Assembly (NCBI GenBank): GCA_022360055.1
Contig: JAKSDO010000072.1
Span: forward strand, 1-47,502
Direction: 5' to 3'
Origin: Cytophagales bacterium
GTDB lineage: Bacteria; Bacteroidota; Bacteroidia; Cytophagales; Cyclobacteriaceae
Length of the DNA stretch: 47,502 nucleotides
The position numbers were made by a program, and so were the translations under genes. Numbering within the stretch: position 1 is the stretch's first letter; each line of letters opens with the position of its first letter. Positions 1 through 47,502 of this stretch are shown in pieces. The notes under the pieces are model-generated. The model was not told the origin of the DNA. It made no database searches and saw only the letters and a program-made list of their open reading frames with translations.

Positions 1-618
1 ATTATTGGAGCGGACAACCCCCATCATCCCAATTATTCATACCGGACAAGCCTTGCAGAACTCATTGGATTCGACTTAAACCTGGCGCCATCTGTTAAAT
101 TGCATTTTGAAAAGGGGACATTTTTAGGCAACTGGAACACAGGCGTTTTGTCATTTAATAACTCCATTAGCTCCAAAATCATAGAAAACTGGGTGCACAG
201 TCTCGAAAAGATACTGCGGAGTAAGCTGTTCCCGCCTAAAGCCAGTATCTATCTGGTTGAAGAGGCGGCATTTGCAGCTTCAGTAATGCTTGATAAAAAT
301 GAAATCCTAAATCTTGATATTCATTACAATTACCCTGTCGAGCGATTATTCGATGAAAAATTAAAGAAAATTAATGGGAGATTATCCGAGGCAAGAGTAA
401 TTCACCATTTAAAGCATCACAATCACCTGCTTGGTTACAGTGAATGGGCCGAAAGCAAGGCCCTGGAAAATAAGAGAAAATGGCTATCTGAAAATATAAA
501 ACAGCTCGGATTGAGCGGACAAGATAAATACACGTTCAAGGAAAAATTCTTTTTTTTAAGGAGGATATTTAAAGAAAGAAGTACATATCTCTTACAAAAG
601 CATTTTAACTATAGATAG
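1..618 (+). CDS. Probable glycosyltransferase, 3' end only (5' truncated by window)
   Basis: The reading frame is open from the first base and ends at 618, so only the C-terminal ~205 residues are present and the true start lies outside the window. The segment GNWNTGVLSFNN, followed by a VEEAAFAASV stretch and an RVIHHLKHH motif near the C-terminus, resembles nucleotide-diphospho-sugar transferases, in which an NTGV element, an acidic pair and a late histidine surround the active site. No signal peptide or membrane segment is visible in this part. It precedes a GT2 synthase on the same strand, separated by 273 bp with nothing recognisable except a promoter-like box, so co-transcription is doubtful. 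The glycosyltransferase assignment is inference from motif resemblance, and the acceptor and donor are unknown. Confidence 0.45.
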   Translation: MIGADNPHHPNYSYRTSLAELIGFDLNLAPSVKLHFEKGTFLGNWNTGVLSFNNSISSKIIENWVHSLEKILRSKLFPPKASIYLVEEAAFAASVMLDKNEILNLDIHYNYPVERLFDEKLKKINGRLSEARVIHHLKHHNHLLGYSEWAESKALENKRKWLSENIKQLGLSGQDKYTFKEKFFFLRRIFKERSTYLLQKHFNYR

Positions 619-875
619 CTGAATCGCGCACATTCCAATTATAACCTATGACCGGTCCGCAAGCAAGTACGGCCCGATAACTGAAAATCCTTAAATGCCC
701 AAAGTAAACTGATGCAATAAGGTCAGAAATAAGACATCTGTTGTTCCTTAGCCCTAAAAACCCAAGACGAGCAACTGTATTGTCTTAATTTTGACAGATT
801 TTACCATACCCTTGTATTAGAATGAAGCGATTACTGAGGGTGATCAAAGAACCGTCAATTACAGTTTTATTCAAT

Positions 876-883
876 TATCTTTG
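876..883 (+). promoter_or_regulatory. Bacteroidota -7 promoter box ahead of GT2 gene
   Basis: TATCTTTG matches the Bacteroidota -7 consensus TAnnTTTG and ends 8 bp before the ATG at 892, which would give an almost leaderless transcript. No convincing -33 TTTG was found. Confidence 0.4.
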
Positions 884-891
884 CGTCCAAT

Positions 892-2334
892 ATGGAAATT
901 GTCTTAATACTGATATACTCGGCATGCATGCTTTTTGTCATGATGTTTAGCTTTGTGCAGCTACATTTAGCATTGATGTATCGAAAGAGAAATGATTCGT
1001 GCGAAAAAGAAAACAGCAATAAGGCGCGAGCAGATTTTCCGTTGGTTACAATTCAGCTTCCACTTTACAATGAAAAATATGTTGTTGAACGCCTGCTGGA
1101 TTCGGTAGTAAATATCGACTGGCCAAAAAAATCAATGGAAATCCAAATATTGGACGATTCAAACGATGAAACTTCAGATATCATCCGGAAAAAATTAACG
1201 GAAAGTAAATTCAGCAATTTTGATATTCTGCACATCAAAAGACAAAGAAGAACCGGCTTCAAAGCCGGGGCGCTTCAGGTCGGATTAAAAGCTTCAAAAG
1301 GGGCATATATTGCCATTTTCGATGCAGATTTTATGCCGCACCCTTCGTTCTTACACGATACGGTGAAAGAATTTGAAAACCCTTCAATCGGCATGGTCCA
1401 GACCAGGTGGGAGCACCTCAACCGGGAATATTCATTGCTGACAAAACTCCAGGCATTCGGCCTTAACGGTCACTTTCGGGTAGAGCAGACCGGCAGATAT
1501 CGGTCCGGAAGTTTTATCAATTTCAATGGAACCGCTGGAATCTGGCGAAAAGCATGCATTGAAGAAGCAGGTGGATGGCAATCCGATACGCTTACTGAAG
1601 ATCTTGATTTGAGTTACAGAGCGCAAATGAATGGATGGAAGTTTAAATATTTGGAACATGTGCCCTCCCCTTCTGAACTGCCGGTAATTATGTCTGCTGT
1701 AAAATCACAACAATATCGGTGGACAAAAGGAGGTGCTGAAACGGCAAAGAAAAATCTGGGCAAAATACTGAGGACCAAGCTGGATGTTACAAATAAAATC
1801 CATGCGTTCTTTCATTTGACGAACAGCGCTAATTTTCCATTGCTATTGATCGCGTCGATCATCAGCATTCCATTACTTTTGGTAAAGTCAAATAATCCTC
1901 AATTCAAAATTTATTTTGATGCGGGAAGTATATTTCTAATTGGCTTTCTGGCTATTTCTTATTTTTATTGGGTCGCCAACAAAAATGAACATACCAATAA
2001 AGAATACTTCAAGTACTTTCCGTTATTCATGATGTTTTCCATGGGATTTACCCTCCACAACAGCCTGGCCGTGATCGAAGGGTTACTTGGGATAAAATCA
2101 TCTTTTATCAGGACGCCAAAATTCAATATTATCGGAGTAAAGGGCTCATGGAAAGGGAATATGTATTTAAACCAAAAAATCACTTTATCCACACTTTTTG
2201 AAGGAATCCTCAGCTTATATTTTTTTGCAGGAATTGCAGTTGGAGTTACAGTTGGCGATTACGGACTTATCCTTTTTCATTTTATGCTGGCCCTGGGCTA
2301 CGCAAGTATTTTTTACTATTCAATAAAACATTAA
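892..2334 (+). CDS. Membrane GT2 glycosyltransferase (cellulose-synthase-like)
   Basis: This is a 480-residue inner-membrane processive-type glycosyltransferase of family 2. An N-terminal membrane helix (residues 3-24) precedes the cytosolic catalytic domain. That domain holds the full signature: DDS at 88-90, the metal/UDP-binding DAD at 144-146, the catalytic-base TED at 235-237 and QQYRW at 273-277. Several C-terminal membrane helices follow from about residue 305. Length and layout resemble bacterial beta-glucan/cellulose-synthase-like or ceramide-glucosyltransferase-like enzymes, but there is no PilZ domain and no BcsB partner nearby, so the product could be a polysaccharide or a glycolipid. 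It overlaps the rhodanese lipoprotein gene by one base (TAATG), indicating translational coupling. Confidence 0.85.
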   Translation: MEIVLILIYSACMLFVMMFSFVQLHLALMYRKRNDSCEKENSNKARADFPLVTIQLPLYNEKYVVERLLDSVVNIDWPKKSMEIQILDDSNDETSDIIRKKLTESKFSNFDILHIKRQRRTGFKAGALQVGLKASKGAYIAIFDADFMPHPSFLHDTVKEFENPSIGMVQTRWEHLNREYSLLTKLQAFGLNGHFRVEQTGRYRSGSFINFNGTAGIWRKACIEEAGGWQSDTLTEDLDLSYRAQMNGWKFKYLEHVPSPSELPVIMSAVKSQQYRWTKGGAETAKKNLGKILRTKLDVTNKIHAFFHLTNSANFPLLLIASIISIPLLLVKSNNPQFKIYFDAGSIFLIGFLAISYFYWVANKNEHTNKEYFKYFPLFMMFSMGFTLHNSLAVIEGLLGIKSSFIRTPKFNIIGVKGSWKGNMYLNQKITLSTLFEGILSLYFFAGIAVGVTVGDYGLILFHFMLALGYASIFYYSIKH

Positions 2335-2840
2335 TGACCAGGTTCTTACTATTAATTCTATTTGCCACATTATTTTTATTGGATATGGCCGGATGTCAAA
2401 CAAAAAAATACGGAGAAAAGCTGGAATCTTTATATAATCATACTGTACCGACAATATCCAGCAGGGAACTGGCCGCCAATCTGCAAAGTGGAAAAGAATA
2501 TGTGATCCTGGATATACGATCCCGGAAAGAGTTTGAAATCAGTCATCTGAAAAATGCAATGCTGATTGATTATGACACTTTTACAGGTGCGAATGTCCAA
2601 AATGTGCCGTGTAACTCTCGGATAATTGTTTATTGCTCGGTAGGTTATCGAAGCGAAAAAATAGGAGAAAAGCTTCTGGACCTAGGGTTTTCTAATGTGA
2701 AGAATTTATATGGTGGGATTTTTCAATGGAAAAATGATGGTTATGAAGTGGTCAATAACAATTCAGTGAGGACCGACAGCGTACATACCTATAACAGAAA
2801 TTGGTCGCAATGGCTTCTGAATGGGGAGCGGGTTTATTGA
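2334..2840 (+). CDS. Rhodanese-domain lipoprotein
   Basis: This 168-residue protein has an N-terminal hydrophobic stretch ending in a lipobox (DMAGC, Cys21), so it is probably a lipidated periplasmic or outer-membrane protein. A single rhodanese domain spans residues ~40-140, with the active-site loop CSVGYRS starting at Cys101, so it can probably form a persulfide or act as a thiol-handling domain. Single-domain rhodaneses bind sulfur compounds, but the physiological substrate is unknown. The start codon overlaps the stop of the preceding GT2 gene, so the two are co-expressed. A functional link between sulfur chemistry and the glycosyltransferase is unclear. Confidence 0.85.
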   Translation: MTRFLLLILFATLFLLDMAGCQTKKYGEKLESLYNHTVPTISSRELAANLQSGKEYVILDIRSRKEFEISHLKNAMLIDYDTFTGANVQNVPCNSRIIVYCSVGYRSEKIGEKLLDLGFSNVKNLYGGIFQWKNDGYEVVNNNSVRTDSVHTYNRNWSQWLLNGERVY

Positions 2841-2950
2841 AAATATCTGTTGGATGCTGAGCTCAAAACAAAGTCCTTCAGCAAATAAATGGCAATTATT
2901 TCCAAAAAGAGGATTTTACAGATGTCTAATATTAAAGTAGAATTTAGCGC

Positions 2951-2958
2951 TATTTTTG
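2951..2958 (+). promoter_or_regulatory. Possible -7 box upstream of trpB2
   Basis: TATTTTTG fits TAnnTTTG, 135 bp before the trpB2 start. A long leader would result. No matching -33 element is clear, so this is a weak call. Confidence 0.2.
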
Positions 2959-3093
2959 TTTTCACAATTCGTTTGTACGGTTATCTTGAAAAGCCTCACA
3001 ATTTTTTATAACTTAATGCCCCTCGCCAAATCACGTTTTTAGACAAGATCCGCGGGTAACAATTTAGTTAATTTTTTTAAACAAGATAACATC

Positions 3094-4455
3094 ATGAGCG
3101 AAAAAAAAATCCTGCTTACCGAAAAGGAGATTCCACAGAATTGGTATAACATTATGGCAGATATGCCGAACAAGCCGCTGCCGCCATTGAATCCGGCGAC
3201 AAGAGAGCCGATTGGTCCGGAAGCATTGGCACCGATCTTCCCAATGGGTCTGATACAGCAGGAAGTCAGCGCTGAAAAATGGATCGAAATTCCCGAGGAG
3301 GTCCGAGAATTATATAAAATCTGGAGGCCTACACCATTATTCAGAGCATATGGTCTTGAGAAAGCATTGGATACTCCCGCAAAGATTTACTATAAATATG
3401 AGGGAGTAAGTCCGGCCGGATCGCACAAACCGAATACTGCCATTCCCCAGGCATATTACAACAAACAAGAAGGCATCAAGAAAATAACCACTGAAACCGG
3501 AGCGGGTCAGTGGGGCAGTGCATTGGCGATGGCCTGCAACATGTTTGATATGGAGTGTGAGGTGTTTATGGTTAAGTTGAGTTTTAATCACAAACCATAT
3601 CGGAAAATTATGATGAATACATGGGGAGGGACCGTACATGCTTCGCCAAGTGAGCTTACTCAGGCAGGTCGCTCAATCCTGAAAAAAAATCCGGATTCTC
3701 CGGGCAGCCTGGGTATTGCCATCTCAGAAGCTGTCGAACGCGCCGTGCAGGAGGAGACCACTAAATATTCCCTCGGAAGCGTATTGAATCATGTGCTCAT
3801 GCATCAGACAGTTGTTGGTCTGGAAGCGTTATTACAGATGGAAAAAGCAGGAGATCTGCCGGATGTTGTAATTGCTCCTTTTGGTGGCGGATCGAATTTT
3901 GCAGGATTATCTTTTCCATTTCTCCGGTTAAACTTTGAAGAAGGCAAAAAAATTAGGGCAATTGCCAGTGAGCCGGCTTCTTGTCCAAAACTGACAAGAG
4001 GAGTTTTCCGTTATGATTTCGGAGATACCGTTGGCATGACGCCCTTACTTCCAATGTACACACTTGGTCATAACTTTGTCCCAGCTCCAATTCATGCCGG
4101 CGGATTGCGCTATCACGGGGCAGGAGTAATTGTGAGTCAGCTATTAAAAGATAAACTTATTGAAGCGAGGTCACACCACCAAATCGAATGCTTTGAGGCG
4201 GGAATCAAATTTGCTCAGACAGAAGGAATTATCCCGGCTCCTGAAGCAAATCACGGAATTGCTACGGCAATCCAAGAAGCCGAAAAATGCAGGGAGGAAG
4301 GTGTGAGTAAAACGATTCTATTCAATCTTTGTGGTCATGGCAATTTCGATATGTCTGCCTATGATGCGTATTTCAGCGGAAATCTCGAAGAACACGAGCT
4401 GACTTCGTCGGAGATTGAAAGTTCGCTTGCCGAATTGGATACACCTACTATTTAA
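3094..4455 (+). CDS. trpB: Tryptophan synthase beta chain, TrpB2 type
   Basis: This 453-residue PLP enzyme of the TrpB2 subgroup is expected to convert indole plus serine (or O-phosphoserine) to tryptophan. PLP lysine 112 lies in [11 protein letters not shown], the substrate loop ETGAGQWG is at ~134-141, and the phosphate-binding GGGSN motif is at about 265. The extended N-terminal region (WYNIMADMP...[15 protein letters not shown]) and the total length above 430 residues mark TrpB2 rather than TrpB1, which is about 400. No trpA or other trp gene is adjacent, typical of TrpB2 enzymes that act as stand-alone indole salvagers. A strong hairpin follows, so it is probably monocistronic. Confidence 0.93.
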
Positions 4456-4480
4456 TTAAGAAGTAAAGCAGTATTTTTAA

Positions 4481-4510
4481 AACCTCACGGAATTGGGTTT
4501 CTGTGAGGTT
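4481..4510 (+). terminator. Hairpin terminator after trpB2
   Basis: The arms AACCTCAC and GTGAGGTT form an 8-bp stem 25 bp past the trpB2 stop, followed by a T-rich stretch (TGTTTGTT). Confidence 0.7.
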
Positions 4511-4859
4511 GTTTGTTATATGTTTCAATCCCTGATCGAAGCAGCTCTTACATAAACCCTCATGTTGTTGTCATTCCCGGCTTTTTGCAGAGCATAAGCA
4601 AAGGCGGAGCCTTACACTTGCAAGGATTCAGGGACCCGCCGGCAGGGTCTCACAAATCACATTCCCGACGGTCAATGAAAAAATGAAGCAACCTCTGCAT
4701 AACGAACCCGCTCGCCCGTTTCAACACATCTGCCCGGGCCAGGCAATTGTCCTGTAAAAATGTCGATTTTGTCAAGAATTGTTTTTATAAATTGATTTGT
4801 TGAATTCACGTTAAGTTTCATTGCATTAAGTGCGCCCTGAAAAAAGGGGAATAACAAAT
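4511..4859. other. Gene-free spacer with one GC hairpin
   Basis: No convincing gene lies here. A hairpin at 4631-4651 (GGGACCC / GGGTCTC around GCCGGCA) has no T-run. The octamer CATTCCCG occurs twice in direct orientation around it. A 61-codon leftward frame at 4672-4857 shows no recognisable family. Confidence 0.5.
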
Positions 4860-5942
4860 TTACTCAGGAAACAATGATTGGTCTAAGGCAGGCATGATCT
4901 TCAGGGCATTTTTGTAGTACACTTTTTTAAGTACCTCATCGGGAAGAGCCAACCCGTACATCGCCCAGAAGGCATGGTACTTTTTATGATATGGAAAATA
5001 TTCGTCTGCTGTTTCCAATACTCTAAAATAGGTGGGGAACTCTTCAGGACGCCAACTGTCTTTTCCGAACAAAATCCTATCCTGATATTTGATGAAGAAA
5101 TCACGGGCATGTCTTGGCTGCCTTCCCAGTTCGGCAATTACGGCGGCAATTTCTACGTACATATTGGGGATCTCCTCGATGAGTTCGCCCAGTTTTTTCA
5201 GATCGTTGGCATACCAACCCATATGTGCATTTATAAATATGGTTTTGGGATGGTTCTTAAACATATTATGCTGTTCATCAATGATTTGCTGCCAGGGAGC
5301 CGGATCTGTGTCGGACCGCTTCCGGCCCGGCCGGGTTTTTAATTCAAGCCATCGTTCGTTGTTGCTATTCATAGGATCCCAAAATGACTTTGGGTCGGCG
5401 GCGTGGATGAGCACCGGGATACCAAGCGCTCCACATTTTTCCCATACCGGTGCGAGTCTTGGATCATCAATTGCCAGCCTGTTTCCATCCACATCCTTAT
5501 TTCTCAATCCCAAGCTTTTATAGACTTTCAATCCTAAAGCTCCGTTTTTTACATCTTCTTCCAATTGGTAAGCAGCTTTTTCGCCCCAGGATTCCCTTCC
5601 AACTCCACTGAAATCCACATTGGCAAAAACCCCAAAACGATTTGGATAATTTTCTCTAACATTTTTTATCGCAGCTTTCAATCTTTCGCCCGAACCTCCG
5701 CTCAAATTAATCATAATCCCCATATTCATAGTATCCATATCTGCGATGAGCACTGACAAATCCTGGACTCCCATTTGAAACTGGTGACTGTGAATATCAA
5801 TAAATGGATATTTTGCTTTTTTTACCGGATTTTCAGGGACAACCAGGGTTGACTTTGGATTGTATTCCTCAAATGTTAAATCTGCCTGAGCAAAAATCGA
5901 GTAGGATAAGAATAACAGGTTTATCGGGATCAACACTTTCAT
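4860..5942 (-). CDS. Secreted amidohydrolase (amidohydrolase-2 family)
   Basis: This 360-residue metal-dependent hydrolase has a TIM-barrel amidohydrolase fold. The chosen ATG at 5942 starts a good signal peptide (hydrophobic core IPINLLFLSYSIFA), and the upstream in-frame ATG at 6002 would add 20 residues before it. Metal-ligand motifs are visible in the expected order: HSH at 51-53, LIHAADP, NAHMGWY and FGKDS near the C-terminus. Members of PF04909 include decarboxylases, lactonases and dehydratases acting on carboxylated substrates, but none can be chosen here. Signal-bearing Bacteroidota members act in the periplasm. It is separated by 308 bp and a terminator from the upstream gene, so it is probably transcribed alone. 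Confidence 0.85.
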   Translation of the reverse strand: MKVLIPINLLFLSYSIFAQADLTFEEYNPKSTLVVPENPVKKAKYPFIDIHSHQFQMGVQDLSVLIADMDTMNMGIMINLSGGSGERLKAAIKNVRENYPNRFGVFANVDFSGVGRESWGEKAAYQLEEDVKNGALGLKVYKSLGLRNKDVDGNRLAIDDPRLAPVWEKCGALGIPVLIHAADPKSFWDPMNSNNERWLELKTRPGRKRSDTDPAPWQQIIDEQHNMFKNHPKTIFINAHMGWYANDLKKLGELIEEIPNMYVEIAAVIAELGRQPRHARDFFIKYQDRILFGKDSWRPEEFPTYFRVLETADEYFPYHKKYHAFWAMYGLALPDEVLKKVYYKNALKIMPALDQSLFPE

Positions 5943-6250
5943 ATGAATAAGCTTTGCGACCTGAAATATCTGAATTTTTAAGGAAATGCAAAAAGCGATC
6001 AAATCAAGAACGGGAAAAATTACCCATATATTCTGATCGGAATGGCGGTTGGACGGTCAGGTGTTAGCATCATGTTTTTGTGATGCGATTTTCAACATGG
6101 ATACGATAAAAACGCCGGAATGCAGTGCTGTCCGGCGAAATTCAACGGAATCGCTCCTCAATGAACCAAAATTACAGGATGAATTGTGTAGTAGAATTAT
6201 TGCGATAGGAACATCAGGTATTTTTGTTCCCTCGAATTCTTCATATCGGA
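5943..6250. other. Spacer holding the terminator and the amidohydrolase upstream region
   Basis: The spacer contains the leftward terminator at 6108-6137 and a second stem at 6067-6086 (GCATCA / TGATGC). No gene and no clear TAnnTTTG box was seen. Confidence 0.5.
6108..6137 (-). terminator. Intrinsic terminator after the MORN-like gene
   Basis: Read leftward, the arms CGCCGGA and TCCGGCG form a 7-bp GC stem followed directly by TTTTTATC. It lies 114 bp downstream of the stop at 6251 and closes that transcript. Confidence 0.8.
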
Positions 6251-7117
6251 TTAGAACTTAGCCTGGTAAACCACTGCATTATTTCGATTCCACTCTTTAC
6301 TAATAAACGGTAGGTAGGAGGTATCGTATGGATCCGAAGGATATTGAATTTCTTTTTTCCTTCTTCGCTTAAAAGGATAATATTCGGTCCATTTCCCAAC
6401 TTTTACATTTTCTTTATACATTCCCCGAACAGCGACTGTTCCATTTTCATGAAAGTAATAATAAGTGCCATCTTTTTTCCCGTAAAGAATCGGTACTACT
6501 TCCTTCAATTTGGTCTGTTTATCATCGTAATACCGCACTTTGGATTCCTTTTGCCACCCTTTATAATATTTGCGTTTGTCGACGAGAATGTCGTTCCTGT
6601 CGTATCTGGTCCAACGACCATGCTTTGTCCCTTTATAGAAGATTCCTTCCTCAACGACCTGCTCTCCAACAATTTTTTTGTACGGGCCGTGCAGGATGAC
6701 GCCTCGCTTGTCCTCCATTTTTCCGGTATTCCGTACTCTCTTACGCGTGAAATCATACCACCATATTTCCGGAACATAGGGATCCACTTTGACCGGTTCT
6801 TTCAAATAATGAAAAATCTCCAACTCCGCCCGCTCTCCAATGCCCCTTCGTGTAAATCCTTTTTTGGTCTTTATTCCGTAAAATGTTTTTCTTTTTCTTC
6901 GTTCCTCCTTTTTTTTTCGGGCATCTTTAGCTTCTTTGGAAAGTTCTATTTCACGCTCCATATTCAAAGTCAATGGAGCATCCTTGATCAGGCTAAATCC
7001 GTCTTCCGATTCTCCGAAAATGTCAAACTCCGCAGAGTCGGGAAGTGTTTCTTCCTGGGCCAATGCCATACCGGAGAAAAACAAGAATACGATGAATATG
7101 CAATATGAGTTTTTCAT
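6251..7117 (-). CDS. Exported protein with MORN/YwqK-like repeats
   Basis: This 288-residue protein has a signal peptide (MKNSYCIFIVFLFFSGMALAQ) and then a charged low-complexity Lys/Arg/Glu stretch (~residues 55-80). The C-terminal half has repeated aromatic-glycine elements: KHGRWTRYDRNDILV, KDGTYYYFHENGTVAVRG and KVGKWTEYYP. These are typical of MORN-2/YwqK-type antitoxin-like repeats common in Bacteroidota exported proteins. Function is unknown; such repeats form an elongated beta structure and often sit at the outer membrane. It lies 51 bp downstream of hemB on the same strand and may be co-transcribed with it, ending at the terminator at 6108-6137. Confidence 0.75.
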   Translation of the reverse strand: MKNSYCIFIVFLFFSGMALAQEETLPDSAEFDIFGESEDGFSLIKDAPLTLNMEREIELSKEAKDARKKKEERRKRKTFYGIKTKKGFTRRGIGERAELEIFHYLKEPVKVDPYVPEIWWYDFTRKRVRNTGKMEDKRGVILHGPYKKIVGEQVVEEGIFYKGTKHGRWTRYDRNDILVDKRKYYKGWQKESKVRYYDDKQTKLKEVVPILYGKKDGTYYYFHENGTVAVRGMYKENVKVGKWTEYYPFKRRRKKEIQYPSDPYDTSYLPFISKEWNRNNAVVYQAKF

Positions 7118-7168
7118 GCTAATGCGCGGCTATCTATGTTCAATAACGGTACTACCCGAAGATTATTT

Positions 7169-8137
7169 TTACAGGTTCAATTTAGCATACGCTTTGGCGA
7201 AGTAGGTGAGAATGATTTTTGCTCCTGCTCTTTTGATGCTCAACAATACTTCAAGCATTGTTTGCTCGCCATCCAACCATCCTTGCTGAGCGGCTGCCTT
7301 GATCATCGCATATTCTCCGCTCACATTGTACGCCGATATTGGTAAACTGCTCGTTTCGCTTAGCTCCTTTATGACGTCCAAATAGGATAACGCAGGTTTT
7401 ACCATAAGGATATCCGCGCCTTCCAGTTCATCCAATTCGGCCTCGATCACTGCCTCTTTTACATTTGCCGGATTCATTTGGTAGGTCTTTTTATCGCCGC
7501 TCTTGGGCGCGGAATCCAGGGCATCTCTAAACGGCCCGTAAAAGGCGCTGGCATATTTTGCGGTATAGGACATAATCGAAACTTTTGTAAATCCCTCCTC
7601 ATCCAGCAACTTACGAATAGATTCCACACGCCCGTCCATCATATCCGAAGGTCCTAAGATATCGGCGCCGGCTCTGGCTTGAGCTAAAGCCATTTTGCCC
7701 AAAATCTCAAGCGTCTCATCATTGAGTATTTCGCCATTTTCAACAATCCCGTCATGGCCGTCTGAGCTGTAGGGATCCATCGCAACATCGGTCATTACGC
7801 AGGCTTCGGGAATTTCTCTTTTGATTTTGGAAATGGTCCGAAGATAAAAATTATCCGGATTGTAACTTAAAGTGGCGTATTTATCTTTTTGGTCTTCCGG
7901 AAAGGCAGGGAACAGGCAAAAGGTCTTAATTCCCAAGCCGACACATGCATCGACCTCATCCATTAAATTGTCCGCACTCATCCGAAAGATGCCCGGCATG
8001 CTGGGCACTTCGTCTTTTATCCCTTCACCTTGGACCATAAAAAGCGGATAAATCAAATCTTTTTTGGAGAGCGAGGTCTCTTCAACCAGGTTTCTTATTA
8101 CTTGGCTTTTCCTGTTTCTTCGTGGCCTTCTCAACAT
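7169..8137 (-). CDS. hemB: Delta-aminolevulinic acid dehydratase (porphobilinogen synthase)
   Basis: This is a 322-residue cytosolic enzyme condensing two 5-aminolevulinate molecules into porphobilinogen for heme synthesis. The ATG at 8137 was chosen because the family N-terminus MLRRPRRNRKSQ begins there; the longer frame up to 8218 adds 27 residues unlike the family. The two Schiff-base lysines are visible in SYTAKYASAFYGPFRDA (~residue 190) and in LMVKPALSYLD (~residue 245). The family-typical ADILGPSDMMDGRV segment is also present. A promoter-like box lies just upstream. hemD is encoded 8 kb away and hemW 11 kb away, so heme genes are scattered but numerous here. Confidence 0.96.
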   Translation of the reverse strand: MLRRPRRNRKSQVIRNLVEETSLSKKDLIYPLFMVQGEGIKDEVPSMPGIFRMSADNLMDEVDACVGLGIKTFCLFPAFPEDQKDKYATLSYNPDNFYLRTISKIKREIPEACVMTDVAMDPYSSDGHDGIVENGEILNDETLEILGKMALAQARAGADILGPSDMMDGRVESIRKLLDEEGFTKVSIMSYTAKYASAFYGPFRDALDSAPKSGDKKTYQMNPANVKEAVIEAELDELEGADILMVKPALSYLDVIKELSETSSLPISAYNVSGEYAMIKAAAQQGWLDGEQTMLEVLLSIKRAGAKIILTYFAKAYAKLNL

Positions 8138-8149
8138 AGTTTGTTTTAG

Positions 8150-8179
8150 AAAAAGTACATTTACTGATTTGAGTACAAA
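8150..8179 (-). promoter_or_regulatory. Candidate hemB promoter
   Basis: Read leftward, TTTG (8179-8176), an 18-bp gap and TACTTTTT (8157-8150) approximate the Bacteroidota -33/-7 pair, ending 12 bp before the hemB ATG. The last base of the -7 box is T instead of G. Confidence 0.4.
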
Positions 8180-8277
8180 TTGACAAAAGCTATTTAATTT
8201 TTCAAACGGGCGTACCAAAATTTAATTAAGGAATTCATTTACACGCAATAATTAAAGTCAATTGGGAAAACATTTTT

Positions 8278-8285
8278 TACCTTTG
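8278..8285 (+). promoter_or_regulatory. -7 promoter box for aspS
   Basis: TACCTTTG matches TAnnTTTG and lies 23 bp before the aspS ATG at 8309. No clear -33 element was identified. Confidence 0.45.
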
Positions 8286-8308
8286 GGCTCTGATTTTAAA
8301 AGGAAGAT

Positions 8309-10060
8309 ATGCTTAGAACTCATAATTGCGGAGAACTTCGAATGGATCATGCGGGTCAGAAAATTACACTGTGCGGTTGGGTGCAAAAAATTCGGGATAA
8401 AGGTGGGATGATCTGGATCGACTTAAGGGATCGATATGGGATTACCCAATTGGTCTTTGACGAGAGCAAAACCGATACGAGTGTGATCGGTGCCGTACGG
8501 GAGTTGGGCAGAGAATATGTGATCAAGGCCGAAGGCACAGTTTTGGAACGATATGCCAAAAACGATAAAATTCCTACCGGGGAGATTGAAATTGACGTAC
8601 ATGAAATAGAAATCCTGAATCCATCAATTTTGCCTCCATTTACGATCGAAGATGAAACCGACGGAGGGGACGAGTTGAGAATGAAATACAGGTATCTGGA
8701 CATTCGTCGCAATCCTGTGAGAAAGAGCCTGGAGTTAAGGCACAAAATGCTGCAACAAACAAGGCAATACCTGGATGCCCAAAATTTCATGGAAATTGAA
8801 ACTCCTTTTTTAATCAAATCGACTCCGGAAGGCGCCAGGGATTTTATAGTGCCTTCGCGGGTAAATCCCGGAGAGTTTTATGCATTACCCCAGTCGCCGC
8901 AGACATTTAAGCAATTGTTGATGGTCTCCGGAATCGATCGGTATTTTCAGATTGTAAAATGTTTCAGAGATGAAGATCTGAGAGCGGACCGGCAGCCGGA
9001 ATTCACACAGATCGATTGTGAAATGTCTTTCATCACCAGGGATGACATATTGAATACATTTGAGGGACTTGTAAAATACCTTTTTGATCGGGTTCTGAAT
9101 TATCAATTGGGTGAAGTAGAGCGGATGAGTTATGAGCACGCCATGAGGTATTACGGCAATGATAAGCCCGACACCCGGTTTGAAATGCATTTTGTTGAAT
9201 TGAACCATGTGGCTCAGGGAAAAGGATTTAACGTTTTTGACCGTTCCGAACTGGTCGTTGGAATTTGTGCCAGGGGATGTGCAAACTTTTCCAGAAAGCA
9301 AATCGATGCATTGACGGATTTCGTAAAAAAACCACAAATCGGCGCAAAAGGACTGGTATATGTGAAATATAATGAGGATGAAACATTCAAATCGTCTGTC
9401 GATAAATTTTACGCTCAGGAAGATTTAAAACTCTGGGCAAATGAAATGAACGCCGCGCCGGGAGATCTAATGCTGGTACTTTCGGGAGACGCTGGTCCCA
9501 CCAGGGCCGCATTATCCGAATTAAGATTGAAAATGGGTGCTGATCTGAACCTCAAGGACAAAGATGAATTTAAAGCGCTTTGGATATTGGATTTTCCATT
9601 GCTCGAGTGGGACGGCGAATCATCGAGATATCACGCCATGCATCATCCATTTACATCCCCAAAACCTGAGGATACCGGCCAATTGGAATCAAATCCGGGC
9701 AAGGTAAAGGCCAATGCCTATGATCTGGTCATTAACGGAGTTGAAATTGGAGGCGGATCGATAAGAATTCACGACAAAAAACTGCAACAAAAAATGTTTG
9801 ATGCGCTGGGGTTCACAAAAGAAGAAGCTGAAAAACAATTCGGTTTCCTGATGGACGCATTTGAATATGGCGCCCCTCCTCACGGCGGAATTGCATTTGG
9901 ATTTGACCGGTTATGTGCCCTGTTCGGAGGATCTGATTCGATCCGGGATTATATCGCCTTTCCAAAAAACAATTCCGGAAGAGACACGATGATCGATTCT
10001 CCCTCAACGATCTCGCAAGAACAACTTGACGAACTTGGAATTTCCATGAAAGAAATGTAA
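8309..10060 (+). CDS. aspS: Aspartyl-tRNA synthetase
   Basis: This 583-residue class IIb aminoacyl-tRNA synthetase charges tRNA-Asp. The N-terminal OB-fold anticodon-binding domain (~1-110) includes [20 protein letters not shown]. The class II core has motif 2 in [18 protein letters not shown] (~218-235) and motif 3 in [10 protein letters not shown] (~526-535). The bacterial GAD insertion domain occupies roughly residues 285-420. Length and layout match the bacterial-type enzyme. Without tRNA and activity data one cannot say whether it is discriminating or also charges tRNA-Asn. The start is supported by the promoter box 23 bp upstream. Confidence 0.97.
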
Positions 10061-10245
10061 TCGCTTTGTTTACAAAGGTACTATAACCTGTAGACCCGGA
10101 AAAAAATCTCAATCGCTTCTGATGATGTAAACATACCATAAATTCTCTTTTTGGATTTTGACATTGAGATTGATTTGTGAATATCCGTAAATTGATATTC
10201 TGGGAAGAACCCTTCCGCAATCAAAATTCCAAACTTCCTGGAAAC

Positions 10246-10273
10246 TAAAAAAGGACTGGCAAAAACCAGTCCT
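10246..10273 (-). terminator. Strong intrinsic terminator of the gldKLMN operon
   Basis: Read leftward, AGGACTGG / CCAGTCCT form an 8-bp stem with a 6-nt loop, followed immediately by TTTTTT. It lies 27 bp beyond the gldN stop and marks the end of the T9SS transcript. Confidence 0.9.
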
Positions 10274-10299
10274 CCTATAATTAATATTCTGTAAATTCC

Positions 10300-11148
10300 T
10301 TAGTACTCCCAAAGATTATGTTCATATTCGATGAGCTTGTATTCCTCCTGTTGAGATTTGTACAGTGCGGATCGTTGATCAGGAGAAATATCCTGAATCC
10401 AGTCGTCCCTTGGATTAGAAACTTTCACAACTCGGGCATTGAATAATCTAAGCAGAAAGGCATCGGCCATATTTCTATGATGGGCGGTATTTTGCCGGTT
10501 ATACCAAATCGCTCGATCCGGCATACTCCTGAAAAGTTGTTCCAGATCCTTGTATCTGAAAACGCCAACGGATTTTTCGATACCTGTGGCCACTTCGGTT
10601 GCGGGAATAATCATTTCCAAAGACTGCATATCCCAGTACAATCTTGATCTGACCTTGTCAAATATCATATCCTCTTTGATGCGTATGATATTCAATTGAG
10701 TGGCATCATAGTATTGTACGGAAGGAGCGGCTTCTTCCTCATCTCCCCATCCGGAGTCCCCCCATCCGCCGGAATCGTCACCGAATCCGGCATCCGTAGC
10801 ACCGAAATCATCTTCATCGTCCGTAGGGAGCTTTAAATTTTCAAGAAATTGCTCCTTAGACATTCTTTTATTTAAAGAATCATCTTCATAAGGATAAATC
10901 AGCCCATCTTTTACTGCATCGATGATGATTCTGGTGATTTCGTTCGAAGTTGAAAAAAACGGTCGATTTTGCTTCTCTTTCAGGTCCATTCTTCTCCAAA
11001 CCGTTCGCTTGTACATTTGATTTGCATAAGCAATCGGATAAACTGAATGTTCATTGTACGTCAGTCTTTCCTCTTGTCCGTATATTTCAAATGCGGTAAA
11101 GGACACCAGGAAAAGAATTATAGCGCTTCTTAGTGCTTTCTTCTTCAT
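10300..11148 (-). CDS. gldN: Type IX secretion / gliding motility protein GldN (PorN)
   Basis: This ~282-residue periplasmic protein forms the outer-membrane-associated ring of the type IX secretion system with GldK. The ATG at 11148 begins the signal peptide MKKKALRSAIILFLVSFTAFEIYG; an ATG six bases upstream (11154) is also possible. The family-typical sequences YKRTVWRRMDLKEKQN and IIRIKEDMIFDKVRSRLYWDMQSLEMIIP are present. A Gly/Asp/Trp-rich linker (residues ~115-135, GWGDSGWGDEEE) separates the two halves. It is the last gene of the K-L-M-N block, 11 bp after gldM, and is followed by a strong terminator. Confidence 0.95.
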   Translation of the reverse strand: MKKKALRSAIILFLVSFTAFEIYGQEERLTYNEHSVYPIAYANQMYKRTVWRRMDLKEKQNRPFFSTSNEITRIIIDAVKDGLIYPYEDDSLNKRMSKEQFLENLKLPTDDEDDFGATDAGFGDDSGGWGDSGWGDEEEAAPSVQYYDATQLNIIRIKEDMIFDKVRSRLYWDMQSLEMIIPATEVATGIEKSVGVFRYKDLEQLFRSMPDRAIWYNRQNTAHHRNMADAFLLRLFNARVVKVSNPRDDWIQDISPDQRSALYKSQQEEYKLIEYEHNLWEY

Positions 11149-11159
11149 GATCATTTATT

Positions 11160-12728
11160 TTAATTGATTGGCACGGTTTTAATAGCTGAGTTCACGCCAA
11201 TTCTTATAGTTTCTCTTTCTTTTTTGAAGTTCATCCTCTGAACTTCCTTTGCCTCAACTACAATTCTGTCACCGGGTCTAGCCTTAGATACAAATGATGC
11301 AAGATTTGCCCGAGTACTCGTAATAGGCTTTGTCTCGATCGCTCTCGGTCCTCTCGCCAGAGTAACTTCCCACTTTGTAACTCGATAGTTGGCATCATCG
11401 GGCAAGAATTGAGCAAAATCGGCATCGGGAACAGCCTCGAGCGTTATCTCTCTTGGTACTTTGCTCACCCCTCTTTTGAGATCGATATCTTTGCCGCCGC
11501 TTTTCAAGACAATCTCTGGCTTCGGGATTGACTTAACCCTAAATTTCTGGGTTCCGATAAAGGTGCCACTGCTATATACAGACAGATCCACGGAAGGTGC
11601 GGTGGGCACAATGGTAACTTTTCCTCCTTTTCCTCCTTGTGAAGTTCCGCCTTTTACCCTAAAGGAAGGATTGTAAGCTGCACCTAATGCGGGAACCTGA
11701 ACATCCAATTTATTTCCACAATTTCTGTACAGGGCCTGTACGGATGCAGACTGAATCTGAATTACCGGACGAGCTACGGTGTAAGAAATCTGCTCTTTAA
11801 AAGTTTGGTCCCCGATGGAGATCTCAGCGGTAAAGCTCCTTTTCTGCTGACCGTTTGCATCGTACTTATCTGCTTTTGCCGTAAATTCAACCGTACCGAA
11901 TCCTTCGGAATCTACGGGGATACTCGATCCGTTAAGTTTCATAGTCGGAGTAATTCCGGAAGCAGAAGCGGAAATAAACATCTTTGCTTTGTATTTTGCT
12001 CCGGCGGCTACAAGCTGTGATTCCGGAAGTACCATGGGTACGATTTTATCAAAGGAAAGGTCTTTCGCTCCAACATTTTGACTTAGAATCGAAAGCGCCT
12101 CTTCTTCATAGTCGAGAAGCCTTCCTTCCAACTGGCTTAACGAAGCAAGGCCTCCTGCCGTAGGTACGCTTTCAAACATCAATTGAGAAAAGTTCTTGGA
12201 TCGCTGATTGGCAATTTTGCTCCAATAAGGATCTTCTTTGCCATCGAGCGCAACCGAGGCAAACTCTTTGCCTACGACTCCCGACAACCAGGTCGTATAC
12301 TCGTTAAGCTTTGATTTCAATTCATCACCTCGCTTTTGTCTGATCATATAGGTTGCGATCTTATCCATATCTTTTGCGCCGACAAGCTTACCTTCCTCAT
12401 CAGTTCCACCGGTGTATTCTACAATTTCGGATTTAAGCTGGTTCATATAAGTGATGATTTCATTCGTCTTATTGCGAACCTCTTGGGCTTTATTGAGAAC
12501 GGCAAGGTCATCTTCTCTATTCCCTTTTTCTTCTACTGCCGCGGCTATGCCTTTTACCGTAGTACCGTTCCTTTTCCCGTTGTTTTCAATTTGATGCTCA
12601 AGAGTGCCGTTTATTAACTCAAAGCGTTCCAAAACAGCCGAGTCAACATTTAGTGCAAGCATGGCGGTCAGTACGAGGTACATCATGCCGATCATCTTTT
12701 GCCTGGGGGTTTCTTTTGCTGCAGCCAT
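11160..12728 (-). CDS. gldM: Type IX secretion / gliding motility motor protein GldM (PorM)
   Basis: This is a 522-residue protein with one N-terminal inner-membrane helix (MIGMMYLVLTAMLALNV, ~11-27) and a long periplasmic region. GldM and GldL form the proton-driven T9SS motor. The GldM periplasmic part is a rod of stacked domains that contacts the GldK/GldN ring. N-terminal AAAKETPRQKMIGMMYLVLT is the family signature, and the domain organisation and length fit GldM/PorM. It lies between gldL (33 bp upstream) and gldN, consistent with operon expression. Confidence 0.96.
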   Translation of the reverse strand: MAAAKETPRQKMIGMMYLVLTAMLALNVDSAVLERFELINGTLEHQIENNGKRNGTTVKGIAAAVEEKGNREDDLAVLNKAQEVRNKTNEIITYMNQLKSEIVEYTGGTDEEGKLVGAKDMDKIATYMIRQKRGDELKSKLNEYTTWLSGVVGKEFASVALDGKEDPYWSKIANQRSKNFSQLMFESVPTAGGLASLSQLEGRLLDYEEEALSILSQNVGAKDLSFDKIVPMVLPESQLVAAGAKYKAKMFISASASGITPTMKLNGSSIPVDSEGFGTVEFTAKADKYDANGQQKRSFTAEISIGDQTFKEQISYTVARPVIQIQSASVQALYRNCGNKLDVQVPALGAAYNPSFRVKGGTSQGGKGGKVTIVPTAPSVDLSVYSSGTFIGTQKFRVKSIPKPEIVLKSGGKDIDLKRGVSKVPREITLEAVPDADFAQFLPDDANYRVTKWEVTLARGPRAIETKPITSTRANLASFVSKARPGDRIVVEAKEVQRMNFKKERETIRIGVNSAIKTVPIN

Positions 12729-12761
12729 AATTATTCTTTATTTAGACAACGAATCAATAAT

Positions 12762-13607
12762 TTATGCCTGGCTTCCTTTCATGGCGTTAATCATACCACC
12801 GTAGATGTTGTTAAGCTTTGACAAGTTTGTAGTAAGCTTATTGATCTCTCCCTTGAAGTGTTCCGCATCTTCCGTTGCTTTAGCCATGCTGTCTAAAGAA
12901 GTGGTAAGATTTGAATAAAACTTATTCATAGCTTTAATATGCTGATTTGCATCCTGAAGTTCCATTTCATAGACTGCATTCAGCGCGCCTAAGTTTTTGG
13001 TAACACTTTGTACCTGGCTGTGGTATTCCTTCGAATCTTTGGATGCATTTGCCATTTCGGCAGTTGCCGCTTTAGAAACCTGGGCCATTTCAACCATAGA
13101 TCCAACGCTTTCGGCATAGGATTGATTCATTTTATTTATATTGACGGCGGCGGCTTTCACTGAATTGGAATATTCATTGGTAACTCCGGCAGCATCTCCT
13201 AATTGCCCCAGTCTGGAGGTTGTCTCTGATAACCTTCTCATACCTTTGCCCAGGCTGTCGACCAGCTCCGGACCTATTTTTGCACTTTCGAGCATGGTAT
13301 CCAATTTCTTGGAAACAGATTCCTGTGGTTTATTTTTTACTGCCCTTGCGCCAACTGCTCCTTCATAGTCCTCTGCAAGTTCCGGATAAACCTTCGTCCA
13401 ATCCGGCTCAGCCTTCTTGGGCTCAAAAGCGCTTAAGAAGAAAATTATTGCTTCGGTTGAAAGTCCAACGCCTAACATAACACCTGCACCGGCAATGTGC
13501 AGTAACTTGAACATAGCTCCTACGATTACTACCGCAGCACCAATACCATATACTTTTGGCATGATTGTGCTAAAAAATAGTTCTTGAAATCCGCCTCTTT
13601 TACTCAT
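12762..13607 (-). CDS. gldL: Type IX secretion / gliding motility motor protein GldL (PorL)
   Basis: This 281-residue inner-membrane protein has two N-terminal helices (VYGIGAAVVIVGAMFKLLHI and GAGVMLGVGLSTEAIIFFLSAF). The second carries the membrane-embedded glutamate that GldL uses in proton-coupled rotation. The remainder is cytosolic and mainly helical, rich in Ser/Ala/Asn (~residues 100-281), and probably coiled-coil. It sits 39 bp after gldK and 33 bp before gldM in the conserved K-L-M-N order. Confidence 0.96.
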   Translation of the reverse strand: MSKRGGFQELFFSTIMPKVYGIGAAVVIVGAMFKLLHIAGAGVMLGVGLSTEAIIFFLSAFEPKKAEPDWTKVYPELAEDYEGAVGARAVKNKPQESVSKKLDTMLESAKIGPELVDSLGKGMRRLSETTSRLGQLGDAAGVTNEYSNSVKAAAVNINKMNQSYAESVGSMVEMAQVSKAATAEMANASKDSKEYHSQVQSVTKNLGALNAVYEMELQDANQHIKAMNKFYSNLTTSLDSMAKATEDAEHFKGEINKLTTNLSKLNNIYGGMINAMKGSQA

Positions 13608-13646
13608 TTTCGTTATACTTTAAGTTTTACAGAATATCTTTATTAA

Positions 13647-14681
13647 TTAAAATTCAGCTCCGGTTGATCTTCCTAAATATGTCATTGCGCATCTGAAACC
13701 AATAAACGCGCGAGTTGTGTCTTTATGCTCATAGGTTCGGGTTCCGGTCTCCAGAAAATACGCGATATCTTTCCATGAGCCGCCTCGAACCACCTTTAAA
13801 GGCTCGTTTGGATCTTTGTGCTCCGGATTTAAGTCCCAAACAATTGGATATGCCGCCGGATTATACGCATCTTCACACCACTCGGAAACATTTCCGGACA
13901 TGTCGAACAATCCATAGTCGTTTGAGAAAAATGAATAGGCCGGTGAAGTGTAGGCATAGCCGTCATCATAGTAATTTCCCCTTCCGGGTTTAAAGTTTGC
14001 AAGCATGCATCCTTTTGCATTTCTTATATATGGATTCCCCCAGGGGTATTTCGCCATATCTCTGCCTCCCCGAGCCGCATATTCCCATTCTGCTTCGTTA
14101 GGAAGCCTGAAATTAGGCATTTCCCATTCTCCAATGCTCGCTCTAAAATCATTGAGGTAAGCTGAGCGCCATTCCGAAAAATATTTTGCCGCTTCCCAAT
14201 CTACACCTACAACCGGGAAATTGTCGAACGCCGGATGAGACCAATAATAAACAAGCAATGGATCGCCCATGTGATGCGCAAAATCTTTTACCCAAACAGT
14301 CGTATCCGGATAAAGCTCATTCATCACGAAGTCTTCTCCGAGAATACTCATGGAATCCATCATGATCCCATCCATGAATTGCCTGTATTCATTGTTGGTT
14401 ATCTCAGAGTCGTCCATGAAAAAAGCTCCAATGGTGACCTGCTTATTGTAGTTGATTTGTGTAGCAGCGATGTCTTCATCTGCCTGTCCCATGTGGAATG
14501 TCCCCGCGGGAATCGGCACCATACCATAGGGAATTATCATACCGGTCCATTCTCTTCCCTGTACTCCGACCAGTTCCCCGTTGTCGCCTCCTCTTCCTCC
14601 AAGCAATCCGCAGGATTGATTTAGCAGGGCTACTATAACGATAAGAAGGGCAGATCTGCCTAAAACAAATAATTTACTCAT
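13647..14681 (-). CDS. gldK: Type IX secretion / gliding motility lipoprotein GldK (PorK)
   Basis: This 344-residue outer-membrane lipoprotein has its lipobox at LLNQSC (Cys24) after a hydrophobic signal. The body is a formylglycine-generating-enzyme/SUMF1-type fold, recognisable from PIPAGTFHMGQADED, FRLPNEAEWEYAARGG, DMSGNVSEWCEDAY and VVRGGSWKD. In GldK this fold is structural and forms the periplasmic ring with GldN. It begins the K-L-M-N run, 184 bp downstream of the PorP/SprF gene. That spacing, and an AT-rich gap with a TAAATTTG-like box on the leftward strand, permit an additional internal promoter. Confidence 0.95.
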   Translation of the reverse strand: MSKLFVLGRSALLIVIVALLNQSCGLLGGRGGDNGELVGVQGREWTGMIIPYGMVPIPAGTFHMGQADEDIAATQINYNKQVTIGAFFMDDSEITNNEYRQFMDGIMMDSMSILGEDFVMNELYPDTTVWVKDFAHHMGDPLLVYYWSHPAFDNFPVVGVDWEAAKYFSEWRSAYLNDFRASIGEWEMPNFRLPNEAEWEYAARGGRDMAKYPWGNPYIRNAKGCMLANFKPGRGNYYDDGYAYTSPAYSFFSNDYGLFDMSGNVSEWCEDAYNPAAYPIVWDLNPEHKDPNEPLKVVRGGSWKDIAYFLETGTRTYEHKDTTRAFIGFRCAMTYLGRSTGAEF

Positions 14682-14865
14682 AACACCTTGTTTAAACCTA
14701 AAATTTAAAAAATTTTGCGTTTAATTGAATTAGAAATTCACAATTTTTATTTCAATCTTAAATTACTACCGAATATTTGATAAATGCAATTTTTTATCCA
14801 CTAAATGCAATTATCACAATCGATTCACAAATTTATTCTTCATCTACCTCAATGGTAACTCTTTA

Positions 14866-15825
14866 CTAATGTCTAAATCGAGGAGTCCGGATTATTTTCT
14901 TCCCCCCCCCGGTGACAGCAGGCATATTATAACTCAACAATAACTCGTGAGACGTCGCCTGCTTGGCTCGCTGAGCCTGGATCACGTAATCAAACGAATA
15001 TCCTAATTTTAGAGACTTATCTTTCAAAAGATTGACACCTAATAAGGCGACAACCGCTTCGGATTGTCTGTAAGACAACCCACCCCAAAACTTCTCTCTG
15101 TATGTACCCAGCATGCTAATATCGAAAGAATAAGATACAAAATCCGTTTTAACCAATAACGACGGTGTAAGAATTATATCATAATTCAACTCATATTTGT
15201 AGCCTCCATTGATTATCATATTGTTCTCCAAAGCACTTCGAAGTTCATCCGTGCCAAAATCAAACTCAGTATTCAATATATGGTTCAAACTGATGCCGCC
15301 GTAATAATTTTCTGCTTTATAATAGATTCCAACACCCATGTCAGGTCTGTACTGACTTTCTTTACCAAACGCCAGTAGCGGGTCATCCGGTCGAACCGGG
15401 CGGTATTGATCTTTATCGATTGACTGGCCAAATATCCCGGCGCGGAGACCAAAACTAAGTTTCCCATTTCCAACTCCAAGGTGATAGGCGTAAGAAGCCA
15501 TAAACTGTATATTATTTTGAGGTCCTAATTTATCGTTGACAAAATAAAAACCTGCTCCGCTTCTCAGCCTGAAAATCGGAGTGTTGAAACTGGCAATAAA
15601 AGACGTAGGCGCTCCTCCCTCATCAAAGGTTCCCGTATAGCCCGTCCATTGCGACCTAAAAAGTACTGATAGATTGGTCACTCCCATAATTCCGGAATAG
15701 CCCGGATTATTATACAGATCATTAAACATATACTGCGAAAAATGCGGATCCTGCTGACCGCGCACAGGTTTAATGACTGTAAGTAAAACTATAAGTACAA
15801 GAATTTTTCTCCCTGATACAAACAT
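14866..15825 (-). CDS. PorP/SprF-family type IX secretion outer-membrane protein
   Basis: This 319-residue protein has a signal peptide (ending VRG|QQ) and the diagnostic PorP/SprF N-terminus QQDPHFSQYMFNDLYNNPGYSG, followed by beta-barrel-like alternation. PorP/SprF proteins are PF11751-type outer-membrane partners that anchor or export T9SS cargo such as SprB-like adhesins and link to the ring. It lies directly upstream of gldKLMN, as in many Bacteroidota. The coding strand contains a run of nine G in the codons for GGG near residue ~306, close to the C-terminus, where slippage would change the last dozen residues. Confidence 0.9.
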   Translation of the reverse strand: MFVSGRKILVLIVLLTVIKPVRGQQDPHFSQYMFNDLYNNPGYSGIMGVTNLSVLFRSQWTGYTGTFDEGGAPTSFIASFNTPIFRLRSGAGFYFVNDKLGPQNNIQFMASYAYHLGVGNGKLSFGLRAGIFGQSIDKDQYRPVRPDDPLLAFGKESQYRPDMGVGIYYKAENYYGGISLNHILNTEFDFGTDELRSALENNMIINGGYKYELNYDIILTPSLLVKTDFVSYSFDISMLGTYREKFWGGLSYRQSEAVVALLGVNLLKDKSLKLGYSFDYVIQAQRAKQATSHELLLSYNMPAVTGGGKKIIRTPRFRH

Positions 15826-15877
15826 AGTTACAACAATAGGAATTATAATTTACGAAAAATAACAAATTTTCACTTTT

Positions 15878-15894
15878 TATTACAAAATGTAATA
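15878..15894. promoter_or_regulatory. Palindromic operator candidate upstream of sprF/gld block
   Basis: A perfect inverted repeat, TATTACA and TGTAATA separated by AAA, lies 53-69 bp before the PorP/SprF start. It sits in the hemD-sprF gap, where a transcription factor could act. No regulator is assigned. Confidence 0.35.
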
Positions 15895-15943
15895 TTTGAA
15901 AAATTGTTATAAAAAAACAGTGTTTTGTTATATTCCTTATGCT

Positions 15944-16711
15944 TTAAAGACCGTTTGCCTCCTTGATGTACACTTCAAGTGCACCGGTCATTGAGGGAGC
16001 GTTTGGCATTGGAGCCTGGATATCTAAAATTAGTCCGGCATCTTTAACAGCTTTGGCTGTTGTAGGACCAAACGCTGCAATTCTTGTTTTATTTTGTTTA
16101 AAATCCGGAAAATTGACGAGCAGTGAATTTATTCCGGACGGACTAAAAAATGCGATAATATCATAGTTCACTTCGGCAAGATCAGACAGGTCGCTCGCGA
16201 CAGTCTTATAAATAATTGCTTCCGAAAACTCATAATCATTTTGGGCTAAAAAATCCGGAATGTCATTCTTTCTTATATTGGAGCACGGAAAAATATACTT
16301 TTCATTCTTGTGCTTTTTCAGAATTTCGATTAAATCTTGTGCTGTTTTGGACCCTGTAAAAATCTTCCTCTTTCGTATCACGATATATTTCTGGAGATAA
16401 TTCGCAGTCTGATCCGAAATACAAAAGTACTTCATGTCAGAAGGCATTTCGATTTTCATCTCTTTACACAATCCAAAAAAATGATCAACAGCATTTCTAC
16501 TGGTAAATATGACGGCCGTATGCTTCAGGACATCCACCTTCTGCTTTCTGAATTCTTTCACATTCACCGGTTCAATATGAATAAATGGACGAAAATCCAC
16601 TTCTATATTGTATTTTTTTGATAACTTATGGTAAGGTGAGTCTTCTGCACTTGGTTTTGGTTGTGAAACTAAAATGCTATTTACTTTCTCCAGTCTACTC
16701 TTGTCAATCAT
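15944..16711 (-). CDS. hemD: Uroporphyrinogen-III synthase
   Basis: This 255-residue protein is assigned as the enzyme cyclising hydroxymethylbilane to uroporphyrinogen III. HemD sequences are poorly conserved. The assignment rests on the two-lobed pattern with NSILVSQPKP at the start, VIFTSRNAVDHFF (~residue 68), YIFPCSNIRKNDIPDFL (~140), IIAFFSPSGINSLL (~180) and IAAFGPTTAKAVKDAGL (~210). These are the recurring HemD elements. It lies 35 bp downstream of the DUF4271 gene, an arrangement frequent in Bacteroidota, and 118 bp upstream of PorP/SprF. Confidence 0.87.
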   Translation of the reverse strand: MIDKSRLEKVNSILVSQPKPSAEDSPYHKLSKKYNIEVDFRPFIHIEPVNVKEFRKQKVDVLKHTAVIFTSRNAVDHFFGLCKEMKIEMPSDMKYFCISDQTANYLQKYIVIRKRKIFTGSKTAQDLIEILKKHKNEKYIFPCSNIRKNDIPDFLAQNDYEFSEAIIYKTVASDLSDLAEVNYDIIAFFSPSGINSLLVNFPDFKQNKTRIAAFGPTTAKAVKDAGLILDIQAPMPNAPSMTGALEVYIKEANGL

Positions 16712-16746
16712 TTCGAAATACTCTTATTGAAATACCGTGTGGTGGT

Positions 16747-17874
16747 TTATTTAAGAAAAAATTTAAATCCTAACACTATTGGGATTAATTCCGTGGTGCA
16801 AAGGTAAGAAAATAAATGCAGACTTTTCATATTAACTGTTTTACGAAATTTAAAAAACAGCATTACAAAACGTATAAGATTAAAGGCAATAACAATGACA
16901 ATGAGGTTTTCCAATAACGTTTCAATGTAGTAGAAATGATTTATCACTGTATAACTCACGATTACAAACATCACCGAATAAAAAATCATTGACATTCTTA
17001 AGAATTCCACCAAATAGAAATTTATTTTTTCTCCGATTTTAAAAAGAAAACTTATAACGCTTATTAGAATGAATTTAAGAAAGATTGAGAGCAAAACGAT
17101 CATGAACAGAATGAACCAGCCAAATAACGGGTTCAAATCAACCAGCCATGAATCACTTTTTGGATTATCGTAATAATACAAAAAAATAATAAAGACACTT
17201 GCTGATAAAGCAGCCAGATATACGATGACGAGTGTTTGGGTTTTTGTGAGCGATCGGTACTTAAATAAGGCTGTTTCGGTATATCTAAAAGTAAAGAGCG
17301 TCCGCAAGCTTAAAAAATCAAAAAGGTCGGATTTGAATAATGAATATAAGATAACGAAAAACGTAAAAACCAATAGAAAAACAATCTTTAAGAAATCACT
17401 CGTTTGCTCAATTGTTCTCAATGCGATCGGATTCACATCAATTTCAGAATCAAATGATTGGTGAATAAATCCGATCTTGGCTTCCGCGGGATGATAAAGT
17501 CTGTGTTTGTTATACAATGTGAAATGAATGGAAGTCACGGAAAGTTGATTTCTAATACTATCTATGGAAAAATACTTTTCCGTATGATCTTCAAAATGCT
17601 CAATGAACTTATCCTCGATGAACAAACTCGAATTCTCTGGGATTTCGACCATCAAATAGGCTTCGTTGCCATAATCCTGATCTATTCTAAGATGAATCGA
17701 TACCGGATTTTTATTGCTGTTATCCAGGAAAGGCAACATCACATTCTGATGCTCATCGTAAAAAACCCAACTTAACCTGAGATCTTCCTCAACCAGAAAG
17801 TCCGAGGCAATAAGTGAATTGCTGTTGAAAAGGACTAAAAAGACAACGAGCATCTGATATTTTGCCTTGACCAT
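16747..17874 (-). CDS. DUF4271 membrane protein
   Basis: This 375-residue protein has a signal-like N-terminus, a periplasmic N-terminal half (~25-160), then about six or seven membrane helices through the C-terminal half (from IVFLLVFTFFVILYSLF, ~residue 165, onward). It matches the Bacteroidota-specific DUF4271 family in its helix pattern and its position beside hemD. Function is not established. It lies 51 bp downstream of the D15-like barrel and 35 bp upstream of hemD on the same strand, within the run leading to the T9SS genes. Confidence 0.75.
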   Translation of the reverse strand: MVKAKYQMLVVFLVLFNSNSLIASDFLVEEDLRLSWVFYDEHQNVMLPFLDNSNKNPVSIHLRIDQDYGNEAYLMVEIPENSSLFIEDKFIEHFEDHTEKYFSIDSIRNQLSVTSIHFTLYNKHRLYHPAEAKIGFIHQSFDSEIDVNPIALRTIEQTSDFLKIVFLLVFTFFVILYSLFKSDLFDFLSLRTLFTFRYTETALFKYRSLTKTQTLVIVYLAALSASVFIIFLYYYDNPKSDSWLVDLNPLFGWFILFMIVLLSIFLKFILISVISFLFKIGEKINFYLVEFLRMSMIFYSVMFVIVSYTVINHFYYIETLLENLIVIVIAFNLIRFVMLFFKFRKTVNMKSLHLFSYLCTTELIPIVLGFKFFLK

Positions 17875-17925
17875 GTATTAATTTAAAATTCGAAACCAAA
17901 AATAAGATTAAAAATCATTAATAGA

Positions 17926-19683
17926 TTAAAAGCGGCTTACATACCCAAAATGAATCTTCGAATGCTGAATTCCAAATGGCTGATCGCTCGACTTCCCCAT
18001 TGCAAAGACAAAACTAAAAACTCCCGCATCCGATGTAAAACTAAATCCCGCTCCCGCTCCAAACGGATAGCGTAAGCCGTCAACATATTCAAAATCCTCC
18101 TTGAGCATTGCTTGATCAAAAAATGCAAAGAAAAAAGTGTCTTTTGAAAACACGGATCTGAATTCAAGATTTGCAATTCCATACATAGATGTAAAAAACT
18201 GATTTTCGACAAAACCTCTCAATGACCGAAGACCTCCGATTCGGAACAGGTCGCTCCGGAACAAATTGTCACCTTCAAGATATCCGCCGAGCAATCTTGA
18301 CCTGAACAAAAGATTTTTATAAAGAACCCAATATTTTTCTACTTCTCCGCTCACCTTGATCTGTAAATTGTTTAAGTCTATTCCCGTAAAGACTTCATCA
18401 TTGAAAGCAGGATTCTCTATGATCTTTTTTTGACCTACAGACCCATTGACGGCAATACTCCAACCTCTTGTGGGAAAATCGGGATCATTAAACCGGTTGA
18501 GCAAATAATCCAATCCATAATAGGTTATGTTATAGTCAACATTTTCCGGTAATTCCATCACATCTTCAAATCCCGATATGCTTATCAATCTTGAGGAATG
18601 AAACTCGGTCCTAAAACCAATTTTACTACTGTTTTTTGCAATCAACGATATCTTCAGACCGAATTTTCGATTGATAAATGTGGTATCCTGTTTCAACAAG
18701 AAAAAATCTCCCTCGATATTTAATGGCGTGCGAAATAAATTTGGATGATAATACAAAACATCAAGTAGCTGCGAATTGGCATCAAACCCCTGCCATTCAA
18801 GCGCTATCCGCTTACCCGATGAAAATAAATTATATAAATCAAGATCTAACTGACCGGTTATCAAAAGTTCATCACCTCCCTTCTGATTTGGCAAAACACC
18901 CAGAATGCCATCAAATTTGCTGATTTTATTAGGGGAAAGATTTAAATATATGACACATTTTCCATTTACAATCTCAACTGTTGGGTTCTCATAGATCCTG
19001 AGGAAAGGTAACAGTTTCATTTTATTTGGGATTTCTTTGACAAGTCGTTCATCGTACGGAGCCTCTTTATATATGCCAAGATGTGTCATGAGATATCCGG
19101 ATTTTATCTTGTCGTATCCCGAGATCGCCAAAGAATCAAAGATAATCAATGGCCCGCTTTGATAATTGAGCCAACCATAAATTTCGGAGTCTGCAATTTG
19201 TATTGAATCCAGCCTGACAGAAGCAAATGGATATCCGTGATTTTCAGCATAATCCAATATTGAATTAAGCAATCCGGTTATTTTTTTATAAGAAAATGGC
19301 TTCCCGCTAAAGGATCTTGAATCAAAACCAATTTTATTCAGAATTTCATCATTGACATTGCCCTGGTTAAGATGAGCGACACGGAACACCTGATTGGTAA
19401 CAAATGCAATTTCATATCTGTTTTCTGCCCGAATATTCACCTTATATGAAGCGCTTAAGTACCCTGACTCGTAAAGATTAATTAGTTGCTGATCGATTGA
19501 TTTATTTAGTTTTGCAGAATCAGCCTTGATGGTAATTTCCGGTAGCACCGGATTTGATAAGGTATTGTCTTCATAAAAATACATGGTCGCATAGATCGGA
19601 TCCTGGGCCAAACCGACGGAGGAGATAAACAAGACATAAAATGAAAATATGAGTAATTTTAAACCCATCTTAAATTCATGCAT
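17926..19683 (-). CDS. BamA/TamA-like outer-membrane barrel (D15 surface antigen family)
   Basis: This protein of up to 585 residues has a signal peptide (MGLKLLIFSFYVLFISSVGLAQ). The ATG at 19683 and the ATG at 19668 are both possible; the second fits the nearby -7 box better. The N-terminal third has POTRA-like beta-alpha-beta segments (for example GLLNSILDYAENHGYPFASVRLDSI, quoted in part). The C-terminal half is a 16-strand-type barrel with LGGYLEGDNLFRSDLFRIGG and the LRGF motif of the D15 family (SLRGF). Shorter than BamA (~800 residues), it is more like TamA or the small Bacteroidota BamA paralogs. It may insert outer-membrane proteins; a T9SS link is only positional. Confidence 0.8.
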   Translation of the reverse strand: MHEFKMGLKLLIFSFYVLFISSVGLAQDPIYATMYFYEDNTLSNPVLPEITIKADSAKLNKSIDQQLINLYESGYLSASYKVNIRAENRYEIAFVTNQVFRVAHLNQGNVNDEILNKIGFDSRSFSGKPFSYKKITGLLNSILDYAENHGYPFASVRLDSIQIADSEIYGWLNYQSGPLIIFDSLAISGYDKIKSGYLMTHLGIYKEAPYDERLVKEIPNKMKLLPFLRIYENPTVEIVNGKCVIYLNLSPNKISKFDGILGVLPNQKGGDELLITGQLDLDLYNLFSSGKRIALEWQGFDANSQLLDVLYYHPNLFRTPLNIEGDFFLLKQDTTFINRKFGLKISLIAKNSSKIGFRTEFHSSRLISISGFEDVMELPENVDYNITYYGLDYLLNRFNDPDFPTRGWSIAVNGSVGQKKIIENPAFNDEVFTGIDLNNLQIKVSGEVEKYWVLYKNLLFRSRLLGGYLEGDNLFRSDLFRIGGLRSLRGFVENQFFTSMYGIANLEFRSVFSKDTFFFAFFDQAMLKEDFEYVDGLRYPFGAGAGFSFTSDAGVFSFVFAMGKSSDQPFGIQHSKIHFGYVSRF

Positions 19684-19690
19684 TTTAAAT

Positions 19691-19698
19691 CAAAATTA
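19691..19698 (-). promoter_or_regulatory. -7 box between BamA-like and hemW divergent genes
   Basis: Read leftward the bases are TAATTTTG, fitting TAnnTTTG. The box lies in the 22-bp gap between divergent genes, so the two promoters must overlap each other's coding starts. It favours the 19668 start for the barrel gene. Confidence 0.3.
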
Positions 19699-19705
19699 AT
19701 CTTTT

Positions 19706-20830
19706 TTGGCAGGTCTTTATATCCATATTCCTTTTTGTAAACAAGCTTGCTATTACTGCGACTTTCATTTCAGTACAAATACCCGCTATACGGAAAAAAT
19801 GATAAAGGCTATTTCCAGAGAATTGGAGTTGCAGGCTTCATATTTGGATGATGACCGGATTAACACCATTTACATTGGCGGTGGAACTCCTTCGATATTG
19901 GGTATCGCTGAATTTGAAAAATTGTTTGATGCCGTTTATTCGCATTATTCGACCGTCTCAAATCCGGAAATTACGATCGAAGCTAATCCCGATGATTTGT
20001 CGTATCAAAAACTAAAATTATTTAAAGAATTCGGGACAAACAGATTAAGCATTGGTATTCAATCTTTTCAAGACAGATTTCTTGAATTTTTAAACAGGGC
20101 GCATCGTTCACAAGATGCAATTGATAGTTTCAATCAGGCAAGGGAATTGGGATTTGAAAACATCTCAATTGATCTGATATTTTCCATCCCAAAGCAAAGC
20201 ATGACCCATGTGGAATTTGACATCTCCAAAGCTTTGGAATTGAACCCTGAGCATATCTCTATATATAGCTTAACAATCGAGAACAAAACCGTATTTGGCA
20301 ACTGGCAGCAAAAAGGAAAATTTAAAACAGTCCCGGAAGAAGAATCTGCAAGACAGTATGATTTCATTATATCAACTTTGGAAAAAGAAAAATATGAACA
20401 GTATGAAATTTCCAATTTTTGCAGGGATAACAGATATTCGAAACACAATACTTCCTATTGGAAAAACATCGGCTATCTGGGAGTTGGGCCCGGGGCACAT
20501 TCTTTCAATGGAAAATCCAGACAATTCAATGTTGCCAATAACCATGTGTATATGAAATCCATCAAAGAAGGAAAAGTTCCCTTTGAAATGGAGGTACTCG
20601 ATCAACGATCATTGGCAAATGAATATCTGCTAACATCACTTCGAACCAAATGGGGTTGCGATTTAAGAAAGCTGACCAAATTATATAGCTATCCCATCAG
20701 GACTCACCGGAAAAGGATAGAACAGTTGGTTGCGGAAAGATTTATTCACATAACAGAAAATATCATATACCTGACCAGAAAAGGCAAGTTTTTAGCGGAT
20801 GAGATTATTGCCGAGCTGCTTTGGATTTAA
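19706..20830 (+). CDS. hemW: HemW, radical-SAM heme chaperone (coproporphyrinogen-oxidase-like)
   Basis: This 374-residue radical-SAM protein has the HemW cluster motif CxxxCxxC (Cys11, Cys15, Cys18 in FCKQACYYCDF). Other family elements are YIGGGTPS, EANPDD, NRLSIGIQSF and GPGAHSF. HemW binds heme and delivers it to respiratory proteins; earlier annotations call it oxygen-independent coproporphyrinogen oxidase HemN, but HemN is longer and has a CxxxCxxCxC motif. The start is TTG: an in-frame TAA lies just upstream and the family N-terminus MAGLYIHIPF begins here. It is divergent from the D15-like barrel by only 22 bp. Confidence 0.93.
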   Translation: MAGLYIHIPFCKQACYYCDFHFSTNTRYTEKMIKAISRELELQASYLDDDRINTIYIGGGTPSILGIAEFEKLFDAVYSHYSTVSNPEITIEANPDDLSYQKLKLFKEFGTNRLSIGIQSFQDRFLEFLNRAHRSQDAIDSFNQARELGFENISIDLIFSIPKQSMTHVEFDISKALELNPEHISIYSLTIENKTVFGNWQQKGKFKTVPEEESARQYDFIISTLEKEKYEQYEISNFCRDNRYSKHNTSYWKNIGYLGVGPGAHSFNGKSRQFNVANNHVYMKSIKEGKVPFEMEVLDQRSLANEYLLTSLRTKWGCDLRKLTKLYSYPIRTHRKRIEQLVAERFIHITENIIYLTRKGKFLADEIIAELLWI

Positions 20831-20870
20831 ACCGGAAAACACACTATATGCCGGCAAAGGCAGATTTTTC

Positions 20871-20884
20871 ATCCGAATTCGGAT
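20871..20884. repeat. 14-bp perfect palindrome
   Basis: ATCCGAATTCGGAT is self-complementary and lies 40 bp past the hemW stop, in a 211-bp spacer that otherwise shows nothing. Role unknown. Confidence 0.4.
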
Positions 20885-21041
20885 CATATCGCGCTGCGCT
20901 TATCGCGGTTAACCCAACTTCCAATCCGAAAAATTCATGGAATTTTGACGGATGGAGATAAATCATCCGGGCGAACTTTCATAAATCATACTTTTAAAAG
21001 TATTGGATTGAATTATTGCTATTTTCAATGTACAATCCGCT

Positions 21042-21704
21042 TTAATTTTTCTCCCCAAGCTGGTAGGTGTACCTCAGGAGTACCGCAATAATCCTAAATT
21101 GGGATAACTCTGATTGTACGACTTTATCTTTATTTATATCACCCAGTCCGATCGTATATCTGGCTTCCGCTGACAGTTTACCTCGACGTAACCGATATTC
21201 AAACCCACCTCCTACAAGTAGTCCGAAATCAATTCTGTTATCCTTATCATTATTAAAGTTATACTGCGCAGTGGACGAATTCCCCGTATTCTCATCTGTA
21301 ACGGTTATGCTCCGGTTCAATGCATAACCCAAATAGGGACCCAGATTAAAAAGACCCCGAAAATTTCCCCCGCCGATATTTATATGTGTTAAAACGGGTA
21401 TCTCCAGGTAGTCCATCTTATTCCTAATTTTCAGATTATTGACATCAACCGTGTCCCTTTCGATCCAACCTCTTTGGGAATAGTTAATCTCCAGTTGTAC
21501 ACCGGCATGCTTTTCTCCCAAAAACTGCACCACCACCCCTCCTATAAATCCCTGAGAATAATTTATTTCGGTGAATTTATACTCCGGATTATTCGAGAAA
21601 TCCATCTGCGAAAGGTTGCTCCCGCCATGAAGCCCTACGGAAAACTGTCCCAATGCGCCGCTTGAAAATATCCCCAGTGTAAGAATTGATAATAGAATTT
21701 TCAT
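21042..21704 (-). CDS. PorT-like outer-membrane beta-barrel protein
   Basis: This 220-residue protein has a signal peptide (MKILLSILTLGIFSSGALG) and then the pattern QFSVGLHGGSNLSQMDF. That pattern and the following alternating strands (RNKMDYLEIPVLTHINIG, GLFNLGPYLGYAL, FGLLVGGGFEYRL) are typical of PF13568 outer-membrane barrels such as PorT. Eight strands are expected. Many Bacteroidota paralogs exist, so a T9SS role cannot be assumed despite its proximity to the T9SS block. It is preceded by a good promoter and stands alone. Confidence 0.82.
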   Translation of the reverse strand: MKILLSILTLGIFSSGALGQFSVGLHGGSNLSQMDFSNNPEYKFTEINYSQGFIGGVVVQFLGEKHAGVQLEINYSQRGWIERDTVDVNNLKIRNKMDYLEIPVLTHINIGGGNFRGLFNLGPYLGYALNRSITVTDENTGNSSTAQYNFNNDKDNRIDFGLLVGGGFEYRLRRGKLSAEARYTIGLGDINKDKVVQSELSQFRIIAVLLRYTYQLGEKN

Positions 21705-21724
21705 ACCTTGTCTTAAAGTAACGT

Positions 21725-21758
21725 CAAAGTTATTGAGAATAATTCTTTTACGTTCAAA
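21725..21758 (-). promoter_or_regulatory. Promoter of the PorT-like gene
   Basis: Read leftward, TTTG (21758-21755), a 22-bp gap and TAACTTTG (21732-21725) match the Bacteroidota -33/-7 pair. The -7 box ends 20 bp before the ATG at 21704. Confidence 0.55.
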
Positions 21759-21837
21759 TCTTAAAATTATTTAACCCGCTTCGCTATAATTCTGAGATTA
21801 TAGTAGATAATTCTTTCTGAATGCAAAATAAATATTA

Positions 21838-21845
21838 TATCTTTG
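21838..21845 (+). promoter_or_regulatory. -7 promoter box of the basic-protein gene
   Basis: TATCTTTG matches TAnnTTTG and ends 25 bp before the ATG at 21871. Confidence 0.5.
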
Positions 21846-21870
21846 CCGCTCGTTTGAAATTGAAGTAAAA

Positions 21871-22269
21871 ATGGCAAGTACCAGACTCGTAAGAAAAGCG
21901 CGAAGAAACCGGGTCGTATCCCGGCAAAGAGTAAACACGATCAAAAGGCTGACCAGCAAGCCTGTAATTAAGAAAGTTGATGTAGAACAGATCAAAGAAG
22001 AATTTGCCAGTCAAAAAGCAAAACCGGTTGCCAAGAAGGAAGAACCCGTAAAGGAGACGCCCGCAGTTGAACCGAAAGCTGAGAAAAAAGAAGCCGCCCC
22101 AGCCGCCCCAAAAGACACCGGAAAAAAAACGGAAAAGGAGCCTAAGGCAAAAGTTACCTCCACTGAAGTAAAAGAAGAGAAGAAGCCCCGGAAAGCTCCG
22201 GCGAAAAAATCCGGATCCAAAAAGGAACAAGCTCCAAAAGCTGAGAAAAAAGAAGGCAAGGCTGAATAA
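21871..22269 (+). CDS. Small basic Lys/Ala/Pro-rich protein (Bacteroidota-conserved type)
   Basis: This 132-residue protein has two parts. The first ~35 residues are strongly Arg-rich (MASTRLVRKARRNRVVSRQR) and lead into a conserved-looking TSKPVIKKVDVEQIKEEF. From residue ~50 to the end there is a low-complexity tail of Lys, Ala, Pro and Glu, with repeats such as KPVAKKEEP and PKAEKKE, like histone-H1 or nucleoid-associated tails. I recall short Bacteroidota proteins with a TSKPVIKKVD element, but no function can be named. Nucleic-acid or ribosome binding is inference from composition. Its own promoter and terminator make it monocistronic. Confidence 0.75.
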   Translation: MASTRLVRKARRNRVVSRQRVNTIKRLTSKPVIKKVDVEQIKEEFASQKAKPVAKKEEPVKETPAVEPKAEKKEAAPAAPKDTGKKTEKEPKAKVTSTEVKEEKKPRKAPAKKSGSKKEQAPKAEKKEGKAE

Positions 22270-22298
22270 AATACATCGGATTGCCTATTAAAATATGG

Positions 22299-22330
22299 AT
22301 AGGTCTGTCGAATGGCAGACCTATATTTTT
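22299..22330 (+). terminator. Terminator after the basic-protein gene, overlapping the yfcE 3' end
   Basis: ATAGGTCTG and CAGACCTAT form a 9-bp stem with an 8-nt loop followed by ATTTTTGC. The right arm runs into the stop codon of the convergent phosphoesterase gene at 22321. Confidence 0.75.
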
Positions 22331-22824
22331 GCTCTTTTTCCCAGCTTTACAACCTCCAGATTTTCGATTCGTGCGTTTTTAAGTTCGAACCGCACAATAG
22401 TTTTTTCATGGTGAAATCCATATCTTCCTGCCGCACCGGGGTTGATACATAGCGATCCTGGACGATTCGGATCAGGCATGATCTTCAATATGTGCGAGTG
22501 ACCGCAGATAAATAATTTCGGGTTCAGCTTTTTGATTCGATTTAAAGTTCTCGGATTGTACCGTGGCGGATACCCTCCAATGTGCGTCATCCAAACAGAG
22601 ACGCCTTCCAAAATGAATGATTGATCTTCGGGATATCGATTTTTCAACTCGCCTCCATCGATGTTTCCATAAACAGCCCTAAATGGTTTAAAAGCTTCCA
22701 GCTCAACGGCCACCTCCAGACTTCCTATGTCACCCGCGTGCCAGATCTCATCTACATGTTCGAAGTATTTAAAAACCTTATCATCGAGGTAGGAGTGCGT
22801 ATCGGAAAGCAGACCAATCTTCAT
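22321..22824 (-). CDS. YfcE-like metallophosphoesterase
   Basis: This 167-residue cytosolic metallophosphoesterase belongs to the YfcE/MJ0936 family. The family start MKIGLLSDTHSY lies at 22824, and the longer frame to 22866 adds 14 unlike residues. Metal-binding motifs appear in order: SDTH (residue ~8), HAGDIGS, GNIDGG, WMTHIGG and GHSHI. Such enzymes hydrolyse phosphodiester substrates in vitro with Mn2+; the physiological target is uncertain. It converges on the basic-protein gene, sharing its terminator hairpin, and diverges from the small membrane protein gene 42 bp away. Confidence 0.88.
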   Translation of the reverse strand: MKIGLLSDTHSYLDDKVFKYFEHVDEIWHAGDIGSLEVAVELEAFKPFRAVYGNIDGGELKNRYPEDQSFILEGVSVWMTHIGGYPPRYNPRTLNRIKKLNPKLFICGHSHILKIMPDPNRPGSLCINPGAAGRYGFHHEKTIVRFELKNARIENLEVVKLGKRAKI

Positions 22825-22866
22825 ATATTGCAATTTTTCAATGGAAAACCCGAAATTAGCGACCAC

Positions 22867-23064
22867 ATGGAAACTATTTTACTTTTTCTGCGAATTCTTT
22901 TCCGGATATTTCTTGTTGTCACTGTGTTGGGAATGATCAGGCCCTGGTGGGTATTGTGGTTTCTGGATTTTAAAAATCGTCTGAGTGTGTTGAAATATTA
23001 TGGCAGTATTGCGGTGTTGCTGGGTTTGGCCGAATGGGTTGCGGAACTATTGACCCGATGTTGA
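22867..23064 (+). CDS. Small membrane protein, 65 residues
   Basis: Within a longer open frame the likely start is the ATG at 22867, giving METILLFLRILFRIFLVV and then a second hydrophobic stretch (YYGSIAVLLGLAEWVAELL). Two membrane helices are separated by a basic, Trp-rich segment (RPWWVLWFLDFKNR). The protein is not recognised. It is divergent from the YfcE-like gene, and the longer upstream extension of the frame (from 22621) would overlap that gene entirely, so it was rejected. Its reality rests only on composition and spacing. Confidence 0.5.
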   Translation: METILLFLRILFRIFLVVTVLGMIRPWWVLWFLDFKNRLSVLKYYGSIAVLLGLAEWVAELLTRC

Positions 23065-23278
23065 TGACCTCCCGAATGCGGGGAAAGACAGGTTTTTAGT
23101 ATCGATTAATTACCGCCGGATCAGCCCTGTTATCCTTTCTTTCCGATCCGAGAAACATAAAGTTCAAGCTTGTGTACGCGTTGGATAAGTGGTTTTAGAG
23201 CTATATTTGGTTTGGATTGCCAAAAGACCAGACGAGGCATGTCCGGAAAACCAAAATTCTTTTCACAGATACCTGCTC
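23065..23278. other. Spacer with no recognisable gene
   Basis: No gene, tRNA, hairpin terminator or promoter pair was recognised between the small membrane protein and the sorting-domain remnant. It may be decayed coding DNA belonging with that remnant. Confidence 0.35.
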
Positions 23279-23412
23279 CTATTTAACCAGTAATCTTCTG
23301 GCAACTATACTTTCGGCCGTTTCAAATACGACCGTGTAAATACCTGCTTTCAGTTGCAGACGGATGTTTTCACGATAATCCTGTTTTACCGGGCCCGCTT
23401 GCCAATTACTTG
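23279..23412 (-). pseudogene. Orphan remnant of a T9SS C-terminal sorting domain
   Basis: Read leftward, the frame ending at the TAG at 23279-23281 gives ENIRLQLKAGIYTVVFET followed by AESIVARRLLVK and stop. The pattern L-x-AG-x-Y-x-V-x-F and a terminal RRLLVK is typical of the end of type IX sorting domains. The frame is closed upstream by a TGA around 23424, inside the 3' end of the methyltransferase gene, and no signal peptide or cargo domain precedes it. About 45 codons survive. It is best read as the tail of a lost secreted protein, truncated by a rearrangement that placed the methyltransferase/asd pair here. Confidence 0.6.
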
Positions 23413-24615
23413 TCAAAAAGCCCTCTCACACCACAAAAGCACTCTTTTACCATTCGTCAAAGTAGTTCCTATGAGAAATTGATCTCCCCCGTCTTTTAGA
23501 GCGAATTTTTTTTTAAGCTGAGACGGAGAAAGCGGATAGTTCCTCGAGATCACATTTGCTTGTTTATTCGGGAACTGCCGCAGAATATCCCCTTTGTTTG
23601 GTTTTACTACCTCTTTGATAATAAGAGCTTTCCCCGGAAATTCCACAACAAGTTTATCCGATGTATAAAGATGCGTGTGTTTATGAAGCTTTTTTAAATT
23701 GTATCTTTTTCCTACCAATTTGAATGCACCGGCTTTTAAAATTGCCGCACTGGGTTCGTAGAGGTATTTGCGCGGGAGCGAAAAATCACTTTTGGATTCA
23801 ATTTCTTCCTTGTAAAAAAACGTGAACTCCGAAGAACTTCCCCCGTTTTTATTCAGCTCAATTGCATGAATTCCGGCAGATCTTCGCCCTTTATCAATAA
23901 GGAAAAGCACTTCCTTAACTTCCCCTTTCACCGAAACTACCCAAATGTCTGCAGGATCAAAATCCCTGATCAGCAGCGATAAATCAACCAGAGGAGATAA
24001 TTTAACGAGTATCTGTGCGGCACGATTCATGCATGAAGGAATTATCTCGTATAAATCCGGAAAGCAATCGCTTATTCGGAAGACTTTTTTATCTTCGGAC
24101 CGCCTGGACGGATCGATGAAAACTCCATCGAAAAGCTTTTTTTCAACGGAGGAGGTGAGATTTTGATGAAGAAAATTTTCTGCCGTTGACCGATAAATTT
24201 TTATGTTTGTCTTACCTAATATCTTAAAATTATGATGGGCTAATTCACATAAGTTTTCCACGGGTTCTACATATAATACTTCCTCAAACCGATCCGAAAA
24301 AAAACTCGTATCCACCCCCATCCCTCCTGTGAGATCAATCAATGATTTACCCCGGATAAGGGATGCTTTGAACCTGGCCGTTACTTCGGAGGATGACTGT
24401 TCTATTGAGACCGGCGGAGGCCAGACAATGTTCTCTTTCTCAGTCCACGAGGGCGTTTTTGACTTTGCCTTTTGCAATGATTGAATTTGTCGGATCGCTT
24501 CATCCAACGGGAAACCATCTTCTTTTTTTTTGTTCAGCGAAAGTAGAAAAGGATCATCGCGCTGATGATCCCTGATGTATTTTTGAACTTCCGGCGAAAG
24601 AAGTTTCCGTATCAT
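23413..24615 (-). CDS. SAM-dependent methyltransferase, THUMP-like family
   Basis: This is a 400-residue class I methyltransferase. The start at 24615 (MIRKLLSPEVQKYI) lies 4 bp beyond the asd stop; the longer frame would overlap asd. A helical N-terminal part (1-85) is followed by the SAM-binding motif SLIDLTGGMGVD (91-102), the acidic strand end EVLYVEPVE and the catalytic-loop-like GVFIDPSRRS. The C-terminal region has the small basic THUMP-like domain (YLYEPSAAILKAGAF onward). Bacteroidota homologs are usually annotated as THUMP-like or RNA methyltransferases; target unknown. It is co-transcribed with asd. Confidence 0.82.
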   Translation of the reverse strand: MIRKLLSPEVQKYIRDHQRDDPFLLSLNKKKEDGFPLDEAIRQIQSLQKAKSKTPSWTEKENIVWPPPVSIEQSSSEVTARFKASLIRGKSLIDLTGGMGVDTSFFSDRFEEVLYVEPVENLCELAHHNFKILGKTNIKIYRSTAENFLHQNLTSSVEKKLFDGVFIDPSRRSEDKKVFRISDCFPDLYEIIPSCMNRAAQILVKLSPLVDLSLLIRDFDPADIWVVSVKGEVKEVLFLIDKGRRSAGIHAIELNKNGGSSSEFTFFYKEEIESKSDFSLPRKYLYEPSAAILKAGAFKLVGKRYNLKKLHKHTHLYTSDKLVVEFPGKALIIKEVVKPNKGDILRQFPNKQANVISRNYPLSPSQLKKKFALKDGGDQFLIGTTLTNGKRVLLWCERAF

Positions 24616-24619
24616 TTTA

Positions 24620-25624
24620 TTATTCCTGGAGTGTCGGCACCAAATGATTGGCCACCATATACTCGGCGATCTGCACCGCGTTGGTGGCAGCACCCTTTCT
24701 CAAATTATCCGCTACAATCCACATGTTCAATGTATTTGGCTGAGATTCATCCCTCCTCAGCCGACCGACAAATACCTCATCTTTTTTATGGGCATTCAAA
24801 GGCATCGGATATACATTGTTGGCTACATCATCCTGAAGAATCACGCCATCGGCATTGGCAATTAATGCTTTTACCTCATCCAAATCAAAATCGTTCTCAA
24901 ATTCCACATTTACCGATTCCGAGTGTCCTCCCATTACCGGAAGCCGAACAGTTGTCGCAGTGACCCGGATAGAATCATCGGAGAAAATCTTTTTGGTCTC
25001 ATTTACCATCTTCATTTCTTCCTTGGTGTAGCCATTGTCAAGAAATACATCGATGTGAGGCAATACATTCATATCGATCGGGTGCGGATAAACTTTTTCT
25101 CCCTCCTTTCCAGCTCGCTCATTATTCAATTGATCGACGGCAGCCTTTCCGGTGCCGGTTACGGACTGGTAGGTAGAAACAACAATTCTCTTAATTCGAT
25201 ACTTTTTGTGAAGTGGTTTTAGCGGGACAACCATTTGGATCGTCGAGCAATTCGGATTAGCGATGATCCTGTGATCAATGGTCAGCTCATGCGCATTGAT
25301 TTCCGGTACGATCAATTTATTGTTGGGATTCATCCGCCATGCCGAGGAATTGTCGATAACAATCGTCCCAACTTTGGCAAATTTTGGTGCCCACTCCAAA
25401 GAAGTTCCGCCACCCGCTGAGAAAATCGCAATATCGGGCTTTTTGGCAACAGCATCGGCCAGACCAATTACAGTGTATATTTCACCCTTATATTCAATCT
25501 GTTTACCAACGGATCTTTCAGAAGCAACCAACATTAATTCACTATACCGGAATCTCCTTTCGTCCAAAACTTCCAAAATTTCACCACCGACAAGTCCGGT
25601 GGCTCCAACTACTGCTAGTTTCAT
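24620..25624 (-). CDS. asd: Aspartate-semialdehyde dehydrogenase
   Basis: This 334-residue NADPH-dependent enzyme converts aspartyl phosphate to aspartate semialdehyde for Lys, Thr, Met and diaminopimelate synthesis. The Rossmann motif VVGATGLVGGEILEVL is at the N-terminus, the catalytic cysteine at ~126 in NPNCSTIQM, and the catalytic histidine in MGGHSESVNVEF. Two adjacent ATGs (25627 and 25624) are possible. The downstream methyltransferase gene starts 4 bp after its stop. A TAACTTTG box on the leftward strand (25769-25762) may be its promoter, 138 bp upstream. Confidence 0.96.
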   Translation of the reverse strand: MKLAVVGATGLVGGEILEVLDERRFRYSELMLVASERSVGKQIEYKGEIYTVIGLADAVAKKPDIAIFSAGGGTSLEWAPKFAKVGTIVIDNSSAWRMNPNNKLIVPEINAHELTIDHRIIANPNCSTIQMVVPLKPLHKKYRIKRIVVSTYQSVTGTGKAAVDQLNNERAGKEGEKVYPHPIDMNVLPHIDVFLDNGYTKEEMKMVNETKKIFSDDSIRVTATTVRLPVMGGHSESVNVEFENDFDLDEVKALIANADGVILQDDVANNVYPMPLNAHKKDEVFVGRLRRDESQPNTLNMWIVADNLRKGAATNAVQIAEYMVANHLVPTLQE

Positions 25625-25761
25625 CATTAATAATTGTTATAGATGGCATCATGGAACCCCCGTAAATCACTCCTTCCGAGATCAATGTAGACATTCCCAC
25701 ATGGAGGTTTCATTTTATTTTGTTAATATTAATAAGTAACGGACCCAATTAAATTGGCCTG

Positions 25762-25769
25762 CAAAGTTA
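25762..25769 (-). promoter_or_regulatory. Possible -7 box for asd
   Basis: Leftward TAACTTTG fits TAnnTTTG. It is 138 bp from the asd start, and no -33 element was identified. Confidence 0.35.
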
Positions 25770-25810
25770 AGATTTTTTATTTGAATGAGCAGGCATTGTT
25801 TTGAAATAAA

Positions 25811-25927
25811 ATGAAACCGGTAGGACCGGAGCAAATTCAGGATACACACGAGCACGACTATATTGCTCTGTGCGTCAGCATTATATTGCTCTGTGCGTCA
25901 GCAAACTATAAAAATATAAACGGATGA
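25811..25927 (+). CDS. Small ORF within element copy A (38 codons)
   Basis: The left ATGAAA opens a frame (KPVGPEQIQDTHEHDYI and so on) that stays open through the element and its internal duplication. It ends at a TGA overlapping the ATG of the lamin-tail gene (ATGA). The same frame is open in copy B, and of five differences in the shared first 23 codons four are synonymous. The peptide is not recognised. Whether it is translated, or is a relic of a longer coding source, cannot be told from sequence alone. Confidence 0.35.
   Translation: MKPVGPEQIQDTHEHDYIALCVSIILLCASANYKNING
25857..25902 (+). repeat. 23-bp tandem duplication inside element copy A
   Basis: Two consecutive units (25857-25879 and 25880-25902) share TATATTGCTCTGTGCGTCAG (20 bases of each) and differ at one base near their left end. 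Copy B at 38.5 kb has a single unit, so the duplication occurred in copy A. Confidence 0.85.
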
Positions 25928-28509
25928 AAGGTTGTATATTTTTTTTATTGTTTCTCCAATACGCCACATGTTATCCTGCCAAAGCCCAAATCAGCGATGA
26001 TTTTTCCGATGGTAACTTCAATGAGCATCCGGCTTGGCACGGGCAGACAACAAGGTTTATCGTCAATTCTGAAAATCAATTGCAATTGAGCGCACCCCCC
26101 GAGGCTGGTCATTCGTATCTGAGTACTGCATGTGAAGTTATCAATAACGCCGAATGGAGCTTTTATATAAAGCTGAAATTCAATCCGTCGTCAAGAAACT
26201 ATATGGATGTTTACCTGGTTTCCGATACACAAGATTTAAGCGCTCCGTTAAATGGCTATTTTGTAAGGATCGGAAACTCCCAGGATGAAGTAAGTCTTTA
26301 CAAGCAGTCCGGAGATAAATCAACTGCCGAGAAAATCATTGATGGCATGGACGACAGGGTTGACATGAGCACGGTAGAATTAAATGTCAAAGTCTCGAAA
26401 AACCATGAAAGTGAATGGGAATTGCTGGTTGACCCCGATTTGAATCAATCCTTTATTTCTGAAGGGAAGGTAAACGACTCGGATCATTTTTATTCAAGGT
26501 TTTTCGGAATCTATTGCAGTTACACGTCCACTCGATCCGATAGGTTTTTCTTTGACGAATTGTTTGTTTCAGGAGATGCTTTCATCGATTCGACTCCCCC
26601 GGCGGTAGATACATTGATCGTTTTATCCGATTCTACCGTTAAGATTTTGTTCAACGAAAAAATGAGGATTATCACGACAGAAAATTCCGGCAACTACTTT
26701 GTAAATCGCGGTATAGGAAGCCCTCATCAAATAGAGATAATTTCGGATTCAACCGCTTTATTATACTTTAATACAAAGTTTGAGCATACCGGTGAATATC
26801 AAATTTCCATTCATGGAGTTGAAGATTTGTTCGGAAATTCGATAAACAATCTGGTCGTGAATTTCAACTTCACAGCGCCCTACGTTATCGCCTTTGGTGA
26901 CATTCTAATTACGGAAATCATGGCAGATCCAACGCCCGGAGTTGACCTGCCGGAATACGAGTACCTGGAAATTTATAATCCCAAAAAAGAAACCTTTGAT
27001 TTGCATCAGGTCTCCCTGATCGTAGGTAAGGATACCGCCCGCATTCCGGATTTATCAATCAAACCGCGAGAATTTATCATACTTTGCCGGCACGCCGCAG
27101 TAGAACACTTTTTGAACATCGGAAGAACATTAAAAGTCACCAATTGGCCAACATTGAATAACCGGGGCGAACAAATTATTCTTGTCAACAAATTTGAAGA
27201 GATCGTCTGTGCTGTTGATTATGAAGATACCTGGTACAAATCTATCGAGAAAGACGATGGAGGATATTCATTGGAAATGATTGATCCCGATTTCCCATGT
27301 AAAGGACATGAAAACTGGAGCGCTTCTATGGACCCGTCGGGCGGAACCCCCGGAAAAAAGAATTCCGTCGCAACAGACCTGACGGACCTGTCAGCGCCGG
27401 AGATTGGAAAAATCACGACCACCTCCGGTTTGTCAATCGCAATAAATTTAAATGAAAATGTGGGACCACAGGAAATTTTATTAGAAGACGTTTCGATTAA
27501 TCCTCATTTAGACGTTACAGAAATCATGCTTCAAAAACCTGATTTTTCGGAAATATACATAAAACTGGGTAATGAAATCAAAACAAAAACCAGTTATGAA
27601 TTGACATTAAGGAATCTCACTGATTGTGCGGGTAATATCCAAAAAGCGACCAGCTCAACTTTTGTACTTCCGGAATTAGCCGACCGCCTCGATCTGATCA
27701 TCAACGAAATTCTTTTCAACCCAAAACCGGACGGTGTTGATTTTGTTGAAATCTACAATCAATCTGAAAAGTTTATTGATCTGAAAGACTGGACATTAGC
27801 TAATAAGGATACCTTATTGATCGGCGTACAACCTTTTATTCTGGAGCCCGGGCAATTTCTGGTAATAACCGAAAATTTTAATACTCTTAATAACCATTAT
27901 CCCGGAGTGGAACACGATCACGTACTGGAGGTTGAACGGCTTGTCGACTTCAATGACGATCAGGGCGAAGTCAGGTTGATGAGCAGTATGGGGCAAACCA
28001 TTGACTTCTTTCAATACAAAGAAGATTTTCACTCCGCTTTTTTAAACGATATCGAAGGAGTTTCGCTGGAACGAATTTCGTTTGATGCACCGACAAACGA
28101 ACCTGCAAATTGGCATTCCGCGGCCGGTACTGTTGGTTTTGCCACACCCGGGAGGATGAATTCCCAATTTTTATTGAGCAGTACGCCCAGCGAAGAGGTT
28201 GTGGTCGAACCTAAAGTTTTTGCACCGGGAAACAATGGATTCTATGATTTTACAGCAATTAAATGCAGGTTTTCTTCTCCCGGAAACATGGCCAGCATTC
28301 AGATTCTCGACCCGGTTGGAAGAAAGATAAAATCGATCATTTCACATCAATCCATCGGGGCTGAGGAAAATTTCAAATGGGAGGGATTAAATGATCGGGG
28401 CGAGGAAGTACAGATGGGGCCGTATATCGTTTTTCTTGAGATTTATAATGCCAAAGGATTAAGAAAAACATATATAAAAAAGGTAGTAGTTGGTAAAAAG
28501 TTAAATTAG
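25924..28509 (+). CDS. Secreted lamin-tail-domain protein
   Basis: This is an 861-residue exported protein. A signal peptide (1-~21, ending AKAQ) is followed by a concanavalin-like N-terminal domain (~25-215). A SbsA-type Ig-like domain then starts near STPPAVDTLIVLSDS. The first lamin tail domain starts at ~323 (ILITEIMADPTPG), a second Ig-like segment follows, and the second lamin tail domain starts at ~588 (LIINEILFNPKPDGVDFVEI). The FlgD-like/C-terminal part (~765-861) contains IQILDPVGRKIKS. Such multidomain proteins are typical T9SS or cell-surface cargo of Bacteroidota. No classical TIGR04183 ending is evident, so the export route is inferred. Its ATG is the right-hand repeat of a small inserted element. 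Confidence 0.85.
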   Translation: MKGCIFFLLFLQYATCYPAKAQISDDFSDGNFNEHPAWHGQTTRFIVNSENQLQLSAPPEAGHSYLSTACEVINNAEWSFYIKLKFNPSSRNYMDVYLVSDTQDLSAPLNGYFVRIGNSQDEVSLYKQSGDKSTAEKIIDGMDDRVDMSTVELNVKVSKNHESEWELLVDPDLNQSFISEGKVNDSDHFYSRFFGIYCSYTSTRSDRFFFDELFVSGDAFIDSTPPAVDTLIVLSDSTVKILFNEKMRIITTENSGNYFVNRGIGSPHQIEIISDSTALLYFNTKFEHTGEYQISIHGVEDLFGNSINNLVVNFNFTAPYVIAFGDILITEIMADPTPGVDLPEYEYLEIYNPKKETFDLHQVSLIVGKDTARIPDLSIKPREFIILCRHAAVEHFLNIGRTLKVTNWPTLNNRGEQIILVNKFEEIVCAVDYEDTWYKSIEKDDGGYSLEMIDPDFPCKGHENWSASMDPSGGTPGKKNSVATDLTDLSAPEIGKITTTSGLSIAINLNENVGPQEILLEDVSINPHLDVTEIMLQKPDFSEIYIKLGNEIKTKTSYELTLRNLTDCAGNIQKATSSTFVLPELADRLDLIINEILFNPKPDGVDFVEIYNQSEKFIDLKDWTLANKDTLLIGVQPFILEPGQFLVITENFNTLNNHYPGVEHDHVLEVERLVDFNDDQGEVRLMSSMGQTIDFFQYKEDFHSAFLNDIEGVSLERISFDAPTNEPANWHSAAGTVGFATPGRMNSQFLLSSTPSEEVVVEPKVFAPGNNGFYDFTAIKCRFSSPGNMASIQILDPVGRKIKSIISHQSIGAEENFKWEGLNDRGEEVQMGPYIVFLEIYNAKGLRKTYIKKVVVGKKLN

Positions 28510-28556
28510 TGCTTAAAACTTATGACCGTAAATGGTGGAGAACTTTCAATGTTCAT

Positions 28557-31500
28557 CTATAAGTGCGAATTAAGTACATAAAATCCTGACGGAAGATCAA
28601 AAACAGTATAATCGTTTTGTTGTTTGATCCTTTCGGGTTTCAAATATTCCGATAGTCTTTTGCCATTGACGACAACAGTCCGGAAATCTTTGCCCGGCAT
28701 ATAAACCGTAGCTGTTGTATTAGAAGGTATTGTAATATTATATTCAAATTGATGGCCACTCTTTTTCCACTTTACCTCGATTTTTCCACTTATCGAATGA
28801 TAACTTCCCTGAGCCCATTTCAGTGTGCCTTTCGGTACCGGTTTTAAGATAAAGTGTATAAATCCAGGATGATTGACATCTGGCTGAATGCCCAAAATAT
28901 TCTGGTACATCCATTCTCCTACAGCTCCAAAGGCGTAATGGTTGAACGAGTTCATGCCGGCTCCCTGCATTCCCCGTCCTTTTACATAACCGTCCCATCG
29001 CTCCCAAATCGAGGTAGCGCCCTGTTCAATGGAATAACCCCAGGATGGAAATTCGGTTGTTTCGAGCAGTTGAAACGCCTTATCTTCATAGCCCCGCTTC
29101 ACCAGTTCTTTCATGAGCGGCAAGGTTGAATGAAACCCGGTGTTCATACGACCTTTGTACGGAACAAATTTATCCATCATTCTTTTTACAAACTTTTCTT
29201 CCATATCTTCCCTGAAAATTCCGTAGTGGAGCGCCAGAGCATAACACGACTGGGCATCCCCCTCAATTTTCCCGTCGGCATCGACAAATTCTTGCGCGAA
29301 TGCATCTTTAATCTTTTTTGCCAATTCGGAATAATAGTTTGATTTATCCGGTTTGCCGGCGGCATAAGCCATCTCCGATAGGTTTTTTACCGAATTGTAA
29401 AACATGATGGTTGCAAAGACCACGGATGGGATCTGAGCCCCGGTTCTCGGAAAACCTTCCGCTCTTAAGGTATTTCCATTCAGCCAGTCGCCATAATCGT
29501 TCCCAAGTCCATGTCTCCAGATAAAATCCGGATTATTTTTTTTAACGTTTTCAATATACCTTTCATAAGCTTCAAAATGATTTTCAATGATTTCTTTGTC
29601 GCCGTAGTTCAAGTACATGATATATGGCACCTGAATGCCTGCGTCTGCCCATCCCGGAACACCGGTAAAATGCTTTTCGTAGGCAAACGGATGTGGTGCA
29701 ATATCCGGGAAAGTACCTTGCGCAGATTGTGCATCCATAATATCAACAACCCATTTGTTGTAAAAAGCCGCCATGTCCCGGTTAAAAATGGAGGTCTGGG
29801 CAAAAATATAGGCATCTCCCATCCAGCCGCATCGCTCATCGCGTTGGGGGCAGTCTGTCGGAATACCGTGCATATTGCTTACATGCGAACGGTTGATGTT
29901 TTTATATAACTGGTTGATCATAGGATTGGAACAGGCAAAGTGGCCGGCCCTCGGCTGATCTGAAGCTATGACCCTGGCTTCCAGGATATTTTTATCAGGT
30001 CGGCTTTTCAACCCTTTTACAACCACAAAGCGAAAGCCATGGTATGTGAACCGCGGCTCGTAGATCAGCTTGCCGGACGCGCCAAGGATTACTGAATCGA
30101 TCTGCACAGCCATTCCTAAATTATCTGTGTAAAGCTCCCCTTCTTCATCCAGTATTTCGCCATGGTGCACTGTAACCAGGTCGCCTGGAGCGCCCTCCAG
30201 CGTAATTTTACACCAACCGGCGATATTCTCCCCTACGTCAAAAATATAATGCCCTTCCTTTGTTTTGGATACACTTTTTGCGGGAATCGTTTCCACAACC
30301 TTTATCGGCTGGTTGATCTGAGGTACAAGGTTTGCATCTACCTTTTTATCAACCATTACCTTACTCCATTTGGAATCATCGAAGTTTGCTTGTCGCCAAC
30401 CCGCTACCTCTTTATTGGCATCGTAGGTCTCGCCCAAGAAGTTATCTGCGAGTCGAATTGGCCCATCTTCATAGATCTTCCAAGAGCCATCGCTTACAAA
30501 TGTTTCCTTTTCACCGCCCGGATACTCCACATCCATCTGAAAAAAGAGGCGACGATCCAGACCGTAAGCTCCTCTTTTAGGGAAATAAGGACTCCAGCGA
30601 ACCGGGCCGAGCATCCCAGCATACCATCCATCCGCAAGTTGCGCTCCAATTACATTAACTCCCGGCTTCATCAAGGAGCTGACATCGAATGCCTGGTATT
30701 GTACCCGTTTGCTGTAGTCTGTCCATTCGGGAGCAAGTACTTGGCGATCGGGAATCCGGGAATTAAAAGAGATTTCATAAATTCCCAGGGCAGAAACGTA
30801 TGCGATGGCCCGAATGGGCTTTTCTTTCAATAAAATGGTTTTGCGCAATAAGGGCGATGGCGGAATAGCTCTCTTTTCAGGAGGTGGAGGGGTATCTGTG
30901 ATTCCGTCCGTGAGCATATCAGGATCATAGCCATTTTCCCGATCCAGCTTTACCAGCGCATCTTTAAATGTAATTTTACCGTTTCGAGAAATGACTTTGT
31001 CATCGTTTATCACTTCCAGTTCGGCAAGCGAAAAAGCAAACCTTTTCGTTTTATTGTAACGGTCCCGAGGATTGAAATTAATATGATCGTACTGTTGTAG
31101 TTTTGTCGCTGTTAAACGAATGTATTGAGCGTGTAAATCTCCAAATATGTGCTCTACAGGATTCCCATTTGGCATAGAAGTAAGCTCCGCTTCTACAACC
31201 TGATGCCAGTCAGTCTCATTGTCACTCGCTTCAATTCTATAAGCTTTGGGAAAATAATAATCCTTGATTTTCCTATGGTCGCTGTGCGAGGGATAAAGTT
31301 TAATCTTATGGAATGCTTTGATTTCACCCAGGTTCACTTGCACCCATTTCTCTTCGTCAAACTGGTCCGTATAAGCACTTAGATAACCAATATGCTTATG
31401 CGCCAGGGGATATTCCAGCGGGGGCTCGGGTCGGGCCCCGATCCAATGACCCTTCCACTCGTTTTCATCAAATGCACCAGTAATAAAACTGGCCGGTTCG

Positions 31501-31883
31501 CTCCATTTCGAAATGTTTCCATGGCCATCCCAAATGCGTACTTTCCAGTAGTATTTTGTAAAGGACCGGAGCTTATCGCCTTCCCATGCAATACCAAAGG
31601 TTTCCCTCCCCCTGGTTTTTCCACTGTCCCAGATATTTCCTTCTCCCGCATCAATTTGTTCTTTTAAGTCGCTTACGATCAATTGCCAGGCAGTCTGTTT
31701 TTGACCTGGTTCCCTTGAAACGATTTGCCAGCTAAACCGCGGAGAGGTTTTTGCGATCAGGGCATCTTCCATATACTCGCATCGAAGATTATTGACAAGT
31801 ATTTCCGGATTGATCTTTTCGGAACATGCGTGGAATACAAAAATAATAATCAAAGGCAACAAAAAAGAAGTCCGTCTCAGCAT
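28557..31883 (-). CDS. Alpha-L-rhamnosidase, GH78 lipoprotein
   Basis: This is a 1108-residue lipoprotein (lipobox VFHAC, Cys20), expected at the periplasm or outer membrane. It cleaves terminal alpha-L-rhamnose. The Ig-like N-terminal domain (~30-145) is interrupted by a discoidin/F5-8C-like carbohydrate-binding insertion (~165-300, WVQVNLGEIKAFHKIKLYPS). Then come the bacterial rhamnosidase N domain (GIYEISFNSRIPDRQVLAPEW), the (alpha/alpha)6 catalytic domain with the acidic motif DERCGWMGDAY (~678-688), and the C-terminal beta-sandwich. Length and layout match GH78. It is the last gene of the leftward operon GH92-sulfatase-GH78, so it likely releases rhamnose from a sulfated or mannose-containing glycan. 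Confidence 0.93.
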   Translation of the reverse strand: MLRRTSFLLPLIIIFVFHACSEKINPEILVNNLRCEYMEDALIAKTSPRFSWQIVSREPGQKQTAWQLIVSDLKEQIDAGEGNIWDSGKTRGRETFGIAWEGDKLRSFTKYYWKVRIWDGHGNISKWSEPASFITGAFDENEWKGHWIGARPEPPLEYPLAHKHIGYLSAYTDQFDEEKWVQVNLGEIKAFHKIKLYPSHSDHRKIKDYYFPKAYRIEASDNETDWHQVVEAELTSMPNGNPVEHIFGDLHAQYIRLTATKLQQYDHINFNPRDRYNKTKRFAFSLAELEVINDDKVISRNGKITFKDALVKLDRENGYDPDMLTDGITDTPPPPEKRAIPPSPLLRKTILLKEKPIRAIAYVSALGIYEISFNSRIPDRQVLAPEWTDYSKRVQYQAFDVSSLMKPGVNVIGAQLADGWYAGMLGPVRWSPYFPKRGAYGLDRRLFFQMDVEYPGGEKETFVSDGSWKIYEDGPIRLADNFLGETYDANKEVAGWRQANFDDSKWSKVMVDKKVDANLVPQINQPIKVVETIPAKSVSKTKEGHYIFDVGENIAGWCKITLEGAPGDLVTVHHGEILDEEGELYTDNLGMAVQIDSVILGASGKLIYEPRFTYHGFRFVVVKGLKSRPDKNILEARVIASDQPRAGHFACSNPMINQLYKNINRSHVSNMHGIPTDCPQRDERCGWMGDAYIFAQTSIFNRDMAAFYNKWVVDIMDAQSAQGTFPDIAPHPFAYEKHFTGVPGWADAGIQVPYIMYLNYGDKEIIENHFEAYERYIENVKKNNPDFIWRHGLGNDYGDWLNGNTLRAEGFPRTGAQIPSVVFATIMFYNSVKNLSEMAYAAGKPDKSNYYSELAKKIKDAFAQEFVDADGKIEGDAQSCYALALHYGIFREDMEEKFVKRMMDKFVPYKGRMNTGFHSTLPLMKELVKRGYEDKAFQLLETTEFPSWGYSIEQGATSIWERWDGYVKGRGMQGAGMNSFNHYAFGAVGEWMYQNILGIQPDVNHPGFIHFILKPVPKGTLKWAQGSYHSISGKIEVKWKKSGHQFEYNITIPSNTTATVYMPGKDFRTVVVNGKRLSEYLKPERIKQQNDYTVFDLPSGFYVLNSHL

Positions 31884-31953
31884 AGTTAAAAAATCCAGGA
31901 TGACATTGAAATTTCTTCTATTTTATCCAAGTTTAAACAAATTATCAACTGTT

Positions 31954-33378
31954 TTAATTCCTTTCCATTATTTTACATTTTTCTCTCATGTCCTCTAACA
32001 CCTGACTGTAATCAGGATCTTTTGCAAAGTTGACCAACTGATCGGGGTCTGTTTGCAAATCATGTAAGTATTCGTAAGGGGGTTCTTGTTCGTAATAATT
32101 TGCATAGACATACCGTTCTCCCCGAATACCGACAAATTTGGGAATCTGATCATGGTCCATTCGATGTTCACAGAGAAAACTCGTAGGCCAATCTCGTATA
32201 TTTTCATTGCTGACCACCGCCAAAAGACTTCTTCCTTGGTAAAGTTCCGGTACTTCAATTCCGGCACAATCAAGAATGGTGGCAGGAATATCGATGTTGA
32301 GCGCAACTTTATCCGAGGTAGTGCCGGCAGTTTTTTGGGGTGCGCGCGGATCATAAATAATCATTGGAACCCTGAGTGACTCTTCATAATGACTCCATTT
32401 GCCCGCAAAGCCACGGTTGCCCAGGTAGTATCCATTATCTGCCGAATAAATGACGACCGTGTTTTTGTCAAATCCTTTTTCTCTTAGCGCGCCGATCACT
32501 CGCTTCATTACGTTGTCGCAACCGCTTATCATTCTGTAATAAGCCCTCATATTGACCTCGTACTTTTCATCCGTATCCCAACGCCAGTAGTAGCGAACGC
32601 GGTTCATGGAGTTTTTCATAAAATCAGGATGATTTTCAAAGATTTGCGGATCATTCAAATCGGGTTCAGGCATCTCAATGCTTTCGTACATCTGTTCTAC
32701 TGCACTTGGATACGGATAGTGCCCTTCATTGCCCGGAGTCAGGTTATCGTCAACAGCATGTACGGCATTAAAACTTATGGACAAACAAAAAGGTTGATCT
32801 TTCGATTGCATGTGGATGTACTCCACGGCCTGGTCCCCTTTTATCTCTGCCGAATGCCTTCTGGTACCATCGGCTAATTTTTCAAAATACGGTGCATTGC
32901 GCGGAGACATTCTGTAATAATCAAACATTTCGGCCAGCATGCTGTCCTGTTCTGCAACTTTTACTCCAAATTTGCCGACAAAACCCGTGTTATATCCGGC
33001 TTGTCTGAGCAAATAGGGATATGAATTGACTACCAATTCTTTTTTGAGGGGGGCTTTACCAAAAGTATAGTTGTGCTTGTATTCATAAAGCCCGGTAAAA
33101 ATGGAAGCCCGGCTGGCAGCGCAAATTGAAGTGGTTACAAATGCATTTGTAAACCGGATACCTTCTTCTGCAAGCTTGTCTACCGCTGGCGTTTCAATTA
33201 TCGGATGACCTGCACACGACAGTACGTCGTAACGTTGATCATCTACAAGAACAAATAAAACATTTGGTCTGATGTAGCTGGTCTTACAATTTTTACAGCC
33301 GATCACTGCAATAAAAAAACCGAACAGATAAAAAAGCCGTTTTAGATTTATTTTCACACTCCAAGGGTCAAATGCCAT
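31954..33378 (-). CDS. Sulfatase (formylglycine type, S1 family), lipoprotein
   Basis: This is a 474-residue sulfatase. The N-terminus has a lipobox-like AVIGC (Cys28). Metal-binding DDQRYD (46-51) is followed by the sulfatase signature CAASR (86-90), in which Cys86 would be oxidised to formylglycine. Also visible are the TGLYEYKHNYTFG segment, VVIYSADNGYYLG (metal ligands) and AGKWSHYEESLRVPMI. The C-x-A-x-R version requires an anaerobic-type or FGE-type maturase not seen in this window; GldK has the FGE fold but is structural. The gene is 26 bp downstream of the GH92 gene and 70 bp upstream of the GH78 gene. The substrate is presumably a sulfated glycan from the same pathway. Confidence 0.92.
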   Translation of the reverse strand: MAFDPWSVKINLKRLFYLFGFFIAVIGCKNCKTSYIRPNVLFVLVDDQRYDVLSCAGHPIIETPAVDKLAEEGIRFTNAFVTTSICAASRASIFTGLYEYKHNYTFGKAPLKKELVVNSYPYLLRQAGYNTGFVGKFGVKVAEQDSMLAEMFDYYRMSPRNAPYFEKLADGTRRHSAEIKGDQAVEYIHMQSKDQPFCLSISFNAVHAVDDNLTPGNEGHYPYPSAVEQMYESIEMPEPDLNDPQIFENHPDFMKNSMNRVRYYWRWDTDEKYEVNMRAYYRMISGCDNVMKRVIGALREKGFDKNTVVIYSADNGYYLGNRGFAGKWSHYEESLRVPMIIYDPRAPQKTAGTTSDKVALNIDIPATILDCAGIEVPELYQGRSLLAVVSNENIRDWPTSFLCEHRMDHDQIPKFVGIRGERYVYANYYEQEPPYEYLHDLQTDPDQLVNFAKDPDYSQVLEDMREKCKIMERN

Positions 33379-33404
33379 TTTGTAATGCTGTGGCGTCTCA
33401 GGTA

Positions 33405-36197
33405 TCAGTAATGTTCATTCTCAGGATAATTATCAATTCCCCACGTCGTATTAGGTTCTGAACCTAACCAAAGCTCCAGTATTCCTCCTTTTGCAAAATC
33501 CTTATGCGAAAACCAGAAGCGGTTTAACAATTTGCCGTTAAGTTTTGCCTTTTGAATATAATGGTTTTCAACCGAATTATCGGTGGTTTTTATGACAAAC
33601 TCTTTTCCCGGGTAATACGATTGGTTAAGCTTAATTCGGATTTCATCGAAAACGGGACTTGTTATTTCATATACCGGTTCGGTACCTGTTGTACCCTTTA
33701 GACTGAATAGTCCCATGGACATCAGAGCACTTACACCTCCCATCTGGCCCTGGTCTTCATCGTGTCCTCCATATCCCTTGTCCGGAGTTACCCCTCCATA
33801 CGCCTGCTCGTTAACTTTACGCACCCAGTATTGAGACAGCCAGGGTTTACCTGCATAGTTAAACACATGCGCATTGGAGCACCCTGGCTGATTGGCATAG
33901 CTGACATAACCACTGCTATAGCCAAAAACGAAATCGTTCGGCTCAGCTTTTTCAAAGGCGTAATTTAGCTTTTCACCTAATTTATCCGCACCCCCAATGA
34001 GCTCTGCTAATCCTCGAATATCATGTGAAACCGACCAGGTTGCCTGCCAGGCATTGGCTTCTATCCACCCCTTGCCACTCAACGGATCGGTATGAATCCA
34101 TGCTCCGTGCTCGTCTTTTGGAAATATCAAACCCTCGTCCGGATGAAATAAATTTTTCCAGCCTGACGATCTTTTCAGGTAATACTCAGCCTCCTTTTTT
34201 CTGTGGAGTTTTAAAGCCATTTGTGCCAGCGCCCAATCCTGAAATGCCCATTCCAGGGTTTCTCCTGCGTTTCCGGGCTTCCAGCCATTTTTAACATAAA
34301 AGTCAATCTCCATTCCCCCCATCATTCCCCCGGGTGCATGATTTTGTTTCATAATTTCAAAAGCATGATTCGCGTCCGCTTTTTGCAATAAGCCTTTCAT
34401 GTAGGCACTCACAATCATATTTGTAGCGGGGTTTCCGGTCATTATATAGGAATATCCCCCTGCGCAGGCACCGCGGGGCAATAATTTTCCATTATCCGCA
34501 TATTGCACCAGCGATGCGGAAAAATCGTCCAGCACCTCAGGCCATGCCAGCCCCCATAAAATATTAAGGTTCCATTGCGTAAGCCAAAGGGCGTCAAAAT
34601 TATACATATCGAATTTTGTGTTGCCCTTATTGTCTTTTGGTATGGTTCGGACATGCAGTTTTGCTTTTGTATGATTGCCGTAGCGGACCCCTTTTGTATA
34701 ATCAGGATAATCGCCGCTGGAATCGTTAATTTTATGTCTTCCAAGAAGTACATGCCACAGGTCCGTATAAAACTTTACACGCTGATTTTTACTTCCGCCT
34801 TTTACGTCTATTCTTCCCAGCCATTCATTCCATTCCGACCTTGCATCGCCGCTTACCACATCAAAATTCCAATGATCGCATTCGGTATTCATATTCTGCC
34901 ATGCATTTTCAATACTCGTAAATGAGATTGAAATTTTTACCTTAAGTTCATCTCCCTTTTTCACGCGATAACGGGCAATAACTCCGGCCGTAGGAGCATC
35001 GTGGTAACTCCATCCATTTTCCCTGCGAGGTGTACTTTTATCGTCTCCTTCAAGTACGGTAATATCCGTTTGTCCTGTTTCTTCATTCCAACTGTCGAGT
35101 CGCTCCATCGGCTTGCCGAAACGAACGGCAAAATAGATTTTGATTTTTTCAGGGCCTCCCCACAGTCGTCCCACGGAATTAAAAGAACCTTCTATTTCGG
35201 TGCTGTTCAACTTTTTAACCTTTGCCCCGGTCATCGTACTGGTCGAGACATATCCCCCGAGGTTGAATAATAGATTTGCAAGCGTGTCTTGGGTATAACG
35301 CATCCGGTAAAAACTAACGCGGTCGGTGCACGTCTGCTCAACCCACGTTTTATATTTTTCAAGAAACACCCGATGATAGCCGGGTTGTACAATTTCTCCG
35401 TCATGCGAGAATTCGGACTTCCACCCGCTGTGCCATTGCGATGGATCCATATGCCCGGTGGTGGGCATAAATTCAAGACCCGATAACATCCATGCATGAA
35501 TTTGGGGAAAACTGAGAATTTCGGTACTGTTGTAGTTATACCCTCCGCCCATTTGATTTTTATTGCGGGTCAATGGTGCCGCACTGATCATTCCAAAGGG
35601 CCGACTTCCGGTTACAAAAAAGAAATAACGACCCCTGGTTGTTTCAATGTAAGGATCAACCATAGCCACCGGCTCCAAATCATCGGCAGTCGAAGGGAAG
35701 ACCTCTATTTCAGATAATCCCAGGTGATTCCCGCTCCCGTCCGTAGTAATAAAGCGAACCCAGTTTACATTCCTGGCTGAAAACTCAATTACCCGTGCAC
35801 TTCCATCATTGGGGATAAGGTTTACACTTAATTCGCTGCCATCGCTGAACCGAAGTGTCCCGCCACCCAGGTGGGAATCAAGGCTCACCCGGTCGTACAA
35901 AATAATCTTATCAATTACGTGATGCTCTTCCCAATCCAGTTGAATCCAAGGATAATTAACCCCTCCCCAAAAATTGGCCGTACTATTGGATGCCCATTCT
36001 CCCATATCGGCGATTCTGATCAAGCCATCGTTAACATTTCTTGCGGAAAATGCAGGGTCTAATTCCGCCGATGCACTGACTTTTGCTATTGGCGCAATAT
36101 TTTGGGGGCCTGCTAAAATGTACATCTGCCCCATCATAAGAAGGGAGATCAAAACTATTATCGGTTTTATTTTACCAGCATCGGATCTTTGTCTCAT
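33405..36197 (-). CDS. GH92 alpha-mannosidase with N-terminal F5/8C module
   Basis: This is a 930-residue exported enzyme. The signal-like N-terminus (residues ~10-30, IVLISLLMMGQMYILAG) precedes a discoidin-type F5/8C carbohydrate-binding domain (~30-165, WIQLDWEEHHVIDKIILYD). The GH92 region then follows, with VDPYIETTRGRYFFFVTGSRPFGM, and a catalytic region with GGHDEDQGQMGGVSALMSMG (~808-827), which corresponds to the family DxGQMSxW element. GH92 enzymes are Ca2+-dependent exo-alpha-mannosidases. The gene leads an operon with a sulfatase and GH78, suggesting a complex mannose- and rhamnose-bearing substrate. Confidence 0.9.
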   Translation of the reverse strand: MRQRSDAGKIKPIIVLISLLMMGQMYILAGPQNIAPIAKVSASAELDPAFSARNVNDGLIRIADMGEWASNSTANFWGGVNYPWIQLDWEEHHVIDKIILYDRVSLDSHLGGGTLRFSDGSELSVNLIPNDGSARVIEFSARNVNWVRFITTDGSGNHLGLSEIEVFPSTADDLEPVAMVDPYIETTRGRYFFFVTGSRPFGMISAAPLTRNKNQMGGGYNYNSTEILSFPQIHAWMLSGLEFMPTTGHMDPSQWHSGWKSEFSHDGEIVQPGYHRVFLEKYKTWVEQTCTDRVSFYRMRYTQDTLANLLFNLGGYVSTSTMTGAKVKKLNSTEIEGSFNSVGRLWGGPEKIKIYFAVRFGKPMERLDSWNEETGQTDITVLEGDDKSTPRRENGWSYHDAPTAGVIARYRVKKGDELKVKISISFTSIENAWQNMNTECDHWNFDVVSGDARSEWNEWLGRIDVKGGSKNQRVKFYTDLWHVLLGRHKINDSSGDYPDYTKGVRYGNHTKAKLHVRTIPKDNKGNTKFDMYNFDALWLTQWNLNILWGLAWPEVLDDFSASLVQYADNGKLLPRGACAGGYSYIMTGNPATNMIVSAYMKGLLQKADANHAFEIMKQNHAPGGMMGGMEIDFYVKNGWKPGNAGETLEWAFQDWALAQMALKLHRKKEAEYYLKRSSGWKNLFHPDEGLIFPKDEHGAWIHTDPLSGKGWIEANAWQATWSVSHDIRGLAELIGGADKLGEKLNYAFEKAEPNDFVFGYSSGYVSYANQPGCSNAHVFNYAGKPWLSQYWVRKVNEQAYGGVTPDKGYGGHDEDQGQMGGVSALMSMGLFSLKGTTGTEPVYEITSPVFDEIRIKLNQSYYPGKEFVIKTTDNSVENHYIQKAKLNGKLLNRFWFSHKDFAKGGILELWLGSEPNTTWGIDNYPENEHY

Positions 36198-36711
36198 TTG
36201 AGATTGGAATTACATGATGTTTTACCGTTTTACGTGGTGTTCTTTTACCAAAAAGGTTAACACGAGGTATTCGCACAATATAGAAAAGTTATGGTATTGT
36301 GAGAAACAATTTGATCGGGGAGTGATCAATTGTAAAAAAAATATTTCAGCTTAGAAATAAAAGGGTATTTGGAAAAACCAAGAATAAAGCTACGTTATAC
36401 AGGAAAACCACTCGTGTTGTCACTGGTAGCAAAACACCATGAAGCGTAGCGTCTTTAATTCCGGTCGCACATGTCGCCAGATCTTCCACGGGAAGAAATC
36501 GGATTGGCTAAAGAAATAGCTTACAAAGACAGGCAACGGATCTAGATGAATATTACAGGTGCGCATGAGTTTCGTTCCGGGCCCTGAGCAAAGGATCTGA
36601 TGAAGACAGTGAAGTTTACAAAAGACTGATTTTGAGGGCTTTATACGTGTCGAATTTCCGGTCAATGTTCGGGAATGCCAGGCTTTACAATCGTGGTCAC
36701 GGAAGCATCTA
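36198..36711. other. Gene-free spacer with inverted repeat and no clear gene
   Basis: The spacer is 514 bp between the GH92 gene and the MFS gene, both leftward. An imperfect inverted repeat lies at 36307-36332 (CAATTTGATC / GATCAATTG, 7-nt centre), about 110 bp upstream of the GH92 start. Rightward fragments such as SPDLPREEIGLAKEIAYKDR can be read in one frame, but stops break it and no family is recognised. It may be a decayed gene. Confidence 0.4.
36307..36332. promoter_or_regulatory. Operator-like inverted repeat upstream of the glycan operon
   Basis: The arms CAATT(T)GATC and GATCAATTG surround GGGGAGT. It lies 110 bp 5' of the GH92 ATG. No regulator is known for it. Confidence 0.3.
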
Positions 36712-38007
36712 TTAATTAATCGATTTAAATCTGAGTCTAAAAAATAATATTGAAAAGAGCACCAAAAGCAAACCGACAGCACACAGCAAGTACGCCCCAA
36801 ACCTGAAAAAATCAATCCACTCCATTTGAGCATGGCCAAAATTCTTGTAAAAGAGGACAAATACACTTGCCAAATAACCGAATGAGTCTGCCAGGTATAT
36901 GAGAAAACCGACATTTGCCTTAGCTTTAAAAGCTGCAATAAACCGATCGAAGAATATACTGTTGAAGGGGACATAACCCAGGTACAATCCCAAACCGATG
37001 AGAATCATCCAATGTACTTCACTCAAGAGGTTCAAGTCAAAAAATACAGTGCTCAGCCCGACAGACAACAATCCCGCGAGAATGATCAAATGATTAAAAT
37101 AAAGAGCGCGTTTATTGTTCTTGACAAACATTACTGTCGTCATAACGATCATTACAATAATCGCGATGGGAATTTCCGTCAGAGTGAATATTTCAGGTGA
37201 GTCTCCATATCCCAGATATTGCCACATTTCAGCGGAAAAATTATCTCTGAAATCGCGAAATGCGGTAAGTGTCATATAGGTGATGATTAGCATCACTAAC
37301 GGAAGGGCAAATTTTTTAAATAGAGACCAGCGCTCCTCCCTGTTCATAGGTACCCTTTTTTCGCGTTGGGCTTTATCCTGGACGGAAGGTTCAGGAACCT
37401 TATCCAGCAGATAAAGCGAACCCAGCAGCGGGAGAATAAAAATAGCACCTGTAAAAAAGGGCATCCAGTATTCGGAAATGTTAAAGCTCAATAGCAGCCA
37501 TTTTCCTACGGATTTAACAAATCCGGATGAGAAAATAAAACTAATGCAGAGCATCGCTCCTAGAAATTCGGTTGTTTTTCTCCCTTCCAAATAACTGAAT
37601 ACAATGCCCCAGACCATTCCAAGAGGTACGCCGTTTAAAAACATGAAAACAATTTTTAAGGGCCCCTGAACGATCCCGAAAAACAAAAGACTTACTTCTG
37701 CCAATCCCACAATAGCAATGATTAACAAGGCTCTGATACCGTGTTTCATTTCTGAAATCACCTTTATCCCAAAGAACTTCGATAATGCGTATCCAACTAC
37801 CTGAGCAGTGATAAACCAAATTTTTAAATCAGTTCCCAAAAAGGATAATCCTTCATATGTGGCGGCTGTAAAAGGTTTTCTGAAGGCATACATGCAAGAA
37901 TAGGTCAACAGGGCAATGCTACCTGTATACAGATTAAAAATCCAGGGCTTTGTCTGAACCAACCATCTAGTTATAGGGTGTAATGATACCCGGTTTTGTT
38001 CGTTCAA
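36712..38007 (-). CDS. MFS-type transporter, DUF5690 family
   Basis: This is a 431-residue inner-membrane protein with about 11-12 helices (for example GSIALLTYSCMYAFRKPFTAA, LLIIAIVGLAEVSLLFFGIV and IVMIVMTTVMFV). The N-terminal segment CMYAFRKPFTAATYEG resembles the MFS/DUF5690 family found across Bacteroidota near carbohydrate and phosphonate or phosphate genes. The substrate is unknown. It stands between the GH92-sulfatase-GH78 operon and the PA14 remnant, 514 bp upstream of the GH92 start. It is therefore probably independently transcribed, although its position suggests import of a released sugar. Confidence 0.78.
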   Translation of the reverse strand: MNEQNRVSLHPITRWLVQTKPWIFNLYTGSIALLTYSCMYAFRKPFTAATYEGLSFLGTDLKIWFITAQVVGYALSKFFGIKVISEMKHGIRALLIIAIVGLAEVSLLFFGIVQGPLKIVFMFLNGVPLGMVWGIVFSYLEGRKTTEFLGAMLCISFIFSSGFVKSVGKWLLLSFNISEYWMPFFTGAIFILPLLGSLYLLDKVPEPSVQDKAQREKRVPMNREERWSLFKKFALPLVMLIITYMTLTAFRDFRDNFSAEMWQYLGYGDSPEIFTLTEIPIAIIVMIVMTTVMFVKNNKRALYFNHLIILAGLLSVGLSTVFFDLNLLSEVHWMILIGLGLYLGYVPFNSIFFDRFIAAFKAKANVGFLIYLADSFGYLASVFVLFYKNFGHAQMEWIDFFRFGAYLLCAVGLLLVLFSILFFRLRFKSIN

Positions 38008-38336
38008 TTTTTTAAATTTATGGTTTGAAAAGTTCCTTCTTTACTGCAAAACCGGACAGGTGCATTTACTGAGCAGGTGAAGTTTAAATGCGTTCGTAGC
38101 ATAGCGCGAAAGTAAAGACGGAATCACCGGAGCCCAAAAAGTACATATTATCAGTAGATTAAATCGTTTTGATGAATATGGCATCCGTGTTAACACCAAG
38201 ATAACATGATTTTTGGTAAACATTTATAATCAACAATTTAATGACCATGGCATTTTATGATGTCGGGTGTTAAGTATAATTTAATTAAGCCTTAATCAAC
38301 AGGTAATCACATTTTCGCGTATCTGCATATTTTTGA
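38008..38336. other. Gene-free spacer
   Basis: The spacer is 329 bp between divergent genes. A TATTTTTG box (38328-38335) is almost adjacent to the ATG at 38337. No other features were recognised. Confidence 0.4.
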
Positions 38337-38484
38337 ATGAGAATTTTAAAACGTATTGGTTTGAAGGTCTCCACAAAACAGCACACGACCGATGATGAAC
38401 TATTCTCCGATATTAAAGCCGGGGAAAAATACCGGATCAGAATTGATGATATCAACCGACGAGACGATCATTTTGCAATTAAGG

Positions 38485-38579
38485 TTTCATCTGTTTATAT
38501 TTTTCAGGTTGCTGACGCACAGAGAAATATAATCATGCTCGTGTGTGTCTTGAATTTGCTCCGGTCCTACCGGTTTCAT
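38485..38579 (-). mobile_element. Short dispersed element, copy B (inverted relative to copy A)
   Basis: The 83-bp insert (38491-38573) is the reverse complement of copy A at 25.8 kb, flanked on both sides by TTTCAT (ATGAAA on the leftward strand); the wider repeat is GGTTTCATC. CCGGTCCTACCGG (38561-38573) corresponds to the inverted repeat of copy A. It splits a PA14 gene and contains a 30-codon leftward frame (38579 to 38487) that ends in TGA overlapping the distal ATGAAA. Confidence 0.75.
38487..38579 (-). CDS. Small ORF within element copy B (30 codons)
   Basis: Read leftward from ATG 38579-38577 the frame begins KPVGPEQIQDTHEHDYI, as in copy A, and ends NLKNINR and stop. It lies antisense to the broken PA14 gene. 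Its relation to copy A is described under findings. No homology is recognised. Confidence 0.3.
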   Translation of the reverse strand: MKPVGPEQIQDTHEHDYISLCVSNLKNINR

Positions 38580-38885
38580 CCTATTTGAAAATAGATCGAC
38601 CGGGAGATTATCGCTTTTATTTAGCATCGGATGATGGGAGTAAATTGTATATCAATCGCCGAATCGTTGTCGATAATGATGGTGATCATGGTGTGTTGGA
38701 GCGCTCCGGAGATATAAAACTGAAGGCGGGTTTGGCCCTGCTGGAAGTGGAGTACTTTAATAAAAGCGGAGGAACATGGCTGGATGCCTATTACAAAGGC
38801 CCGGGAATTCCCAAGCAAATCATTCCGGCAGACCGACTTTTTTTGACAAAGGCCAATAGCTAACCCATATTATAAATTCAAAGCA

Positions 38886-40754
38886 ATGAGAGTTATACGG
38901 TTTTTTTTATTGATAATCGCATGTAGCCCGTTTTCGGAAGGGATAGGTCAAAAAGCAGTTGAAGCCGATGAACAGTATTTTTTATGGCCAAACTATATGT
39001 TGCCCGGAAATGCGGCCAATCTACCGGGAAATCCCATACCAAAGCCGGCTTCAAAATTTCAGGAGTTTGTCTTCAACAGGCAAATGGCTGCATATCGGGC
39101 TAATCCGCCGGATGATATTTTGATCAATTTCCTTGAATCGCCATTGCCCTCGTCATTTTCGCTCGAATTTTGGCTGCTTCACCATGTAAACCAGCCGCTT
39201 ACTCTTGATTTTATTTTACAAACCGTAAAGAACCCGCAACCTGACCATATTCTCAGATATCACGCCGAAAGCGAAGATGGGAAAAAGGATCTGACATATG
39301 TTGGCAAAGGCAAGAACGAAAATTTCGAGCTGCGTCAAAAGTTATTTCAACAATACTGGAGCCATATTGCAGTTGTCTTTGATCTTTCCGGATTGACGTT
39401 TTATCAAAACGGCGCCCCTATTGGTACGGTTCCACAAAACATGTCCCGGGAAGGCAAATTTCAGCTTAGCCTGGCCGGATATTTTTCGCACGAGCCCTTT
39501 TTTAAAATCGAAAACCTGCTGAAAAAGGTTGGTATATACCATAGAATCCTCGATCGACAGGAAATATACAACCTCTATGAAGAAATGCAGGATTTTGTCG
39601 AACGAGGAATAAAACATAACGAGATTTTTCACTTTACGGCGGGACCGTACTTACATTTTACAACCGGTCACAGCGTTAATATTATCTGGGAAACGAATAT
39701 CCCTTCCATAGGAGCTGTGAATTACGGTAAAGATGCCGGATTAGGAAAGCGTATACATGCTGATAATGTATACTTAAAAACGGAAGGTGAGGAATTTACC
39801 TACATCTATGAAGCTACCCTCGACAGCCTTGAAGACCACACAAGCTACTTTTACAATATTGATCTTAAATCCTATGAAGGTCAACACATGGAATCCGGAA
39901 TATTAACCTTTCAAACGGCCGTTGAAGGGAACAAACCGTTTATATTTGCTTTGATCGGTGATACGGAAACCCGACCTCATATAAATAACAGGATTGCACA
40001 AATGATTTGGCAAGAGCGCCCTGATTTTGTGCTGCATCTCGGGGATTTGACCGATGGAGGGAAACAACCTTCAAAATGGCAATGGAATTACGAATATTTT
40101 GAAGGGATCGGCGCCCTGCACCGACGTATCCCTGTATTTCCGGTAGCCGGTAACGGTGAGGGTGATTTGTATTGGTACAGGCGCTATCACAAACTACCCG
40201 GGGAAGAAGCTTACTATAAATTTAACTATGGCAACGGTGTTTTTTTTATGCTCAATTCAAATACAAAGGCAAAAGAATTTGCTCCGGGAGGGGAACAATA
40301 CAAATGGCTGGACAGGCAGCTATCCGAAAGTTCGGCTGAATGGAAATTTGTCGCCTTGCACCATGCGCCTTATTCAACGGATGAAAACGACTATGGAGAT
40401 GCCTATAAAGGCCCTGTAGCCATGGGAGATAAACATGTGCGCCAAATTGTCCCTTTATTTGAGAAGCACGGGGTTGATGTCGTATTTTTCGGTCATCTTC
40501 ATTCGTACAGCAGGATGGGACCCATTGCAGAAAACAGTATTGATCAAAAACATGGTGTGTGGTATATTCAGGCTGGCGGGGCTGGCGGGAATCTTGAAGA
40601 TTTTGCTCCTACAAAGGCGTGGTTCAGCCAAAAGACATTTCCAAACCATCACTATTGTACGATCAACATTATGGACGACGAATTTATACTGAAAATGTAC
40701 GATCTTAAGGGAGCAATGAGAGATTATTTCATTATAAAAAAACCGGCGGATTAA
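38886..40754 (+). CDS. Secreted metallophosphoesterase with LamG-like and PAP-type N-terminal domains
   Basis: This is a 622-residue exported protein. The signal peptide (MRVIRFFLLIIACSPFSEG) is followed by a LamG/concanavalin-like domain (~90-230, LEFWLLHHVNQPLTLDFIL). Next comes a purple-acid-phosphatase-type fibronectin domain (~245-345, AGPYLHFTTGHSVNIIWET). The calcineurin-like catalytic domain contains GDTE (~358), GDLTDGG (~385), a GNGEGD motif at ~420 where many relatives have GNHE, HHAPYS (~493) and GHLHSYSR (~535). Substrate unknown; a phosphate monoester or phosphodiester, possibly from a glycan or from phosphonate-containing material. It precedes the aminotransferase pair by 49 bp and may be transcribed with it. 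Confidence 0.87.
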   Translation: MRVIRFFLLIIACSPFSEGIGQKAVEADEQYFLWPNYMLPGNAANLPGNPIPKPASKFQEFVFNRQMAAYRANPPDDILINFLESPLPSSFSLEFWLLHHVNQPLTLDFILQTVKNPQPDHILRYHAESEDGKKDLTYVGKGKNENFELRQKLFQQYWSHIAVVFDLSGLTFYQNGAPIGTVPQNMSREGKFQLSLAGYFSHEPFFKIENLLKKVGIYHRILDRQEIYNLYEEMQDFVERGIKHNEIFHFTAGPYLHFTTGHSVNIIWETNIPSIGAVNYGKDAGLGKRIHADNVYLKTEGEEFTYIYEATLDSLEDHTSYFYNIDLKSYEGQHMESGILTFQTAVEGNKPFIFALIGDTETRPHINNRIAQMIWQERPDFVLHLGDLTDGGKQPSKWQWNYEYFEGIGALHRRIPVFPVAGNGEGDLYWYRRYHKLPGEEAYYKFNYGNGVFFMLNSNTKAKEFAPGGEQYKWLDRQLSESSAEWKFVALHHAPYSTDENDYGDAYKGPVAMGDKHVRQIVPLFEKHGVDVVFFGHLHSYSRMGPIAENSIDQKHGVWYIQAGGAGGNLEDFAPTKAWFSQKTFPNHHYCTINIMDDEFILKMYDLKGAMRDYFIIKKPAD

Positions 40755-40803
40755 ATAAAGGATTGCACCCCGGGGGATTAGAAGCCTATAAACGTAATAT
40801 ACT

Positions 40804-42150
40804 ATGAATCCAGAATCATTATTCACAGAAGGGGATATCAATCAAAGCGAACAGCGCAAAAATTGGGATCTATATCATGATGAAAACACCAGAAATTGGT
40901 TAAAGGAAGACAATGATTTGTTTTTGCATCAGAGCTTATCCACACCTTGTCTTGACGTCGTGGAATCGTCCAACGGAGCAGGTTTACGGCGATTAAATGG
41001 GAAACGATTTCTGGATTTTCATGGAAATAGTGCGCACCAGGTAGGATTTAGTAATCCGGCCGTAATCAAGGCCATCAAGGACCAATTAGATGTGCTTCCA
41101 TTTAGTACCCGGAGATACACAAATAAACCGGCTATTACATTTGCAAAAAAACTTGTTGGTTCCACCGGTCAAATTCTAAACCGGGTATTGTTTGCTCCGG
41201 GAGGAAGCCTTGCAATAGGAATGGCGCTTAAACTGGCCAGAGTGGTTACGGGCAGACACAAGGTGATCTCTTTCTGGGACTCTTTTCACGGAGCTTCCCT
41301 GGATGCGATTTCGGCCGGAGGGGAAGCCATGTTCAGAAAGAAAATGGGCCCGACCATGCCTGGAGTAGAGCGGATTCCCCCTCCAAATTTATATCGGGGT
41401 GTTCTCGGGCAAAACATTGATAATTACCTGGAGTATCTGGAGTATGTTATTGAAAAAGAGGGTGAGATAGGAGCGCTCCTTGCAGAGCCGATTCGGAATA
41501 CGGACGTAATAATTCCACCAAAATCATATTGGAAAGGTGTGCGTGAAATATGTGACCGACACAATATATTATTAATCTTCGATGAAATTCCTAACGGATT
41601 GGGGCGAATCGGTGAAATGTATGCATGGCAATACTACGAGGTGGTACCGGATATCCTCTGCCTTGGAAAAGGGCTTGGCGGCTGTATCATGCCTCATGCA
41701 GCTATGCTAACCCATGAAAAGTATAATGTTGCCTCGGAAATATCTTTGGGTCATTTTACCCATGAGAAAAACCCCGTAGCGTGTGCTGCGGGCACTGCTA
41801 CCTTAGATTATATTCGGGAAAATCATCTTCTGGGTAAAGTGAGCGAGGATGAAACATACTTGTATCAACGTTTTCGGGATTTTCAGAATAGATATGAGCT
41901 CATTGGCGATATCCGGGGTATTGGTTTGATTTGGGGAATCGAATTGGTAAAGGATCGAATTACCAAAGAAAAAGCAGTATACGAGGCGGAACAATTGATG
42001 TATGCCTGTATGCGGGATGGATTGAGCTTTAAAGTATCTTCCGGATGTATCATACAATTGCTTCCGGCCTTAACAATATCCAGGGAAGAGCTCGATCAGG
42101 CGCTTGACATTCTTGAAAAAAACCTGGCAAAAATAAGTAGTATCATTTAA
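40804..42150 (+). CDS. Class-III aminotransferase-fold PLP enzyme, diverged paralog
   Basis: This is a 448-residue fold-type I, class-III PLP enzyme. The PLP lysine is in CLGKGLGGC (~288), the PLP-pyridine aspartate in LLIFDEIPNGLGR, and THEKNPVACAAG marks the subgroup. It resembles the following gene throughout but differs at family positions: GSLAIGMAL where that gene has GSEAIEMAI, and DEIPNGLGRIG where class III usually has DE(I/V)xxGFGRTG. Class III members include (R)-1-hydroxy-2-aminoethylphosphonate ammonia-lyase (PbfA) and the phospholyases AGXT2L1/2. With phnW and phnX nearby, a role in phosphonate metabolism is plausible but not proven. Activity may differ from ordinary transamination. 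Confidence 0.8.
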   Translation: MNPESLFTEGDINQSEQRKNWDLYHDENTRNWLKEDNDLFLHQSLSTPCLDVVESSNGAGLRRLNGKRFLDFHGNSAHQVGFSNPAVIKAIKDQLDVLPFSTRRYTNKPAITFAKKLVGSTGQILNRVLFAPGGSLAIGMALKLARVVTGRHKVISFWDSFHGASLDAISAGGEAMFRKKMGPTMPGVERIPPPNLYRGVLGQNIDNYLEYLEYVIEKEGEIGALLAEPIRNTDVIIPPKSYWKGVREICDRHNILLIFDEIPNGLGRIGEMYAWQYYEVVPDILCLGKGLGGCIMPHAAMLTHEKYNVASEISLGHFTHEKNPVACAAGTATLDYIRENHLLGKVSEDETYLYQRFRDFQNRYELIGDIRGIGLIWGIELVKDRITKEKAVYEAEQLMYACMRDGLSFKVSSGCIIQLLPALTISREELDQALDILEKNLAKISSII

Positions 42151-42238
42151 TTCTATAAACCGGCGGAAGATACAGTTGGATAATGCGTGAGATTTATCCT
42201 CCTGATCAGCCGGCCGGCGGAGCATAAAATTGTCAAAC

Positions 42239-43588
42239 ATGAAAAACAGAATATCCATTGAGCAGGGCGATCACAATGCCTCAGTCTTAAGAAAAGAATA
42301 TATCAATCAATTAAGTGCGTGCACAAAAAGCATTCTGGAAGAGGACGCAAAGTATTTTTTGCATCAGGCATTATCCACTCCTGTGATGAATGCCCTGGTT
42401 AAAACCGAAGGTGCATATATCATTGATTATGACGGAAAAAGATACCTGGATCTACATGGAAACGGTGTGCATAATGCCGGCTTCAGCAACCCAAAGGTGG
42501 TCGATGCAGTCATTCGGCAATTAAACGATCAACTTGCGTTTACCCCGAGGAGATTCACGAATCTTCCATCCATCAAACTGGCTAAGAAACTGGTGGAGAT
42601 TACACCCGGGGAATTGGATCGGGTTTTGTTCTGCCCCGGAGGTTCCGAAGCTATTGAAATGGCGATCATGCTCGCAAAGCAGGTGACCGGCAAGTGGAAG
42701 ACAATATCTTATTGGGATTCCTATCACGGCACGGGTTTTCAGGCTTCAAGCATAGCGGGAGAAGAGCACTTTTTAGTTGGTAACGGACCCATGGTACCTG
42801 GGGCATTTCATGTAGAATTTCCAAACTATTATCGCAACCCTTGGGGATTTACCGATCGGGAACAAATTGACAGGGAATACCTGAGACAAATAAATAATAT
42901 ACTTAAAAGGAATCCTGATATCGCAGCAATCATTGCCGAACCCATATCTGCTACACCTGTAGTCCCATCTACATATTATTGGCAGGAAGTCAGGAATATT
43001 TGTGATGAGCATGATGTATTCCTGATCTTCGATGAAATAATTGAAGGCTTTGGAAGAACGGGCAAAATGTTTGCGTGTGAACATTTTGTTACTCCCGATG
43101 TGCTGGTGCTGGGGAAATCACTGGGCGGTGGAGTAGTTCCGTTTGCCGGAATAGTAACAAAGGACAGGTACAATGTATTACAGCATAGGTCCATCGGACA
43201 TTTTACGCACGAAAAAAATCCCTTGTGTTCGGCGGCAGGATTGGCGGAAATCGAATTTATAGAAGAACACGAGCTCGTGAAAAACTCATCAACATTAGGC
43301 AATTATTTGTTAGATGGGCTGAAGCATTTGCAGGAAGAATATCCGATCATAGGAAATGTTGCCGGCAGAGGATTTCATATTGGCATTGACCTTGTAAAGG
43401 ACCGGCAAACTAAAGAAAGGGCCATACAAGAAGCTGAACGGATTATGTATGATTGTATGATGCAGGGAGTGGCTTTCAAAGTTATTGAAGGAAATATAAT
43501 TACCATGAGGCCATCCTTAATCCTGACCAGAGATGAATGCGATTTTATTTTAAACACGCTAAAAAAAGCTTTCGAAAATATTAAATGA
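42239..43588 (+). CDS. Class-III PLP enzyme, candidate phosphonate lyase (PbfA-like)
   Basis: This is a 449-residue class-III PLP enzyme. The ATG at 42239 is preferred over an upstream TTG (42230). It has GSEAIEMAI (~134-142), FDEIIEGFGRTGKMF and the PLP lysine in VLGKSLGGG (~291), all in the normal positions. It is homologous along its length to the preceding gene, so the pair arose by tandem duplication. PbfA acts on (R)-1-hydroxy-2-aminoethylphosphonate to give phosphonoacetaldehyde, which the PhnX-like enzyme encoded next, converging, would hydrolyse. That substrate is inference from context; ordinary omega-aminotransferase activity remains possible. Confidence 0.8.
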   Translation: MKNRISIEQGDHNASVLRKEYINQLSACTKSILEEDAKYFLHQALSTPVMNALVKTEGAYIIDYDGKRYLDLHGNGVHNAGFSNPKVVDAVIRQLNDQLAFTPRRFTNLPSIKLAKKLVEITPGELDRVLFCPGGSEAIEMAIMLAKQVTGKWKTISYWDSYHGTGFQASSIAGEEHFLVGNGPMVPGAFHVEFPNYYRNPWGFTDREQIDREYLRQINNILKRNPDIAAIIAEPISATPVVPSTYYWQEVRNICDEHDVFLIFDEIIEGFGRTGKMFACEHFVTPDVLVLGKSLGGGVVPFAGIVTKDRYNVLQHRSIGHFTHEKNPLCSAAGLAEIEFIEEHELVKNSSTLGNYLLDGLKHLQEEYPIIGNVAGRGFHIGIDLVKDRQTKERAIQEAERIMYDCMMQGVAFKVIEGNIITMRPSLILTRDECDFILNTLKKAFENIK

Positions 43589-43615
43589 AATAGAAGATCA
43601 ATTTAGAGCAAGTAA

Positions 43616-43645
43616 GCATCCCTCAACTTATACTTTGAGGGATGC
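43616..43645. terminator. Bidirectional hairpin between convergent genes
   Basis: GCATCCCTCAA and TTGAGGGATGC form an 11-bp perfect stem with an 8-nt loop between the PLP-enzyme gene and the phnX-like gene, with neither side showing a long T-run. Confidence 0.7.
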
Positions 43646-43680
43646 AATGATCGGAAATATGATTTCAGTAATGAGTTGAT

Positions 43681-44349
43681 CTAGGAAATAATGTCAATCA
43701 TTTCTGTTAAATTGTCAATAATATGCGTTGCCGGAAACTTTCTTAATTCCTCTTTGTTGAAAGCCCCTGTAGTTACGCCAATTATAAATCCACAATCAGC
43801 ATCTTTACCTTGTAACATATCCGAACTTGTATCTCCGACCTTGGCAACGCGTCCGGAATCAGAAATACCAAATTCTTCCATAGACCGGTCAATCATATCT
43901 CTGTAAGGCCTGCCTCGCTCAACCATATCACTGGCAATTGCAAAATCTATTTTCGGCCTCCATTGAAGACGTTCGATAATCGTATTCATAATGATCCGGC
44001 TGAACCCGGTATCTATCGCAATTTTCACTCCTTCATTTTTAAGTATTTCCCAGGTATCGGACACTCCGGGTAATTCCTCCACACTGTTATCGGTCTTATA
44101 GAAATTCACCATTTCATGAACGAACACCTTATGAATCGTATCGATGCGTTCTCTGTTAAAAGTTTCCCCGATATGTTCAAGTGCCATCTTAATGGCGACA
44201 GGTTTTGGATAACCCATTAACGGATTTACCACTTCTTCACTAATTTCAATACCATTTGCTGCAAAAGCTTTAACAAATGCCTTATGTACAAAGTTCTTGT
44301 CTTTGACCGTCGTCCCGGCCATATCAAAAACAACCAGATCTACTTTCAT
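43681..44349 (-). CDS. phnX: Phosphonoacetaldehyde hydrolase-like HAD phosphonatase
   Basis: This 222-residue HAD-superfamily hydrolase has its nucleophile in VFDMAGTTV (Asp9) and the later motif KVGDTSSDMLQGKDADC carrying the Mg2+-ligand acids. The cap residues MGYPK (Met45, Lys49) match the MGxxK of PhnX phosphonatase, where the lysine forms a Schiff base with phosphonoacetaldehyde. This supports a true phosphonatase rather than a generic HAD. At 222 residues it is shorter than typical PhnX (~265), closer to the phosphonatase-like TIGR03351 group. It lies 9 bp downstream of phnW in one operon. The gene symbol is given with moderate confidence because of the length. Confidence 0.78.
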   Translation of the reverse strand: MKVDLVVFDMAGTTVKDKNFVHKAFVKAFAANGIEISEEVVNPLMGYPKPVAIKMALEHIGETFNRERIDTIHKVFVHEMVNFYKTDNSVEELPGVSDTWEILKNEGVKIAIDTGFSRIIMNTIIERLQWRPKIDFAIASDMVERGRPYRDMIDRSMEEFGISDSGRVAKVGDTSSDMLQGKDADCGFIIGVTTGAFNKEELRKFPATHIIDNLTEMIDIIS

Positions 44350-44358
44350 GCTAGTAAT

Positions 44359-45453
44359 TTATAGAGTTTTTATTGATTTAAATGCTTGAAGTAATTGTTC
44401 AATATCTTTCTGATAAACCTCGCCTATTGTACCAACTCTGAATGTAGCAGCAGTTGATATCTTTCCCGGATAGATGACAAAACCTTTTTTCTTTAATTTT
44501 TGATACAGGTTTAGGAAATCGAAGTTCCCGTGCGGATATAAAAATGAGGTAATGATCGGAGACTGGAGCGCCCTTTTTAAAAATGCTCCGTATCCGATTT
44601 CTTCCATTCCCTTAACGAGTAATTCCTGATTCCTGAGGTATCTAAGGTGTCTGGCCTTAATTCCGCCTTCTTCGTGCAGTTCGATTAAAGCTTGTTGGAA
44701 TGCGCGAACAACATGTGTGGGCGATGTATACCTCCATTTTCCATGATGTTTTTCCATGGTTTCCCATTGATCATACAGGTCCAATGAAAGAGACCTGGCT
44801 CTTGCTTTACATTTCTTCAGCTCGATTGTGTTTGCTATCACAAACCCAAAACCAGGAACGCCCTGGATACACTTATTTGCGCTTGAAATCAGGAAATCGG
44901 CATTCAGATCTTCCATGGTCATCGGTATTCCTCCAAAGCTGCTCATAGCATCTAATATGGTTACACATCCGAATGACTTGGCTACTTCCATTACTTCCTT
45001 GGCAGGATTAAGCATTCCGGTTGTGGTCTCACAATGGACAAAAGCTGCATGAGTAAAACGATCTTTTTTGAGGTGTGCAGAAACCACATCCGGCGTTATC
45101 GGATCTTGCTCTTTCAATTCAACCTTGGTAAATGGGATTTTCAGTACCCTGGCAATCAAGGCCATGCGATCTCCGTAAGCCCCGTTAGAGATAATCAATA
45201 CCTTACCATCTTCCGGAACGACAGTCCCTATCGTTGCTTCTACTGCAAAAGTTCCGCTTCCCTGCAAAAGTACACTTGTATATTCATCGGCTTTATTTGT
45301 AGCAAGGGAAATCAATTGTGCCCGGATGCCTTCTACAACATTCAGATTGTAATCTTCATCCCACGTACACCAGTCACGCATCATTTTCTTTTTTACGGTC
45401 GTACTGGTAGACAGCGGCCCTGGTGTTAATAATAAATATGGATTTTCACCCAT
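44359..45453 (-). CDS. phnW: 2-aminoethylphosphonate:pyruvate transaminase
   Basis: This 364-residue class V PLP aminotransferase converts 2-aminoethylphosphonate plus pyruvate to phosphonoacetaldehyde and alanine. The N-terminus [19 protein letters not shown] and the phosphonate-enzyme region [10 protein letters not shown] are characteristic of PhnW. The PLP lysine is Lys194 in [13 protein letters not shown], and the cofactor-binding aspartate is in [10 protein letters not shown]. It is the first gene of a two-gene operon with the phnX-like gene 9 bp after it, and it is divergent from an unrecognised regulator-like gene 185 bp away. It fits the standard AEP pathway. Confidence 0.93.
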
Positions 45454-45522
45454 CTTGCATATCTTTTATCGGTTCTGTATGTATTAGTTTTTCGTAAAAG
45501 TACAGTTTCGTATCTTTTGGTT

Positions 45523-45596
45523 TTATGAATTTTATTCAATTAATAATTAATTATTTCACAATAATTAATTTATTATGAATTCATATAAATTCATAA
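45523..45596. promoter_or_regulatory. Repeat-rich operator candidate in the phnW / regulator intergenic region
   Basis: TTATGAATT occurs at 45523-45531 and again at 45573-45581. The second copy pairs with AATTCATAA at 45588-45596 across 6 nt. AATAATTAATTATT is also present between them. The 184-bp gap separates divergent genes and is the natural control region. Confidence 0.45.
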
Positions 45597-45637
45597 ATTG
45601 AAAACAAATCAACAAAGGGCTTAAGGCAAATCCAGTT

Positions 45638-46552
45638 ATGAATCCGAATAAAAAAAGGCAATTATTGGAAAGGTTTTACGATCTGATTTCCAGGAAAAGG
45701 TCGGAAGGATATAAAATGAAATCAATTTCTCAAATATTATCCATTAGCCCTTCGGTGCTGTCGGGATTATATAAAACGGTTATCCCCCGCATTCTAAATA
45801 ATGAGCAAATTACAGATGGGACCATCAAGGAAGGATTTTCTATGGTGAATAACATAAGTGTTGCCAAAACATTTTCTGAAATCAGCAGTTGGATCGGCAT
45901 TCTGGAGAAACTAAAAAATGAAATTGAACGTACGGAGATTCAGGCATGGATAAAGGACTATTTTGATAACATCGTAAATAGTGGAAGTGATCTGGCTACC
46001 TCAGGGATAATTGGGAATTATTGGTGCTATACGATGTCGTCTCATAAAATGGTCATGAAGAAAGAACCGTTTAAGTTTTCCTACAATGATTTTCACAAAG
46101 TTCTGAGCGTTAAAAAGGGAAACGAAAAGAGCAGAGTTTCGTACGACGGATTTGCTACCTTTACCAATAGCATAAATCTGGGAATCCATTTATTTGATCA
46201 TTTCACCAGACATTCCGAAACCCAATTTATATCCATTATCTGGCCATTTCAGCAAGTCCCGGATTTTTTAAGGGGCCTGTTTTTAGCCTTGGACTACAAT
46301 CGTCAACCCATTGCCCGACGGATTATTTTGTTGAAAACCGAGGAGTTTTCAAATCAGGATTATAACCAGGTTCCAACTACATATTACACAAAGGAAGAAG
46401 CAGATCAGCAAAAATTGTCCTCCTACTTTGAATACCTTGTCAATAAGGAAGATGCATTAAGGTGCATCTCCATTCCCGCTCCAAATTATAACATCAGCGA
46501 TCTGAAAATTGAAAAGACCTTATTAAAAACATGGCCAATATTAAATGATTAA
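45638..46552 (+). CDS. Unrecognised protein, putative phosphonate-locus regulator
   Basis: This 304-residue protein has no signal peptide and no membrane helix. The N-terminal ~55 residues are basic and contain a helix-turn-helix-like stretch (MKSISQILSISPSVLSGLYK, ~27-46). The rest is an alpha/beta region with a central sequence RVSYDGFATFTNSINLGIH and QFISIIWPFQQVPDF. I recognise no family. Its divergent position relative to phnW and the palindromic repeats in the gap suggest transcriptional control of phosphonate genes, which is inference. It is followed by the convergent repeat-rich cargo gene with no recognised terminator. Confidence 0.6.
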   Translation: MNPNKKRQLLERFYDLISRKRSEGYKMKSISQILSISPSVLSGLYKTVIPRILNNEQITDGTIKEGFSMVNNISVAKTFSEISSWIGILEKLKNEIERTEIQAWIKDYFDNIVNSGSDLATSGIIGNYWCYTMSSHKMVMKKEPFKFSYNDFHKVLSVKKGNEKSRVSYDGFATFTNSINLGIHLFDHFTRHSETQFISIIWPFQQVPDFLRGLFLALDYNRQPIARRIILLKTEEFSNQDYNQVPTTYYTKEEADQQKLSSYFEYLVNKEDALRCISIPAPNYNISDLKIEKTLLKTWPILND

Positions 46553-46573
46553 AAATGATCATCGAATTAAGAT

Positions 46574-47502
46574 TCACTTTTTTATTAATTTGATAAAGCC
46601 ATTATTTACTTTGAGTATATATGAACCCGGGGATAAAAACCGGGCGTTTACTTCACGACCCGAAGGCCTGGTTTTATAGACTAAGTTACCACGCAAATCA
46701 TAGATCCAAATATTTAGGGCTTCTTTGTCTTGAGTGGCAATTTTAAATCGTCCCAAGACCGGATTGGGATAAATTTGATAGTTCTCGGAATCTGCCTCAC
46801 CTAAGCCCGTGATCGAGTTTATCGTAAGTTCACCGGAAACATAAATGAAATCATAATCATTGTCCTGTCCGCCAGCCAAAGTGATTTCATAAACACCCGG
46901 GCCACTGGATATATCTGCAATACAAGAAGCTATAGGTTTAGTGTTGATGACCTCTTCTGTTTCATTGTTTACAAATCCGGAGTACGTTATCGAAAATTCT
47001 GGATTGACCTCACCAACAACTCTTATTTTGTCATCAGCCTCAGCTGTTAATATTGCTTTGGCTATTGTCAATTGATCGTAGACTGAACCAATGAAATTCG
47101 AGTCGTTTATTATTGCCATTACTTCATAATTTCCGCTATTGCGAGGCGGTTCGTCTGATCCATCATATGTAATATGAACCGGCAAGCCTTCAGGATCTGT
47201 GGTAGCGGTTACGGGTTTGGAAATCCCATCATAGGTCGCCTCGAGGTCACCGAGTCGCACTGTTGCTGGGGCCTTGTGAATTACCAATTGACCCCTTGCT
47301 GTCCCATCATAGTTCGCATCTTCGATCGTTCCGGCCACTTCATATGAACCGGCATTTACGGGTGGTGCGTCTGCTCCACTATATGTAATATGAACCGGCA
47401 AGCCTTCAGGATCTGTGGTAGCGGTTACGCGTTTTGGACTCCCATCATAGGTTGCCTCAAGGTCACCGAGTCGCACTGTTGCTGGGGCCTTGTGAATTAT
47501 CA
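46574..47502 (-). CDS. MBG-domain repeat protein with T9SS sorting domain, 3' part (5' truncated)
   Basis: The leftward frame is open to the window edge at 47502, so only the C-terminal ~309 residues are seen. It contains repeats of 72 residues (for example LGDLEATYDGSPKRVTATTD, then EGLPVHITY), an MBG_2/YDG-type bacterial surface repeat. The nucleotide copies at 47181-47291 and 47397-47502 differ at only a few positions. A further MBG-like domain follows (NPEFSITYSGFVNNE). The final ~80 residues carry a type-A T9SS sorting domain: YQIYPNPVLGRFKI, a WIYDLRGNLVYK strand and the end GSYILKVNNGFIKLIKK. It is a secreted adhesin-like protein. Confidence 0.9.
   Translation of the reverse strand, partial: IIHKAPATVRLGDLEATYDGSPKRVTATTDPEGLPVHITYSGADAPPVNAGSYEVAGTIEDANYDGTARGQLVIHKAPATVRLGDLEATYDGISKPVTATTDPEGLPVHITYDGSDEPPRNSGNYEVMAIINDSNFIGSVYDQLTIAKAILTAEADDKIRVVGEVNPEFSITYSGFVNNETEEVINTKPIASCIADISSGPGVYEITLAGGQDNDYDFIYVSGELTINSITGLGEADSENYQIYPNPVLGRFKIATQDKEALNIWIYDLRGNLVYKTRPSGREVNARFLSPGSYILKVNNGFIKLIKK

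Follow-up and report, generated by a model that had tools for sequence, protein, structure and literature searches.

A short ATGAAA-bounded element, probably mobile and non-autonomous, at start codons of a Cytophagales genome

Two copies in opposite orientation and their host genes

The window, i.e. the whole analysed stretch of 47,502 nucleotides, is contig 133 of an assembly of 7.55 Mb in 300 contigs (G000, in the following the own genome) and raises the question why two similar short segments lie there in opposite orientations, each enclosed by two ATGAAA words, one directly in front of a gene and the other inside a coding run. A repeat search confirmed this arrangement, which had been pointed out in a sequence-only reading of the same DNA: apart from the copies at 25811-25929 (copy 1, plus strand) and 38485-38579 (copy 2, minus strand), it returned no inverted repeats of at least 30 nt in the window. 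The paired stretches have 82 nt with 90% complementarity and 34 nt with 88%. The features are listed below, with the basis of each assignment in brackets.

25811..25816, plus strand: 5' ATGAAA word of copy 1 (sequence)
25817..25829, plus strand: head hairpin hp1 of copy 1, CCGGTAGGACCGG (sequence; stem conserved across the family)
25840..25902, plus strand: variable middle of copy 1 with the second hairpin region and a 23-bp internal doubling (sequence; spacing)
25903..25923, plus strand: A-rich tail of copy 1, AAACTATAAAAATATAAACGG (sequence; tail profile)
25924..25929, plus strand: 3' ATGAAA word of copy 1, predicted start codon of the lamin-tail gene (sequence; ORF)
25924..28509, plus strand: host gene of copy 1, 861 codons, with lamin tail domain and Ig-like domain (ORF; domain matches)
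38335..38863, plus strand: PA14-type coding run split by the antisense copy 2, upstream limit uncertain (collapsed translation; Pfam)
38485..38490, minus strand: 3' ATGAAA word of copy 2, TTTCAT on the plus strand (sequence)
38561..38573, minus strand: head hairpin hp1 of copy 2 (sequence)
38574..38579, minus strand: 5' ATGAAA word of copy 2, TTTCAT on the plus strand (sequence)

The spacing of the two words is 113 in copy 1 compared with the usual 90 bp, because a 23-bp stretch is doubled (about 25857-25879 and 25880-25902), and 89 in copy 2. It had also been proposed that dropping one ATGAAA together with the insert restores a natural sequence. This holds for the gene start at copy 1 and for copy 2, where collapsing leads to a single frame (...HFAIKVSSYLKIDRPGDYRFYLASDDGSKLY...) with an uninterrupted PA14-like run; the part downstream of the insert (38543-38860) matches PF07691 with 2.3e-12. 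The assumed terminal CCGGT/ACCGG inverted repeat turned out to be a single hairpin at the 5' end, and the other end of the window copies (AAATATAAACRG) does not match this hairpin. At its very end the window also contains two head-to-tail copies of a 216-nt unit with 74% identity (47044-47475).

Family size, anatomy and a second family

The number of copies by far exceeds two. The head pattern occurs 265 times in the own genome (132 and 133 matches on the two strands) compared with a single match for the reversed control. With ATGAAA included, the pattern gave 255 matches in G000, 25 in G001, 3 in G003 and 4 in G004 and none for the control in these genomes. Any match to this pattern was present in 10 of 196 genomes of the host family, and the six matching genomes outside the genus contributed one match apiece, at the mismatch limit. 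Using blastn with copy 2, matches were obtained in 6 of 59 genomes (G000, G001, G003, G004, G005 and G015, the last from a different genus); the congeners G002 and G006 gave no match. Four congeneric genomes carry diverged copies, and plasmid and phage collections yielded no element match at the sensitivity used. Copies of this family, termed CCGG in the following, differ by 9.7% from their own consensus and those of a second family, termed CAGG, by 6.4%. The median nearest neighbour is 91.7% identical for CCGG and 93.4% for CAGG, and a near-identical pair is absent, as the best pair reaches 96.7%. This divergence indicates that the burst of copies was not very recent and gives no sign of present mobility. 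Heads without the usual body and tail were seen in a Labilibaculum MAG contig (L339, 5905-5931, exact over 27 nt) and in G001 (L340).

The anatomy of the unit is based on 126 CCGG copies with a tail, taken from 1.56 Mb of contigs and from the hit loci; copies less than 40 bp from the start of a stretch or less than 220 bp from its end were excluded from the copy tables, as were heads without a recognisable tail (5 in one table and 11 in another, several of them spurious). The ends are fixed: both words are 87-91 bp apart in 122 of the 126 copies and exactly 90 bp in 74, and ATGAAA is found as 5' word in 97 and as 3' word in 98 of them. The consensus of 52 copies reads ATGAAA CCGGTAGGACCGG AGCAAATTCAGGACACACACGAGCATGATTATATTTCTCTGTGTGTCAGCAACCTAAAAAAATATAAACGG ATGAAA.

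Directly beside the 5' word is the nearly invariant hairpin hp1, whose pairing is kept across both families by compensatory changes. At pair 2, 124 of 126 CCGG copies have C-G and 20 of 22 CAGG copies have A-T. Pair 5 is C-G in 21 of 22 CAGG copies and distributed as T-A (86), C-G (12), C-A (22) and T-G (6) in the 126 CCGG copies. A comparison of 96 copies, located via the body and not via the head, revealed 0.8% differences per site in the four stem pairs, 17% in the loop and the fifth pair and 14% in the body. If the private rate is taken as half the nearest-neighbour distance, the stem has 4 changes compared with about 24 expected (P 4e-7), and the level is equally low at start sites (4/584) and at other sites (3/368). 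A use of hp1 after insertion is suggested by these numbers, and we leave it at a suggestion because singleton changes number 1 in the stem and 35 in the body. A second hairpin is typical for the subfamily of this genome (mean z -2.2 in 52 copies). We rejected it as a conserved part of the unit, since its pairing is near the shuffle level (91.1% vs 90.3% of cells; 5 double changes vs a shuffle mean of 2.6 and maximum of 7) and is not kept in 22 copies from relatives (mean z -0.56); the consensus fold of the 52 copies retained hp1 alone.

Rickettsia palindromic elements are coding inserts that preserve the reading frame, and an insert of this type, adding about 30 residues, would fit the frequent 90-bp spacing, a consensus that is open in frame with the 3' ATG, and the open copy in front of hisS (L025). 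The substitutions in the 52 copies are spread over the codon positions without bias (142/116/144), in-frame stops are present in 21 of the 52, and the CAGG units have 91 bp. Moreover, open copies that would permit an in-frame fusion were found at 15 of 56 gene starts compared with 16 of 39 sites elsewhere. Owing to the missing codon-position bias and the many stops a coding function was rejected; unlike the Rickettsia element the unit looks non-coding, and we regard an in-frame insert as extremely improbable.

The CAGG family has the same plan in other letters (ATGAAA CAGGCCATGCCTG ... TTTTAAACAC ATGAAA; spacing 91 in 21 of 22) and is represented by 63 heads in G000, with none for the control. 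Arrays of two or three elements that share a word are present at 24 of 120 sites. CAGG units are in arrays with CCGG elements at 25 of 28 sites (L302-L331 and the sampled contigs of G000); for this count 30 of the 63 loci were inspected, three arrays were read from the tail before the first unit, and L303 and L322 are possibly one site at overlapping contig ends. The CCGG partners of CAGG do not cluster (pairwise identity 0.809 and 0.733 compared with about 0.77 for random), which argues that the pairs probably arose repeatedly, and for the same reason we rejected the pair as one composite transposon. The excess of CAGG beside CCGG is not accounted for by random insertion at ATGAAA and is the least explained part of the analysis.

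Start codons as insertion places

To describe the insertion places, the 120 sites were reduced to 82 on contigs by dropping those less than 1.5 kb from a contig end or known solely from hit loci. The 82 sites comprise 52 gene starts, 24 intergenic positions and 6 positions in sense frames, compared with 278 gene starts, 369 intergenic positions and 1618 positions within genes for the 2265 ATGAAA words of this DNA that have no element. Sites assigned to the in-gene class may be true starts if over 40 open codons precede them. The odds ratio for gene starts is 12.4 (p 6e-26), and 2.9 (p 2.8e-5) against intergenic words alone, in contigs and segments that were chosen for listed copies or Y1 genes and that also provided the background words. 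Much of this excess is the expected outcome of losing in-gene insertions. In relatives, a tail could be recognised at 23 sites, 19 of which are followed by an ORF of at least 60 codons, and 6 more heads are tail-less. The genes behind the element are unrelated to one another, and one of them encodes histidyl-tRNA synthetase (hisS).

Which of the two words serves the gene can be approached by the retention of the ATG at 95 sites with single CCGG elements. The 3' ATG is intact at 54 of 56 start sites compared with 31 of 39 sites elsewhere (p 0.014), and the corresponding numbers for the 5' ATG are 47 of 56 and 31 of 39 (p 0.60). As only the 3' ATG is preferentially kept at starts, the host gene most likely uses this one. 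According to PMC6847099, Bacteroidetes lack Shine-Dalgarno sequences, and in Flavobacterium johnsoniae A at positions -3, -6, -12 and -13 together with low structure favours initiation. At 75 start sites the tail provides A at -13 (97%), -12 (99%) and -6 (96%) and C at -3 (95%), so it would fit a start-codon context; its conservation is equal at start sites and elsewhere, which gives no sign that it was selected as a start signal. The promoter motif TAnnTTTG in the 60 nt before the 5' word showed nothing notable, with 4 of 75 starts and 0 of 36 intergenic sites compared with 20 of 278 element-free starts and 129 of 5000 random 60-mers.

Sixteen G000 genes that start at the 3' word entered a comparison with orthologues, for which a subset of the orthologue matches was fetched; this gave 38 same-genus places for 11 of these genes, the start being left unfixed by the alignment at L253, L255 and L256. 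At 37 of the 38 places the upstream stretch of at most 200 nt is free of heads of both families. Of all 38 places, 24 open exactly with ATGAAA. The element is present in one orthologue, a G001 gene at C203:151667. For hisS, the leader (atcatttttaatta...tagttttg...gaaatt) is situated within about 20 nt of a single start codon in the relatives, and in G000 it immediately precedes the 5' word. The same picture was obtained for the permease, S41 peptidase and dehydrogenase genes, where the related leader abuts one start codon. At L023 none of five relatives has ATGAAA (three ATGAAT, one ATGGAT, one unaligned at the start); here the ancestral word is not readable from the relatives. The empty places of the whole comparison come from other species of the genus.

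These empty places also bear on the idea that the copies are cis-regulatory RNA leaders, i.e. attenuators or riboswitches, of vertically inherited genes. The majority of the examined copies do immediately precede a gene and share its orientation, and the low rate of change in the hp1 stem compared with the body may mean a use after insertion. Nevertheless, such leaders are very unlikely given the absence at nearly all orthologous places, copies that are intergenic or antisense within a gene, the unrelated genes, the word repeated at both ends and the lack of an Rfam match in 5 loci.

In our view, the unit is with high probability an interspersed mobile element of the non-autonomous kind. It has a length of about 84 bp, and its site-specific insertion at ATGAA(A) would leave it enclosed by two copies of this word; we read the ATGAA start codon as its tolerated niche. 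The observations behind it are the many copies with their fixed ends, the sites that are empty in relatives, word-sharing tandems, one insertion into a coding run and the gene-start excess. The sequence-only reading had already proposed that a small mobile element without an own transposase lies between matching 6-bp sites; copy number and empty orthologous places support this core, and the link to start codons and the interleaved second family had been missed there. A trans-acting enzyme would recognise the head hairpin and the tail and join the element into ATGAA. Given that ATGAAA is common as a gene start, many insertions would fall between a leader and its start codon; they would survive because the 3' word remains the start codon and the A-rich tail replaces the native sequence preceding the gene, while in-gene insertions would be lost. 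The cost of a start-site insertion should be small in Bacteroidetes due to the lack of Shine-Dalgarno sequences.

If this is right, the start codon, which is available at a large share of genes, serves a mobile element as a safe site. Many genes, including the one for histidyl-tRNA synthetase, could thereby receive a structured leader together with a new context of their start without being broken. Expression could then be altered genome-wide, and the insertions would represent a natural replicated test of start-codon choice in a phylum without Shine-Dalgarno signals. It would also point to a mobilising enzyme with a target of 5-6 bases.

Candidate mobilisers and known systems

Four Y1 matches are present in G000, and no element head of either family was found in or beside 48 fetched Y1 loci of G000 and relatives. 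Heads were also absent from 3 IS110 loci of relatives, IS110 itself being absent from G000. TnpB was not detected in 7 genomes with positive controls, and the search for HEARO gave no match in 12 genomes with likewise silent controls and is weak for this reason. No transposase with the ends of the element was encountered in the loci searched. No autonomous element was found in 1.56 Mb, about one fifth of the genome; a strict tail search of the same DNA revealed two head-less tails, one cut at a contig end and one an isolated match (L266).

IS200/IS605 elements have hairpins at both ends and enter a short fixed word, leaving the target bases unduplicated. We tentatively put forward a narrower version of our explanation, an IS200/IS605- or REP/RAYT-like element that a Y1 HUH transposase moves in single-stranded form. 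In a bottom-strand reading, hp1 would then be the right-end hairpin abutting TTTCAT as the cleavage word, and the target word would be TTCAT at the opposite end. This is in line with the short specific target word, the absence of a terminal inverted repeat, the hairpin beside one end with compensatory changes between the families and the Y1 proteins encoded in the genome. In addition, positions 5-6 vary more in the 3' word (13 of 148) than in the 5' word (4 of 148, p 0.043), a weak hint that the element brings its 5' word and does not owe both words to target duplication. Against it stand the conservation of hp1 alone, with the second hairpin lost in the 22 copies from relatives, and the lack of any Y1 gene flanked by the element in the 48 loci, the sequence read covering about one fifth of the genome. 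REP/RAYT systems share the high-copy small hairpin units, the lack of terminal inverted repeats and a short target or guide word. Their rules in PMC6006769 require a foot that reads GTAG or GTGG and 7-20 bp in the basal stem. In our element such a foot is absent, ATGAAA is directly before a stem of 4-5 bp, and one hairpin is conserved.

A tyrosine or serine recombinase, or a bcr1-type activity, has about the same limited probability as the Y1 transposase. ATGAAA would be the crossover word, from which direct repeats as well as tandem accretion would follow, and the identical word at both ends, the word-sharing arrays and the CAGG units that nearly always adjoin another element point in this direction. 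On the other hand, a core of 6 bp is short, and inverted sites of the arm type were not seen beside the word. The strong gene-start association sets the element apart from bcr1, for which we know of none. By description, it also differs in the word (ATGAAA instead of TTTAT), the sequence, the phylum and a length of about 90 bp. The repeats of the Bacillus cereus group, defined (PMC6542083) by bcr sequences and the word TTTAT, resemble it in the short word at both ends, the lack of an own transposase and the restriction to a lineage, a likeness of kind and not membership. What these two possibilities leave over, a share of similar order, goes to a mobiliser that is neither a HUH (Y1) single-strand transposase nor a bcr1-type recombinase.

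MITEs mobilised by DDE transposases have terminal inverted repeats and are short, non-autonomous and flanked by a short direct repeat. Our element is similar in all of these features except the first, as its ends (CCGG... and ...AAACRG) mismatch. The target word of HEARO/IscB is probably of a similar type, but the unit is far below the 211 positions of the HEARO model, and the 5 loci compared with Rfam gave no match. In an open-access literature search (REP/RAYT in Bacteroidetes, bcr1, ATGAAA target, HEARO, start-site repeats) this element was not described among the matches listed.

A bolder reading, which we consider rather unlikely, is an unrecognised system with the start codon as its natural target. 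It would insert between leader and ATG, return the start codon and exchange the preceding sequence for an A-rich initiation region of its own, i.e. it would be a parasite exploiting the lack of Shine-Dalgarno sequences, with CAGG riding on the first family and the hairpin used after insertion.

Some further loci with genes of the IS200 and RAYT type were noted. In G001 (L333, L337, L080), a block AAAGCCTCTAAAATCC is located directly before two element heads and also upstream of an IS200-like transposase gene. In G000, two RAYT-like genes (L091 on C265 and L092 on C59) have hairpin families of their own (GTCTTAGCGAGACGCTAAGAC; CTGTCGGAT...ATCCGACAG) that are unrelated to the element. At L101 (G005:C158, about 680-1480) a RAYT-like gene lies between two near-identical copies of a gene start (TTTTTTAAACT ATGAAA ATGATT...), as if the insertion had duplicated a longer stretch.
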